From NCBI GenBank assembly GCA_002787815.1, contig PCUY01000016.1:89802-153801 (forward strand): 64,000 nucleotides of DNA. The letters run 5' to 3'. Positions within the stretch are counted from its first letter, which is position 1. Every line of letters begins with the position of its first letter. The DNA comes from Bacteroidetes bacterium CG12_big_fil_rev_8_21_14_0_65_60_17. Its GTDB lineage: Bacteria > Bacteroidota > Rhodothermia > Rhodothermales > UBA10348. Under the pieces are notes generated by a model. It was given only the letters and a program-made list of their open reading frames with translations. It was not told where the DNA came from and made no database searches. A program made the translations under genes and the position numbers. Positions 1-64,000 of this stretch are shown here, in pieces.

Positions 1-1944
1 ATGCACGTTGAGATGGGAGAGGCCCTCGCCGAGCTGGGAACCGGCAATGTGGATGTGCTCGTGACGCTGGGTATCAACCCGCTCTACGATCATCCCGAAT
101 TGGCCGACCCTTTTGCACAGGCCGGTACGCGTATACACGTGGGACCGTACGTGGATGAATCGGCCGCAGGTGCCGCGTGGCACGTACCCGAGACACACTT
201 TCTTGAAGCATGGGGAGACGGACGGTCGCGCCTTGGCCACCCGGCCGTAGTCCAGCCGCTGATAGCGCCACTTTATGAAGATGCCCATTCAGGTATCGAG
301 GTGCTGGGCCTTCTTGCCTCCGGGTCGGAACAGTTCGGATACGACCTGGTCCGGTCCACATGGCGCGGCTCAGTGTCCGGGGATTTTGAAAAGACCTGGC
401 GCAGGATTGTCCACGACGGGTTCCTGGCCGAGGATGCTTTCTCCGAGGTGACACCTGACGTGGACGGCGGGGCCGTTCGTACGGCAGCGTCAAGGCTTGC
501 CGGGGCAGCGGCTCCGGAGCTGGAAGTCGTGGTGCGGCACGACGGCAAGATATTTGATGGCCGATATGCCAATAATGCCTGGCTGCAGGAGCTGCCGGAT
601 TCCGTCACGAAGGTCGTGTGGGACAACGTGGCGGCCATGAGCCCGGCCACGGCCGAGCGGCTCGGCGTGACGGCCAAGCTGTCCGGTGGGAAATACTACA
701 CGGATACCGTATCCATCGACACGGGTGGTGCATCGGTCGAGCTTCCGGTGTGGATCCAGCCCGGAATTGCCGAGGGGTCCATCCAGGTCACGACCGGATA
801 TGGCAGGAGCATCGCATCTACCCGGGAAGAGCGCAAAACCAATCTGTTCGACCTGGATGACTACACGGATGTATATGGCAAGGGTGCCATTGCAACGGGT
901 GTCGGTTCGAATGTGTCGCCGCTCATGCAGCGCGGTGGCCGGATTGCAGCGGCATCGGTGACAAGGTCCGGGTCAGGCTACATGGTGGCATCGACGCAGG
1001 ATCATGGAGCCATCGAGGAAGAGGGCGCGGAAGTTGCGCGACGTGGCCTGTTCCGCATGGCGACGGTGGAAGAGTATCGGGCCAACCCGGACTTCGTAAA
1101 GGACTCCGAGCCCGCTCCTATCAAGGAAGACTGGTCGGATTATCCTTCACTCTGGGAGGACAACCATCCGACGCTGTCTCCGGAAATGCAGAACACGCTT
1201 TACAGCGCGCAGCAGTGGGGCATGGTGATTGATCTGAATACGTGTTCCGGTTGCAATGCGTGCGTGGTGGCCTGTCAGTCGGAAAACAATATCCAGGTGG
1301 TTGGCAAGGAGGAGGTGGCCAGAGGCCGCGAAATGCACTGGATCCGGCTTGACAGGTACTTCGTCAGCGGGGATGGGGCGAGCTTTGAGGAGCCGCAGAT
1401 GGTGCTCCAGCCTGTTCCGTGCATGCACTGTGAGAACGCGCCGTGTGAGCAAGTGTGTCCGGTCGCTGCCACCGTGCATTCGCCCGATGGCACCAACCAG
1501 ATGATCTACAACCGGTGTATTGGAACGCGTTACTGCGCCAACAACTGTCCGTACAAGGTGCGCCGATTCAACTTCTACAATTGGACAAAGACGCTGCCGA
1601 CCACGACGCACATGGCGCAGAATCCGAACGTGACCGTGCGCTCGCGTGGTGTGATGGAAAAGTGCTCCTACTGCATCCAGCGCATTCGCGAGGTCAACAA
1701 GCAGGCCAACGTGGAAGAGCGTTCCATCCAGGATGGCGAGGTGGTAACCGCCTGTCAGCAGGCGTGCCCGGCCGAAGCCATCACGTTCGGAAACCTGGCC
1801 GATCCCGAATCCCGGGTATCACAGGCACGCCGATCGAACCGCCGCTATGAAATGCTGGCTGAACTGTCCGTCAAACCCCGGACCAGCTACCTGGGTCGCA
1901 TACGCAACCCGAATCCAACCCTTATTTCCAACGATAACGCGTAA
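1..1944 (+). CDS. actB: Alternative Complex III iron-sulfur/molybdopterin-like subunit ActB, 5'-truncated by window edge
   Basis: Multiple ferredoxin-type Cys motifs (CSGCNACVVAC, CMHCENAPCEQVCP, CIGTRYCANNCP, CSYC, CQQACP); followed by actC-F. Confidence 0.93.
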   Translation: MHVEMGEALAELGTGNVDVLVTLGINPLYDHPELADPFAQAGTRIHVGPYVDESAAGAAWHVPETHFLEAWGDGRSRLGHPAVVQPLIAPLYEDAHSGIEVLGLLASGSEQFGYDLVRSTWRGSVSGDFEKTWRRIVHDGFLAEDAFSEVTPDVDGGAVRTAASRLAGAAAPELEVVVRHDGKIFDGRYANNAWLQELPDSVTKVVWDNVAAMSPATAERLGVTAKLSGGKYYTDTVSIDTGGASVELPVWIQPGIAEGSIQVTTGYGRSIASTREERKTNLFDLDDYTDVYGKGAIATGVGSNVSPLMQRGGRIAAASVTRSGSGYMVASTQDHGAIEEEGAEVARRGLFRMATVEEYRANPDFVKDSEPAPIKEDWSDYPSLWEDNHPTLSPEMQNTLYSAQQWGMVIDLNTCSGCNACVVACQSENNIQVVGKEEVARGREMHWIRLDRYFVSGDGASFEEPQMVLQPVPCMHCENAPCEQVCPVAATVHSPDGTNQMIYNRCIGTRYCANNCPYKVRRFNFYNWTKTLPTTTHMAQNPNVTVRSRGVMEKCSYCIQRIREVNKQANVEERSIQDGEVVTACQQACPAEAITFGNLADPESRVSQARRSNRRYEMLAELSVKPRTSYLGRIRNPNPTLISNDNA

Positions 1945-3414
<1,470 letters not shown>

Positions 3415-3419
3415 CGATC

Positions 3420-4022
3420 ATGCTCAAGCAAATTGCCAAGGAAGTCAAGGCGACCATGGGTATCTACGAACCGGGCCCGGGTACGGTATACGGTATGCTG
3501 GCCGAATTCAAGGACCCGGGAGCCCTCTATTCGGCGGCGAAAGCCGTCCGGGAGGCGGGCTACAAGCGGTTCGATACGCACAGTCCATTTCCCATCCATG
3601 GTATGGACAAGGCCATGGGGCTGCCCAATTCCAAAGTGGGGTTCATCACGCTGGGAGGGGGCATTGCCGGCCTGGCACTCGGGACCTGGCTGCAATGGTG
3701 GACCGGTACGGTCAGTTATCCCATCAATATTTCCGGTAAACCGTTTTTCGCGTTCGAGCCATCTATTCCGATCATGTTCGAATTGACGGTGCTCTTTGCT
3801 GCGCTTGCCACGGTTGCCGGTATGCTGGCCATGAACGGGCTCCCGCGCCCGTACAATCCCCTGTTCTATTCCGAGAATTTCGCGCGTGCCTCGGACGATG
3901 CCTTCTTCATCCATGTCGCGGCGGACGACACGAACTTCGATGAAAACGGAACGAGCAAGCTGCTCGAAAGCCTGGGTGGTCGAAACATTGAAATAATCCA
4001 CGACCGCGGAGACGCCGAGTGA
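3420..4022 (+). CDS. actD: ActD (DUF3341) subunit of Alternative Complex III
   Basis: YGMLAEFKDPGALYSAAKAVREAGYKRFDTHSPFPIHGMDKAMG signature; operon position. Confidence 0.93.
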   Translation: MLKQIAKEVKATMGIYEPGPGTVYGMLAEFKDPGALYSAAKAVREAGYKRFDTHSPFPIHGMDKAMGLPNSKVGFITLGGGIAGLALGTWLQWWTGTVSYPINISGKPFFAFEPSIPIMFELTVLFAALATVAGMLAMNGLPRPYNPLFYSENFARASDDAFFIHVAADDTNFDENGTSKLLESLGGRNIEIIHDRGDAE

Positions 4023-4621
4023 TCATGAGACGAAATATTTTACCCGCACTGTTGGTCCTGGCGGCCCTGCTGATTGGTGGATGCCGTGGTTCCATTTCCG
4101 AAAAACCACCCGTGCACCCGAATCCCAATATGGATTCGCAGGAAAAGTTCACAGCGCAGGCGGCCAACAGCCTGTTCGCCGATGGCCGGGCCATGCGCCC
4201 GCCCGTTCCCGGGACCGTTGCCCGTGGCTTCCTCCAGGAAGACCCCGTCTGGTGGACCGGTCGGAATGAAGATGGGTCCTGGGCCACCAATCCCCGGGAA
4301 TTGACGCTTGAAGTCATGGAACGAGGCCGCGAACGCTACGACATTTATTGTTCCGTTTGCCACGGTCTGGCCGGTGATGGCCAGGGTGTTATCATGAAAG
4401 GAGCCTACGGGTACGTTCCGGCTCCCACCTACCATTCCGATCTGCTCCGGGCCCGCGAGGACGGGTATTTCTTTGACGTTGTGTCCTATGGCATCAGAAG
4501 CATGCCCGGGTACGGTACGCAGATCCCCGTGGCAGACCGCTGGGCCATCGTGGCCTACATACGCGCACTTCAACGCAGTCAGTACGCGCAGGCGTCCGAC
4601 GTCCCCGAAAATCAGCGATAA
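4019..4621 (+). CDS. actE: ActE, mono-heme cytochrome c subunit (lipoprotein-like); ATG start probably 4024-4026 region
   Basis: CSVCHGLAGDGQG heme motif; N-terminal LLIGGC lipobox; operon position. Confidence 0.92.
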   Translation: MIMRRNILPALLVLAALLIGGCRGSISEKPPVHPNPNMDSQEKFTAQAANSLFADGRAMRPPVPGTVARGFLQEDPVWWTGRNEDGSWATNPRELTLEVMERGRERYDIYCSVCHGLAGDGQGVIMKGAYGYVPAPTYHSDLLRAREDGYFFDVVSYGIRSMPGYGTQIPVADRWAIVAYIRALQRSQYAQASDVPENQR

Positions 4622-4623
4622 GC

Positions 4624-5871
4624 ATGGGTATCAGGAAGAGTAATCCTTTTGTTTGGCTGCTGGACCCCCTCGGTCCCACGGCCGCCAGCGCGCCGTACCG
4701 TTTCACATGGTCCCAGACCGCGTGGTTGTTACCCCTGGCCGTAGGTATTGCCGGGCTGACGGTGAGTGCGGTAGGCTGGGCGACGAACGCGGCCCAATTC
4801 TATTTCTCGTATCTGGTCGGCTGGGCATTCTGCCTGTCCCTGGCGCTTGGTGGGCTCTTCTTCGTACTGATCCAGCACCTCACAAAAGCACGCTGGAGCG
4901 TGGTGGTGCGGCGCATCCCGGAGACGCTGCTGTGGTCTTTCCCGTTGCTGGCTGTTCTCGGCATACCCGTCCTATTCGGTATGCACGACCTCTACCACTG
5001 GACGCACCTGGATCTGTTCGATCCGGCGAGCCCAACCTATGATCCGGTCCTTGCGGGCAAACAGGGGTATCTGAATTCGACATTCTTCATAGCCAGGCTC
5101 ATATTCTACTTTGTCGTCTGGACCATCATCGCCTACAAACTCTACACGCAGAGCATTCGTCAGGATGTGGAGGGTGGGGCAGATATCCCGGCCAAGCAGC
5201 GGTTCACCAGTGCATGGGGGCTGGCAGTCAGCGCCGTGACGGTGTCGTTCGCCGCATTCGACATCTTGATGTCTCTCGACCCACACTGGTTTTCGACCAT
5301 ATTCGGTGTCTACTTTTTTGCCGGTAGCTTCATGAGCATCATGGCGTTTACGGCAATTGTAGCCATGATCCTTCAGAAAAAGGGCATGCTCCATGGAGTC
5401 GTGACCACGGAGCATTACCAGGACCTGGGCAAATTCCTGTTTGGATTCATTGTCTTCTGGGCATATATCGCATTCAGCCAGTACATGTTGATCTGGTACG
5501 CCAACCTCCCCGAGGAAACCCTCTTCTTCCGGCACCGCGTGGAGCATGGTTGGGAATACCACAGCGCGGCGCTACTCATCATGCACTTCATTCTGCCTTT
5601 CTTCATTCTGATTGGCCGCTGGGCCAAGCGCATGCTTCCACTGCTGGCATTCATGTCGGTCTGGATGTTGGTCATGCAGTGGTTCGACCTGCATTGGATT
5701 GCCATGCCGGTCCTGCATGAGCACGCGCAGTTCAGTCTCTTCGATCTGGCCGCATGGTTCGGGCTGACGGGCGTGTTCATGGCCGCCTTCATGTTCCGTC
5801 TCAGCCGGCACGCGATCGTGCCCGAGAAGGACCCGAATCTTGCCTCTTCCATCGCTTTCACAAATACCTGA
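4624..5871 (+). CDS. actF: ActF, quinol:cytochrome c oxidoreductase membrane subunit
   Basis: 415 aa polytopic protein immediately after actE. Confidence 0.92.
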   Translation: MGIRKSNPFVWLLDPLGPTAASAPYRFTWSQTAWLLPLAVGIAGLTVSAVGWATNAAQFYFSYLVGWAFCLSLALGGLFFVLIQHLTKARWSVVVRRIPETLLWSFPLLAVLGIPVLFGMHDLYHWTHLDLFDPASPTYDPVLAGKQGYLNSTFFIARLIFYFVVWTIIAYKLYTQSIRQDVEGGADIPAKQRFTSAWGLAVSAVTVSFAAFDILMSLDPHWFSTIFGVYFFAGSFMSIMAFTAIVAMILQKKGMLHGVVTTEHYQDLGKFLFGFIVFWAYIAFSQYMLIWYANLPEETLFFRHRVEHGWEYHSAALLIMHFILPFFILIGRWAKRMLPLLAFMSVWMLVMQWFDLHWIAMPVLHEHAQFSLFDLAAWFGLTGVFMAAFMFRLSRHAIVPEKDPNLASSIAFTNT

Positions 5872-5874
5872 GTC

Positions 5875-6180
5875 ATGAGTGATCCCGTAACAGGCGTTGA
5901 ACCGGAAGGAGTCAGTGCGTCGGCCATTGGCGCCGTGGTTGCTGTCTCCATTGTGGTCGTCATTGTCCTCGTATCTGCCAGCTGGGTAATTTCCGAGCAT
6001 CGTTTCAAGCAGATTGACTTTGAGGTGACGGAAATTTCCGGATACCCGCTGAAACAGGAGACCGAAGCGTCCGGGCGAGCGCTTTTGATGGGCTACGAAC
6101 GTCTGGATGACGAATCGAATATCTATCGAATCCCTATCGAACGGGCCATGGAACTGGTTGTGGAGGAATCCACCAGGTAG
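5875..6180 (+). CDS. Small single-TM protein between actF and sco; function unknown
   Basis: 101 aa ORF tightly packed (3-bp gap) in operon; one TM helix AVVAVSIVVVIVLVSASWVI. Confidence 0.75.
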   Translation: MSDPVTGVEPEGVSASAIGAVVAVSIVVVIVLVSASWVISEHRFKQIDFEVTEISGYPLKQETEASGRALLMGYERLDDESNIYRIPIERAMELVVEESTR

Positions 6181-6208
6181 TCGTGCGGTATACCCCTGCA
6201 CGTTGATC

Positions 6209-7084
6209 ATGCGCACCCACCTCTTACATATCGTAAGCCTCCACCGTATTGGAGCTGCTCTGAGCGGCCTGTTCATCCTGTTCCTGTTGACGGGAGATGC
6301 GACGGCCCAGAACACGCCCGGATCGGGTACGCCCGCAGGCATGCAGGGCGTTGGGGTGGAGGAGCAGCTTGGTGCTCTCGTGCCGCTTGATCTTGTGTTC
6401 CGCGACGCACGTGGAGATGAGGTTGCACTCGGCACGCTGCTCGACTCCGGCCGACCGGCTATACTGAACTTCGTGTACCACGATTGCCCCATGCTCTGCA
6501 GCGTCCTGCTTGACAGTTTCACGGACACCATGAAGCGCATGGAGTGGACGCCGGGTCGCGAATACGACGTCCTGACCGTAAGTTTCTCTGCCATCGAGAC
6601 GCCAGACCTTGCCGCACGCCAGAAGGAGAAGTACACATCAAAACTGGGGCGTGACGGGGCAGGAGACGGGTGGCATTTCCTGACCGGAGAGGATGAGGCC
6701 ATACAGAAACTCGCCGCATCTACCGGTTTCCAATTCAAATGGGTCGAGTCACGCAAGGAGTTTGCTCATCCCTCCCTGCTTATATTCCTGTCTCCCGAAG
6801 GAAGGATAACGCGGTACCTTCACGGACTTTATTTCGAGCCGGCCGATGTGAGAAAGGCATTGGTTGAGGCATCGAACGGGACGGTCGGCTCGGCGGTCGA
6901 CCAGATATTGATGTATTGTTTCCAGTATGATCCGACAGCGAATTCGTATGTGCTGCATGCGACGAACCTGATGAAGGTCGGGGCGCTGTTGACCATGCTG
7001 CTTATTGGACTGGGCCTCTGGCTCCTGCGGCGCAGAGAACGGCTGGGCCGTGCAAGTTCCGCGCCGTCACACGTAACCGTTTAA
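6209..7084 (+). CDS. SCO1/SenC-type copper chaperone for cytochrome oxidase
   Basis: Copper motif YHDCPMLCSVLLDSF (CxxxC), signal peptide, C-terminal TM; ORF track start 6107 is probably too far upstream. Confidence 0.9.
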   Translation: MRTHLLHIVSLHRIGAALSGLFILFLLTGDATAQNTPGSGTPAGMQGVGVEEQLGALVPLDLVFRDARGDEVALGTLLDSGRPAILNFVYHDCPMLCSVLLDSFTDTMKRMEWTPGREYDVLTVSFSAIETPDLAARQKEKYTSKLGRDGAGDGWHFLTGEDEAIQKLAASTGFQFKWVESRKEFAHPSLLIFLSPEGRITRYLHGLYFEPADVRKALVEASNGTVGSAVDQILMYCFQYDPTANSYVLHATNLMKVGALLTMLLIGLGLWLLRRRERLGRASSAPSHVTV

Positions 7085-7100
7085 CCGACTCTATCCCACC

Positions 7101-8024
7101 ATGGGCGAGAATGGATTTTGGCTACCCGAGGCATCGACCACACTGGCAGGTGAGGTCGATGCCCTTTTCTGGTTTGTGTTCTGGGTGAGCACGGTCATTT
7201 TTGCAGCCGTTGTGCTGGCGAAGCTGTATTTCGTTGTGAAGTACCGCAGGCGAAGCGAAAAGGACGTAACGACACCGGTCCATGAAAGCAAGGCGTTGGA
7301 GGCCATTTGGATTGTGGTTCCCACGATCCTGGTTCTGATTGTATTCACGTGGGGATTTGACCTGTTTGTGCAGCTCAATTCCGCACCCCCCGACTCATAC
7401 CAAATCACAGTGCGTGGCAAGCAGTGGACCTGGGAATATGAGTACGCCGAGGGCGTTCTGACGGCGGGCGATCTGTATGTGCCCGTGGGCCGACCGGTGA
7501 AACTGAATATGAGCTCGGCCGACGTGCTGCACAGCTTTTTCGTGCCTGAATTCCGCATCAAACAGGACGTGTTGCCCAACCGGTACACGTCGGTCTGGTT
7601 CAAGGCTGAGAACGTGGGAGAGCACACGATTTACTGCACCGAGTACTGTGGTACGGCACACTCCGGTATGCTCGGAAAAGTCGTCGTGGTATCCGAGGAA
7701 GATTTTGCAGCCTGGATACAGGAGCAGAACCAGGACCTGCCGCCGACGGAGTTGGGGCAGCAGGTGTACAAAACGCAGTGCGCGGTCTGCCACGCCATTG
7801 ATGGATCCCGCAAGATCGGACCTCCGCTGAACGTGTTTTACGGTACGGAGCGTGTATTTTCGGACGGATCATCCACAACGGCCGATGACTCCTATATCCG
7901 GAATTCCATCCTGAATCCGAGCAGCCAGGTTGTTGAAGGCTACGCTCCGGCCATGCCGCCGTTCAGTGCCCTGAGTGCCCAGCAGGTTGACGGCCTCGTC
8001 GCTTACATCAAGTCCCTGGAGTAG
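7101..8024 (+). CDS. coxB: Cytochrome c oxidase subunit II with fused C-terminal cytochrome c (caa3 type)
   Basis: CuA motif CTEYCGTAHSGM; CAVCHAIDGSRKIGPPL heme c motif. Confidence 0.95.
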   Translation: MGENGFWLPEASTTLAGEVDALFWFVFWVSTVIFAAVVLAKLYFVVKYRRRSEKDVTTPVHESKALEAIWIVVPTILVLIVFTWGFDLFVQLNSAPPDSYQITVRGKQWTWEYEYAEGVLTAGDLYVPVGRPVKLNMSSADVLHSFFVPEFRIKQDVLPNRYTSVWFKAENVGEHTIYCTEYCGTAHSGMLGKVVVVSEEDFAAWIQEQNQDLPPTELGQQVYKTQCAVCHAIDGSRKIGPPLNVFYGTERVFSDGSSTTADDSYIRNSILNPSSQVVEGYAPAMPPFSALSAQQVDGLVAYIKSLE

Positions 8025-8027
8025 CCC

Positions 8028-9698
<1,671 letters not shown>

Positions 9699-9715
9699 AA
9701 ACTGACGAAAGGACC

Positions 9716-10387
9716 ATGGCAAGTACCGCCGAACACCCTGTGCACCTTCAACACCATTTTGTCTCGTCGGACCAACAGTTCGATGCGTCAAAGATGGGAA
9801 TGTGGTTGTTCCTGATTACGGAAATCCTGCTTTTCAGTGGAATGTTCGTTACGTATACCGTGTATCGCGTCTGGTACCCTGAGGTGTTTGACGGTATGGC
9901 GGTACTTCTGGACTGGCGACTCGGAGGTCTGAACACGCTCGTCTTACTGGCGTCATCCTTCACGGTCGCGCTCGGAATCCACTACGCGCAGGTTGACAAC
10001 AAGAAGGGACTGGTTACCAACCTGATTCTTACGTTTCTTTTCGCCTGTGTCTTCCTTGTTGTAAAGTACTTTGAGTACTCGGCCAAAATCGAGCACGGGA
10101 TTGTACTGGGTGATGGCTTCGCGCCGCATGGAGTATCTCATGGAGTGGATTATGCGACCTATGATGTCATGTTCGCGCAGCAGTTTTTCTCCATTTACTA
10201 TGTGATGACGGGTATCCATGGCTTTCACGTCCTTGTCGGAATGGGACTGTTCGCATGGATTACGATCCGGGCCATGAAGGGCCATTTCACGAGTGCTTAC
10301 TACACACCCGTGGAACTGTGCGGGCTTTACTGGCACCTCGTGGACATCATCTGGATTTTCCTCTTTCCGCTTCTGTACCTCATTTGA
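9716..10387 (+). CDS. coxC: Cytochrome c oxidase subunit III
   Basis: SSDQQFDASKMGMWLFLITEILLFSGMF; YYVMTGIHGFHVLVG; YWHLVDIIWIFLFPLLYL. Confidence 0.96.
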   Translation: MASTAEHPVHLQHHFVSSDQQFDASKMGMWLFLITEILLFSGMFVTYTVYRVWYPEVFDGMAVLLDWRLGGLNTLVLLASSFTVALGIHYAQVDNKKGLVTNLILTFLFACVFLVVKYFEYSAKIEHGIVLGDGFAPHGVSHGVDYATYDVMFAQQFFSIYYVMTGIHGFHVLVGMGLFAWITIRAMKGHFTSAYYTPVELCGLYWHLVDIIWIFLFPLLYLI

Positions 10388-10396
10388 GCTTCTCCC

Positions 10397-10795
10397 ATGT
10401 CGCACGCTGAACACCACATCACACCGATAAAGACGCTCGTCCAGGTAATCGTTGCCCTGTTCGCGCTGACCATATTGACCGTCGCGACATCGCGACTGGA
10501 CCTCGGCGCCTTTGATGTACTGGTAGCGCTGGCCATTGCGTTGACCAAGGGAGCACTGGTCGTGAGTGTTTTCATGGCGCTCAAATACGATAACAAGGTG
10601 AATGCAGTCGTGTTTGGTATCGGAGCCCTGTTCGTGATTGTGTTTCTTGCATTTACGTTGTTCGACACGGCCTTCCGGGGTGATCTTTCGAATACGACAG
10701 AAGGTACCATCATGGAACAGAAAGCCGCCGAAGAAGCGCTTCAGCAGCGTGAGCCTGATCCGGCTGCCCTTCAATTCAACAGGTCGAACGAGTAG
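10397..10795 (+). CDS. coxD: Cytochrome c oxidase subunit IV family protein
   Basis: Three short TM helices; position after coxC. Confidence 0.85.
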   Translation: MSHAEHHITPIKTLVQVIVALFALTILTVATSRLDLGAFDVLVALAIALTKGALVVSVFMALKYDNKVNAVVFGIGALFVIVFLAFTLFDTAFRGDLSNTTEGTIMEQKAAEEALQQREPDPAALQFNRSNE

Positions 10796-10797
10796 GC

Positions 10798-11082
10798 GTG
10801 ATTCTGGCTTTTGTCGCTGTTCCCCTTCTGTTCATGATGACCGTCTGGGTTGTTGTGACATGCCTGCGGATCTGGAATCCTGAAAAGGAACGTCCCGTCG
10901 AGCGCGCAGCCGACAGGCTGTACCGGCTCCGGTTGCATGGTGGAGTCGTACGACGCCTGCGCTTCGAGGATATCCGCGAGATGGAGCGGGACCGGCAACA
11001 CGACAGGACGCGAGTCCATCAGGGACTTGGCGATGGGAGCTCCTGCGAGTGGCTTCGCGACCTGGATTTGCGCAGGAACTGA
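10798..11082 (+). CDS. Small membrane-anchored hypothetical protein at end of cox operon (GTG start)
   Basis: 94 aa, N-terminal TM then basic tail; 3-bp gap after coxD. Confidence 0.45.
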   Translation: MILAFVAVPLLFMMTVWVVVTCLRIWNPEKERPVERAADRLYRLRLHGGVVRRLRFEDIREMERDRQHDRTRVHQGLGDGSSCEWLRDLDLRRN

Positions 11083-11121
11083 GACGTTTTGCCAGGAGCA
11101 GATGAGCGCTGCCGATTCCTG

Positions 11122-11739
11122 TTATTCCGCAGGTGCGAGCAGTGAAGGAATCTTCTCGGACAGGAACGTGCCAAGTTTCGAGCGAACGGCTGCCAGATTT
11201 TTCCGGAAATCCGGATCGTCGATACCCATGCGACCTGCGACAACCTTGATGATGTGGCAGGAAATTCCATGCGTGGCGGCGACGTATGCGACCGGGTAGC
11301 CGGTCATGTCGCTCACGTCGGCAATTCGTTGCCAGTAACTGAGCTCGGAGGCGCCCTCCACAGTGTGGTCCTGCGTGACCAGAATGCCATCCGGAACATC
11401 CGGAAACAGATGATTGAGCGGCATGCGCGGATACGTTGGAGCAGAGAGCTCGATCCTGTCTCCCTCGAATACCTGCGTGACACTGACCAATTCTCCGACC
11501 TGAAACTTGTCCGAAAGCCCCGTGCAGGTACCCGCGTGCAGGATGGACGTCAGCTTCTTTTGGCGAAGAAGCCGGTCCGAACGGAGGGTACCCTTTATCT
11601 TGCCAATGCCCAGAATGGAAACGAGAATCTCATTGTCGTTCGCTTGCTCGCCTTCGTTCAGCCCATCAAAACGGCCCCGCTGGTAGGTTGCGAGGAACGG
11701 CTGGGCGTCTTCAAGGGTTGAAAACAGAATGCCGGTCAT
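11122..11739 (-). CDS. Nucleoside phosphorylase / MTA-SAH nucleosidase-like protein
   Basis: MTGILFSTL...LGIGKIKG...HAGTCTGLSDKFQVGELVSV; PNP-fold pattern, with divergent active site DMTGYPVAYVA. Confidence 0.6.
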   Translation of the reverse strand: MTGILFSTLEDAQPFLATYQRGRFDGLNEGEQANDNEILVSILGIGKIKGTLRSDRLLRQKKLTSILHAGTCTGLSDKFQVGELVSVTQVFEGDRIELSAPTYPRMPLNHLFPDVPDGILVTQDHTVEGASELSYWQRIADVSDMTGYPVAYVAATHGISCHIIKVVAGRMGIDDPDFRKNLAAVRSKLGTFLSEKIPSLLAPAE

Positions 11740-11828
11740 ATAGAGGGTACCATGCTGATGTATGATTGGAAGTTTGCCGCAACAGCGGACCAACGTGCCG
11801 TCGTCAAGAAACGAAATCTCTGTCCAGT

Positions 11829-12785
11829 ATGAAAGTTGTAGACCTGCTTATGGGCGCAGATGCGCCACAAATATCGTACGAGATTGTTCCTCCCAAGCGC
11901 GGAAGTTCCGTTTCTGACATTTTCGAGATCGTAGATGGCCTGATACCGTTCGATCCACCATTTATCGACGTCACATCACACTCCGCGCAGGTCTACTACG
12001 AGGAGCAACCGGACGGCACGTGGCGTCGTCGCATACGGCGCAAACGGCCCGGTACGTTGGGTCTCTGCGCGGCCATCAAGGGGCGCTATGGCGTAGAGAC
12101 GGTTCCCCATCTGCTTTGTGAAGGGTTTACCCGGGAGGAAAGCGAAGATGCTCTCATCGAACTCAACTACCTGGGAATACACAATGTCATGGCGCTGCGG
12201 GGCGACGAAGGCAGGTACCGCAAGCCGGTTACGGGTAGTCGGACACGGAATGAATATGCAGTGGATCTGGTCCGCCAGATCAGCGACATGAACAAGGGCT
12301 TTTACCAGGAAGAGATGGCGGGTGCGGTACGGACCGATTTCTGTATTGGTGTCGCCGGCTATCCGGAGAAGCATTTTGAGGCTCCCAACATGGCGTGGGA
12401 TGTGCAGAACCTCAAGAAGAAGATAAACGCAGGCGCCGACTACGTAGTGTCGCAGATGTTCTTCGACAACCGGGTGTTCCTGGATTATCTGCAGGTATGC
12501 CAACAGGCTGGTATTGACGTACCCATTGTACCGGGGCTGAAAATCCTGACGCGGAAGCGACAGTTGCAGTCACTGCCGTCCACGTTCCACCTGAGCGTAC
12601 CGGAAGAGTTGGCAGCAGAAGTCATGGAAGCCGATGACCGTCACGTACCGGAGATCGGAATCCGGTGGGCACTGAAGCAGTGTGAAGAGTTGCTGGCCGC
12701 AAACGTGCCGTATCTGCATTTCTATATCATTCAGACTCCGGAGTATGTTCAACCTCTGATTGAGCGGCTCCGGAAGATGGCATAA
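11829..12785 (+). CDS. metF: Methylenetetrahydrofolate reductase
   Basis: SYEIVPPKRG, FIDVTSHS, VPHLLCEGFTREE, NVMALRGDEG, GADYVVSQMFFDN, VPGLKILT. Confidence 0.93.
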   Translation: MKVVDLLMGADAPQISYEIVPPKRGSSVSDIFEIVDGLIPFDPPFIDVTSHSAQVYYEEQPDGTWRRRIRRKRPGTLGLCAAIKGRYGVETVPHLLCEGFTREESEDALIELNYLGIHNVMALRGDEGRYRKPVTGSRTRNEYAVDLVRQISDMNKGFYQEEMAGAVRTDFCIGVAGYPEKHFEAPNMAWDVQNLKKKINAGADYVVSQMFFDNRVFLDYLQVCQQAGIDVPIVPGLKILTRKRQLQSLPSTFHLSVPEELAAEVMEADDRHVPEIGIRWALKQCEELLAANVPYLHFYIIQTPEYVQPLIERLRKMA

Positions 12786-13227
12786 CCGGTCGATTACATT
12801 CAAGGTACCGGTTTTCCAGGCGCGTCATGAAGCGCTGTTCTTCGGCTGTCTGGTCATCCAGCCCGGCCAGATGAAGAACGCCGTGAATCACGTATCGGAG
12901 CACTTCCATTTCATAGGATGTGCCGAACTCCTCGTGTCGCTCGGCAGCGGTCTGTGTATCTACATAGACTTCGCCCTCAAGTCCATTGTCCGACTCTTCG
13001 ATGACGAAGGACAGCACGTCCGTATCGTGCTCGTGATTCAGCCACAACCTGTTGAGTTCCGTGACAGTCGCATGGTCGGTCAGAATGATACCGATGTGTG
13101 TCCAGGATACATGCTCTCCGACGAGTACGTCGCGGACAATCCGTTCTACGTGCGCAGTTTGAGGCACGTTGTCGTGAACAGCGCCGTCGAAGACGACGTC
13201 AATGACTCCCTGCTTACCCGAGGTCAC
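12727..13227 (-). CDS. ybeY: Endoribonuclease/rRNA maturation factor YbeY
   Basis: LNRLWLNHEHDTDVLSF and VIHGVLHLAGLDDQT zinc motif. Confidence 0.9.
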   Translation of the reverse strand: MTSGKQGVIDVVFDGAVHDNVPQTAHVERIVRDVLVGEHVSWTHIGIILTDHATVTELNRLWLNHEHDTDVLSFVIEESDNGLEGEVYVDTQTAAERHEEFGTSYEMEVLRYVIHGVLHLAGLDDQTAEEQRFMTRLENRYLECNRPVMPSSGAAQSEVEHTPESE

Positions 13228-13654
13228 CGAACAGATCCTCGGTTACGGAAAGCGCAACGCTGCTCATGATGAGCTCCGGTGGAAGTTGGGTGAAGTCCGT
13301 CGAAAGAAGGGCGGTATTCACGTTCGCATACAGGGAACAGCCGGCTTCCCGTTCGACGACAAGACCATTCGCCGTATCACCACTTCGAGCAACAAAGATG
13401 ACCTCCCCCAGCTCTTTGCTGGCCTTGAATCCTGTACATCCCTGTATCTGGAGGAATGAACTCACGGCGTAGACGCTGACCAGACTTGTGATCTCGCCCG
13501 TTGGCAGACTCATTTCCATGTGGATTTCGAGTGTGATTTTACGGCCGCTTGCTTCGTCAGCAAGTTCATAACGGGCATAGTGGGGACCACGCTTGGCCAA
13601 AACGCCCAATACGTCCTCGACACGCTGGATATCCGATTCTGTGAAAATGTAGGC
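13214..13654 (-). CDS. Conserved-looking hypothetical protein
   Basis: Starts MAYIFTESDIQRVEDVLG; overlaps ybeY by 14 bp, typical of co-transcription. Confidence 0.65.
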   Translation of the reverse strand, partial: AYIFTESDIQRVEDVLGVLAKRGPHYARYELADEASGRKITLEIHMEMSLPTGEITSLVSVYAVSSFLQIQGCTGFKASKELGEVIFVARSGDTANGLVVEREAGCSLYANVNTALLSTDFTQLPPELIMSSVALSVTEDLFGDLG

Positions 13655-13798
13655 CATGACAAGGTGTCCCGGTTGGGAACAGGAGTTGATTATGCCGTAC
13701 CGGAAAGATACCTGCCACCCTCTCAAGTTACAAAAGAGGCGGACCCGTTCGGCCAGTAAAACCGTATGGTACGTTCAATCATCCGGATGTTGCATACC

Positions 13799-14203
13799 AT
13801 GCATGAGAAGTCCATCAAATTCTGGGGCGTGACCGTCGGCATCCTGGGGGCGGTGTCCGTCGCCCTGGGCGCGTTTGCAGCCCATACGCTGAGGGATCTG
13901 GTTGAGCCGTCCCGGCTGGCCACGTTTCAAACCGGCGTGTCGTACATGCAGTTTCATGTGGCCGGAATCGCCGCCATAGTGCTGCTCATGCTGTATGCCG
14001 GCCCGGTGCCGTGGCTACGCCGCGCTGCTGCTTTTCAAGCGGTTGGAATCGTGCTTTTTACCGGTAGCCTGACCACGCTCACCGTAACCGGCGCCACGTG
14101 GCTTGGTGCCGTGGCACCCATCGGTGGCGTGGCTTTCATTGCAGGCTGGCTGTCAGTGGCCGTGTTCTTCAGCCAATCTCATCTTCTTCGAAAAGAAGTG
14201 TGA
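13799..14203 (+). CDS. DUF423 family membrane protein
   Basis: GILGAVSVALGAFAAHTL...TGVSYMQFHVAGI...GAVAPIGGVAFIAGW. Confidence 0.85.
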   Translation: MHEKSIKFWGVTVGILGAVSVALGAFAAHTLRDLVEPSRLATFQTGVSYMQFHVAGIAAIVLLMLYAGPVPWLRRAAAFQAVGIVLFTGSLTTLTVTGATWLGAVAPIGGVAFIAGWLSVAVFFSQSHLLRKEV

Positions 14204-14543
14204 TGCTTGGAAGCAGGTTGTGCTCTTCTGCAAGGTCCAGCAGGACCTTGGAGATTTCGTCTACATGGTCGTACGTTCCCACTTCCCGACTATCGACAGC
14301 GAGTGCATAACCGATATCGTCGTTCGTTCCTGGTTCGTATTCCTCCCACTCGGTTGCTTCCTCAAGTACAAAGAGTCCGTCTTCAGGAGCAAATGAGGCG
14401 ACGTATTTTTCCCGCCCAGCTGTTTCGTCGACCAGGCTCAGATTGCCGAGGGCGTCGTATTCTTCATCGTAGAAAAGCGTCTCGGCAATGAGGCGCATCG
14501 TGAAGGTATTGAGGTTGAACGTGGGCATGGGTGGTGCTGTCAT
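14169..14543 (-). CDS. Acidic hypothetical protein
   Basis: 124 aa acidic ORF abutting lipB. Confidence 0.6.
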   Translation of the reverse strand: MTAPPMPTFNLNTFTMRLIAETLFYDEEYDALGNLSLVDETAGREKYVASFAPEDGLFVLEEATEWEEYEPGTNDDIGYALAVDSREVGTYDHVDEISKVLLDLAEEHNLLPSITLLFEEDEIG

Positions 14544-15322
14544 GAAGTGGGACTGCCATCAAGATACGCCGAAAGGTAGGACTGCGCATTCAAACCATCG
14601 AGAATGTGCACCTCGGCAGCAAAAACGCGCGCCATATGCCGTGCTACCATGTCCATCACGCGTTCCATCGACACATCGGGTAGCACGCCCTCCTGGACGA
14701 GCGAAGTCACACCGCGGTCCGCAATACCACAGGGAACAATCATGTCGAAATGCCGGGGATCTGTATCCACGTTCAGGGCGAAGCCGTGCATGGTCACCCA
14801 CCGGCTGCACCGGATCCCCATGGCGCAGATTTTTCTTTCCTGTCCAGGTGGGGTCTTGACCCATACGCCGGTCAGCCCTTCCATACGGCCGGTTGCGAGT
14901 CCGAATTCCCTGCAGACACCGATGATGACTTCCTCGAGATCCCTCAGGTAGCGGTGGATATCCGTGTAGAAACAGTCCAGGTCCAGAATGGGATACCCTA
15001 CGAGTTGTCCCGGACCGTGGTACGTAATATCGCCACCGCGATCAATCTGCACAAACTCCGCACCCGCAGACGCCAGCTCGGAATCTGTAGCCAGCAGGTT
15101 GGCCCGGTCGCCACTTTTACCCAGCGTGAACACGGGAGGATGCTCAAGCAACAGCAGTACATGATCGAGCCGCTCCGGGTTCGGACTGCGTTTGTTCGCC
15201 ACGAGCCGTGCCTGCAATCGCTTCTGCAGATTCCAGGCGTCGGAGTAGGCCGTTGGGCCCAACCGGCAAACGGCAATCCTGTTCAAGGCGTCGGGCTGTG
15301 TCATGGGGTCAATTGGCCGCAC
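14540..15322 (-). CDS. lipB: Octanoyltransferase LipB
   Basis: LEHPPVFTLGKSGDRANLL, RGGDITYHGPGQLVGYPI, ICAMGIRCSRWVTMHGFALNV. Confidence 0.95.
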   Translation of the reverse strand: MRPIDPMTQPDALNRIAVCRLGPTAYSDAWNLQKRLQARLVANKRSPNPERLDHVLLLLEHPPVFTLGKSGDRANLLATDSELASAGAEFVQIDRGGDITYHGPGQLVGYPILDLDCFYTDIHRYLRDLEEVIIGVCREFGLATGRMEGLTGVWVKTPPGQERKICAMGIRCSRWVTMHGFALNVDTDPRHFDMIVPCGIADRGVTSLVQEGVLPDVSMERVMDMVARHMARVFAAEVHILDGLNAQSYLSAYLDGSPTS

Positions 15323-15324
15323 TT

Positions 15325-18300
15325 CTAATTGGAAATACTTACTCGGATATTGAACGCGCCATTGATGTTGACAGATGACGGCTGTCTGGAGTCCTCGGAG
15401 TCAAACTTTTCGTATTTGAGAGTGAAGTCAGCAGAGACCCTGTTGGAAAACTGATACGCGAGTTTTGGCGTCACGGACGTACGCGTGTGGGCCGTTACCA
15501 GTGAAATATTGTCTCCTTGGAGGGCATCGGACGGCACAAAGTCAGGATCACCCAAGGCCTGTTCGAGCGCCCTGCGAAGCCGCAGCCGTTCATCCGACGT
15601 ATTGCTTCTCGATAGGGTCAGATTGAATGAGAGCCGGTTTTCAAGACGTTTTCCGCTCATGAAGGGAAGCTTCAATCCGGTTTTTTGATAACCGAAGGTC
15701 ATACTGACCTCGTTGGTCCGGCTTTCGCTCACCTCGAAATTGGCGGTTGACAGGGAAAACGCATTGCTTTTATTCCAGTTGATGGTAGTCTGGATCTGGC
15801 GCTTCCAGGACAGGTCCAACCCGACCATGGGCGAGAAGCGCTCATTGACGCGGATATTCCCTGCCTGGAATGGCTCTATACGCGATTGGATACGGCGGCC
15901 GCCGAGATCGACCGTGTTCAGCGTGTCGTTACTGGTAAACGACGTGTTCGTACGGAAATCAGACGAGTAGTCTGCACTGTATCCGTGACGCACAGAGGCA
16001 TTCTGAACAAGGCGTCGCAGCACGGGAAACTTACCCAGCCCGGAGTAGGAGACCGTCCAACTGGGTCTGGGGAACGGGACCAGGTTTTTGTTATCGACCG
16101 TACCCTGGTTACGGATGTAGGCCGTACGGAAATCCTGTACGACCGATGAGTTGGTCAGTACAACACGTCCGTCTCCGTTGGCATCGGGCACAATGACTGG
16201 GTCGTCTTCCCCTGTGGCAGCGAGATCCTCTGAGAATGCTCGCAACTGCGCATTGAACAGGTCGAGATAGTCCGATCCGAAGGCCCAGACAGATGCCTTG
16301 TTCGTTCCCTGTTCTGTGAGCGTCGTATCTACCCCGAGAAAAGCCTGCGTGGCGTTGTCAATCTGCGGCTGGAAAGTGAATGTTTTCCCGTTCTGGAATT
16401 CAAGATTCCAGTTGAGGTTGATGGTAAGGGCCTGGGATGGGTTCAATGTCGTTCTGCCCTGGAACCGGTCGTTGTCTGTCAACTGGTCCGATACCTGCAG
16501 CGAGGGGTCTATGAGTCGTTGCGAAATGTCAATTTGACGATCGAGTCCGAAACGGTAACCAAGCGATGGCCCGTTGCCCCGAAGAGCGTCAAAAAAGCCG
16601 TATTTCGCCGATACGTCGACCACATTACCGTTCTCATCGAGGACAGGCGTGCCTACGTTGGACGACTGGGACGACCTCGTACCGGTGTAGGAAATGTTGA
16701 AATCCCGAACGCCTGTGACAGCGAGCACGGTCCGTCGCCCGACGGATTTTACACGATCGCCAACGCCGAGATCGTCTTCATCGTCCTTGAGGGCGTTCTG
16801 ACGCTGTGCCGACGTCTCCTCGTCTTCTTCTCCGGCATGGTTGCTGCGAGCACGCTCCTGCTCTTTTCGTCTCCTTTGTGCCTGGCGGGCGCTTACATAT
16901 TTCTTTTGGGCATTCTCCAGTTCTTCGTAGTAGGAAATTTTGCGGAAGAGCTCCTGGAATCGGATGGAAACGCCGCTGCGGGCCGTCACGGAATTCCGGA
17001 TGGATGCGCCGGTATTGCGCCCAACGGCGCCATTCTGCCAATCATATTGAGCGCCATAACTGATGTCCTGCAGTTGGAGCCAGTTCAGAAACCGGATGCG
17101 TTGAAGGCGCGGTCGAAAGCTGGCCGTGACCTGCTGGCTGTGGCGCTCGGTGCGGGGTGAGGCGGAGCCGCCCAGGAAGTCGCCGATGACGCTTGTACCA
17201 TTTACGACGTCAAGACGGGTGGTTTCAAAGGCGGATTGTGCCTGCGTGGAATCGATCAGGCCAGATGCCAATGCATCTTCAATGCTTACGCCGCGAAAGG
17301 TTGTATCTGAGAGGACCACACTGAACGTGGTGTCCACACCTGCCGCATTCAGGTTCTGGTTTGTCGATTGGTCGAACGAGAAATTCAGGAACGTGAATGG
17401 GTTGTACTGGAAGCCAAAGTCCCGTTTCGTCGTGAAAGTATGGTTCTCCCGGGTTGGGAATCGAACATCAAGCGGGGTACTGACTGTATCGGTGGGCGAC
17501 ACTCTGGGCCGTTCCCGACTCTGGGTGAATGAACGCGAAAACGACGCCGATGTCGTGATGTTGGACGGCATGTAGTTCAGGTTCAGGTCTCCGAGCAGTC
17601 CAAGGACAGGTACGGGATCGAGGAAGAAAAGCGGACGAACCGTTTTCACCTTTCGGGTTGAGAATCGGTAGGACGTAGTCTGGGACCACCTCCATGAGTC
17701 GTTCAGGGACTGGGTCGGGCTGCGGCCGTCCGAACGGGCCTGTGACAGCGAGAGCGTAACCCCGTCCATGGTATTTCGGAGCAGGCGCGAGCGCGAGTTT
17801 GTCTTGCTGAGGCGGGTTGAAAGCGATCGGTTGAAGGTGTGTGTCTGGGCGGACTCGAGTGCATTCTGTTTGAGGTCATTGCGCTCCTCGGGTGTGAGAT
17901 CCTCCCGTCCATCTATCTGACTCAGGATTTCATCGAGCCGCACATCGCCCCGTGTCGGCGAAAATCGGGGTGTGGCCGTGTTGGACTGGACCTGGATGTT
18001 CACGGGCAGTCGCCATCCGTAGCGGTCCGGAATGAGTTTGTTGGCATTGAGCTCCGTCGTGACGCTCCAGTTGTCCACGTCTGTCTGGTCGCGTTCTCCG
18101 AGGCTGGAGGAGAGACTGCCGAAGCCGTCGGTCTGACGGTTGATATTGGCTTTCACGCGGCCCACATCGGCAAGTTTTATATCGGCAGTTGCCAGGCCGG
18201 CCCACCCGTTTGTTTCGTCATACCCAGCCACGCGCAGCTCATTGACCCAGATGGTGATGTCCTGCAGGATGTCTTCGAAGGCCGTGCTCGTGGAATCGGC

Positions 18301-21300
18301 CGGATTTCGGATACCGATGACAATCGTATTTACCTTGCCCAGCGATGGTGTGCCCTTTATTCCCAGACGCGTTCCTGGAGGGGCAAAAAGCGAGGCATCG
18401 GGCACAGCACTCGAGCGCAGCGTATCGCCGAGTGCGTTGTAAAAAACACTGTCGAGGGGGAAAGCGGCGTCGTCCCGTGCCACTTTCAGTTGGTTCAAGG
18501 CGCCAAGTTCGATATTCATGGATCCGAGATCCTGGATCATGCCCTGGAAGTCCGTGCTGGTCTGCCATAGGACTTCCGGTGAGCCTGCTGTTTCCGAACT
18601 GGGGGTCAGCGGCTGCTCGTATTCGTAATAGTCATTGGACTCGTTGGCACCGATTCGAACAAAGAGTCGGGCCTTGGAACGGGCCTCCTCAACCGGAAGC
18701 GTGGCCAGTTCCCGGCCATCGGCCAATATGCCATGTGCATGCACGAACATGCGCAGGTTCGAATACTTGAGCAGGTCGAGGTTATTGGCTTGCGTCTTGA
18801 AAATCCCTCGCTGCGAACCGGGAAGCAGATTTTCAACCCGAAGGACAAGCGATTGCTCGCGCGCGTTCTGTGCCAGGCCCGATGCCAGACGGGACTGGCT
18901 TACGACAGCGCCAAGGGGGGGCGCGTAGATGTCTGCATTTTCCTCGTTGTTGATGCTGGACACCGTGAGGCGTGTCTCACTGAACGTGGTGTCGAAGGGC
19001 GTGTCATGCTCGAGTGTAATCCGGTCCGACTTCTGCCATTGGCTTCCAACGAGTTCGAGTGACGCCAAGCGCAACGTGATCGGGACCTCGTGGCCCGTAG
19101 TCCAGATCCGGATGGATTCCATTTTAGTGAAATCCTGGATATCACCCACGCGTCGCGTGAACTGCTGCACGGGAATGCGGACCTGAAACCAGCCTGTGCT
19201 GCCCCCGTCCTCACCTTTGATCTCGCCGACCACAAAATCGTCAACCTGGGCGGGGACGGCAAGGGAATCCAGAGCGCGTCGACTGAGGGGGATTTCATAC
19301 TGAAAGTAACTGTTTTCCGTATCGACGGTGGAGTTTCTGTTCAGGTCTTCCGAATCCGGGAAGCGGGAGTTTCCCCGGCGGACAGAGGTGTTTGTCGCCA
19401 ACTTGTTCTGCGTTTCGAAGGCATTCAGTTCATGGCCCGAGAAATAGCGTGTGAAGCGCTGCTGGAACGTGGCCCGGTCGGGGAAAAACTCGGGATTGTC
19501 GAAATACTGGGAATTACCAAAATAATGGTAATCGTCGCCGGACGGGTCGGCGAATGCCCGTGCCACCTCGGCACGGTAGCGGGGATCCGGATCATTCTGG
19601 TCAAGTGATTCCAGAAAGTCCGAAAAGTGCACCTGCTCCGTGGCGAAATCCGGATAGTCCGCGGCATTCACCGAAGACAGACCATCAAGACCAAGGTCCT
19701 CCGTCCGATTCGTTCCGTCGTCGAGGTCGACCACGTTGTTCTGTGTCCCGGTCGGTGAGCGCCCCCACTCCTGGAATCCAGCCTCGGAAATATTGGATGT
19801 GGACAGGCCGTCCTCATTGTTGAGCCGGCCGTCCGGCAGTACATCCTCTGAAATCGTGCCGAGGTCCAGATACAATTTCGCATCCCTTCCCGGATCGTTC
19901 GACGTGTTTTCCGGAAATGCCTGGAAAATGAACTCCACGAAGTCAATGTTCTTCAGGCTGAAATCGGTGAATCCGTCTGGCAGACGTTGGACCATACCGC
20001 CCCACGTATCCTTCGGGTTGTCCAGGAAGCGGCGAAGTTCCTGTGTGTAATTGTAGGGACCACGCATGTGCGGGTTGAAGTAGAGGTCGAATGTCTCCAG
20101 GGTCGGGTCGATTTCAGCCCTGGTGTCCCTGTTCGGAAACACTTCATCTATCCTGAAAATCCGTATAGCGTCAACGTTTTGAGCTATTGCAGGTACTTCC
20201 CGGAGAATGTTCGCGTTGACACGGTACCAACCGAACGCTCCCCGCCATGCGGTTCGCAATGAGTCGTTCAGGGAACTTCGTGTGATCCCGAAACGGTCAA
20301 TGACCCCGATGGAGTCGGGGGCGCTGGCCAGCGACCATGAACCTGGTTGTGTAAGCGGGAACGTATTTTCGAAGCCTTCGAAATCATCGATATAGGACGT
20401 GCCGTTGAGCTCGTCACGGGCGAAATCCCGACCTTGGCCTCGCAGGTTGTCCCGGGTCCGGCTGAAGGCAACCGTCTCAGTATGATTGGGTCGAAGTTGC
20501 GCGAATTCTCCGGACAGTTGTATAGAGGAGGGTTCGCGGGTCTGGAGAAGCGGAATGCGGTCAATGGTCTGCGTCATCCAGCGTGGCTCAAGACGGATGG
20601 CACCGTCAACGCCCCAGATGGTATTGGAAATGGGCTCTTCTCCAATCCTGAATTTGTCGATGGGAGATTTCTCCTTCAAGCTCATGACCGTAGAGCCCAG
20701 CGAGAGCTTTTCACTGCGCTCATATTCGGCTCTGAGTCCCAGCAGGGTTTTCTTCTGGACGTTGAAAAAGGAATTCTGTTCGAACTCGATATTGATATCC
20801 CGCCCGGCCGTGAGAAACGCCGGGTTCACGATCTGAACCGATCCCGTTCCGGAGTAGTCGGCAACGAAATCTGTGCCTTCTGCCAGCGGCGTGCCACCGC
20901 TTGTGACACGGATGGAGCCCGGCACCACCCCGGAAAAAGCCCGAAGATCATAGAATGCCTTGACTGAACCCTTGTAGGAGCCCCGGATGGCGTACACATT
21001 ATGTTGCGTATCGCGCAGGGCATTTGCTTTTTTCTGGGTATACAGATTGTCGTAGGCCAGCAGGTCAGACACCTGCTGTTTGGCTTCAGGCGACCCGGGA
21101 CCAGCCTGAATAACCTGATCAATGCGCCCGGCAAACGGTTCAAGGAATGGAAAAATGAGGCGCCCCTCTCCCGGCAGAATCGTATAGTTGACCAGGAAGT
21201 CGAATTGGTCATCCGGTGAGAGTGCGGCGTTTTCGTTTACCCGGTCAAGACCCATGATCTGGAGTGCCGTCTGGGTTCCACCAGCCCCGGGTAATGTTTT

Positions 21301-23136
21301 CGAAGCAACCTGACCGGGTGGTTCATAGAACACCTGCAGCTTGAAGTCTTCCGGCTGGATCCCACTGCCTGGCAGGCGGTAGATGTTGCGCATTTCAAGG
21401 TACCACGCAGCCGGATTGAAGCCGGCCTCCAACGCAGGTTGACGCATTTGGACGGGACGCAGAAGCTTCAGGACAATTTTGGCCTCGTTCTGACCACCGT
21501 CAGAGCCACCCGTATCGGTCGAGAAGTCTCCAATAGTGAATGTCTGGCCCGCCGCCCGGTAGCGGAAGGAAACCGCGAGCGCTTCACTCTCCTGTATGCG
21601 TTGGCGCAGTGAGACGTAGCCGAGTACTTCATCGATAGTATAATCGCGCCCTTCCTGCAATCGTTTGAACTTGCCAACCTGGAAGTCGGAAGCGGACATG
21701 TCCTTTACATTCTCCAGGTAGGAAGATGGCGATGCATTGCCATCCCGGAATTCGGTGTCGACTTCACCCCCGTCACTGTAGTCATACTGGTCCCTGTCGG
21801 GGGATGGAAGGATCGCGGCAGTGAATTGATTGGCCTGATCCAGGAGTTCGCGCGGTTCTCCGAGGTCCACAACCGCAACAGCTTGGCGCACATTCTCTTC
21901 CTCAGGCTGCGTGGGCATCAGTTTCCAGACTTCGATCTCCGTGATGCGCTCGAAGTTGTTGGCTACGCGGATGTTGGGCGGATCGGAGAGGGCATCTTCC
22001 CAGCGATTCCGGAAGTAATAGCCGAGAAAGAAGTGTACGGCTTCGTCGTAGTCGGTAGGCTGCAGGTCGAACTCGGTCGATTCCGATCCGCCATCAATAT
22101 CGAGGCTGTTGGCTTGGCCCTCCTGCTGCGACATCACCGTAGTCAGACGTATGCCACCCAGCTGCAGCTCGCTTTTTATTCCGAACAGGCTTTGACCACC
22201 CCGGATCAGGGATGACGAAGTCTGCAGGTTCACGTTGCCGGCCTCGATGGATTGAATTATTTCATCCTCATAGCCCGTGTACTCGAGGCGTAACTGGTTC
22301 TGGAAATCGAACTGGTTGCTGGAGTCATACTTGACGTTGATCCGGAGTTTGTCACCAATGGTGCCCGTAATTCCAAGGCTCAGATCCTGTCTGAACTGGG
22401 GATCGAGTTGGGCAGAGCGACCGGTGACGGACACCTGCTGATCGTTTTTCAGGTAATCAAATCCGGCAGCAATGTCAGCCGTGCCGTTGACCCGCAGGTC
22501 TACCTCGGGTTTTCCAAAGATGGTAGTGAATGCACTTTGTCGTCCACCCGGGACGACCACATTGATACCTACTCCTCCACGGTTCTGACGCTGCCGGGCA
22601 CGCTCACGTGCAACAATGAGCGTTCGCCAATTCTGGTCCAGATCATACCCGAGACGTGCATCCCTGTAGCGGTCAAAATCCAGGTAAATGGGAAAGCGGA
22701 CTTCCGTTTCTCCTACCTTTTCCTTCGGGCGGTAGGCCAGTGCCGTTGAATCGAATTCGATTTCGTGCCGCCAGACCCGCCCCATCGGAACGAAAAAAGG
22801 CCGTGTATCCCGTGGGAAGACCGACGATGACGGCAACTCGCCCTGCCACCGCCGGATATACTGCATGACGCGGCCTGAATCCGGAAAAACAAGAACAATG
22901 GAGTCGGCGATCAGGCTGTCAGGAATGGGCTCAGTCAGCGATACCCGTACCGAGTCCGTGTCCGAGCGCGTAAAGAACAAAGCTTCACTCCGGAGCAACT
23001 GCACATCGGAGTGTGTGGATGCGGCGCTGACCAGGACCATGGACACGATGAACAGGGCAACGATACCTGTCAATACGCTGCGCGTCCGTGACGAGCCGCC
23101 ATGCGGATAATCTGTTCTTACGGGTGTATCGGGCAC
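15325..23136 (-). CDS. sprA: SprA, giant outer-membrane translocon of the Type IX secretion system
   Basis: 2603 aa; LGYDLDQNWRTLIVARERARQRQNRGGVGINVVVPGGRQSAFTTIFGKPEVDLRVNG; LNWNLEFQNGKTF; terminal beta-barrel strands. Confidence 0.93.
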   Translation of the reverse strand: MPDTPVRTDYPHGGSSRTRSVLTGIVALFIVSMVLVSAASTHSDVQLLRSEALFFTRSDTDSVRVSLTEPIPDSLIADSIVLVFPDSGRVMQYIRRWQGELPSSSVFPRDTRPFFVPMGRVWRHEIEFDSTALAYRPKEKVGETEVRFPIYLDFDRYRDARLGYDLDQNWRTLIVARERARQRQNRGGVGINVVVPGGRQSAFTTIFGKPEVDLRVNGTADIAAGFDYLKNDQQVSVTGRSAQLDPQFRQDLSLGITGTIGDKLRINVKYDSSNQFDFQNQLRLEYTGYEDEIIQSIEAGNVNLQTSSSLIRGGQSLFGIKSELQLGGIRLTTVMSQQEGQANSLDIDGGSESTEFDLQPTDYDEAVHFFLGYYFRNRWEDALSDPPNIRVANNFERITEIEVWKLMPTQPEEENVRQAVAVVDLGEPRELLDQANQFTAAILPSPDRDQYDYSDGGEVDTEFRDGNASPSSYLENVKDMSASDFQVGKFKRLQEGRDYTIDEVLGYVSLRQRIQESEALAVSFRYRAAGQTFTIGDFSTDTGGSDGGQNEAKIVLKLLRPVQMRQPALEAGFNPAAWYLEMRNIYRLPGSGIQPEDFKLQVFYEPPGQVASKTLPGAGGTQTALQIMGLDRVNENAALSPDDQFDFLVNYTILPGEGRLIFPFLEPFAGRIDQVIQAGPGSPEAKQQVSDLLAYDNLYTQKKANALRDTQHNVYAIRGSYKGSVKAFYDLRAFSGVVPGSIRVTSGGTPLAEGTDFVADYSGTGSVQIVNPAFLTAGRDINIEFEQNSFFNVQKKTLLGLRAEYERSEKLSLGSTVMSLKEKSPIDKFRIGEEPISNTIWGVDGAIRLEPRWMTQTIDRIPLLQTREPSSIQLSGEFAQLRPNHTETVAFSRTRDNLRGQGRDFARDELNGTSYIDDFEGFENTFPLTQPGSWSLASAPDSIGVIDRFGITRSSLNDSLRTAWRGAFGWYRVNANILREVPAIAQNVDAIRIFRIDEVFPNRDTRAEIDPTLETFDLYFNPHMRGPYNYTQELRRFLDNPKDTWGGMVQRLPDGFTDFSLKNIDFVEFIFQAFPENTSNDPGRDAKLYLDLGTISEDVLPDGRLNNEDGLSTSNISEAGFQEWGRSPTGTQNNVVDLDDGTNRTEDLGLDGLSSVNAADYPDFATEQVHFSDFLESLDQNDPDPRYRAEVARAFADPSGDDYHYFGNSQYFDNPEFFPDRATFQQRFTRYFSGHELNAFETQNKLATNTSVRRGNSRFPDSEDLNRNSTVDTENSYFQYEIPLSRRALDSLAVPAQVDDFVVGEIKGEDGGSTGWFQVRIPVQQFTRRVGDIQDFTKMESIRIWTTGHEVPITLRLASLELVGSQWQKSDRITLEHDTPFDTTFSETRLTVSSINNEENADIYAPPLGAVVSQSRLASGLAQNAREQSLVLRVENLLPGSQRGIFKTQANNLDLLKYSNLRMFVHAHGILADGRELATLPVEEARSKARLFVRIGANESNDYYEYEQPLTPSSETAGSPEVLWQTSTDFQGMIQDLGSMNIELGALNQLKVARDDAAFPLDSVFYNALGDTLRSSAVPDASLFAPPGTRLGIKGTPSLGKVNTIVIGIRNPADSTSTAFEDILQDITIWVNELRVAGYDETNGWAGLATADIKLADVGRVKANINRQTDGFGSLSSSLGERDQTDVDNWSVTTELNANKLIPDRYGWRLPVNIQVQSNTATPRFSPTRGDVRLDEILSQIDGREDLTPEERNDLKQNALESAQTHTFNRSLSTRLSKTNSRSRLLRNTMDGVTLSLSQARSDGRSPTQSLNDSWRWSQTTSYRFSTRKVKTVRPLFFLDPVPVLGLLGDLNLNYMPSNITTSASFSRSFTQSRERPRVSPTDTVSTPLDVRFPTRENHTFTTKRDFGFQYNPFTFLNFSFDQSTNQNLNAAGVDTTFSVVLSDTTFRGVSIEDALASGLIDSTQAQSAFETTRLDVVNGTSVIGDFLGGSASPRTERHSQQVTASFRPRLQRIRFLNWLQLQDISYGAQYDWQNGAVGRNTGASIRNSVTARSGVSIRFQELFRKISYYEELENAQKKYVSARQAQRRRKEQERARSNHAGEEDEETSAQRQNALKDDEDDLGVGDRVKSVGRRTVLAVTGVRDFNISYTGTRSSQSSNVGTPVLDENGNVVDVSAKYGFFDALRGNGPSLGYRFGLDRQIDISQRLIDPSLQVSDQLTDNDRFQGRTTLNPSQALTINLNWNLEFQNGKTFTFQPQIDNATQAFLGVDTTLTEQGTNKASVWAFGSDYLDLFNAQLRAFSEDLAATGEDDPVIVPDANGDGRVVLTNSSVVQDFRTAYIRNQGTVDNKNLVPFPRPSWTVSYSGLGKFPVLRRLVQNASVRHGYSADYSSDFRTNTSFTSNDTLNTVDLGGRRIQSRIEPFQAGNIRVNERFSPMVGLDLSWKRQIQTTINWNKSNAFSLSTANFEVSESRTNEVSMTFGYQKTGLKLPFMSGKRLENRLSFNLTLSRSNTSDERLRLRRALEQALGDPDFVPSDALQGDNISLVTAHTRTSVTPKLAYQFSNRVSADFTLKYEKFDSEDSRQPSSVNINGAFNIRVSISN

Positions 23137-23328
23137 AGTGCGGCTTTGCCGTACAACGGGTCGGTACGGCTTGGTGACTGAATTACTGATTCAACGGATC
23201 TCGGAAACAGTAGCTGGAGGTTCGATACACGCGGGAGAATGGCTCGTAGAGGGTCGGATACACGGCACCAAAATATTTGTTCTGCATCAGACATGCAGTG
23301 CAGAAAGACATCCATTGTACAATAAACA

Positions 23329-24480
23329 TCACCGGGGCTCAGTCCACCGGGTCTCAACAGGGAGGCCCGCCGCCCGGACGTTGTCAAAAAACGTTCGAAG
23401 GGGGACGATCTGCTCGGGGGGGCACACGCCGCCACCCGGTACAGCTCCCGACGCCAACTGAAGGGCAATCGTAGCGGCGGTAATTGATGTACAGCGGCGA
23501 ATTGCTGTCATGTTCCGCTCGCGGTCGAACTGTTGGATCATTTCATACACAAGTTCGGCATCCTGTCCATCCTTGTGGCCAAAAACTGAAATGCGGACAA
23601 GCACAGCATCTTCGTACGCACCACCGAGGCGCTGTTTGAGCCTCCTCGTCAACACATCGCGGTACGTCAGGTGCGACTGCACATCGATGATTTTCTGTTC
23701 GGCAAATCCGAGTGCGAGCAGAAACTGCATGTTCCGGGCGTGGCCCGGCCAGCGAATGCTCTTGTGATCGATGGTTTTGAGCGACGGGCCCGCTACCTCA
23801 CAGATCGTCTTCAGGAGGCCGGCCGTGTGAAACGCCTCCATGTCACTGAACGGCTCGGAAAACGAAATGTCCTCAATTCCAGTCAATGGAGAGGTGGACA
23901 ACTTCTGTCCTTCCTCCATGTACTCGACGGGTAGCGTATAGTCGTCGACAAGTTTTTCTGCCGACCATGAAATGCGAAAATTGAAGGGGGGCTCCGGCTC
24001 GAGCGGGACGTCACCGACGCGCAGGTGGGCACGGATGGGTTCGTCGAACTGTCTGATGGCATGAAGGCACAGCATATTCGACAGGCCGGGATCCAGACCA
24101 CAATTGGGTACGACCCACAAACTTTTTTCAGCTGCCCGTTCCGACAGATGGTACTCCTTTTCAAGGACAGGTGCACTGCTGCCGAGATCGCAGAAGTGGC
24201 TGCCTGACGTGAGTGCAATTCGAGCCAACTTCGGATAGAGGGCCGGGTCCGTCGCCCCAATAACACAGTTGCTGTCTTCCAGTATCGATGCCATGGTGCG
24301 CTCATCACGTGCGTCGACCTGGAAAGAGCGCAGCTTGGGACTGTCCAGGCGATTGTGCAGGCTCTGAAGACTCCGGGTGTGGGCATCACATACCCGTACC
24401 ACGGTTACTTCTTCGTGACCAATGAGCTCCTGGGCAATTGCCGAGCCCATATGGCCTGCTCCGATGATGGAAATTCTCAT
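23329..24480 (-). CDS. Saccharopine dehydrogenase-like NAD(P)-binding protein (paralog 1)
   Basis: MRISIIGAGHMGSAIAQEL Rossmann; NCGLDPGLSNM; RWPGHARNMQFL; PGGGVCPPE. Confidence 0.85.
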   Translation of the reverse strand: MRISIIGAGHMGSAIAQELIGHEEVTVVRVCDAHTRSLQSLHNRLDSPKLRSFQVDARDERTMASILEDSNCVIGATDPALYPKLARIALTSGSHFCDLGSSAPVLEKEYHLSERAAEKSLWVVPNCGLDPGLSNMLCLHAIRQFDEPIRAHLRVGDVPLEPEPPFNFRISWSAEKLVDDYTLPVEYMEEGQKLSTSPLTGIEDISFSEPFSDMEAFHTAGLLKTICEVAGPSLKTIDHKSIRWPGHARNMQFLLALGFAEQKIIDVQSHLTYRDVLTRRLKQRLGGAYEDAVLVRISVFGHKDGQDAELVYEMIQQFDRERNMTAIRRCTSITAATIALQLASGAVPGGGVCPPEQIVPLRTFFDNVRAAGLPVETRWTEPR

Positions 24481-24543
24481 GTCCTGCCGTCTTGCCTGAT
24501 GAATGGGCAAGATACGCATTCAGACAGCGCGACCTATATTCCA

Positions 24544-25779
24544 ATGACACAAAGACGCGCACCATCGGGGCAAACCATCGTGAATTCATATCGTGGGACA
24601 ATCGGCATTCTGACCGGGGGAGGAGACGTACCCGGTCTCAATCCGGCCATTCGGGCCATTACCATCCGGGCCATCCGGGAAGGGTACCGGGTTGTCGGAA
24701 TCCGGCGCGGATGGGCTGGGCTGGTCGACTATATTCCAAACGCCGATGCCGACAACTCGGACAACATCCGCCTGCTGACGGAAGACGTCGTGAATCGGGC
24801 CGGTCGAACAGGCGGAACATTTCTGCACAGTTCCCGCACGCGGCCCAGTCACCTTCCTCTCGCGATGGTGCCCGATCACCTGGCCGATGCGTACAAGGAC
24901 GAGATCAACGATATCACGCCCACCATTCTGTCAAACCTCGAACATATCGGGATTGACATCCTGATTCCCATCGGTGGGGACGATACCCTCTCCTATGGCC
25001 ATCGACTCCACAAGGAGGGCGTACGGGTCACGGCCATTCCGAAGACCATGGACAATGACGTTCCCGGGACAGACTACTGTATCGGGTTCGGCACGTGTGT
25101 CACGCGGACCATTGAAATGGCGCACACACTGCGTACCTCCGCCGGTTCGCACGAGCGCTTTCTGGTGATCGAGGTCTTCGGCCGGTATGCCGGATTCTCC
25201 GCCCTTCTGCCCGCTATGGCCGGGGCCTCTGATCGCTGTATTATTCCGGAGCATCCATTTGACATGGACCGGTTGACCGAACTCATGTGCTATGACCGTT
25301 CGCGGCATCCCAGCAATTACTCGGTCCTGCTCGTTTCGGAAGGGGCGACGATGACACATCAGAGGGAAATGTCCTTCGAGAGCGAGGAGGCCGATCAGTA
25401 TGGGCACCGCAAGCTGGGTGGTATCGGTGACAAGGTGGCGTGGTCCCTGAAGGAAAACTCCCCGAGATGGACCAATGGACGACGCGTAAACGTGGTCAGT
25501 CAACGGCTTGGATATCTGGTGCGATGCGGAGATCCCGATGCACTCGACTCCATAGTGCCCATGGCTTTCGGAAATCTGGCCCTGGATCTTATTCTGGAGG
25601 GCACGTTCGGTCGACTCGTAAGTGTACGGAATGGCACGTATGACAACGTGCCGCTTGATGTTGTCGTCGGTACGAAGAAAGTGGTGGATGTGGAGAAGTA
25701 CTACAACAAGGACCGCCTGCGTCCTTTCTATCACTCCTTCAACCGGCGCCCCATATTCATCATGACTTCCGACATGTAG
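24544..25779 (+). CDS. 6-phosphofructokinase, predicted pyrophosphate-dependent
   Basis: GILTGGGDVPGLNPAIR, IGGDDTLSYGHRL, PKTMDNDVPGTDYCIGFGT, EVFGRYAGF. Confidence 0.92.
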   Translation: MTQRRAPSGQTIVNSYRGTIGILTGGGDVPGLNPAIRAITIRAIREGYRVVGIRRGWAGLVDYIPNADADNSDNIRLLTEDVVNRAGRTGGTFLHSSRTRPSHLPLAMVPDHLADAYKDEINDITPTILSNLEHIGIDILIPIGGDDTLSYGHRLHKEGVRVTAIPKTMDNDVPGTDYCIGFGTCVTRTIEMAHTLRTSAGSHERFLVIEVFGRYAGFSALLPAMAGASDRCIIPEHPFDMDRLTELMCYDRSRHPSNYSVLLVSEGATMTHQREMSFESEEADQYGHRKLGGIGDKVAWSLKENSPRWTNGRRVNVVSQRLGYLVRCGDPDALDSIVPMAFGNLALDLILEGTFGRLVSVRNGTYDNVPLDVVVGTKKVVDVEKYYNKDRLRPFYHSFNRRPIFIMTSDM

Positions 25780-25791
25780 GCCGGAGCGCGC

Positions 25792-27429
25792 TCACCGGGC
25801 TCGGGCTGTCACAAGCGTTGCCAGTCCAATCAGAATCATCAGGAACACGCTGTATGCGGCCGCTGCACCGAAGTCGTATATGCGCAGTTGTGACAGGATC
25901 TCAACCGAGATGGGCCTGTTGTCGAACACATACAGCAGGATGGAGGAGACGAATTCGCCCAGAGCTGTCACGAATGTGAGTAGCGTACCGGCAACTATTC
26001 CGGGGGCGATGACAGGGAGTACGACGCGGCGCAGGGTCATGGCCGTACCGGCACCCAGGTCCATCGAAGCATCGGTCAGGCGGTCATCGTAGGACTCGAG
26101 TGCAGCCGTCGTCGAGCGGACAACGAGTGGAATGTGGCGGATGAAGTATGCCAGCGGCAGCAGCCAGACGGTTCCAGTGAGCGCTTGTCCAGCCGAAAGC
26201 GGGCCCGGCGAATCGAACGTCACAATCAGGTTGATGGCGATGACGGTGCCGGGTATGGCAAACGGAAGGACAGCCAGGAGCCGAACCAGACCGCGGCCGG
26301 GTGTCGTGCCCTTGACAATGAAAAGTGCTGCTGAGACGCCGAAAATGAGGTTGGCGATGGTAGCGAGTGTGGCCATGCGAAGGGAGTTCCCTATCGGTGC
26401 GAATACATCCGCGTCCGCGAAGAGCCCCGTATAGTTCTCCAAGGTGAATGCGGTTGGCAATACCTGGTACGTCCAGCTGCCTTCCTTGACGAATGAGACC
26501 AGTACAATAGTCAAAACAGGCAGGAGCAGGAAAAGGAGCACGCCGCCAGCCGTAAGGACGGCGACAGCCCGCATCCACCCGGAGGTGACGGGTCGGGGCG
26601 GAGCAGGTGTTCCCTTGCCGGTGGCCTCACTTTTGCGACGGCGGTCAAGCTCAAGTCCCGCGAGGAAAAGGAGGCAAATCACCGTGAGCAGTACCGAAAC
26701 GGCGGCCGACATTTCGAGGTCGCCGTTCATTTTGTAATTGTAGATCTGAAGTGTCAAAAAGCGTTCCGTGCCGGCGAACAGCAGTGGTGCCGTGAATGAG
26801 GCCATGGAGATCATGAATACAAGCAGCGCCGATCCGGTCATGGCTGGCCGGAGGTGGGGCAGGGCGACGCTTCGGAACGACTGCCATGCACCGGCGCCGA
26901 GGTCCTCGGCTGCCTCCATCTGGCTACGGTCCAATGTTTTCAATGCCGCCGCACAGAACAGGTAAAAGAAGACGTACATGGAATAGACATGCACCAGCCA
27001 TACGGCCCAGAGACCACCGAAGGAAAACGGTACGTTTTCTAGGCCAAGACCCACCTGGAGTGCGCGCGGAAGCATACCGCTTTCTCCATAGAGGAACAGA
27101 AAGGCGAGAACGCCCACAAGAGGGGGCAGGGCCAACGGCAGGGCTGCGACCGACGTCACAACGCGGCGAAGAGGAAAGTCGAACCGGTGCAACAGCCACG
27201 CCAGCAGCGTGCCAAGTGCACCGGCACCAACTACCGTCCAGAGGGAAATCCAGACCGAATTGAAGAGTGCCTCACGCGTGGCTGTGCCAGCCGGGCCCAG
27301 CAATCGGGATACATTCGAAGGCTTGAGGCCCGTCGAGAATACGGAAATGGTTGGCCAGACGACATAGGCCAGTAGAATGGCCAGGACCAGGCCGCCCATC
27401 CACCAGTTTGTTCGCCGCGACAACAGCAT
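25792..27429 (-). CDS. Two-domain ABC transporter permease (Fe3+/FbpB- or ThiP-like)
   Basis: About 12 TM helices; duplicated EAA-like loops (EAAEDLGAGAWQSFRSVALPHLRPA; DASMDLGAGTAMTLRRVVLPVIAPG). Confidence 0.88.
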   Translation of the reverse strand: MLLSRRTNWWMGGLVLAILLAYVVWPTISVFSTGLKPSNVSRLLGPAGTATREALFNSVWISLWTVVGAGALGTLLAWLLHRFDFPLRRVVTSVAALPLALPPLVGVLAFLFLYGESGMLPRALQVGLGLENVPFSFGGLWAVWLVHVYSMYVFFYLFCAAALKTLDRSQMEAAEDLGAGAWQSFRSVALPHLRPAMTGSALLVFMISMASFTAPLLFAGTERFLTLQIYNYKMNGDLEMSAAVSVLLTVICLLFLAGLELDRRRKSEATGKGTPAPPRPVTSGWMRAVAVLTAGGVLLFLLLPVLTIVLVSFVKEGSWTYQVLPTAFTLENYTGLFADADVFAPIGNSLRMATLATIANLIFGVSAALFIVKGTTPGRGLVRLLAVLPFAIPGTVIAINLIVTFDSPGPLSAGQALTGTVWLLPLAYFIRHIPLVVRSTTAALESYDDRLTDASMDLGAGTAMTLRRVVLPVIAPGIVAGTLLTFVTALGEFVSSILLYVFDNRPISVEILSQLRIYDFGAAAAYSVFLMILIGLATLVTARAR

Positions 27430-27443
27430 GCCGAGTGTGGCCG

Positions 27444-28055
27444 TCAGGCTGACACGCGCCCTTCAAGGGCACGGGCCAGCGTGGCCTCGTCGGTATATTC
27501 GAGATCTCCCCCCATGGGAATGCCACGCGCAAGGCGGGAGACGTTCACCCCGAGCGGCGCCAGTAATTTCGTAACGTAGAACGCCGTTGTATCGCCCTCT
27601 ACATTCGGATTGACAGCGAGTATGACCTCGTTCACAGGCCAATCCGAGTCCGGCTCCGATACACGGGCAACCAGTTCACGGATCCGGAGATCTTCGGGGC
27701 CAATCCCGTCGAGGGGGGAAATCACGCCGCCAAGAACGTGGTAGACGCCGTCATATCCGTCCGTTCGCTCAAGCGCTGTCACATCTCCGGGCTCCTCGAC
27801 GACGCAGATCACAGACTTGTTGCGCTTGTTCGATGCACATATCGGGCAGATTTCATGGTCTGTAACATTGAAGCAGACAGTGCAGAAACGGACCCGCTCC
27901 TTGACGGCAATGAGCGCCCGGGCCAGTTCCTCGACCTCGGATCTGGGCATCTTCAGAACGAATGAAGCCAGGCGCCGTGCGGTTTTCCTGCCAATCGAGG
28001 GCAGTTTGGAGAACTGCTCGACGAGGTCTTCGACCGATTCCGAGGTGAACTGCAT
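27444..28055 (-). CDS. recR: Recombination protein RecR
   Basis: [47 protein letters not shown], Toprim. Confidence 0.95.
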
Positions 28056-28393
28056 CAGAGTCCGAGCTTTGAGAGATCCATTCCGGGAGGCATCATTCCG
28101 CCGGTGATCTTGGACATTTCCGCTTTGGCCATCTGGGCTGCCTCCTCGAGCGCCTTGTTGACACCGGCCATAATCAGGTCTTCCAGCATCTCGGGATCCT
28201 CTGGGTCGATCACATCCTTCTCGACCTTGATGGCGGTAATACGCTGCTGCCCATTGGCTGTAACCTGTACCATGCCGCCACCGGCCTCGGCAATTACCGT
28301 CTTGGAGGCAAGCAGGTCCTGCATCTCGGACATCTTGCGTTGCATGTCCATTACTTTGCCGAACATATCGGCCATGTTCATATTCTGATCCAT
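28055..28393 (-). CDS. ybaB: YbaB/EbfC family nucleoid-associated protein
   Basis: [21 protein letters not shown]...[33 protein letters not shown]; between dnaX and recR. Confidence 0.92.
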
Positions 28394-28400
28394 AAGGGTA

Positions 28401-30314
28401 TTACCAGGTAGGTTCGCCGTTGAAACGTTCAATGAGTGCGCGCACGGCAGGATATTCTTCGGACTTCTGTTCAAGGAAAGCCCGGTCGTCGACATCGGTC
28501 TGTCCACTGTGAGCCGTGTCCTGGTCGGGCGGGGATACTTCAAAACGAATGGTATCCACGTGGATACCTGAAAGTTCGCCGAGCCGGTGGGCCAGCTTGG
28601 AGCGCTCGGCCGAGAGGGTCCTTGCGTGGAAGTCGGCGGGTACGGCCAGTGTCACTGTTCTCGCCGAAAACGTTGTGATGGAGCTGTGGGAAAGCAGCGA
28701 TCCTATCTGCTTCCGGGATTCCATGATGTCTGAGGTGAGGCGTACCCATGCCTCCTGCAGAACACCGAGTTCGTCTGTATCTACGACGGCAGCTTCCACA
28801 CCTGCTTCAGGTCTCTGGTCGGTGTCGTTGCGGGGGCGTCGCAGAATGGCGGGTTTGACGTTCAGCGCAGGCGACGGCATGGTCGTAACACGGGATGATT
28901 CCGGGGGCGGTGCGGGCGCGGCCTGGTTGTCGGGCGCGGTCGGCGTCGGAGGCGCGGCCTGGTTGTCGGGCGCGGTCGGCGTCGGAGGTGCGGCCTGGCT
29001 GTCGGGCGCCGTCGGCGTCGGAGGTGCGGCCTGGCTGTCGGGCGCGGTCGGCGCCCGGGTTGATGGCTGGGGCGTTCCCGAGGCCGGGCGGGCAGGTTTC
29101 GCCGGGCTGGACCCTTGTGTCTCGACCGTGAGGTGAATGCCTTCCCGATCGGCTTTCTGCTCGAGTCGGGTGGCAATATCCAACATGGACTTCAGATCGA
29201 GCGCGCTTGGGAGGGATGCCATTTTGAGCAGCGCCATCTCCAGCCGCAGCCGGGGCTGACGGGCCGTGCGCAGGGTATCGGCCGTTTCACCGGCAATATG
29301 GATCAGTGCCATCAAGGTTGACTCCGAGAATTCACGGGCGTGCTCGGCGGTGCGTTCTTTCATGCGGGTCGACGCATCTACCAGTGACAAATCCTCCATG
29401 GTTATGGCGACCAACAGGTTGCGGAGATGCTCCGAGAAACCGTCAATAAACTCCTGGATGTCATAACCGGCCCGGACAACGGTATGCACCAGTTGGATCA
29501 TGGCGGCTGCGTCGCTGTGGAGTACGGCCTGTGTGGCCCGGAAATAGAGGTCGTCATCAACAACTCCGAGTGCGGACCGGAGCGTGTCATGGGTAATGGT
29601 CGTGCCGCAGAGCGAGACGGCCTGATCGAATACAGAGAGGGCATCGCGCATGGCGCCATCTCCTTTGCGTGCAATGAGTACGAGCGATGCTTCGTCGACG
29701 TCGACCTGCTCCTCCGTACAGATCTGTTTGAGTTGTTCAACGATTTCGGTCACAGCAATACGGCGAAAGTCGAAACGTTGGCACCGGGACTGGATCGTCG
29801 GCAGCACCTTGTGTGGTTCGGTCGTCGCGAAGATGAACAGTGCGTGTGGCGGGGGCTCTTCAAGTGTTTTGAGCAGCGCATTGAACGCTGCGTTGGAGAG
29901 CATGTGCACCTCGTCTATGATGTATACTTTCATCCGGTTGCCCTGGGGAGGGACACGGACCGTCTCCCGAAGCTCCCGGATGTCTTCGACCTTGTTGTTC
30001 GAGGCCGCATCGATTTCGATGATGTTCATGTTGCGGCCCTGCTCGAAGGAGCGGCAGGAGTCACACGTGCGGCATGGCTCCGCGGCATCGATTCTTTCCG
30101 ATGCCGGTGTCGAGCAGTTGATGGCTTTCGCGAGAATACGTGCCGCCGTCGTTTTCCCGACACCGCGTGGACCGGTAAAGAGGTAGGCGTGTGCCAAGCG
30201 GTCAAGACGGATGGCATTCTTGAGCGTGTCGGTGACGTGCTCCTGGGCCACGACCTCACTGAAGGTCTGGGGCCGATACTTGCGGGCGGTAACGAGATAA
30301 GCGGTGGACGGCAT
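28401..30314 (-). CDS. dnaX: DNA polymerase III subunit gamma/tau
   Basis: ARKYRPQTFSEVVAQEHVTDTLKNAI, GPRGVGKTTAARILAKAINC, IIDEVHMLSNAAFNALLKTLEEPP; start trimmed to MPSTAYL. Confidence 0.95.
   Translation of the reverse strand: MPSTAYLVTARKYRPQTFSEVVAQEHVTDTLKNAIRLDRLAHAYLFTGPRGVGKTTAARILAKAINCSTPASERIDAAEPCRTCDSCRSFEQGRNMNIIEIDAASNNKVEDIRELRETVRVPPQGNRMKVYIIDEVHMLSNAAFNALLKTLEEPPPHALFIFATTEPHKVLPTIQSRCQRFDFRRIAVTEIVEQLKQICTEEQVDVDEASLVLIARKGDGAMRDALSVFDQAVSLCGTTITHDTLRSALGVVDDDLYFRATQAVLHSDAAAMIQLVHTVVRAGYDIQEFIDGFSEHLRNLLVAITMEDLSLVDASTRMKERTAEHAREFSESTLMALIHIAGETADTLRTARQPRLRLEMALLKMASLPSALDLKSMLDIATRLEQKADREGIHLTVETQGSSPAKPARPASGTPQPSTRAPTAPDSQAAPPTPTAPDSQAAPPTPTAPDNQAAPPTPTAPDNQAAPAPPPESSRVTTMPSPALNVKPAILRRPRNDTDQRPEAGVEAAVVDTDELGVLQEAWVRLTSDIMESRKQIGSLLSHSSITTFSARTVTLAVPADFHARTLSAERSKLAHRLGELSGIHVDTIRFEVSPPDQDTAHSGQTDVDDRAFLEQKSEEYPAVRALIERFNGEPTW
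28921..29065 (-). repeat. About four 36-bp in-frame tandem repeats inside dnaX (PTAPD[SN]QAAPPT units)
   Basis: gcctggttgt recurs at 28921 and 28957, then gcctggctgt copies at 36-bp spacing; Pro/Ala-rich linker. Confidence 0.9.
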
Positions 30315-30393
30315 GGCGTACGGGTGTGACAACCGGTCGGGATTGTGGTATTCCTTCGTTCGGCTGAGGATCCGCGCCCGGTTGGGGCACCTG

Positions 30394-30699
30394 TCAGCCG
30401 GTCGGGAACAGGACCTGTACGATATGGATTGCCAGGCGTCGACGCAACGCATCGAGGCGGACATGTGAGAGGCCTGTTTCCCGAAGCGTCTCAAGGCGGA
30501 CCACGTCGAGCCTGGATTTGGCAAGCCACTCCAGCTCCTCGGGTGTAATATGACCGGTGGCGGCCTGGGCGCTCCACTTCCGGATGTCTTCGCGAATGTC
30601 CGTGAGCAGGTGCCGGGCAGCCGACACCGATGCTGCAGCCAGGTCGGGAAACTCGGCTTTCAGGGCCGAGAGAACGGATTCGACGAGCGGTTCAGACAT
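30394..30699 (-). CDS. Hypothetical protein
   Basis: 101 aa soluble helical ORF, overlaps next ORF by 8 bp. Confidence 0.6.
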   Translation of the reverse strand: MSEPLVESVLSALKAEFPDLAAASVSAARHLLTDIREDIRKWSAQAATGHITPEELEWLAKSRLDVVRLETLRETGLSHVRLDALRRRLAIHIVQVLFPTG

Positions 30700-31135
30700 C
30701 AGATGGTTTCAGTTTTCCGCTTTCGAGCCCGATGATGGCATCGAATGCGCGTGAAATGAGACGTTGGGATTCGAAAATGAATACCGGGCTGAGGGTGCCT
30801 TCCTGTTCCCAGTGTGCCAGGAAGCCACCCAGTAGATGGGCCTCCGGATCGCGCATGATCTCCCACTGGCGGGCAGAATGTTCATTGCGTGGTCGGCCTT
30901 TCGCAAATTCCCAGGCCCGGTCCAGATCGCGTTTCAGGGTCGCTATTCTGCGTTCGTGATCGGCAGCGGGCTCTTCTGCCTGCTGCATGAGCCGCAGTGC
31001 ATCGACCTTCATGTCCACTGCTTTCTCGAAGGCAACGGGACTGTACGGTGCAATGGCAGGGGAGCACCCGGCCAGGAGAGCCGTGACAAACCATCCGGTC
31101 AGAAGGAAAAAGAGTGGATACCGGTTCTGGGACAT
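30692..31135 (-). CDS. Hypothetical lipoprotein
   Basis: MSQNRYPLFFLLTGWFVTALLAGCSP lipobox. Confidence 0.7.
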   Translation of the reverse strand: MSQNRYPLFFLLTGWFVTALLAGCSPAIAPYSPVAFEKAVDMKVDALRLMQQAEEPAADHERRIATLKRDLDRAWEFAKGRPRNEHSARQWEIMRDPEAHLLGGFLAHWEQEGTLSPVFIFESQRLISRAFDAIIGLESGKLKPSDV

Positions 31136-31208
31136 GGATATTTTGGATACGTCGTAAATTGGAGCCAATGGGCACCTGTTTGCCCTTGTCCTTCATAACG
31201 AAAAATCA

Positions 31209-32321
31209 GTGGACACTGCGCCATCATACCGAAAAATCATCCACATCGATATGGATGCATTCTTTGCGTCGGTGGAACAGCGGGACCACGTGGAACTCCG
31301 GGGACGACCGGTGGCAGTTGGTGGATCATCGCGGCGCGGCGTGGTCGCTGCGGCGAGTTATGAAGCACGGACGTACGGCGTGCATTCGGCCATGCCCTCG
31401 GTCACAGCGGCACGCCGATGCCCCGGTCTGATTTTCGTACGCCCCCGATTTGACGTCTATCGGGAAGAGTCGCGTCGCATACGCCGTATTTTCCATGAGT
31501 ACACATCGCTTGTGGAGCCATTGTCGCTCGATGAGGCGTATCTGGATGTGACGCGGCCGCTGACGGGCCCTCCCTCGGCAACACTTCTGGCGCGGATCAT
31601 CCGTCGGCGGATATCTGAGGAGACAGGCCTGACAGCCTCTGCGGGCGTGAGTTTCAACAAGTTCCTGGCAAAGACAGGGTCGGGGTGGCAAAAGCCGGAC
31701 GGCCAGACACTCATTACACCTGGAGAAGCGTCTGCATTCATTGCAGCGCTACCGGTGTCCAAATTCCATGGGGTCGGCCCTGTTACGGCAGGGCGTATGG
31801 AGAGCATGGGTATACGAACGGGGGCCGACCTGCGTGAGCGCTCGGAAGAAGCGCTGGTTGCTGCGTTCGGTAAGGCCGGGAGATATTACTGGCGAATGGC
31901 GCATGGCCAGGACGACCGCCCTGTCCGTCCACACCGGGAGCGCAAGTCCCTGGGTGCCGAGCGCACGTTTACCGAGGATGTGTCCGGTATGGAATCCCTG
32001 TACGAACGTCTCGCCGACATAGCGGCCGTTGTGGCGCGCCGCGCGGCCGATGTGGCGTGTGTGGGTCACACGGTGACACTGAAAATCAGGTACCATGATT
32101 TTGAGCAGTCAACACGTCAGACGACGACGGACACCTGCATTTCGGAGCCGGAAGATCTGTATGAGACGGCCGTTCTGCTGCTGGAGCATGGCGGACCAAA
32201 GCCCGAAAAACCTGTTCGGCTCCTCGGAATCACCCTGTCCAGTCTGCGCAGGGTAGGCGAAGACGGTATTCCCGCACAACTCACGATGGCTTTCACCGGT
32301 GCCGGTGTCAAGCGGCACTGA
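31209..32321 (+). CDS. dinB: DNA polymerase IV (Y-family), catalytic motifs intact
   Basis: IIHIDMDAFFASVEQRDH, SLDEAYLDVT, GVSFNKFLAKTGSGWQKPDGQT. Confidence 0.95.
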   Translation: MDTAPSYRKIIHIDMDAFFASVEQRDHVELRGRPVAVGGSSRRGVVAAASYEARTYGVHSAMPSVTAARRCPGLIFVRPRFDVYREESRRIRRIFHEYTSLVEPLSLDEAYLDVTRPLTGPPSATLLARIIRRRISEETGLTASAGVSFNKFLAKTGSGWQKPDGQTLITPGEASAFIAALPVSKFHGVGPVTAGRMESMGIRTGADLRERSEEALVAAFGKAGRYYWRMAHGQDDRPVRPHRERKSLGAERTFTEDVSGMESLYERLADIAAVVARRAADVACVGHTVTLKIRYHDFEQSTRQTTTDTCISEPEDLYETAVLLLEHGGPKPEKPVRLLGITLSSLRRVGEDGIPAQLTMAFTGAGVKRH

Positions 32322-32667
32322 GGACCGGTTGGCGACGTGTGCGTCGACGTGCCCGGGCGGCTCTCACGCCCTGTGCGGCACGACCTGCTGCCGGGTTGCC
32401 GGCGCGCTCCAGGTGCCTGCTGATGTAGTTCAATGTGGCCCGGTGGACATCGGCATCATCGCCTCCGAACAGCATGGACTTGACGTACTGATTGTGTGCC
32501 AGGTCTTTGAGCATGAGCAGCTCCTCCGGGCTCAATTGGCCGAGGTCAATGCGAACCCCGCGCTCACCCGAGACGAGTGCGGGATAATTGCCGTTCACGT
32601 CCACATGGAACAATTCACCGGAGAGCAGGGAAAGGGAGGTTGTAGTCATGACTGGTTCCGCTTGCAT
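32308..32667 (-). CDS. Hypothetical protein
   Basis: 119 aa ORF, convergent with dinB (14-bp overlap). Confidence 0.55.
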   Translation of the reverse strand: MQAEPVMTTTSLSLLSGELFHVDVNGNYPALVSGERGVRIDLGQLSPEELLMLKDLAHNQYVKSMLFGGDDADVHRATLNYISRHLERAGNPAAGRAAQGVRAARARRRTRRQPVLSAA

Positions 32668-32703
32668 GGATGTTCTGTCTGTACGGAAGCAATCTACCGG
32701 GCG

Positions 32704-32727
32704 GGTGTGACATCATAGTGTCACACC
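32704..32727. repeat. Perfect 24-bp interrupted palindrome GGTGTGACA-tcatag-TGTCACACC followed by T-rich tract
   Basis: Read directly; 9-bp arms, 6-nt loop, then tcttttcctttttttcc; terminator or operator. Confidence 0.85.
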
Positions 32728-32807
32728 TCTTTTCCTTTTTTTCCGGTAGCTCCGTACCCATCCTTGACACGGCAATCCGGTTCGCATAACCCGGGTATGA
32801 CACCGGA

Positions 32808-33947
32808 TCAGGCCGGCTCATCGCGTTCCAGGATCACGATTCCCCGGTCGCCAAGCATGGCCACAACCCGCTGGTAGCATCCCGGTGTACGCCCTACAAA
32901 TTCCGGCGGACAGATTCCTTTCCGGGAAAAACTCCCGTCGAGTACCAGGCGGGCGGCGGCAGTGCACGTATACCCGGTGGTGCGGGCCATGGAATGAATA
33001 CCTGACTCCTGATCGTAGCGGTCAAGCAGGTCGAATGTCCGCCGCATGCACGCGTCGCCGTCGGTACCTACGATTTCCACCCGCATGACGGTGTAGTCCT
33101 CGTCGCCCGGTTCCAGTTTCCAGGAATTGAACAGCAGTCGCATGGTGACATCGAGCGGACGGACAGGTATACCGTCGACATCCAGGGGTTCGTTCGAAAA
33201 AAAACCGGCATCGCGAAAGACACGCATCAGTGCGGCGTGTCCAGGATGTCGCAGGGTTTTTTCCTTCATGTCCGGTGCCCGCAACGTCCTCATCAGAGTG
33301 CGCAGCCCGTCGGTATTGAACGCTTCCAGCGTACCCACACGGGGTATGTCCACAAGCTCAATATCGGTGAGTGCATCGCGGTAGACCACGTTGCCGTGTT
33401 CCACATAGCGGGCGGTCCGGGTGTATTCCTCAATCACGTCAATGGGCGAAAATCCGGCCTTGTACTCAAACGGGTAGCGCCGCTCGACGGGAAGTCCACC
33501 CACCAGGCACAGATAGCTTTCCAGGCGGTCGAATTCGGTTTCAGCATAGCCGGCCTGCATATTGCACAGTCCGGGTGCTACCCCGCAGTCAACGACCGCG
33601 GTAACGCCCGCTTTTTGTGCCTTGTCGTCCAGGTCGAAGGCATCTTCCGGGAAAAAAGAGATGTCCACCACATCATGGCCAAGGTCAATCAGGCTCTCGA
33701 GCGTGGCGTAGCCCATGAATCCCGGAACGGCATTGATGACCAGGTCACTTCCGTCGGTTACGCGTGCCAGGTCATCGCGCCTGGTTACATCAACCCGGTG
33801 CGTTTCCACGCCCGATGCACCGCTGAGCCTGTCGAGCACCTCCTGGGAAGCGTCCACAGCGCGTACGAGCAGGCTTCCGTCTGAAAGGTCTCTGATGATG
33901 GCCGATCCGATGAGGCCTGCCCCGAGGACAGTTACGGTTTTATGCAT
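32808..33947 (-). CDS. Saccharopine dehydrogenase-like NAD(P)-binding protein (paralog 2)
   Basis: MHKTVTVLGAGLIGSAIIRDL; VDCGVAPGLCNM; LRHPGHAALMRV; KGICPPEFVG. Confidence 0.85.
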   Translation of the reverse strand: MHKTVTVLGAGLIGSAIIRDLSDGSLLVRAVDASQEVLDRLSGASGVETHRVDVTRRDDLARVTDGSDLVINAVPGFMGYATLESLIDLGHDVVDISFFPEDAFDLDDKAQKAGVTAVVDCGVAPGLCNMQAGYAETEFDRLESYLCLVGGLPVERRYPFEYKAGFSPIDVIEEYTRTARYVEHGNVVYRDALTDIELVDIPRVGTLEAFNTDGLRTLMRTLRAPDMKEKTLRHPGHAALMRVFRDAGFFSNEPLDVDGIPVRPLDVTMRLLFNSWKLEPGDEDYTVMRVEIVGTDGDACMRRTFDLLDRYDQESGIHSMARTTGYTCTAAARLVLDGSFSRKGICPPEFVGRTPGCYQRVVAMLGDRGIVILERDEPA

Positions 33948-33971
33948 GACATTCGTCTCATTTTTGATTTG

Positions 33972-33992
33972 GCACATATACATAATATGTGC
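33972..33992. promoter_or_regulatory. Perfect interrupted palindrome GCACATAT-acata-ATATGTGC between divergent genes
   Basis: 8-bp arms, 5-nt spacer, 2 bp from the first possible ATG of the ImuB-like gene. Confidence 0.6.
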
Positions 33993-33993
33993 A

Positions 33994-35184
33994 ATGAATA
34001 TGTATTATGGATGTGTGGAATATGTGTACTGTGTATATATCCCGGAATTTCCGGCATGGGCGGCCCGGCAGGCTGGCGCTGCGGCGCCCGTCGTGGTGGT
34101 ATCGGGGGGGCGCGTTGTGGCCAGGGAACGTGTGCGGAGCCTCAGGAATGTGGTCCCCGGAGACCGTGCAGACCGCGTCAAAGGGGTCTGCGCATCGGCA
34201 ACGGTCTGTGTGCGTGACATACACACGGAAACTACGTGTTGGGAATCACTCTTGCGCCGCGTTCATGACCTGACCCCGTTCATGGAAACGACCGGCCCCC
34301 CCTTTCTTTTTTTCAGGCAGCCGGATGAGAGTGTGTTGCGGACGTGGATATCCGGAACAGGCCTGCAGGTCGGTACCGGAGAGGGGCGGGCCATGGCCCG
34401 GCTCGCCGCACTACGGGCTACTCCCGGACACGTACTCCGGGTCAGTCCCAACCGGGAGCAGCGCTTCCTGGATGGCTTTCATGTAAGGCGCCTGGCTGCT
34501 CTCGGCGTGCCGCCTGGGGTGACCGAACAGATGGAGCTCTACGGGCATATGGCATTGGGCTCGTTTCGACGGCTTACGCTGCGTCATCTCAAAGCCCAGT
34601 TCGGGAGGCACGGAGAATTTGTCCACAGCCTGATTCACCCTACTCCGGACAGCCCGATTACAACGTGGCGGCCACCGCCGTCGGTGGTGGCCGCCCATTC
34701 CTGGCCCGAATCCGTGCCTGCATCTGAACAGATGCTTCAGCCGGTGATTGGAGACGTGGTGGCCCGGGTCGTGGATGCACTGGGCGCACGGCGTACGCAG
34801 TGCATCGGATTGCTGCTGGACGTGGCAGAGGGCCCTCCGGGAGACCGGAGCGCACATTCCGTCATGCGTCGCCATATCCTGCAGGAACCCGTGCACAGGG
34901 CGGAAACCATACGACATGCCACCTGGCGCCTGCTCCGGGAGGTGATCGGGCCCGCCGGGTGTCACCTCGACGGCCTCCAACTGCACCTGGAGGCATTGCA
35001 GCAGCCGGCCGTGCACCAGAAAGATTTTTTCGATGCGCGGCCTGCTATCCGGAATGCGGTGCGTACCATACAGAAGCGGTATCCGGGCGTGCTGCGGAAA
35101 GTACGGCTGCGCCCGCATGCCGTGTTCGATGAAGACCGGACAACGCTTGAGTCCATTGAACCGGATGGTCCTTCGGACGACTGA
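33994..35184 (+). CDS. Y-family DNA polymerase-like protein, catalytically degenerate (ImuB-like); start could be 33994, 34000 or a downstream GTG
   Basis: VYCVYIPEFPAWAARQ...VVVVSGGRVVARE...ESLLRRVHDLTPFMETTGPPFLFF...GEGRAMARLAALRATPGHVLRVSPNREQRFLDGFHVRRLAALGVPPGVTEQMELYGHMALGSFRRLTLRHLKAQFGRHGEFVHSL parallels the Y-family palm/thumb pattern but lacks catalytic acids. Confidence 0.72.
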   Translation: MNMYYGCVEYVYCVYIPEFPAWAARQAGAAAPVVVVSGGRVVARERVRSLRNVVPGDRADRVKGVCASATVCVRDIHTETTCWESLLRRVHDLTPFMETTGPPFLFFRQPDESVLRTWISGTGLQVGTGEGRAMARLAALRATPGHVLRVSPNREQRFLDGFHVRRLAALGVPPGVTEQMELYGHMALGSFRRLTLRHLKAQFGRHGEFVHSLIHPTPDSPITTWRPPPSVVAAHSWPESVPASEQMLQPVIGDVVARVVDALGARRTQCIGLLLDVAEGPPGDRSAHSVMRRHILQEPVHRAETIRHATWRLLREVIGPAGCHLDGLQLHLEALQQPAVHQKDFFDARPAIRNAVRTIQKRYPGVLRKVRLRPHAVFDEDRTTLESIEPDGPSDD

Positions 35185-35192
35185 ATGAGTAG

Positions 35193-35801
35193 ATGCGCAC
35201 CAAACGCGACATAGTGACCGAATACCTGGTTCTGGCGGCGCAGGCCGGCGGGATGCAGGGCGAGCACGCCTTCGGGCAGATCATGCGCCTGTGGGATCGC
35301 CCCCTGCGCGCCTTCGTCTACCGACAGACAGGGCGGCAAGACACGGGCGACGACCTGCTGCAGGAAATCTGGCTTGCCATTGCGCAGGGGCTCACGCGAC
35401 TGGACGATCCCACACGATTCGCTCCCTGGGCCTATCGTATAGCCCGCAACCGGAGCATCGACGCCATCCGGAAGCAGCAGCACTACCGCCGCGTGTTCAG
35501 CACCCGGGAGCTGACCGGACAAGAGAACGGGGAGGCACCACGCATCGGTACGGGCACCGCCGTGGTACAGGAGAGCGACGATGGGAGAGACCGACCGGAA
35601 GACGATGTCCGGGCTCTGCTCACCAGGCTCCCCCTGGACCAGCGCCAACTGCTCACCATGCATTACCTGGATGAGTTCAGTGTCCGGGACATGGCCCTGA
35701 TTCTGGACATACCGGAGGGCACGGTCAAGTCACGTCTGTTCCATACGCGTCAGCACGTCAAAAAGTACATCGAGAAACAACAGAAAGAGGGACTCCCATG
35801 A
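35193..35801 (+). CDS. ECF-type RNA polymerase sigma factor
   Basis: QTGRQDTGDDLLQEIWLAIAQ...FAPWAYRIARNRSIDAIRK...TMHYLDEFSVRDMALILDIPEGTVKSRLFHTRQHVKKYI. Confidence 0.93.
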   Translation: MRTKRDIVTEYLVLAAQAGGMQGEHAFGQIMRLWDRPLRAFVYRQTGRQDTGDDLLQEIWLAIAQGLTRLDDPTRFAPWAYRIARNRSIDAIRKQQHYRRVFSTRELTGQENGEAPRIGTGTAVVQESDDGRDRPEDDVRALLTRLPLDQRQLLTMHYLDEFSVRDMALILDIPEGTVKSRLFHTRQHVKKYIEKQQKEGLP

Positions 35802-36211
35802 AGACCAACAGAAATACACATGCCACCGTAGATGACATCATCCGCAGTACGTTGACCGAAGAGGAGGGTCGGTTCTACGACGAATTGGGCGAACCCTCCT
35901 TTCTGGAGGACATGCTGAGCGTATTCAGGGGACGTCAGAGGTTCATGGCCGTACTGTCCTTCGTGTACACGTTCGTCTTTATCGGTATCAGCGTGTGGGC
36001 TGCCATCGAATTTTTCCAGGCCGGCGAAACCCGGTCCCAACTCCTGTGGTTGGGCGTCTTCCTGGGGGCCTTCCACGCTGTCAGCATGCTCAAGATGTGG
36101 TACTTCATGCAGATGAACCGCAACCACGTGATGCGCGAAATCAAGCGACTGGAATTGCAGGTGACGCACTTCCTGAGCACCGGGGAACACGACAGGGGTA
36201 CAGTTAGTTGA
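35798..36211 (+). CDS. DUF6768-like membrane protein, possible partner of the sigma factor
   Basis: ATGA overlap with sigma gene; two TM helices; MLKMWYFMQMNRNHVMREIKRLELQV. Confidence 0.8.
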   Translation: MKTNRNTHATVDDIIRSTLTEEEGRFYDELGEPSFLEDMLSVFRGRQRFMAVLSFVYTFVFIGISVWAAIEFFQAGETRSQLLWLGVFLGAFHAVSMLKMWYFMQMNRNHVMREIKRLELQVTHFLSTGEHDRGTVS

Positions 36212-36223
36212 TTAGTCAACTAA
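36204..36223. promoter_or_regulatory. Putative MarR-type operator TTAGTTGATTAGTCAACTAA (core TTGATTAGTCAA 36208-36219)
   Basis: Perfect 8-bp arms, 4-nt centre; same core as sites near 60406 and 60955. Confidence 0.65.
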
Positions 36224-36244
36224 AATAGCAAACCCCCTGTTACC

Positions 36245-36820
36245 ATGAGAGAAACCCAGTCCGATCTCGTGCATCCCCTGTTCGTTGAGCGCTGGTCCAC
36301 GCGGCAGTACAGTGACGCGCCCGTACCAGACGGGGACTTTGAAGCCATGCTTGAAGCCGCACGTTGGGCCCCGTCGTCCTTCAACGCACAGCCATGGCAT
36401 TTCGTGTACTCGGCTACACCTGAAGAGCGCGACCGGATTGCCGAAATCCTTGTGCCCGCGAACCAGGCTTGGGCGGACTCAGCGCCCAGGCTGGCCATCA
36501 TCTTCTCGCGCAAGCGATTCACGCACAATGACCGGGTCAATGGAAGTGCCGCATTCGATGCCGGAAGTGCCTGGGTTTCCTTTGCCCTGCAGGCGCACGT
36601 CATGGGCTACAGCGCCCACGCCATGAAAGGATTCGACCACGAAGCGGCCTTCGACATCACGGGTGTGCCCAAGGACGATTTTGATGTCATGTGTGTCCTG
36701 GCCGTCGGTCGCCCGGCCGAAGGAAATGAACCTGAATCCCGCAGTCCACGCAAGGAGAGGAGCGAGATGGCGACACCACTGGCATGGACCGTCAAACAGT
36801 TCGCGGAGGCCAGGTCATGA
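36245..36820 (+). CDS. Nitroreductase family protein
   Basis: FVERWSTRQYSDAPVPDGDFEAMLEAARWAPSSFNAQPWHFVY. Confidence 0.93.
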   Translation: MRETQSDLVHPLFVERWSTRQYSDAPVPDGDFEAMLEAARWAPSSFNAQPWHFVYSATPEERDRIAEILVPANQAWADSAPRLAIIFSRKRFTHNDRVNGSAAFDAGSAWVSFALQAHVMGYSAHAMKGFDHEAAFDITGVPKDDFDVMCVLAVGRPAEGNEPESRSPRKERSEMATPLAWTVKQFAEARS

Positions 36821-37530
36821 CCATCGAGCACATTCCTTCTGAAAGTCGCGGTCGGACGGACCTTGGCTGGCTGCGTTCCCGCCACTCCTTCTCGTTCGGG
36901 CAATACGCCGACCCTGCCCGCATGCAATACGGTGCACTCCGCGTGCTGAACGACGATGTGGTAGCTCCGGGTGCCGGCTTCCCGCGACATCCCCACGCGA
37001 ACATGGAAATCGTTTCCATTCCCACACGGGGGACACTCCGGCACGCGGACAGCATGGGCCACGAAGAAGACCTGCCGGCTGGCGACGTACAGGTCATGAC
37101 AGCCGGCCGCGGAATCGAGCATGCGGAGTACAACGCGTCGGATTCGGAAGACGTCGCGTTTTTCCAGATCTGGATCCGTCCGCGTGCCATGCACCTGAAA
37201 CCCCGGTATGACCAGACATCCTTTCCGCCCGACGCCATGGCCAATCGACTGCGGACCATCGTATCACCGGATGGGCGGGATGGTTCACTGGTCATGGAGC
37301 AGGACGCCCTGATCTCCAGGGGGCAGTTCTCCGAGCCCACGCACCTGCACCTCTCACCGGTCTTTGACGGCAACGGACTGTATATCTTCGTCGTGGAAGG
37401 GAGCGTGCGCGCGGCTCCACACGTGGCCGGCAGCCGGGATGCGCTCGCTCTGGCTCGTCCCGACAAGCCTGTCGAACTGGTCATTGCACCCGATACGGAC
37501 GTGCTCGTTCTCGACGTCCCGACACCGTAG
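36817..37530 (+). CDS. Pirin family protein
   Basis: DLGWLRSRHSFSFGQYADPARMQYGALRVLNDD; GFPRHPHANMEIVS; GDVQVMTAGRGIEHAEYN. Confidence 0.94.
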   Translation: MTIEHIPSESRGRTDLGWLRSRHSFSFGQYADPARMQYGALRVLNDDVVAPGAGFPRHPHANMEIVSIPTRGTLRHADSMGHEEDLPAGDVQVMTAGRGIEHAEYNASDSEDVAFFQIWIRPRAMHLKPRYDQTSFPPDAMANRLRTIVSPDGRDGSLVMEQDALISRGQFSEPTHLHLSPVFDGNGLYIFVVEGSVRAAPHVAGSRDALALARPDKPVELVIAPDTDVLVLDVPTP

Positions 37531-37546
37531 CATCAACAGGCCGTAC

Positions 37547-38044
37547 TTACGGCATCGTGACCGAAAAACGGTCCGAGTCCGGTGTGAAATAGAACGACCA
37601 CGTCTTTTCGCTCGGAAAGTGCTGCATCTGGACAATGTTCTTCTGGTCGTCGAAGGTCTCAAAGAGCAGCGCGTTCGTGATGTCCACGTCCGTGATCGGG
37701 GTAGATGCGGTGAACTCCAGCAGATACCACCACATGGGCTCCTTGCCGGACAGATCTTCGCCGGAAGCCCTGACAACCATACGGAGCGGCTGGGCGGCGG
37801 CTGCCACGCGCAGCCGCCGCCCAATATACGCCTGGGCAACCGAATCGGCCCGGGTCGTAGCCGCCAGCTCAAACTCCTCTCCATGCTCCGCCTGGATGGC
37901 TTCTACCAGGTCCTCCTGGAAAAACCTGATGCGCATGACCGCCGTCGTTCCTTCGACCGCCAGGCGGCCGTAGGACACATGGAAGTCGTGTGCCGACATG
38001 CTGGCCAGCAGGAAAAACAGGAGGAGGGTGGGTACGGCAGGCAT
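37547..38044 (-). CDS. DUF6702-like secreted protein
   Basis: Signal peptide; HDFHVSYGRLAVEGTTAVMRIRFFQEDL. Confidence 0.75.
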   Translation of the reverse strand: MPAVPTLLLFFLLASMSAHDFHVSYGRLAVEGTTAVMRIRFFQEDLVEAIQAEHGEEFELAATTRADSVAQAYIGRRLRVAAAAQPLRMVVRASGEDLSGKEPMWWYLLEFTASTPITDVDITNALLFETFDDQKNIVQMQHFPSEKTWSFYFTPDSDRFSVTMP

Positions 38045-38046
38045 TA

Positions 38047-40191
38047 TCAGCGGTTTTCGGCGGGCTCCGTTTCCACGTCAGGTGCCGTCCATGTATTGTC
38101 TTCCATGTCGATGTCGGCAAAGACCGCATTCGGATCGAGTTCAACCCGGGTCACCTTCCTGTCGGAGAAGAAGCCCTTGGTGAACTCGAGCTCATTGGCC
38201 CGCCAGACATCGGCCGGGAGGTCAAAAAAGTCCTCACTGCCATCTTCATACGTGACGCGCAGCTGCACGGGCATGATGAGCTGCCCTTCGTTCTCGATGC
38301 GCACGCGGTAGTAGAGTGCACCATGGTCGCTGCTTCCAAGCAGGGAGTCGGCGGCCTGCTCGGTCACGGAGGCCAGCTTCTGATCGTTGGCGTAGGTCGT
38401 GTAAAACCAGCCCCTCCAGAACCAGTTCAGGTTCTCACCCGATGCCTCCTCCATGGAGCGGAAAAAGTCGGCTGGTTGCGGATGGCGGAATGCCCAGCGC
38501 CGCGAATATTCCCGGAACGCGTCGTCGAACACGTCGGGCCCCATGATTTCTTCGCGCAGCATGACCAGACCCGTGGCCGGCTTGGCATAGCCGTTGTTGC
38601 CGAAGTTGTTCTGGATCAGATCCGACTCGGTCATGATCGGGACCTGTGCCGGGTTTTTCATGTAGTCGACAATCTGGGGGGCTGGTCCGCGTCGGGATGG
38701 GTACGTCCCGTCCGATGTCTGTGTCCAGATGTCGGTACCGTTGAATTTCTCGGCATAGCGCTGCTCCGCATAGTACTGCAGGAACGTATTGAGTCCCTCG
38801 TCCATCCATGTCCACTTGCGCTCGTCCGAGGCAATGATCATGGGTACCCAGTTGTGACCTACCTCATGGATGGTAACGCCGATCAGAGCCCGCTCCACGC
38901 CATCCGAATACGAGCCATCGGGGGCCGGCCTGGCCCCGCAGAAGGCGACCATGGGGTACTCCATGCCTCCAACCGGACCATTCACATTGATGGCTTTCGG
39001 GTAGGGGTACTTCAGGGACATGTCGCCATAGGACTCGAGCGTTACGATGCTTGCCCGCGTCGAGACCTTGTCCCAGAGCGGCATGGCACGACGGGGGTAG
39101 AGCGAATGTACCTTGATGATGCGTTCCTCATCCGGATAGGAATAGCCGGCAGCATCCCAGACGAATGTCTTTGAAGACGCCCATGCAAAGTCACGCACGT
39201 CATCCGCCTTGAAATGCCACGTCAATGTGCCGCTGCGGACCGGTCGGCTGGCAGGCTGCATGATCTCGTCCGGTCCGACAATGAAGACCGGTTCCTCGGA
39301 CGTGTAGGCCTGCTCCAGGCGGCGTTGCTGCTCCCCTGTCAGCACCTCATCCGGGTTCTGGAGCTCACCCGTCGCATCTACAATATGGTCCCACGGGACG
39401 GTCAGTTTGACGTCATAGGAACCGAAGTTCAGGTAGAATTCCCCGCGGCCAAAGAATTGCTCCGTTTGCCATCCGTTCACGTCATCATAAACGCTCATGC
39501 GCGGAAACCATTGGGCAACCACATAAAGCCAGCCGTCTTCCACGCGTTCCTTGGCACCGCGGCCGTTGTCCGGCATGAGAAACGACCAGTCAATCTCGAA
39601 CGACATCCGCTCGCCTGGCTTCAGTGCTTCGGGCAGCGAAATCCGCATAATGGTATCGTTTATGCGGTACTTGGCGTCGACAAGCCGACCGCCTGCTGCA
39701 ACGAGCTGCACGCGCGTAATGTCAAAGCCGCCATCGAACTTCTCGACGCCCACGAACTGCCGGAAGGCGGGGCTGATGGTCTCGGGAAGCGCACTTTCGA
39801 TGGCATACGCGCGGCTGTTTTCGAGCGAGCGCACGTTCTGGTCGAGCTGCACCCACAGGAAGGTCAGTTCATCCGGCGAATTGTTGTGATAGGTGATGCG
39901 CTCGCTGCCGGTAATCCGGTGCGTCTCGGGGTTCAGACTGGCCTCGATTACATAATCGGCGCGTTGTTGCCAGTACTGCGGGCCCGGCGCACCCGATGCT
40001 CCTCGGACGGGCGTGGCGTCTGGCCACGAGTCGATGGGCCGGAACATGGAATGATTGCCGCTGCGAACATCGCCGTCGACATTGCGCCAGTTCTGTGCGT
40101 TCGCCGACGGCGTTGCACACAGCCCGAGAATCAGGGCGAAGGAGAGAGCCAGTCCGGCTCCGCGGGAAAAGGTTGTAATCATGACAGGCAA
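38047..40191 (-). CDS. M1 family metallopeptidase
   Basis: TIHEVGHNWVPMIIASDERKWTWMDEGLNTFLQYYAE zinc motif. Confidence 0.92.
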   Translation of the reverse strand: MPVMITTFSRGAGLALSFALILGLCATPSANAQNWRNVDGDVRSGNHSMFRPIDSWPDATPVRGASGAPGPQYWQQRADYVIEASLNPETHRITGSERITYHNNSPDELTFLWVQLDQNVRSLENSRAYAIESALPETISPAFRQFVGVEKFDGGFDITRVQLVAAGGRLVDAKYRINDTIMRISLPEALKPGERMSFEIDWSFLMPDNGRGAKERVEDGWLYVVAQWFPRMSVYDDVNGWQTEQFFGRGEFYLNFGSYDVKLTVPWDHIVDATGELQNPDEVLTGEQQRRLEQAYTSEEPVFIVGPDEIMQPASRPVRSGTLTWHFKADDVRDFAWASSKTFVWDAAGYSYPDEERIIKVHSLYPRRAMPLWDKVSTRASIVTLESYGDMSLKYPYPKAINVNGPVGGMEYPMVAFCGARPAPDGSYSDGVERALIGVTIHEVGHNWVPMIIASDERKWTWMDEGLNTFLQYYAEQRYAEKFNGTDIWTQTSDGTYPSRRGPAPQIVDYMKNPAQVPIMTESDLIQNNFGNNGYAKPATGLVMLREEIMGPDVFDDAFREYSRRWAFRHPQPADFFRSMEEASGENLNWFWRGWFYTTYANDQKLASVTEQAADSLLGSSDHGALYYRVRIENEGQLIMPVQLRVTYEDGSEDFFDLPADVWRANELEFTKGFFSDRKVTRVELDPNAVFADIDMEDNTWTAPDVETEPAENR

Positions 40192-40212
40192 GTGTTTGAT
40201 GAAACCGGCCTC

Positions 40213-40809
40213 TCAGAACAGTATGGTCAGGGTGATAAGCACAACGAGCGCCGAGACAATAAGTCCCCACGTGCGGCGGCTCACCACGGCGGTTCGCGTA
40301 GCGGCTTCGGCGAGGACGAGTACCACCCCCAGAATCACGATCTGACCCACTTCAAGACCGATGTTGAAGGCAAGAAGCGGGAGCAGGAGACTCTCCTCAC
40401 CGCCGAGTACGGCGCGTAAAAAATTCGAGAAGCCGAGTCCATGGATGAGCCCGAAGGCCGCTGCAAGGACGTATTTGGCCTGCCAGACACGTCGCGATTC
40501 AATATCCGTCTCGCGCAGCTGTGGGTCCAGGACGGTTTCGCCGATATTCAGCAGGGCGGTTGTCAGGATGGTGAGCGGAATGAGGAACTCCACGAGGCCG
40601 GAGTCTACGCGCACCATGTCGAGTGTGGCCAGAGCCAGCGTGAGAGAATGGCCGAGCGTGAAGGCGGTAACGAGGATCAGGAGATGGCGCCACCGGTGGA
40701 GCGTGTAGAGCGCAGCAAGGGCCACAACGAACAGGATGTGGTCATAGCCCGAAAGGTCCAGGATGTGATCGAGCCCGAGCCGCAGGTAAACGCTGAAAGT
40801 ACTATTCAC
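40213..40809 (-). CDS. HupE/UreJ family membrane protein
   Basis: LGLDHILDLSGYDHILFVVAL; LVTAFTLGHSLTLALA; GLIHGLGFS. Confidence 0.9.
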   Translation of the reverse strand: MNSTFSVYLRLGLDHILDLSGYDHILFVVALAALYTLHRWRHLLILVTAFTLGHSLTLALATLDMVRVDSGLVEFLIPLTILTTALLNIGETVLDPQLRETDIESRRVWQAKYVLAAAFGLIHGLGFSNFLRAVLGGEESLLLPLLAFNIGLEVGQIVILGVVLVLAEAATRTAVVSRRTWGLIVSALVVLITLTILF

Positions 40810-40823
40810 GGGATGTGGCCGGG

Positions 40824-41324
40824 CTATTCAGGGGCGGGCCGTTCCGGACACGTGGCGGTTTCAACGGAGTAGGTGGCCTGTACCATGCGCCAAGCGCCGT
40901 CCTTTCTCAGGTAGGTGAAAACATCCGTGCCACAATGACTCAGTTCACCGTCGATATGGAAATCGTACGACGTCCAGACCATGCCCACGGGCCCTGCAAT
41001 GCGCACCTCGGGCTCGAACATGCGCTCGAGGAACCGGCCGCCCTGGTCTGCAATGCCTTCCAACATCGCGGAAAAGGGGCGCACTGTGGTCGATCCGTCC
41101 GCACCCGAAATATAAGCGTGGCCGCCGGGCAGTTGAATGGCGGCCATCCGCTCGGCATCCCCCTCGGCGAGTGCATCGAAAAAGTCCTGTGTGAGGGCGA
41201 TGAGCAATTCGGCATCAGGGTGGTGGGCATGGCCTCCATCCACCGGATCCTGTTGCGCCATTGCGAGCGGACTGATGAGGGGAGATGCGGCGAACAGCGC
41301 CAGGAGGGCAAGATGCAATTTCAT
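40824..41324 (-). CDS. SnoaL/DUF4440-like secreted protein
   Basis: Signal peptide; ALTQDFFDALAEGDAERMAAI...VWTSYDFHIDGELSHCGTDVFTYLRKDGAWRMV. Confidence 0.8.
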   Translation of the reverse strand: MKLHLALLALFAASPLISPLAMAQQDPVDGGHAHHPDAELLIALTQDFFDALAEGDAERMAAIQLPGGHAYISGADGSTTVRPFSAMLEGIADQGGRFLERMFEPEVRIAGPVGMVWTSYDFHIDGELSHCGTDVFTYLRKDGAWRMVQATYSVETATCPERPAPE

Positions 41325-42775
41325 CGGATGCGCACGACGTGTTTCATTTCCGGTGACGAGCCGATATCCATCAGTACAATATAATTGCCGGAGGCGGCAC
41401 GTGTGCCCTGCAGCGTGGTACCATCCCAGGTGAACGTGTGCTCTCCGGCCGGCAGTACCGTGGTGGGTTCGATCCGGAGTACGCGGCCGAGCACGTCGAT
41501 GACCTGGAAGCCGACGGGCTGAGCGCGGCTGAGAGTGAAGGGGAGCGTCACGCGGTCGGTGAACGGGTTGGGGTAGCCCTCTCCGATTTCGAATGCATCG
41601 GGGAGCGTGTTTTCCGCAATGACATCGGTGATGAGCGCGTCAAGTCCATTGAGCTGGTATACGCGCTGGCCGATGGCGAACGCTGTGGTGTCATCGACCA
41701 CGAGGAAACGGTTAATGTTGCCATCGAGTTGTCCCGTGCCTGTCAGCGTACTGAAGTGTTCGAGCTGTTGCCACGTATTGCCCCCGTCCGTTGTCAGCGA
41801 TGTCACGCCACGGCCGCCAGCCCAACCCACGTCCGCCGTTACGAACCCAATGCCCTGCAGCCCGGCGCGGCTGACGCTACCGTCGACTTCGATCGGGGAC
41901 CACGTCCGGCCGCCATCGGTGGTTTTGAGTATTTTGGCGGGCAGGCCATTGAAGTTGGATATGGTTTCGACGGAGATATAACCTGCGTCGGGTGTCGGGA
42001 ATGTGATCTTCCACCCCCACTCACCCTGGATGCCGGGGCCACGCGTACCCTCGTAGACGCGCTCCCAGGTCTCACCGCCGTCTTCCGTGCGGATTACGGT
42101 CACGTCGCCGTCGAGCGATGATACCGTACTCGTACCGCCCGTCGCAATCCCGGTCATGTCGTCAAAGAAGTACACATCGACGAGCGTGTCGGTAACGTCA
42201 TTGACGAATTTTGAATCCCAGTTCTGCCCGCCGTCCTTTGTTCGGACCACGACCGGCGCGCCAAAGAATGCGCCCACGCCGTAGACCACGTTGTCCGAGA
42301 CGGCTACCATGCCGCAGATTCCCGCCGGGTCCACACCCTGGATGCTGTCGGTGATGTTCAACCACGTCGTACCACCGTCGCGCGTCTCCCAGAGCGTACG
42401 CCCGTTGGTCAGTGTGCCTGCCCAGCCCACCTGGTCATTCGCAAACGCAATCGAGCGGAACGATGTACCGGGCTCGTCGAGCTGTATTTGCCAGGACAGT
42501 CCACCGTCCGCCGAATGCCAGATTTCACCATTGGCGCGGTGCACCATCCAGCCATGTGTGCGATCGGCAAAATCTATGTCGTCAAACCGGTCGGACGACG
42601 TGGAGGGGCCGAGTACAGGCCCGAACGGGACGGGCTCCCAGACAGGTACCGTCTGGGCAAGGGTCGCGCCGGGATGGGAGACCAGAGCCAGGGTCAGTGC
42701 GGCGAGGAGGAAAACGAGGGCCGGCGCTGCGGACGGGCGCCTGTCCCGCGTGGGTGAACCAGGCTGTGCCATCAT
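41321..42775 (-). CDS. YCF48/BNR-repeat photosystem-stability-like secreted protein with T9SS C-terminal sorting domain
   Basis: Repeated DGGxTW motifs; C-terminal YPNPFTDRVTLPFTL...GEHTFTWDGT...SGNYIVLMDIG...MKHVVRIR. Confidence 0.88.
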   Translation of the reverse strand: MMAQPGSPTRDRRPSAAPALVFLLAALTLALVSHPGATLAQTVPVWEPVPFGPVLGPSTSSDRFDDIDFADRTHGWMVHRANGEIWHSADGGLSWQIQLDEPGTSFRSIAFANDQVGWAGTLTNGRTLWETRDGGTTWLNITDSIQGVDPAGICGMVAVSDNVVYGVGAFFGAPVVVRTKDGGQNWDSKFVNDVTDTLVDVYFFDDMTGIATGGTSTVSSLDGDVTVIRTEDGGETWERVYEGTRGPGIQGEWGWKITFPTPDAGYISVETISNFNGLPAKILKTTDGGRTWSPIEVDGSVSRAGLQGIGFVTADVGWAGGRGVTSLTTDGGNTWQQLEHFSTLTGTGQLDGNINRFLVVDDTTAFAIGQRVYQLNGLDALITDVIAENTLPDAFEIGEGYPNPFTDRVTLPFTLSRAQPVGFQVIDVLGRVLRIEPTTVLPAGEHTFTWDGTTLQGTRAASGNYIVLMDIGSSPEMKHVVRIR

Positions 42776-42823
42776 GGGAAGGACCAGTGTACGTTATGGG
42801 TGTAACGGCCCCAATGTACACTT

Positions 42824-43624
42824 CTACCGGTCCAGTCGGTAGGACAATCCGGCTCCGATGAAAAAATCCGGTGCCGTATCGGTCAGGCCGAAACCCAGGT
42901 GGACATCGACCTGCAGGAGTTCCTTGATCAGGCTTGAGACGCCTGTATGCAGCGTCACGCCCGTATCTACATTGTCCTGGAAGCGCGTGGCGATTTCAGC
43001 GAAACCGCCCAGATTCTCCCGAAGGGCATAACCGAAGACGGCCGTGGCCTCGAGCACGGCGTCGTTGTCGTCGCCCTCGATGGCCCCGCGGGCCTGCGTG
43101 GCAAATGAAAGCCTGTCACTGATATCGCGGCTGGCGACGAAAATGGCCGACGGATCGATGGTGTCTGATGTAAAGTTGTCGCTTCCCGTGGGCAGGGAGA
43201 GCGTGCCGATGACGGCCATGTCCCAGGCGGTGGAGGTCGGAGGTAGCTCCAGTTTGAATCCTACCGAAAGGTCAGACAGTCCGGTGTCGTCGACCGGATC
43301 GTCGAGCGATACGATGGACGGGAGGCCGAAGCGCAGTTCCAGACGTTCGCGGAGGCCATAGCGGATAAGCGGCTCTCCGAAAATGAGGGCATCGACGCCG
43401 GAATCTTCAAATGTCAGACCGCCTTCGAACTGGAATGATCCGACGGGAACCGCGGCTGCACTTTCGGTGAAGTCGGGGCGGTCGGTAATGAGCGGGGCCA
43501 CCTGGGACAGGGCGGGGGCCGACGATGCGGCCAGAATGAGCGCGAGAAGCACGGCCAGTCGGCCATGGATCGGAGATGCGGCGGTGTGGGAGGCGGGAAG
43601 GTGACGGATAGTCATGGGTAGCAC
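42824..43624 (-). CDS. Outer-membrane transporter/porin-like protein
   Basis: Signal peptide; ITDRPDFTESAAAVPVGSFQFEGGLTFE; C-terminal IGAGLSYRLDR. Confidence 0.8.
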   Translation of the reverse strand: MLPMTIRHLPASHTAASPIHGRLAVLLALILAASSAPALSQVAPLITDRPDFTESAAAVPVGSFQFEGGLTFEDSGVDALIFGEPLIRYGLRERLELRFGLPSIVSLDDPVDDTGLSDLSVGFKLELPPTSTAWDMAVIGTLSLPTGSDNFTSDTIDPSAIFVASRDISDRLSFATQARGAIEGDDNDAVLEATAVFGYALRENLGGFAEIATRFQDNVDTGVTLHTGVSSLIKELLQVDVHLGFGLTDTAPDFFIGAGLSYRLDR

Positions 43625-43698
43625 AGGGTTTAGGCTTGTCTAAATCGTGAATCGATGTACGCGGTCCGGGCACCCCCGTTCCGCCGTGCGATGTCGTT

Positions 43699-44664
43699 TT
43701 ACAGCGATGCTTCCTGGATGCGCGACAACCAGTGCACATTTGTGGATCCTTCGGCCGCCGTAACTTCGGGCGACCGATTCTTCGTGACGGCATTATGAAA
43801 ATCGGTCCACTCGCCCAGGAACGGATTGGCTGGGGTGTAGGCGATGGGTCCCGCATGCGTGTCAATGCGGCCGGAGCCGTGCCGTCCCATGGTGTCTTCC
43901 GCCCGTGCCCAACCGTCGTCCGCGTAGAGCTCGACGCGGGAGGGTGATGCGACCTGGACCGATACGAAAAACTCGGCCGTGGCCCCGGATTCCAGGGACA
44001 GAATGACTGCGCTTGACTCGTCGTGTGAGCTGTCAAACTTGGCGTGGCTCTGGATGCAGGCGATGTTGGTGATTTCGCCGCAGTGGGGTCCCATGAGCCA
44101 CCGGATCTGGTCCAGACAATGGGTGCCGTTTGCGGCCAGACTCCACCAGCGGCCCGTATCCGGTTTGGCGCGCCAGTTCTCACCGTCCGGCGCGGCGAAC
44201 GTCCAGTGGATGCGCATGTGACGCAGTGTGCCGAAATCACCGTTTTCGATACGCGCCTTCAGGGCGCGGTGTCCCATGTGGTGCCGCATGTGGTAGGCCA
44301 TGGCGAGCGTCACGCCGGCTTCCTGGCAGGCCGCTTCAATGGCACGGCACTCCTCAACCGATGTGGCCATGGGTTTTTCGAGCAGGATGTGCTTGCCGGC
44401 GCGGGCGGCGGCCACAGCGTGCGCCTTGTGCATCCGGTCGGGCGTGGCAATGAGGACGGCGTCGAGCTCCGGATCGGCGAGCAGCGTGCGCACGTCTGTG
44501 TGGGCCGGCTGCGGAGCAGCCGCCCCGTGGCCGCGGGCCACGGCCGCCGCCCGCGCCGCATCGCGGCTGAGCACGCTCCAGAGGGTCAGGTCGGGGTGGG
44601 CGTGGAGGGCCGGTACGTGGCGATCGAGCGCAATACCACCGGCTCCGAGTATTCCAATATTCAT
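43699..44664 (-). CDS. Gfo/Idh/MocA family oxidoreductase
   Basis: MNIGILGAGGIALDRHVPAL; DAVLIATPDRMHKAHAVAAARAGKHILLEKPMA. Confidence 0.93.
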   Translation of the reverse strand: MNIGILGAGGIALDRHVPALHAHPDLTLWSVLSRDAARAAAVARGHGAAAPQPAHTDVRTLLADPELDAVLIATPDRMHKAHAVAAARAGKHILLEKPMATSVEECRAIEAACQEAGVTLAMAYHMRHHMGHRALKARIENGDFGTLRHMRIHWTFAAPDGENWRAKPDTGRWWSLAANGTHCLDQIRWLMGPHCGEITNIACIQSHAKFDSSHDESSAVILSLESGATAEFFVSVQVASPSRVELYADDGWARAEDTMGRHGSGRIDTHAGPIAYTPANPFLGEWTDFHNAVTKNRSPEVTAAEGSTNVHWLSRIQEASL

Positions 44665-44734
44665 TACAGTTCGGTAACGGAAGGATAATGTTCAGGTCGA
44701 ATGCACCTGTGAAATTGCATAAAAAACAGACGCC

Positions 44735-45583
44735 ATGTCGCCTGCAACACAACGCGTTCGGACCATCTGGATTTCTGACTTTCACCTGGGTACGAGGTAC
44801 GCCCGAGCCCGGGATTTGATCGATTTCCTGGCGCATTACGAAAGCGACTATCTGTATCTGGTGGGCGACATCGTTGACGGCTGGGCGCTTTCGAGGTCCT
44901 GGTACTGGACACAGGATCAGAATGATGTCATCCAGAAAATACTGCGCCGTGCCCGGAAAGGGACCGAGGTCACCTACATTCCGGGCAACCATGACGACTT
45001 TGCCCGTGATTACGTCGGTATGCAGTTCGGGCGGGTCATTGTCAGGCACCAGGCCTATCACGACCTGCTCGATGGTCGCCGGTTCCTGATCGTGCACGGC
45101 GATGAATTCGATGGCATTATCCGGTATACCAAATGGCTCCAGAAACTGGGAGCCGTGGCCTATGGCATTGCCCTTGCCCTGAACGGGGTGTTCAACATCA
45201 TTCGTTCCTGGATGGGCCGTCCGTACTGGTCCCTCTCGGCGTATCTGAAGCAGCGCACCAAGAAAGCCCTGCAGTATATAGATGACTTCGAGAAACTGGT
45301 TGCGGAAAAAGCACATCAGGAACAAGTCGATGGCGTCGTGTGTGGGCATATCCACCATGCTGATGAACGTATGATTGACGGCATCCACTACCTGAACTGT
45401 GGCGACTGGGTGGAGAGTTGTACGGCGCTCATCGAATACACCGACGGCCGCCTGGAACTGGTGGATTGGACAAAACGACAGGCGCCTGCCCCGCTTGAGC
45501 TTTTCACCCGGGGCGACGGACTCCCGGGTCACGAGCCGGCATGGAATGTCACTACCGAACCTCTTGCAAAAAGTGCTGATTAA
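44735..45583 (+). CDS. Metallophosphoesterase, UDP-2,3-diacylglucosamine diphosphatase-like
   Basis: WISDFHLGTRYARARDLIDFL; LVGDIVDGWALSRSWYW; IPGNHDDFARDYVG; VCGHIHHADERM. Confidence 0.9.
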   Translation: MSPATQRVRTIWISDFHLGTRYARARDLIDFLAHYESDYLYLVGDIVDGWALSRSWYWTQDQNDVIQKILRRARKGTEVTYIPGNHDDFARDYVGMQFGRVIVRHQAYHDLLDGRRFLIVHGDEFDGIIRYTKWLQKLGAVAYGIALALNGVFNIIRSWMGRPYWSLSAYLKQRTKKALQYIDDFEKLVAEKAHQEQVDGVVCGHIHHADERMIDGIHYLNCGDWVESCTALIEYTDGRLELVDWTKRQAPAPLELFTRGDGLPGHEPAWNVTTEPLAKSAD

Positions 45584-46782
45584 TGGGACTTCGCATACTT
45601 TTTTGTCTCCAGGGAGAGGGACGCGGTCACATGACACAGGCCATTGCACTCGCAGGCCTGCTTCGCGATGCCGGTCACGAGGTCGTGGCAACGCTCGTCG
45701 GGCACGCTGAAAACGGCACCGTCCCGGCTTTTCTTGGCGAGCGGCTCATGTGTCCCATGCATGCCTACGAAAGTCCCGATATCAAACTCAACGCCGATGC
45801 GCGGGCCATCAACGTGTGGAGAACCACGCTTTCGGCCAGTCGCCTCTCGCTGCGTTACCTGAAGGGCATCCGCTCGATCGATGACCACCTTGAGGCCTAC
45901 CGGCCCGATGTGATGGTGAACTTCTATGAGCCGCTCGCCGGCCTGCGCCGCAATTCGACGGTACCCATGGTGGCCATTGCCCACCAGCACATGTTCCACC
46001 ACTCCCGCTACCCGTTCACGGCCGGCTCGCGCCTCCAGCGGCAGGGCATACTCATGTTCACGAAACTGACCGCCATCAGGGCGGCGCGGCTCCTCGGGTT
46101 GAGCCTGTACGACGCGCCCGACATGCCGCAGATCAACCTGCAGGTTGTGCCGCCCATCCTGCGCCGGGAGTTCTTCGGCCTGAAGCCCCGCCGGACCGAA
46201 CCCCCCTACCTGCTTGTGTACCTGTGGCGACCCGAACTCGTCGGCGAAATCCGCGAATGGTGCGAGGAGCGCCCCCGGTCGCTCGTTCACTGCTTCCTGT
46301 CGCATCCACAGAAAAAAAGAGATGACCAGGTGCTGGACAACCTCGTGCTGCACCACCTCGACGACCGGCTCTTCCTTGAAAAAATGGCTGCCTGCTCCGG
46401 AATAGCCACGACCGCTGGCTTTGAAACCACCGCCGAGGCCATGTATCTGGGTAAACCGCTGCTCATGGTCCCGACACACGTCGAGCAGCAGTGCAACGCC
46501 ATGGATGCCACGCTGCTTGGCGGTGGCTACGCATCAGGCACGTTCGACCTGGAGCGGCTTGAGCACTTCGCGCCCCGCGACCAGTCGACCTTCAAGGCCT
46601 GGGTGGACCGTGCGCCGGAAATCTTCGTCCAGGCCCTTGAAGAGGTGGCAGCAGGCGTCCCGCTCACCGATCGGCCACCGGGCCCGACGCCAACGCACCC
46701 GACCCGCCGGGACGGGGGACACCGAACGCATCCGCAATCACCCGTTGACGGTGTGCAAAAATTCGTCCAAGCTGCCACTTGA
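45583..46782 (+). CDS. Glycosyltransferase-like protein (MurG/UGT fold)
   Basis: LFCLQGEGRGHMTQAIALAGLLRDAGHEVVATLVG; AACSGIATTAGFETTAEAMYLGKPLLMVPT; 1-bp TAATG overlap with preceding gene. Confidence 0.88.
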   Translation: MGLRILFCLQGEGRGHMTQAIALAGLLRDAGHEVVATLVGHAENGTVPAFLGERLMCPMHAYESPDIKLNADARAINVWRTTLSASRLSLRYLKGIRSIDDHLEAYRPDVMVNFYEPLAGLRRNSTVPMVAIAHQHMFHHSRYPFTAGSRLQRQGILMFTKLTAIRAARLLGLSLYDAPDMPQINLQVVPPILRREFFGLKPRRTEPPYLLVYLWRPELVGEIREWCEERPRSLVHCFLSHPQKKRDDQVLDNLVLHHLDDRLFLEKMAACSGIATTAGFETTAEAMYLGKPLLMVPTHVEQQCNAMDATLLGGGYASGTFDLERLEHFAPRDQSTFKAWVDRAPEIFVQALEEVAAGVPLTDRPPGPTPTHPTRRDGGHRTHPQSPVDGVQKFVQAAT

Positions 46783-47167
46783 CGAGGGGCAGGGCCACAT
46801 CCCCAAGAGGCGAGAGCGGCAGGGCATAACGAACGTGATCGGTGACAAGCGTTCCCCCGTCGCGCTCTTCGAAACCATGCCGGTGGATCCACGTCCGGTA
46901 CGGCCCCTTGAGCTGCGTATCCTCGAACGAATACGGCGGATCCCAGGCCGTGATTTCCGTGCGCCAACGAAACGGAAGACCGGCCAGGCGCAACCGGTAG
47001 TCAATAAGCGCGCCCACGCGCATTTCGATGGGCTGAGGGGAGAGAATCCGGAAGCGGAGTTCGTCCGGCGTAATAGCCTCGAGGTTCGCGGCATCGGCAA
47101 AAAAGTCGAATACCTCCTGGCGCGGCCTCTCGAGCCACTGTTCAGTATGCAGCGTGTGGGTAATCAT
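46664..47167 (-). CDS. SRPBCC family protein
   Basis: LHTEQWLERPRQEVFDFFADAANLEAITPDELRFRIL; YSFEDTQLKGPYRTWIHRHGFEERDGGTLVTDHVRYALP. Confidence 0.88.
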   Translation of the reverse strand: MITHTLHTEQWLERPRQEVFDFFADAANLEAITPDELRFRILSPQPIEMRVGALIDYRLRLAGLPFRWRTEITAWDPPYSFEDTQLKGPYRTWIHRHGFEERDGGTLVTDHVRYALPLSPLGDVALPLVKWQLGRIFAHRQRVIADAFGVPRPGGSGALASGPVADR

Positions 47168-47226
47168 GCCACATCATCCGGTTGTGCGTACATTGCAGAC
47201 ATAACGATCCCAACCGACAAACCGAC

Positions 47227-47811
47227 ATGAAGTCTCTTCGGGCCCTGCCCCTCCTTCTCGTTGTCGCCATTTCTTCTTCCGCATGCGCTCAACAGCCGGA
47301 TCCGCGGCTCCTGGGCGAAGCCCTCTCGGCCGCGCCCGAAGCGTTCCACGGAACGGCCACCGTCTACGCGTTCAACGATGCCGGCGCACTTGAGGTCATT
47401 CGTGAGGGAGACGGTACGTTCTTCTGCGCAGCCGACAACCCGAACGTGGAAGGGTTCGAAGCCACATGCTGGCAGGCGGCACTCGATGCCTATGTGCGCC
47501 GCGGTCACGAACTCAAATCCCAGGGCATTGATGGCCGCGAAACCGTGGGTATGCGCGAGGCTGAAATCGACGCCGGTACGCTCGAATGGTTTGACGGGGA
47601 GGCAACCATGTACCTTCGTTACGGTGAAAATGCACGCTGGGACGAGGAACTGGGTGAGGTCGTGGACTCCAAACTGCGCTACGTCGTCTACACGCCCTAC
47701 GCCACGACCGAATCCACAGGGCTGCCACTTGAGCCCATGACGCCCGGCGGACCCTGGATCATGAATCCGGGCACGTTCCGCGCGCACATCATGCTGCTGC
47801 CGCCAAACTGA
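47227..47811 (+). CDS. Hypothetical lipoprotein
   Basis: MKSLRALPLLLVVAISSSACAQQ lipobox. Confidence 0.75.
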   Translation: MKSLRALPLLLVVAISSSACAQQPDPRLLGEALSAAPEAFHGTATVYAFNDAGALEVIREGDGTFFCAADNPNVEGFEATCWQAALDAYVRRGHELKSQGIDGRETVGMREAEIDAGTLEWFDGEATMYLRYGENARWDEELGEVVDSKLRYVVYTPYATTESTGLPLEPMTPGGPWIMNPGTFRAHIMLLPPN

Positions 47812-47839
47812 CCTTTCCGGGCGGCCTCAGACGTTCTTT

Positions 47840-48805
47840 TCAGCGGGTAGATGCGGCGCTCTCGAGGTACTCCCGGGCGTCCTGCCCGATGTGCGGTATG
47901 CCCCGCTCGCGAGAGAGCTCAAGTTGACGCTGACGCTCCCGCAGCCGCTCGCGGTCTGCTTCTGTTCGCTCCGCATGGCAATACAGACAACTCACGCCTT
48001 CTTCCCATGAGGGCAGCGTCATGTCCTTCTCCGTTACGGGCATACGACATGCATGGCACATGGCGTACGTGCCGGGCTCAAGCGCGTGATTGACCGTTAC
48101 GCGATTGTCGAATACGAAACACTCGCCCTCCCAGAGCGACTCGTCGGCCGGTACACGTTCGAGGTAATTCAATATGCCGCCTTCCAGGTGAAAGACCTTC
48201 TCGAAACCGCGGCTGCGCAGGTAGGAGGTGGCCTTCTCGCAGCGGATGCCTCCCGTACAGAACATGGCAATGGGTTCGGTTTCGTGGCCCGCGAGTTCGC
48301 GTTCCACATAGTCCGGGAACTCCCTGAAAGAGGTCGTCTGCGGGTTTCGTGCTCCCCGGAACGTGCCTACTTCCACTTCATAGTCGTTGCGCGTATCGAC
48401 GAGAATGGTGGCGGGGTCCGAAATGAGCCGGTTCCAGTCCTCAGGCGGGACGTATGTGCCGACTACCCTGTTCGGATCCACACCGTCAACGCCGAGCGTC
48501 ACAATTTCTTTCTTGAGGCGCACCTTGGCGCGCAGAAACGGCATTTCTGCCGCCTCGGATTCCTTGTGGATCAGGTCGCCAAACCCCTCGATGCCCCTGA
48601 TTTCAGCGAGCACGGCATGCACGTTGTCCCGGGCACCCGCAATGGTCCCGTTTATTCCCTCGTCAGCTACAAGCAGGGTTCCACGTACGGCATGCTGCTC
48701 CATGACGCGTTGCAGGGCGGCCTGCGCGGCTTCCGTGTCAGGTACGGGGTGGAATCTGTACAGGGCCGCAACCAGGATGGGTGCGGATGCAGGCTCGTTC
48801 TTCAT
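47840..48805 (-). CDS. trhO: tRNA uridine hydroxylase/rhodanese-like protein (TrhO, UPF0176)
   Basis: GTLLVADEGINGTIAG; MFCTGGIRCEKATSYLRSRGFEKVFHLEGGILNYLE; CHACRMPV...CLYCH. Confidence 0.92.
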   Translation of the reverse strand: MKNEPASAPILVAALYRFHPVPDTEAAQAALQRVMEQHAVRGTLLVADEGINGTIAGARDNVHAVLAEIRGIEGFGDLIHKESEAAEMPFLRAKVRLKKEIVTLGVDGVDPNRVVGTYVPPEDWNRLISDPATILVDTRNDYEVEVGTFRGARNPQTTSFREFPDYVERELAGHETEPIAMFCTGGIRCEKATSYLRSRGFEKVFHLEGGILNYLERVPADESLWEGECFVFDNRVTVNHALEPGTYAMCHACRMPVTEKDMTLPSWEEGVSCLYCHAERTEADRERLRERQRQLELSRERGIPHIGQDAREYLESAASTR

Positions 48806-48837
48806 GGCCGGAGGATCAGGTATCGGAGGATCAGGTA

Positions 48838-49407
48838 TCAGTTGTCGGTGTCCTGTTCGTGCTCTCGAATCTGCTGAACAATGCTGCGGGCCAATTCGTT
48901 CGGCACGAGTACCGTCAGATTGTACTGGGCCACCTTCCAGGCACCGTCTTCACGCAACAGCACGCCCGATCCACGTGTCTCCCCCATGTTCACGTTCTCG
49001 AGCCGCTCGTCGAACCAGGCCACATCCCCACCGGGTGCGAAATCTACGTGGCGCTCGAGCACATGGTATTCCCAGCCGCCTCCGTCCTCGAAACGGGGCT
49101 GCGCGTAGGCCTTGAAGTCGGCAATTGGCCAGCGTTCGGTGGCGTCTGTTCCAAGGAATACCGCCTGCTTGGAGTAGAGGTCGAAATACGCGTCGAAATC
49201 GGCGCGTGCCGCCTGCGCATGGATCTGGTCCAGCGTGTGGTTTACGGCCGCCACGTCGGCTTCGGTGTGGCCTCTCGCGGATGTGGCATCGGGCTGGCAG
49301 CCGGGGAAGAGGACCAGAAGCAGCACGGCGACAGCCATGGGCGGGAGGCCGACAGCGCCGTCGCGACCAACACCTGGGAAAAACCGGGGAAACACGTCAG
49401 ATATCAT
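48838..49407 (-). CDS. Nuclear transport factor 2/SnoaL-like lipoprotein
   Basis: VNHTLDQIHAQAARADFDAYFDLYSKQAVFLGTDATERWPIADFKAYA. Confidence 0.85.
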   Translation of the reverse strand: MISDVFPRFFPGVGRDGAVGLPPMAVAVLLLVLFPGCQPDATSARGHTEADVAAVNHTLDQIHAQAARADFDAYFDLYSKQAVFLGTDATERWPIADFKAYAQPRFEDGGGWEYHVLERHVDFAPGGDVAWFDERLENVNMGETRGSGVLLREDGAWKVAQYNLTVLVPNELARSIVQQIREHEQDTDN

Positions 49408-50060
49408 TACTCTGCCTCGAAATTTGCATCGCGGTGCGCGCCGTCACAGAAGGGTTTGTTCTGCGAGTGGCCACACCGGCAGAGCGCCACTTTCGTTCCC
49501 TTCCAGCGGACCTGCCCGCTGGCTGCGCGGATGGACAGGTTGCCACCTATGAGCAGCGGTCCATTCGGGGCGCGGCCCACTTTGAGCGGCCCGCCTTCCG
49601 ATTCCAGGCCCGGCCCTTCCTGACCGACGGCACCGGAATCATCGAACCCCGATTGTTTGTGGCTGTTGTCACAGAATGGTTTGTTTTTCGATGCGCCACA
49701 CCGGCAGAGTGCGGCGCGGAACCGGACGCCCTCCATGTCCCTGTCAGCGCCATCCACCTCCAGTTGGCCTTCGAAATACAGAGGTCCATCCGGGCACACG
49801 GTGACCGTATTGCCAGGCGGCGTGTCTCCCTGCACGCGTCCGTCAGTGTCGCGCGCCACGAGCGCACCCGACGGGCAGCGCGCCACGACCGCATCTACCG
49901 TACCAGCGTCGACCAGATCCGGCTGGCCCCACGGCTTGCGACCGTAGACAAACAGGTCACTTCTGTCGCGTACGCACTCGGCGGCGTGGATACAGAGCCC
50001 CGCGTCCCAGCTTACCGTGCGCTCTTCTCCCTCGAATGTCAATTTTTTCCGTTTGGACAT
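49407..50060 (-). CDS. Divergent 4Fe-4S domain plus two CDGSH iron-sulfur domains
   Basis: MSKRKKLTFEGEE start; CIHAAECVRDRSDLF...RCPSGAL; CRCGASKNKPFCDNSH; CRCGHSQNKPFCDGAH. Confidence 0.92.
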   Translation of the reverse strand: MSKRKKLTFEGEERTVSWDAGLCIHAAECVRDRSDLFVYGRKPWGQPDLVDAGTVDAVVARCPSGALVARDTDGRVQGDTPPGNTVTVCPDGPLYFEGQLEVDGADRDMEGVRFRAALCRCGASKNKPFCDNSHKQSGFDDSGAVGQEGPGLESEGGPLKVGRAPNGPLLIGGNLSIRAASGQVRWKGTKVALCRCGHSQNKPFCDGAHRDANFEAE

Positions 50061-50100
50061 GATTTGGCTTTCTTTTTTCAGTACCCGGACAATATAACAT

Positions 50101-52692
50101 TCACCGCGTCCTTGGCCGCTCGCGCTGCAGCTCAATGATATCGGCGCTCCAGGTATCGTCACCGAGCAGGTGCTGCACGAAGTATTCGGCGCGCAACCAG
50201 AACCAGTAGTCCGACATGCTTCCGTAGCCATGGCGCTGCCCGGGAAACAGGAAGAAATCGAACCGTTTGTTGGCCTTGATGAGTGCATCGGCCATGCGGA
50301 TGGTAGATGCCGGATGCACGTTGTTGTCCTCGTCCGATGTGGTGAGCAGCAGGCGTCCCTTGAGGTTGGATGCGAGCGCTTGGTTGATACCGATGTCGAA
50401 TTCGAACGATACGTCCCCCGAGTCGCTGACCACCTCCTTGACGCCATTATGCTGCTCGGACCAGTAACGGTTGTAGATCCGGTTGTCGTGGTTTCCTGAC
50501 GAGGAAACGGCCACCTTGAAGAAATCCGGATAGACGAGCATGGCGGCCGTCGACATGAAGCCGCCCCCGGAGTGACCGTAGATGCCGACTCGATCCAGGT
50601 CCAGCCAGGCATGGCGCGCCCCCAGCTGCTCGGCGGCGGCTTTTTTGTCATCCAGGCCGTAATCGCGCAGGTTGCCGTATCCATAGTTGTGATACCACTT
50701 GGAGCGTGCCGGATGCCCGCCCCGGTTGCCGACCGTTATGACGACCATGCCGAATTGTGCGAGGGCGGTTTCACTCGCCGCCGTCGAAAAGGACTTGGCA
50801 ACGGCCTCGGTCTGCGGGCCGGGGTAGACGTATTCCACGAGCGGGTAGACGCGCGTCGAGTCGAAGTCAAAGGGCTTGTACATAACGCCGTAGAGATCCG
50901 TGATGCCGTCGGCCGCCTTGACAGTGAAGGGCTCGGGAAAGCGGTAACCAGCTTCCATGAGCCTCGAAAAGTCGGCCTCCTCGAGCGGCATGACTTCGGC
51001 GCCATCGGCCCGGAGGAGCGTCGAGCGCGGGACCGTGTTGATGCGTGACAAGTTGTTGACGAAGAACCTTCCCGATTCGCTGGCCGACGCGCGGTGGTCG
51101 AAGTTGCCCGCGTTCAACAGACGCAACCCCCGGCCGTCGAGCCCGACACGGTAGAGGTGCAGGTAGTAGGGATCCTCGCTGGCCTCCCGGCCACCGGCTT
51201 CAAAAAACAGCACGCCGTCGCGCTCGGCAATGCGCTCGACCGAGCGGACGGAAAATGGTCCGGAAGTAAGCTGCGAGCGCAGCGTTCCGTCGGGTGCATA
51301 GCGGTAGAGGTGCGCCCATCCGTCGCGCTCGGACCACCAGATGATGTCGCCGCCCGAGAGCAGGTGCGGCGTCTGGACTTCGATATAGGTATTGAACCGC
51401 TCCTCGAAAACCACATCCGCCCGTCCCGTTGCCGCCTCGACGCGCAGCACGTCGACCCGCTTGTAGTCGCGGCTCTGCCGGTACATCAGGAACGAACCGG
51501 GCTCCGTCGTCAGCCAGCGCTGCTGAAAGGCGCTCTCATCCCCGGCGTACCGGAATTGCCGCTCGGTGAAGACGCCTACCTGCTGGTCGACCCAGAGCGA
51601 ATCATCGACCACCCAGGTGGAGTCCTGCGCGACGGATCCGATTTCGAGGTGGTACTGGGCCACGTTTTTCTCGCCCGGCATACCATATTTGTACGTCTCA
51701 AGCTCCGGCCGGCCCTTTTCCGTCGAATGGATGATCCACAGATCGCCCACCTCGCGCAGGTCCATGCGCATGACGGTGAAGTACTCCGATCCGGGCGACC
51801 ACACGATATCGGCCCGTTTGCGCTTGTCCCGGTTCTCCTCCACTTCCGACGCCGTGCTTCCGTGGTGCTGCCCGAGTCGCCACCTGCTGGCGACATACGA
51901 GAAGAATTCCTCGCCACCGGTCGTAAGCTGGATTTCCTCCACCTCGACCTTTTCTTCCGCCTCATCGGCCTCGTCACCCGACTTCCCGCGCCGCGCATCC
52001 AGAATGCGCGCGTAGTCCTCACCGCTCATTTTGTACAGGTTTTCGTACCGGGCAAAAATGACCCAGGCGCCGTCGGGCGATACCGATGCCCAGCCCGGGT
52101 GGTTGTCGGGCTTCTCGGGGTCCTCGAGCTCGCGCAGCGTCTGCGAGTCGACCTGATATTCGAAGTAGAACACCTTGTTGCGCATTTCCTTTTCGCGCGT
52201 GGCCGTCGAGTCCTGCTGCGTATTGCCACGCTCGCCTTCCTCGGACGGGACCTCTTCCTCCTCGGACGACTCGACCTCGAAGCGCAGCGTATTCGCATCC
52301 TCGAACACGATATTTCGAATGGGGAGATGCCTTGCATCGAATGGATCGCGCGTTATGCGCGTCAGTTCGGCCGCAATCCGGTCGCGGTCGAACACTTCGC
52401 GCTTTGTGCCCCGCTCCGGATTGACAACGAACCAGGTCGTGCCCTCCGACGTCTCCCACTCGTACCAGAACGCCTCCCCGTCGGGAATCCAGTTCGGCCG
52501 CACCGAAGTTGAGTAGACGAGATCCCGTATGTTGTAGGGAGCAAACCGGGCGGCGAGTTCATAATTGGCCCGCGGTTCAGATGCGGAAGAGGCCTGTTGC
52601 ACGCTCTGGGCCTGGGAAGTGCGATCTGCCGAGAGCAGGACGGGAATGAGCAATATGAGTAGAAGAGGGCGCATAAGCGGGACAAGGCGCAT
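50101..52692 (-). CDS. S9 family peptidase (dipeptidyl peptidase IV-like)
   Basis: GIYGHSGGGFMSTAAMLVYPDFFKVAVSSSGNHDNRIYNRYW; DEDNNVHPASTIRMADALI. Confidence 0.93.
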   Translation of the reverse strand: MRLVPLMRPLLLILLIPVLLSADRTSQAQSVQQASSASEPRANYELAARFAPYNIRDLVYSTSVRPNWIPDGEAFWYEWETSEGTTWFVVNPERGTKREVFDRDRIAAELTRITRDPFDARHLPIRNIVFEDANTLRFEVESSEEEEVPSEEGERGNTQQDSTATREKEMRNKVFYFEYQVDSQTLRELEDPEKPDNHPGWASVSPDGAWVIFARYENLYKMSGEDYARILDARRGKSGDEADEAEEKVEVEEIQLTTGGEEFFSYVASRWRLGQHHGSTASEVEENRDKRKRADIVWSPGSEYFTVMRMDLREVGDLWIIHSTEKGRPELETYKYGMPGEKNVAQYHLEIGSVAQDSTWVVDDSLWVDQQVGVFTERQFRYAGDESAFQQRWLTTEPGSFLMYRQSRDYKRVDVLRVEAATGRADVVFEERFNTYIEVQTPHLLSGGDIIWWSERDGWAHLYRYAPDGTLRSQLTSGPFSVRSVERIAERDGVLFFEAGGREASEDPYYLHLYRVGLDGRGLRLLNAGNFDHRASASESGRFFVNNLSRINTVPRSTLLRADGAEVMPLEEADFSRLMEAGYRFPEPFTVKAADGITDLYGVMYKPFDFDSTRVYPLVEYVYPGPQTEAVAKSFSTAASETALAQFGMVVITVGNRGGHPARSKWYHNYGYGNLRDYGLDDKKAAAEQLGARHAWLDLDRVGIYGHSGGGFMSTAAMLVYPDFFKVAVSSSGNHDNRIYNRYWSEQHNGVKEVVSDSGDVSFEFDIGINQALASNLKGRLLLTTSDEDNNVHPASTIRMADALIKANKRFDFFLFPGQRHGYGSMSDYWFWLRAEYFVQHLLGDDTWSADIIELQRERPRTR

Positions 52693-52712
52693 GGTGACGA
52701 CCGATTGATTCC

Positions 52713-53051
52713 ATGGACAATAACGAACACATCCGATTCAGGAAAATACTTCTTTCACTGCATGGAAGTCTGTCGCGTGAAGTGAAGGAGGCCACGTCTG
52801 CCGACAGCAGCATTACGCCCGACAACGCCATAGGTCGGCTCACGCGCATGGAAGCCATCCAGTCGCAGGCCATGTCGGTGGCCGGGAAAGAGCGCATGAA
52901 GAAGCGGATCCAGGCCATTGAGCGCGCGCTGACAGCGATCGATGACGGCACGTACGGCACGTGCGTCCGGTGCGGAGAACCTATTCCATCGGGCCGGCTC
53001 GAGGTCATGCCCGAGAGCCGCGTGTGTGTTCCCTGCGCCCAGCGGGGGTAG
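52713..53051 (+). CDS. TraR/DksA family zinc-finger protein
   Basis: ALTAIDDGTYGTCVRCGEPIPSGRLEVMPESRVCVPCAQ. Confidence 0.92.
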   Translation: MDNNEHIRFRKILLSLHGSLSREVKEATSADSSITPDNAIGRLTRMEAIQSQAMSVAGKERMKKRIQAIERALTAIDDGTYGTCVRCGEPIPSGRLEVMPESRVCVPCAQRG

Positions 53052-53116
53052 CCCGCAGGCCCATGGACGGCACGCCAGAGTACCTTTCTTTCTTCACGAC
53101 CATTCCGTACTATTTC

Positions 53117-53325
53117 GGCGTGTTCATACTACGTCGGAGTCCGCTGACGGTGGACACGCATTTGGCCCCGTCCCAGCGGGTAGCGCCGGAAATGGCGTTT
53201 CTCTTTGTTGTTCGTCGCTCTGGCGAAATACTTCGCCGAATGACGCTGCCATACTTCGCTCCTCACGCCTTGACAAACGCCATTTCCGACTGCTACAGCG
53301 GCCTCCGACGTAGTGTGAACACGCC
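53117..53325. repeat. 209-bp non-coding element with 30-bp terminal inverted repeats (28/30 match) and nested internal dyads
   Basis: 53117-53146 vs 53296-53325; inner perfect 14-bp IR 53187-53200/53275-53288; inner 6-bp IR 53222-53227/53232-53237. Confidence 0.85.
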
Positions 53326-53383
53326 TTAGGCGTGTCTGAATATTTTGGACCCAATGTCCCAGAGATACAACCAGAGATACAAC

Positions 53384-53815
53384 ATGTACCGTGCCGTATT
53401 CCTGTTGCTCGCTCTGGCCATGACGGCCTGCACGAGTGATACCATTGACAACACCGGCCTGACCGACCCTCCTCCAGGCGACGGCTCGGGAACGAACGAT
53501 CCCCCCACGCTCGTTCAATATGCCCGCGACGTGCAACCCATTTTCAACCAGAGCTGCGGCGGCTCGGGCTGCCACATCGGCGAGACCACCAATGGCGTCA
53601 ACCTGGGGTCGTGGAATCTGGTCATGTCCTCCGTCGGCGTCCAGTACGGCAGGGGCATTGTCGAGCCTGGTAACAGCGCCGACAGCCCCATCATCGACAA
53701 GATTTCGGGCCAGCCCCGCTTTGGTGCCCGCATGCCGCTTGGAAAGGGTCCGCTCGACGGCACATCCATCAATATCATCCGAGACTGGATAGACGATGGC
53801 GCTCCCGACAACTGA
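53384..53815 (+). CDS. Lipoprotein with cytochrome c-like domain (CX4CH)
   Basis: MYRAVFLLLALAMTACTS lipobox; VQPIFNQSCGGSGCHIGETTNGVNLGSW. Confidence 0.82.
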   Translation: MYRAVFLLLALAMTACTSDTIDNTGLTDPPPGDGSGTNDPPTLVQYARDVQPIFNQSCGGSGCHIGETTNGVNLGSWNLVMSSVGVQYGRGIVEPGNSADSPIIDKISGQPRFGARMPLGKGPLDGTSINIIRDWIDDGAPDN

Positions 53816-54404
53816 TATCCGCTGGCCGCTGCCGTTCACTGCCCGACTGCCGGGGGGTGCACGCGCGGCGCTCGTCGCGGCGCTCCTCGTGGGGCTGGCA
53901 CCGCGTGCCGCAACTGCCCAGACATTCATTACGCGTGAAGGCACGGCAACATTCACCTCGTCTGTTCCGCTTCACGAGTTCACAGGCACGTCCGGCGCCC
54001 TTTCCGGGATGATCTCGCTCGAAACCGATACGGTCGATTTTTTTCTCGACCTGGCTACGCTCGATACCGGTAAAAAGAAGCGGGACAAAGACATGCGTCG
54101 CACGCTCGAGGTCGATGAATTCCCGTTTGCGGAGTTCACGGGAACGCTCACGACGCCCGTTGACCTGTTGCAATCAGAGCCCCAGCCAGCCACGGTCCGG
54201 GGGCAGTTCACGCTGCACGGCGTCACGCGCGACGTCGTGGTCCACGGCACGCTGACGCCCCGTGGCGAGGCGCTCGAGCTCTCGGCGGCCTGGACGCTCA
54301 ACCTGGAGGATTACCGGATTGAACCGCCCAGGCTACTCGTCATCAAGGTCGATCCCGAGCAGGACATTGAAATTCGTGCCCTTTTGCACACCCAGGACCC
54401 ATGA
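53796..54404 (+). CDS. YceI family protein
   Basis: FITREGTATFTSSVPLHEFTGTSGALSGMISLETDTVDFFLDLATLDTGKKKRDKDMRRTLEVDEFPFAEFTG. Confidence 0.9.
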   Translation: MALPTTDIRWPLPFTARLPGGARAALVAALLVGLAPRAATAQTFITREGTATFTSSVPLHEFTGTSGALSGMISLETDTVDFFLDLATLDTGKKKRDKDMRRTLEVDEFPFAEFTGTLTTPVDLLQSEPQPATVRGQFTLHGVTRDVVVHGTLTPRGEALELSAAWTLNLEDYRIEPPRLLVIKVDPEQDIEIRALLHTQDP

Positions 54405-55273
54405 TCATGCGCACCGTCACTCGTTTTTTCGTAGTTGGATGTATTGTGTTCGGCTGTTTTCCGGTAGATGCTCAGGCCCAGCTTGAGCGCGTCCGTGCGC
54501 GCCCGGGTGGGCCCGTCGACGAAGTTTTCTGGGCGCCATCGGTCGTCGTGATGCCATCGGTTGCGAATGTGGGGGCGGGCGATCTGCATTTCACCATCCA
54601 GCACAGTTTCGGGAGGCTCTCCGACGGGGCGAGTGAGCTCTGGGGGCTCGACGGCGCAGCCAACATCCGGTTCGGGCTGGATTACGGGCTGACCAACAGG
54701 CTCTCGGTTGGAGCAGGCCGCTCGCGCTTTGACAAGGTCTACGATTTCCGGGCCAAGTGGAATGTGCTCAGGCAGACGAAGGACGACCGCGTGCCGCTGG
54801 AGGTGGCGCTCGCGGCGAATGTGGGGATTACGACGCTCGAAAACGGATTTTCCTTCGACGAGCGGCTGTCCTACACCTCGTCGCTGCTTTTGGCACGCCG
54901 CGTGAGCAATACGCTGAGCTTCCAGGTAGCGCCGACCATTTCCCATTTCAATGTGGTCTTTCGCGAACTGGACCGGTTCGGAGACGTGGTGGAAGAGGAG
55001 AACACGCACGTTGCGCTGGCTCTTGCCGCGCGCTACGTGGTGCACGCGCAGGTGTCCCTTGCGGTCGAGTACATTCCGGTTCTCGGCAGCCGGTCCGATG
55101 GCACGACCAACATGCTGTCAGCGGCCGTGAACATCGAAACGGGTGGCCATGTGTTCCAGCTGTTTTTCACGTCTTCGCGCTGGATTACGCCGCAGCACGC
55201 CATTGCGCGCAACGACGACGCCTTTTTCGACGGCGATATCCGGTTCGGATTCAACGTGAACCGGGTATTCTGA
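54401..55273 (+). CDS. DUF5777-like outer-membrane beta-barrel protein
   Basis: Signal peptide; SVANVGAGDLHFTIQHSFGRLSDG...ELWGLDGAANIRFGLDYGLTNRLSVG. Confidence 0.82.
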   Translation: MIMRTVTRFFVVGCIVFGCFPVDAQAQLERVRARPGGPVDEVFWAPSVVVMPSVANVGAGDLHFTIQHSFGRLSDGASELWGLDGAANIRFGLDYGLTNRLSVGAGRSRFDKVYDFRAKWNVLRQTKDDRVPLEVALAANVGITTLENGFSFDERLSYTSSLLLARRVSNTLSFQVAPTISHFNVVFRELDRFGDVVEEENTHVALALAARYVVHAQVSLAVEYIPVLGSRSDGTTNMLSAAVNIETGGHVFQLFFTSSRWITPQHAIARNDDAFFDGDIRFGFNVNRVF

Positions 55274-55339
55274 TTTTTTTACGCCGGGCAATAATCCGGA
55301 CGGGCGGTCCGTTTCAGAGGTGAACAAACCTTCAAGACC

Positions 55340-56134
55340 ATGACCCGAGTCGTACAGATTGTTGTCTCCCTTCTCGTCACACTCATCCTGCTGGCAACGC
55401 AGCTCTTCGCCCAGGACGGGCGCACAGGCCGCATTATTTACGAGGAAACCGTCCAGTTGGACTTCCAGTTGCCGCCCGGCATGGAAAGCATGCGCGACCA
55501 GATGCCATCGAGCCGGACGAACAGGCGCATGTTGCTTCTGCGCGGGGACGAACTCGTCATGCGCGATGCACCCCCATCGGACGAGGATGAGGAAGAGTCT
55601 GGCGACATCGAGATTTCCAGTGGCGGAGCCACCATCCGCATGCAGATGGCCAGTGGCGGCGAGGCCGTGGAGCGCATCCGCCACACGTCGCTCTCCGATA
55701 TGACAGCCGTCGAACAGCGGGATTTCATGGGACGTGCCTTTCTGATTACGGAATCCGTGGAGACGCCCGCGTGGCGACTGACGTCCGAGCAGAGCACCTA
55801 TGAGGGCTATCTTACGTTGAAGGCTACCGCAACGGTAGACAGCATGGAAGTAGTGGCCTGGTTCACGCCGGAAATCCCCGTCTCCGGCGGTCCGGCTTCG
55901 TGGGCCGGACTTCCCGGGCTCATTCTCGTTCTCGATATCGACGGCGGTGAGCGCACCTGGGCTGCCCGATCCATCGAACTGGACGTACCGCTTGGTAAGG
56001 ACGAATGGGTTCGGCCGGAAAAAGGCAAAAAAGTCACGCGCGCCGAGTATGACGACATCGTTGAGGAGCGCATGAAGGAAATGGGGGCGCGGCGCCGAGG
56101 CGGCAATGGGTTCATTTTCCGCAGCGGTAACTGA
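55340..56134 (+). CDS. GLPGLI family protein
   Basis: Signal peptide; WFTPEIPVSGGPASWAGLPGLILVLDID. Confidence 0.92.
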   Translation: MTRVVQIVVSLLVTLILLATQLFAQDGRTGRIIYEETVQLDFQLPPGMESMRDQMPSSRTNRRMLLLRGDELVMRDAPPSDEDEEESGDIEISSGGATIRMQMASGGEAVERIRHTSLSDMTAVEQRDFMGRAFLITESVETPAWRLTSEQSTYEGYLTLKATATVDSMEVVAWFTPEIPVSGGPASWAGLPGLILVLDIDGGERTWAARSIELDVPLGKDEWVRPEKGKKVTRAEYDDIVEERMKEMGARRRGGNGFIFRSGN

Positions 56135-56143
56135 GAGCGGAGC

Positions 56144-58981
56144 ATGACAATGGATACGACGCATACGCCAGCCCCCTTCGCCGCGGCCATCGGAAGAACC
56201 GGAAGAACCGCAAGAACCGTGGCTTCTTCTTTTTCGGCCCTCTCGCTGCTGGCCGTCCCGCTTCTGGCACTTTCGCTTCTGGCGACAAACACGGCCAGCG
56301 CGCAGTCGCGCCACGACGTGACGGGCACCGTGACCGATTCGCTGGATGCTCCCCTGCAGGGCGCGACGGTAGTCGTGCTCACGCCGACAGATTCCACCAT
56401 GGTCGGCTTCGGCATTACCGGACCGGAGGGCCGGTTCAACGTTCGCCGCGTACCAATGGGTGCCTACGTATTGCAGGTTACGTTCGTTGGCTTTGAAACG
56501 CGGAAGAAGGACATCGAGGTGGGCAACGCCGACCTGGATGTGGGGCGGCTCGTGCTGAGTGAGCGCGTCTCGGAGCTTGACGAGCTCGTGGTGAGCGACG
56601 AGCACATCCCGCTGCTCGTGCGCTCGGATACCATTATCTACAACGCGGCGGCGTTCGGCGTGCGCCCCAATGCCAGCGTTGAGGATCTGCTGCGGCGCCT
56701 GCCGGGACTCGAGGTAGCACAGGATGGCTCCATCAAGGCGCAGGGCGAGGACGTCAAGAAGGTGCTCGTTGACGGCAAGGAATTTTTCGGGGATGATCCC
56801 AAAATAGCCACCAGGAACCTGCCCGCCGATGCCGTCAACAATGTAGAGGTGTATGATGACCGCTCGGACCTGGCCGAGTTCACGGGTGTCGATGACGGGG
56901 AGCGCGAAAAGACAATCAACCTTGAACTCAAGGAAGACGCCAGGCAGGGCTACTTCGGCAACGTGAGCGGCGCCGTGGGTGACGACTTGACGGCGGCACT
57001 TGGCCAGTCCGGCCGGCACGACACGCGCGTGAGTGTCAACCGGTTTTCCCCGTCGACGCAGTTTTCCGTCCTTGGAAACTTCAATGACGTCAACAAGCAG
57101 GGTTTCTCCTTCAATGAAATCATGGGTTTCAGTGGCGGGATCGGAGGCATGATGGCTGGCGGTGTGAGCATGGGCGGTCTCATGGGCGGGGGCTCGTCCG
57201 ACGGATTCGTAACGACGCGCTCGGGAGGCGTAAACTTCAATCGTGACCTTGCCCGTGGCACCGAGCTGCGCACGTCCTACTTCCTGAACAGCGTGGACCG
57301 CATTACGGACCGCGCACTGACCCAGGAAGAACTGGTGGGAAGCGGCGCCGGATCGACGGTAGCAGAAAACAGGCTGGAAACGTCCGAGAGCACCAATCAC
57401 AGGCTCAATCTGAATGCATTCCACGAGCTTACTGATGGGCACGACCTGCGGCTTCGGCTCTCGGGATCGCTTACCGATTCCGATGCGCGCCGGACGGCAT
57501 CCCGTACGGCCCGGGCCAGCGATGTGCTTCGCAATTCGAGCAGTACCTTCTTCGATTCCCGGTCCGACCAGCGCCAGGCAAACGGATCGCTCACCTGGCG
57601 GCGGCGGCTTTCGGACAGTGGAACGAGCCTCGTGGGTGAAATTTCCGGCTCGGTGCGGGACCAGGACGGCCTGGCCGACCTCGTCTCGGCCAATTCGTTC
57701 TTCGAGGATGGCAACCTCAAAACGGAGGAGGACCTGAATCAGCTGCAGGAGACGCTCGGTACTTCCTGGACGGACGAAGAGAAACTGACCCTCACGCATC
57801 CCCTCTCCAAAAAGCGTACGTTCGAGACGAGCGTGCGGCGGCGCGCCGTCCGGGACGACGAGTCGCGGTCGTTTTTCGATCTGGTGGACGGCGCGCCGGT
57901 ATTCAACCTGGACGTGAGCAGTGGCCTGGACCGCACGTACACCTACATCAGTGGAGGAATCGGTCTTCGGCAGAACACCCGGAAATGGCAGCTCGGTGCC
58001 GGCGTAGACCTGCAGGGCTCCCACCTGGAGGGGACCATTCTTCGCTCACCCGACACCGTCAATGAACGCTTCACCCACCTGCTTCCGCGCGCCGATGCCC
58101 GGCTGCGCATGCGCCGCTCGACCGTCTCGCTGCGCTACAGCACGTCGACGCGCGAGCCGTCCATGCAGGAGCTGCAGCCGTTCGAGGACAACAGCGACCC
58201 CATCACGGTCCGCGTCGGAAATCCGGAGCTCGACCCGGAGTACGTGCATCGTTTCTCGCTCAGTTACAACTTCTTCGACCAGTTTTCCTTCACGAATTTC
58301 TTCGTCTGGGCGAGTGCAAGTTATACGGACAACAAGATTGCCCGCTCGCGCGAAGTGACACCCGATCTGCGCCAGCGCATTACGTCGGTCAATACGGACG
58401 GGGACTGGTCGCTCACTGGCAACGTGAATTTCGGTCGGCCCATCCGGCCGCTCGGCGTGAAAGCATCGATCAGCAACCGGGCCCGCTTTTCGCGCGGCAT
58501 TGAATTCGTGAACAGCGAGGAAAACGTGAGCCGGATCCTGGTCAACACCGTCGAGGGCCGGCTTGAAAACCGGAACCAGGAGCTGTTTGCCGCAAGGGCC
58601 GGCGCGCGGCTCGATTTCAACAGGAGCCGCTACTCGCTCAACCCGGGGCTCAACCAGGACTACGTAAACCGGACGTTCTTTGGCGAAGCGACGCTCTACG
58701 CCGGCGATACCTGGCAGCTCTCGGGCGAGCTCGACTACCGCATCTACTCGGATGAACTCTCGGGCACGGAGCAGCGTGTGCCGCTCGTCAATGCGACGCT
58801 CTCGCGGTTTCTGATGCAGCAGAAAATGGAGCTCCAACTCTCGGGTGTGGACCTGCTCAATGAGAATGTAGGCGTCAATTTCAACAATTCAGGTACGTTC
58901 GTGCAGGAGGAGCGCGTCAATTCACTGGGGAGATACGTGATGTTCCGCCTGGTTTACAACCTCTCGCCCGTGAGGCGGTGA
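56144..58981 (+). CDS. Outer-membrane beta-barrel receptor with carboxypeptidase-like regulatory domain and plug
   Basis: GTVTDSLDAPLQGATVVVLTPTDSTMVGFGITGPEGRFNVRRVPMGAYVLQVTFVGF; SVEDLLRRLPGLEVAQDGSIKAQGEDVKKVLVDGKEFFGDDPKIATRNLPADAVNNVEVYDD. Confidence 0.92.
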   Translation: MTMDTTHTPAPFAAAIGRTGRTARTVASSFSALSLLAVPLLALSLLATNTASAQSRHDVTGTVTDSLDAPLQGATVVVLTPTDSTMVGFGITGPEGRFNVRRVPMGAYVLQVTFVGFETRKKDIEVGNADLDVGRLVLSERVSELDELVVSDEHIPLLVRSDTIIYNAAAFGVRPNASVEDLLRRLPGLEVAQDGSIKAQGEDVKKVLVDGKEFFGDDPKIATRNLPADAVNNVEVYDDRSDLAEFTGVDDGEREKTINLELKEDARQGYFGNVSGAVGDDLTAALGQSGRHDTRVSVNRFSPSTQFSVLGNFNDVNKQGFSFNEIMGFSGGIGGMMAGGVSMGGLMGGGSSDGFVTTRSGGVNFNRDLARGTELRTSYFLNSVDRITDRALTQEELVGSGAGSTVAENRLETSESTNHRLNLNAFHELTDGHDLRLRLSGSLTDSDARRTASRTARASDVLRNSSSTFFDSRSDQRQANGSLTWRRRLSDSGTSLVGEISGSVRDQDGLADLVSANSFFEDGNLKTEEDLNQLQETLGTSWTDEEKLTLTHPLSKKRTFETSVRRRAVRDDESRSFFDLVDGAPVFNLDVSSGLDRTYTYISGGIGLRQNTRKWQLGAGVDLQGSHLEGTILRSPDTVNERFTHLLPRADARLRMRRSTVSLRYSTSTREPSMQELQPFEDNSDPITVRVGNPELDPEYVHRFSLSYNFFDQFSFTNFFVWASASYTDNKIARSREVTPDLRQRITSVNTDGDWSLTGNVNFGRPIRPLGVKASISNRARFSRGIEFVNSEENVSRILVNTVEGRLENRNQELFAARAGARLDFNRSRYSLNPGLNQDYVNRTFFGEATLYAGDTWQLSGELDYRIYSDELSGTEQRVPLVNATLSRFLMQQKMELQLSGVDLLNENVGVNFNNSGTFVQEERVNSLGRYVMFRLVYNLSPVRR

Positions 58982-59030
58982 AGCGCTGGCGCTTCAGGGC
59001 TCGTATCTTGAGGAAGCCGTACCATGATGT

Positions 59031-60377
59031 ATGAAACACTTTCTTCTGATACTTTTGATGAGTGTACCTGCGACTGCCGATGCCCGGCAGGAATTGACGC
59101 CGCGCGAACGGGACATGGTTTCGTTCATTGATTCCCGTTTTGAAGATGCGGTGGCCTACCTCGAGCGGGTCGTCAACATCAACAGTGGCTCCATGAATTT
59201 CGAGGGCGTGCGCGCCGTTGGTGCCGTCTTCGATGCCACATTCACCGAACTCGGCTTCGACACGTGGTGGGTGGATGGCGCTCCCTTCGGTCGCGCCGGC
59301 CACCTGTTTGCCCGGCGTGTGGGCGCGGGCAGCGGCGCGGACAGCGGTGCTGGCGCGGGCCAGTCCGGAGCGGGTCCGCACATCCTGATGGTTGGGCACC
59401 TGGATACGGTCTTCGAGGATGACAGTCCGTTCCAGCGCTTCGAGCGCGTCGACGAAAACACCGCCGTCGGCCCCGGCGTGATTGACATGAAGGGCGGGGA
59501 TGTGGTAATCGTGGAGGTCATCCGTGCGCTCGCACAGGCGGGAGCGCTGGATGACGTGACAATCACCGTGGCGCTGATTGGTGACGAAGAGTCGTCGGGC
59601 GATCCGCTGGAGCTGGGTCGCGCCGCGCTCGTCGAGGCGGCGCGCGAAGCTGACATTGCGCTTGCCTTCGAGCCTGGAGACGGAAAGAGTGAAACGGCGG
59701 TTACCGCGCGGCGCGGCTTCACCGGCTGGGAAGTCACCACACACGGGCTGCGCGCCCACTCGTCGCGCGTCTTCAGTGAGGACGTGGGCTACGGCGCTAT
59801 CTACGAAGCGGCCCGCATCCTGGTGGGCTTCTACGAGACGATGGCGGGCGAGGAACTGCTTACGTTCAACCCCGGGCTCATTGTGGGCGGCACGGACATT
59901 ACGTTCGACGACCAGGAAGAGGAAGGCACGGCGTTTGGCAAGACGAATGTGATTGCGGGCAAGAGCCTCATTTCGGGCGATTTGCGGGCGCTGTCCCTGG
60001 AGCAGCGCGATGCGGCCAAGGAGCGTATGCGGCGCGTCGTGGTCGAACACCTGCCGGGTACCGATGCCGAGATCACCTTCCGGGACAGTTATCCACCCAT
60101 GGGCCCGACAGAGGGCAACAGGGAGCTGCTCGAAAGGCTCAGCCGGGTTAGTGAAACGGCCGGATACGGAGCGGTAGCTGCGGCCAATCCGGCCGAAGCC
60201 GGGGCAGCGGATATTTCGTTCACGGGTGCCCATGTCACGGCGGCGCTCGACGGGCTGGGCATACTCGGTTCGGGCACGCACACGACGCACGAAACGGCCG
60301 ATCTCCGGACCATGCCCATGCAGATTACCCGCACGGCGCTGCTGCTGCTCCGGATGGCCGAGGATTGGAATCGATAG
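59031..60377 (+). CDS. M20 family metallopeptidase (glutamate carboxypeptidase-like)
   Basis: ILMVGHLDTVFE, GPGVIDMKGGDVVIVEVI, IGDEESSGDPLE, RGFTGWEVTTHGLRAHSS. Confidence 0.92.
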   Translation: MKHFLLILLMSVPATADARQELTPRERDMVSFIDSRFEDAVAYLERVVNINSGSMNFEGVRAVGAVFDATFTELGFDTWWVDGAPFGRAGHLFARRVGAGSGADSGAGAGQSGAGPHILMVGHLDTVFEDDSPFQRFERVDENTAVGPGVIDMKGGDVVIVEVIRALAQAGALDDVTITVALIGDEESSGDPLELGRAALVEAAREADIALAFEPGDGKSETAVTARRGFTGWEVTTHGLRAHSSRVFSEDVGYGAIYEAARILVGFYETMAGEELLTFNPGLIVGGTDITFDDQEEEGTAFGKTNVIAGKSLISGDLRALSLEQRDAAKERMRRVVVEHLPGTDAEITFRDSYPPMGPTEGNRELLERLSRVSETAGYGAVAAANPAEAGAADISFTGAHVTAALDGLGILGSGTHTTHETADLRTMPMQITRTALLLLRMAEDWNR

Positions 60378-60401
60378 AAGTTTTTCGAGCGCGGGGAACC
60401 A

Positions 60402-60421
60402 TTAGTTGACTGGTCAAGTAT
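60402..60421. promoter_or_regulatory. Putative MarR operator TTAGTTGACTGGTCAAGTAT (core TTGACTGGTCAA 60406-60417)
   Basis: Matches cores at 36208 and 60955; 27 bp upstream of marR ATG. Confidence 0.65.
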
Positions 60422-60447
60422 ACGGCCCCAAACCTACCTCGAAACCC

Positions 60448-60885
60448 ATGCCATCCACGCCGGAACGTGCCAAGGAAGCGACCATTGCGCTGCTTCGGAC
60501 CGCATCGGTCGTGAAGCGGAGTTTCGAGGCCCTCATGCACCAGCACGGAATTACCCTCCAGCAGTTCAATGTGCTGCGCATACTGCGCGGCGCGGGTGAA
60601 ACGCTTCCGACGATGGAAGTCGCCGCCCGCATGATTGAGCCGGAGCCGGGAATTACGCGCCTCATCGGGCGGCTTGAAAAAAAGAAGCTCGTGACGCGAT
60701 GCCGGTGCAAGGAGGACAGCCGGCGCATGCTGTGCGCCATTACACCGCAAGGCCTCAAGGTGCTGGCCGGACTGGACGATCCCCTGGTTGCGCTGGAAGC
60801 ACAGCTGCTGGGCTCCATGCCGGACAAGGATCTGGATGATCTGATCACACTCCTGGAGCGCGCCCGCCGTCACGTGGACGGGTAG
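60448..60885 (+). CDS. MarR family transcriptional regulator
   Basis: HGITLQQFNVLRILRGAGETLPTMEVAARMIEPEPGITRLIGRLEKKKLVTRCRCKEDSRRMLCAITPQGLKVL. Confidence 0.93.
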   Translation: MPSTPERAKEATIALLRTASVVKRSFEALMHQHGITLQQFNVLRILRGAGETLPTMEVAARMIEPEPGITRLIGRLEKKKLVTRCRCKEDSRRMLCAITPQGLKVLAGLDDPLVALEAQLLGSMPDKDLDDLITLLERARRHVDG

Positions 60886-60950
60886 GCACGCCGGCAGGCG
60901 GTGACAGCCTGAAAGGCCGACACGATCCTGAGGCAAACCGCTGCGACCCT

Positions 60951-60970
60951 ATACTTGACTAATCAAGCAT
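60951..60970. promoter_or_regulatory. Putative MarR operator ATACTTGACTAATCAAGCAT (core TTGACTAATCAA 60955-60966)
   Basis: Third copy of the TTGAYTRRTCAA core, 33 bp upstream of the SnoaL-like ATG. Confidence 0.65.
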
Positions 60971-60999
60971 ATAACACACAACCAAACAGAAAAACGACC

Positions 61000-61377
61000 A
61001 TGTCACAGACAACAACACGCCACGACGAACTGCTCGCCCTCGTCACGGAACTCAACAACATGATCCTCAAGGGAGAAATCCTGCCGGCGCACGAGAAATT
61101 CTACGCCGAAGGCTGCATCCAGATGGAAAACGAGGAGATGGTCTTCGAAGGCAAGGAACTCAACCGCAAGCGCGAGGAGGAGTTCGTGAACAACCTGACC
61201 GAGTTCCGCGGTGCGGAGGTCAAGTCGGTCGGCGTGGACGCCGAAAACAACGTCACCTTCGTTGAGTGGTGGATGGACTATACCCACAAGGAGTGGGGCG
61301 TACGCAACTACCAGCAGGTCTCGGTAGCCCGCTGGGAAGGCGACAAAATTGTCCACGAGCGCTACTACGGTGGCTGA
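61000..61377 (+). CDS. SnoaL-like/NTF2-fold protein
   Basis: HDELLALVTELNNMILKGEILPAHEKFYAEGCIQMENEEMVFEGKELNRKREEEFVNNL. Confidence 0.88.
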   Translation: MSQTTTRHDELLALVTELNNMILKGEILPAHEKFYAEGCIQMENEEMVFEGKELNRKREEEFVNNLTEFRGAEVKSVGVDAENNVTFVEWWMDYTHKEWGVRNYQQVSVARWEGDKIVHERYYGG

Positions 61378-61406
61378 TATATTATAAATATATTATAGAT
61401 ATATCA
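61375..61406. repeat. AT-rich 32-bp interrupted palindrome TGATATAT-N16-ATATATCA
   Basis: Read directly, starts at the SnoaL stop codon. Confidence 0.7.
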
Positions 61407-61411
61407 CACTG

Positions 61412-61454
61412 CGGAGCGGGAGGGTCCACACGGCACGCGCCACCGGGCCCTCCC
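61412..61454 (+). terminator. Candidate long hairpin gagcgggagggtcc...gggccctcccgttc downstream of SnoaL gene
   Basis: About 14-bp stem with two G-U/mismatch positions; no strong U tract, so terminator role uncertain; boundaries approximate. Confidence 0.4.
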
Positions 61455-61552
61455 GTTCTGTGTTTTGTCGCGCCCGCTCGGCCTGTCGCGCCGGGCCGCC
61501 CCGCGCTCGGCCGCTCCGCGCCGCTGCCATGCGGCGCGCCCGACCCCGCGCT

Positions 61553-61578
61553 GGTCTTGCCCGCCTGCGGGCAAGACC
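61553..61578. repeat. Perfect 12-bp-stem hairpin GGTCTTGCCCGC-ct-GCGGGCAAGACC
   Basis: Read directly; 2-nt centre. Confidence 0.85.
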
Positions 61579-61630
61579 GTATACTGGATGCCCCTGTACA
61601 TATTTTGCACATATACCGTCTGACCCCATC

Positions 61631-61864
61631 GTGAAGCGCCGAAGTGAACCCGTGGATGTTGATGTGACGAAGGGCTGGCCCGTTGTCATACGGCGCAACG
61701 GCCGCATCTACCGGGTAGAGTCCATGCTGGATGTCTGGATTGTGCAGGGAAAGTGGTGGTCCCGTGAGGAGCGCCGGGTGTACTTCCGCGTGTCCACGAC
61801 GCATGGCATCATGGATGTGTACAACGCGGACGCTACCTGGATACTGGCGAGCGTCGAGGACTGA
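61631..61864 (+). CDS. DUF6504-like small protein (GTG start)
   Basis: KRRSEPVDVDVTKGWPVVIRRNGRIYRVESMLDVWIVQGKWWSREERRVYFRVSTTHGIMDVYNADATWILASV. Confidence 0.7.
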   Translation: MKRRSEPVDVDVTKGWPVVIRRNGRIYRVESMLDVWIVQGKWWSREERRVYFRVSTTHGIMDVYNADATWILASVED

Positions 61865-63974
61865 GTTCATCTGCGAGATACTCCATGCCATACACGTGGC
61901 GGAGCGCTTCGAGCATGCCGCGGGAATCGACCGATACGGCGCGCGCGGCATTTGTCCGGAAAATGAAGGCCGACGGGAGGGACTCCACGTTGCCGTCGAA
62001 AATGAGCCCGACGACTTCGAGGTCCCGGTTGAGCAGCGGCGAGCCGGAGTTGCCGCCCACGATGTCGTTGGTGGAGACCAGGTTCATGGGCGTTGACCGG
62101 TCGAACGCATCCGGTGCGCTCAGCCACCGTTCCGGTAGCGTCCACTCGCCCGTGTCGTGTGCCGAGCGGGAGTGGCTGGCCGCGCGGTCGTACATGCCGT
62201 AAAACGTAGTGAAGGCGGGTGCCAGGGTGCCGTTGTAGGTGTAGGAGGAGACGCGGCCGTCGGCCAGGCGCAACGAAAAGGTGGCATCGGGCGGGCGCGT
62301 CGTGTCATAGACGTCGAAGCGCTCGCGGCCATGCCGGGCGTTGAGTTCCGATTCCTGTGCTGAAAGCCCGGCAAACGCGCTCGTGAACGCCTGGCGGTCT
62401 TCCATGTAGGGAGCAATGGCGGCAATCGCGGGGTCGTCCATGGTGAGCGTTGAGGTGTCGAATTCCTGGCCGGGAGTAAAGGCCGATGGGCGGAGCGCCG
62501 ACTGCAGGAACACGCTCGCGGTCCACACATCCGGGTGGGAATCGGCGAGCGGGCCCCGCGCGCCCAGATGCGCAACGAAATCTTCGAGCCGCGCGGCGAA
62601 GAACATCCGGTCGACGACCTCCGGCTTGTCGGGAACAGCCGAGAGCTGCACAGCCAGGGCATTCACATCGCCACCGGCGGCGCGCTCGCGCAGGAGCTGC
62701 CATGCAATGGCCGCCCGCTGCATGGTGGGCGATGCCAGCGAGGACTGCGGGAAAAACGACAGAAAGGCCGCATATTCTTCGGAAAATGCCCTTTTTTCCT
62801 GCTGGATGCGGTCCAGTTCGGCGACTACGTCGGTAGGAGCAGCGGCCAGGAAATCGGCCTCCGTCGCGCGGCGCCGCGCCATGATGTCCGGATCATGGAG
62901 TCCGCGGACGCGCCCGCCGTAGAGCTTCTGGGCATTCTTCAGGCTGAAGACCATGTTCAGGAGTGCATCGGTCGGCTCGGCGGCGTAGGCATCCTCGAGA
63001 ATGGCAATACGCGAGTTGAGGAGCTCAAGCAGCGCCTTTTCCTGTACATCGCGTCGCCACTCGAGCTGCGACACGGTTTCCAGGCGGAGCGTGGATCCGG
63101 GGTTTCCCACCACGAAGACTGGTTCGTTTTCCTCGGCGCCATCCGCGCTCCAGGCAAAGTAGTGCTCGGGCTCGTAGGGCGCCCCATCTTCGTAGACGCG
63201 GAAAAACGTCATGTCGAGCGCGTAGCGTGGATAGGTGAAGTTGTCCGTATCTCCCCCGAAATAACCCAGGTTGAGCTCGGGGGCCATGACCAGGCGCAGG
63301 TCCGTGAAGCGGCGAAAGGTGTAGGCCGAGTAGCGGCCGCCGCTGTAGAGGCTGATGATCTGCACCAAGTGATTGTTGGCCATGCTGCCCGTGAAGGCAC
63401 TTTCAATGCGCTTCTGCTCGGCTTCGATGGCTTCGCGGCGGATGTCAGCCCGTTCGGCGTCGGAGAGGCCGCCCTCGCCGGCTTCGCTGGTGGCGCGGTC
63501 AATGGCCGCCTGGATATTGTCGGTCACGTCCTCGATGGCAATGAGCTGATCCACATAGAGGCCCTCGACGGGGCGCTCTTCGTCCATGGACGCCGCCGTA
63601 AAACCGTCGTCAAGCAGCGTCTCACCCTCTCGCGTCACATCGGCAACGGCGCCGCGTCCGCAGTGGTGGTTCGTCATGACGAGCCCCATGGGAGATACGA
63701 AGCTTGCCGTGCAGTTGGGCAGTCGGAGCGCCCCCATACGGGCTTTCTCGAACCAGTCGGCATTGGGCGCGAAGTCATATTCTTCGGCGAAATACGCGGT
63801 CGGTGGCACGTCGAACGTCCACATGCGGCCGTTGTCAAAAGCGCCGGCTTGCTGGGTTGCAGCCCCTTGCGCCGTGGCCTGCTGCGCCAAGACAGTGGGC
63901 AGGGCGGGCCCGAGCGGGGCCAGCAGCAGGAGCGTTGCAAATGTGAATCGGATCATTGCGGTGAATCGGTTCAT
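61833..63974 (-). CDS. S46 family serine peptidase (DPP7/DPP11-like)
   Basis: FVSPMGLVMTNHHCGRGAV; DIVGGNSGSPLLNRDLEVVGLIFDGNVESL. Confidence 0.94.
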   Translation of the reverse strand: MNRFTAMIRFTFATLLLLAPLGPALPTVLAQQATAQGAATQQAGAFDNGRMWTFDVPPTAYFAEEYDFAPNADWFEKARMGALRLPNCTASFVSPMGLVMTNHHCGRGAVADVTREGETLLDDGFTAASMDEERPVEGLYVDQLIAIEDVTDNIQAAIDRATSEAGEGGLSDAERADIRREAIEAEQKRIESAFTGSMANNHLVQIISLYSGGRYSAYTFRRFTDLRLVMAPELNLGYFGGDTDNFTYPRYALDMTFFRVYEDGAPYEPEHYFAWSADGAEENEPVFVVGNPGSTLRLETVSQLEWRRDVQEKALLELLNSRIAILEDAYAAEPTDALLNMVFSLKNAQKLYGGRVRGLHDPDIMARRRATEADFLAAAPTDVVAELDRIQQEKRAFSEEYAAFLSFFPQSSLASPTMQRAAIAWQLLRERAAGGDVNALAVQLSAVPDKPEVVDRMFFAARLEDFVAHLGARGPLADSHPDVWTASVFLQSALRPSAFTPGQEFDTSTLTMDDPAIAAIAPYMEDRQAFTSAFAGLSAQESELNARHGRERFDVYDTTRPPDATFSLRLADGRVSSYTYNGTLAPAFTTFYGMYDRAASHSRSAHDTGEWTLPERWLSAPDAFDRSTPMNLVSTNDIVGGNSGSPLLNRDLEVVGLIFDGNVESLPSAFIFRTNAARAVSVDSRGMLEALRHVYGMEYLADELSPRRSPVSR

Positions 63975-64000
63975 GGCTCGTGGCGCCGTGCGCCGGATGG

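Follow-up and report, generated by a model that had tools for sequence, protein, structure and literature searches.

A catalytically dead Y-family protein as a probable dispersed member of an ImuY/ImuB-C/DnaE2 mutasome type in a Bacteroidota lineage

Within the window, as the whole 64,000-nucleotide stretch of DNA that was analyzed is termed here, an imuY-like gene on the forward strand (34015..35184) encodes a catalytically dead Y-family protein of the iPolY kind, PolY, which has 389 amino acids when counted from a GTG at 34015 or 396 when counted from an ATG at 33994. From that ATG the frame stays open for 396 codons until the stop at 35184, the two starts are alternatives, and the peptide segments VYCVYIPEFPAW and TPFMETTGPPFLFF, quoted in an earlier note on this DNA, are both present in it. 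The same note placed an intact dinB about 1.7 kb upstream, and the gene for DNA polymerase IV is indeed there (31209..32321, same strand) with its catalytic residues kept, a neighbor that stands outside the system considered here. Upstream of PolY, at 33972..33992, is a palindrome, GCACATA-N7-TATGTGC, a candidate LexA operator with altered spacing. A standalone imuB-C gene lies 27 kb further downstream, still within the window (61631..61864, forward strand); it has a GTG start, encodes a DUF6504-like protein of 77 amino acids and was recognized with the ImuB-C profile A3 (E=7.2e-15). Just upstream of it, at 61598..61614, is the operator-like site ACATATTTTGCACATAT.

Alignment of PolY with the window's own DinB bears out the proposal that the metal-binding D and DE residues are gone, as Y and P stand in place of the two acids of IDMDAFF and the SLDE of DinB falls inside a deletion, and not one of the 22 aligned PolY orthologues retains the catalytic acids (D, D, DE). 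There are 21 relatives with 26-74% identity, and comparison of the gene with its counterpart in a congener (the pair G000/G003) gives dN of ~0.17, dS of ~1.06 and dN/dS of ~0.16; the gene is real and under purifying selection. A misread frame is ruled out by that selection and by the occurrence of the same frame in the 21 relatives.

The Y-family layout discerned earlier in the remainder of the protein is also upheld. The family profile built from the 22 orthologues matches DNA polymerase IV (7yll) at 5.6e-20 over positions 25-349, a profile-profile comparison of PolY with DinB gives 98.6%, NCBIfam DNA polymerase IV models match the window's PolY at 2e-9, and 18 of the 22 family members have a Pfam IMS match. 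With the window's copy by itself the Pfam IMS_C match (0.0022) is under the cut-off, and an AlphaFold model of PolY, made with two sequences as input, has a pLDDT of 32, a confidence too low for use. At profile level these matches point firmly to Y-family ancestry. A scan of viral contigs found no relative. PolY is homologous to DinB along the Y-family core, and differs from it in being devoid of the catalytic acids and in having an extra C-terminal tail.

The tail carries a motif of the QxxLF class near the C-terminus in all 22 orthologues, a candidate for the clamp-binding motif that the earlier note proposed to look for. It is QKDFF in the window (35017..35031) and QTSLF, QASLF, QMSLF and others elsewhere, with the first Q and the last F invariant and L or F at position four. 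Its conservation and its agreement with the QxxLF consensus of PMC12926913 make QKDFF a candidate β-clamp-binding motif through which PolY would bind the clamp. Next comes a helix of the form AVxxVHRRYPxxxRR, PAIRNAVRTIQKRYPGVLRKVRLR in the window (35041..35112), shortly after which the protein ends. In place and pattern the tail motifs of PolY agree with the clamp and RecA-NT motifs of Timinskas and Venclovas (PMC6511836, PMC12926913). The helix is conserved in the family and aligns in register with the RecA N-terminus (PAIRNAVRTIQKRYP against RALDLALKQIEKTYG), but the match is weak (P=0.084, equaled by 14 of 200 column shuffles), and the helix may possibly be RecA-binding. The ImuB-C profile does not match PolY, a result to be read with the detection of the domain by the same profile in two of seven ImuBs.

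That neither imuA nor dnaE2 adjoins PolY is correct, yet its designation as an orphan does not hold, and its seeming lack of partners is misleading, because imuB-C is 27 kb away and dnaE2 is on another contig. Two DnaE genes are present in the genome, an assembly of 2.9 Mb in 90 contigs that is 95.5% complete: the replicative one on contig C27 and a second at C51:8392-11964. The latter scores best with the model for the error-prone polymerase, though under that model's strict cut-off, and its PDIDVDF catalytic motif is intact. The imuB-C orthologue in congener G003 is 79% identical with dN/dS of ~0.17; a single-sequence AlphaFold model of ImuB-C has a pLDDT of 51.5 and is also too low in confidence for use.

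Sister species within the family have the PolY orthologue immediately upstream of dnaE2, and the gap between the two codes for a standalone ImuB-C of ~79 amino acids, homologous to the ImuB-C of Deinococcus deserti, which in turn matches Pfam DUF6504. Six relatives have such a tight cassette, inactive PolY-ImuB-C-DnaE2 with PolY first, and five others have looser imuY/imuB-C/dnaE2 clusters. The three genes are scattered in the genome studied here, two of them in the window and dnaE2 elsewhere. They are on one contig in congener G001, with imuY at 183.9, imuB-C at 210.0 and dnaE2 at 339.5 kb, and in congener G003 imuY and imuB-C are ~30 kb apart. G003, at 97% completeness, yielded no detectable dnaE2 despite having the other two genes. 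In congener G002 (JAJCYR010000047.1) imuY is a pseudogene, with residues 116-335 gone and the frame altered, and searches of that genome for dnaE2 and imuB-C detected neither, an apparent loss of the entire system.

A survey of 60 relatives shows both imuY and dnaE2 in 17, just one of the two in 5 and 3, and neither in 35, but the corresponding p=5e-8 overstates the case because the genomes are related; restricted to the family, the co-occurrence has p=0.02. Of the 21 family genomes with imuY, 19 also carry imuB-C, against none of the five family genomes lacking imuY. Standalone ImuB-C copies also occur in two genomes where imuY was undetected, G059 and G050, the latter with two copies and with no DnaE2 match at the threshold applied. 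Three order-level relatives (G029, G053 and G043) have distant dead Y-family proteins of ~360-370 amino acids that are devoid of the QxxLF motif, in genomes lacking a DnaE2 or ImuB-C match; this pseudo-polymerase family is more truly orphan than the PolY considered here.

A palindromic motif trained solely on lexA promoters, acATATGTgacACATATgt, precedes 75% of the imuY genes and 55% of the dnaE2 genes, and many of the PolY-orthologue upstream regions have strong lexA-type sites of 20-26 bits. Upstream of dinB the figure is 9% (1 of 11), near the 5% expected, and the window's dinB has no lexA-type site. In the window's own genome the lexA and recA sites are clear, at 24.5 and 17.4 bits respectively. 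The best site at its imuY is weak (12.6 bits, p=0.05) and is elsewhere than the 33972-33992 palindrome; the sites at its dnaE2 (12.1 bits, p=0.01) and imuB-C (11.6 bits, p=0.003) were scored with the same motif. The 17-bp pattern ACATAWKTTGCACATAT, with up to two mismatches permitted, is found genome-wide only upstream of imuB-C and dnaE2, where both instances are exact; as it was drawn from those two sites, this shows specificity and is no independent discovery. The genome also encodes a second LexA-like protein (C82:44586-44777), whose promoter has its own sites, TGTATATAAGTACA and TGTATATATTTACA, unlike the motif of the first lexA.

The dispersal of the cassette on this side of the family, the weak operator of imuY, the broken copy in G002 and the undetected dnaE2 of G003 could be taken to mean that the cassette has been broken up in the genus and that the PolY gene is a decaying remnant, vanishing or with no role in mutagenesis. 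That is improbable given the constraint on both imuY and imuB-C in the G000/G003 comparison, the conserved clamp motif, and an operator common to imuB-C and dnaE2 that is present nowhere else in the genome.

PolY had also been likened to ImuB, and what stands of this is that it is a dead Y-family accessory protein; it is not ImuB proper. It could be a canonical ImuB, its ImuA and DnaE2 partners having been relocated or lying in an unassembled part of the genome, given its dead Y-family core and ImuB-like clamp motif, the position of the PolY group as sister to ImuB in the tree, and an assembly of 90 contigs at 95.5% completeness. The proposed search of the full genome for both partner genes gave dnaE2 on C51 and no ImuA. 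The NCBIfam ImuA model NF033429 finds RecA alone in this genome, and is a poor test, its cut-off being passed by no control genome; a profile was therefore built from six plasmid ImuAs and run on the genome and 26 relatives. It found no ImuA in any of them, the matches being to RecA and weakly to RecA-family-like proteins. In the window's own genome they are RecA (contig C39) and one weak spot in a longer protein on C23, which is probably another RecA-family ATPase.

In a tree of the PolY family with the ImuY of four Deinococcus, one Abditibacteriota iPolY, seven ImuBs and seven DinBs, the family groups with the Deinococcus ImuY and the Abditibacteriota iPolY (0.98), apart from ImuB. The DnaE2 tree, with a limited reference set, joins its DnaE2 to that of Deinococcus and Abditibacteriota (0.95), and the clade of ImuA/ImuB-associated DnaE2A (1.0) excludes the family's DnaE2. 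With the ImuB-C separate instead of fused to PolY, no ImuA found and DnaE2 outside that clade, the canonical ImuB reading is largely refuted and its probability is very small. That PolY assists a polymerase other than DnaE2, for instance the neighboring DinB, is scarcely credible: the two genes are 1.7 kb apart and remain near each other in congeners G001 and G003, but sister genera cluster the PolY gene with dnaE2 and not with dinB, no lexA-type site is found at dinB, and the occurrence of PolY tracks dnaE2 and imuB-C.

The kind of system to which PolY is assigned is already described (PMC6511836, PMC8072749, PMC12926913). D. deserti no longer shows UV mutagenesis once ImuY or DnaE2 is lost (PMC8072749). 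The system there likewise comprises an inactive Y-family protein, a standalone ImuB-C of ~80 amino acids and DnaE2, with no ImuA; it is under LexA control, for which the sites in the genome studied here are weak to moderate and those of orthologues strong, and the trees join its Y-family protein and its DnaE2 with those described here. Deinococcus records have the order lexA-imuY-imuB-C-dnaE2, and in an Abditibacteriota record a small gene lies among these same genes. The differences are that in the window's genus the genes are dispersed, that lexA is outside the cassette and that the Y-family proteins are ~25-30% identical, as measured on a family member. The putative DnaE2X-iPolY-ImuBC-RecA complex (Timinskas et al. 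2026, PMC12926913; Kyrpidia-type operon, PMC6511836) also has iPolY, a separate ImuB-C and DnaE2 and no ImuA, with RecA proposed in its place; the RecA-NT match of the PolY here is weak. With the canonical ImuA-ImuB-DnaE2 (e.g. of Mycobacterium, PMC10421592) the set described here shares a dead Y-family scaffold with a clamp motif and a DnaE2 partner, and from it differs in that the canonical ImuB has a fused ImuB-C, ImuA exists and DnaE2 is of the DnaE2A clade.

PolY is most likely a dispersed member of the ImuY/ImuB-C/DnaE2 (DnaE2X-iPolY-ImuBC-RecA) mutasome type, and the conjecture that it is a divergent or minimal mutasome scaffold, a catalytically dead accessory protein of the ImuB class, was right. 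With a probability of roughly 0.85, it is the ImuY scaffold of a DNA-damage-inducible mutasome having a separate ImuB-C and DnaE2, with RecA probably replacing ImuA. Against this stand the weak operator of its own imuY, the undetected dnaE2 of G003 and a RecA-NT match that on its own is non-significant. Judging from the parts found and from the literature on D. deserti and the ImuA-ImuB-DnaE2 mutasome, release of LexA would induce the system, and ImuY would use QKDFF to dock on the sliding clamp. DnaE2 would be brought to the stalled fork by the thumb and little-finger regions of ImuY acting with the separate ImuB-C, RecA probably standing in for the absent ImuA, and would then copy past the lesion in an error-prone manner. 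We infer from these parts that the proteins form a complex, that RecA is one of its subunits and that it causes mutagenesis.

What is added to the earlier descriptions is a mutasome without ImuA and with a split ImuB in a Bacteroidota lineage, and a state in which the three genes are dispersed and two have a common operator. One bacterial family spans the intact cassette, a dispersed but apparently co-regulated set and the broken remains in G002, and is therefore useful for asking what parts a DnaE2 mutasome needs. A bolder and tentative proposal, to which we give somewhat less than even odds, is of a DnaE2 mutasome with RecA itself as the subunit replacing ImuA and with three unlinked genes joined only by LexA-type operators; if true, this would be a natural test bed for the idea of RecA-containing DnaE2 complexes preceding ImuA-ImuB-DnaE2. 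Elsewhere in the window, on the reverse strand at 28401-30524, there is a dnaX-like gene whose product has a repetitive proline-rich linker with repeated PTAPDSQAAPPT-type units.
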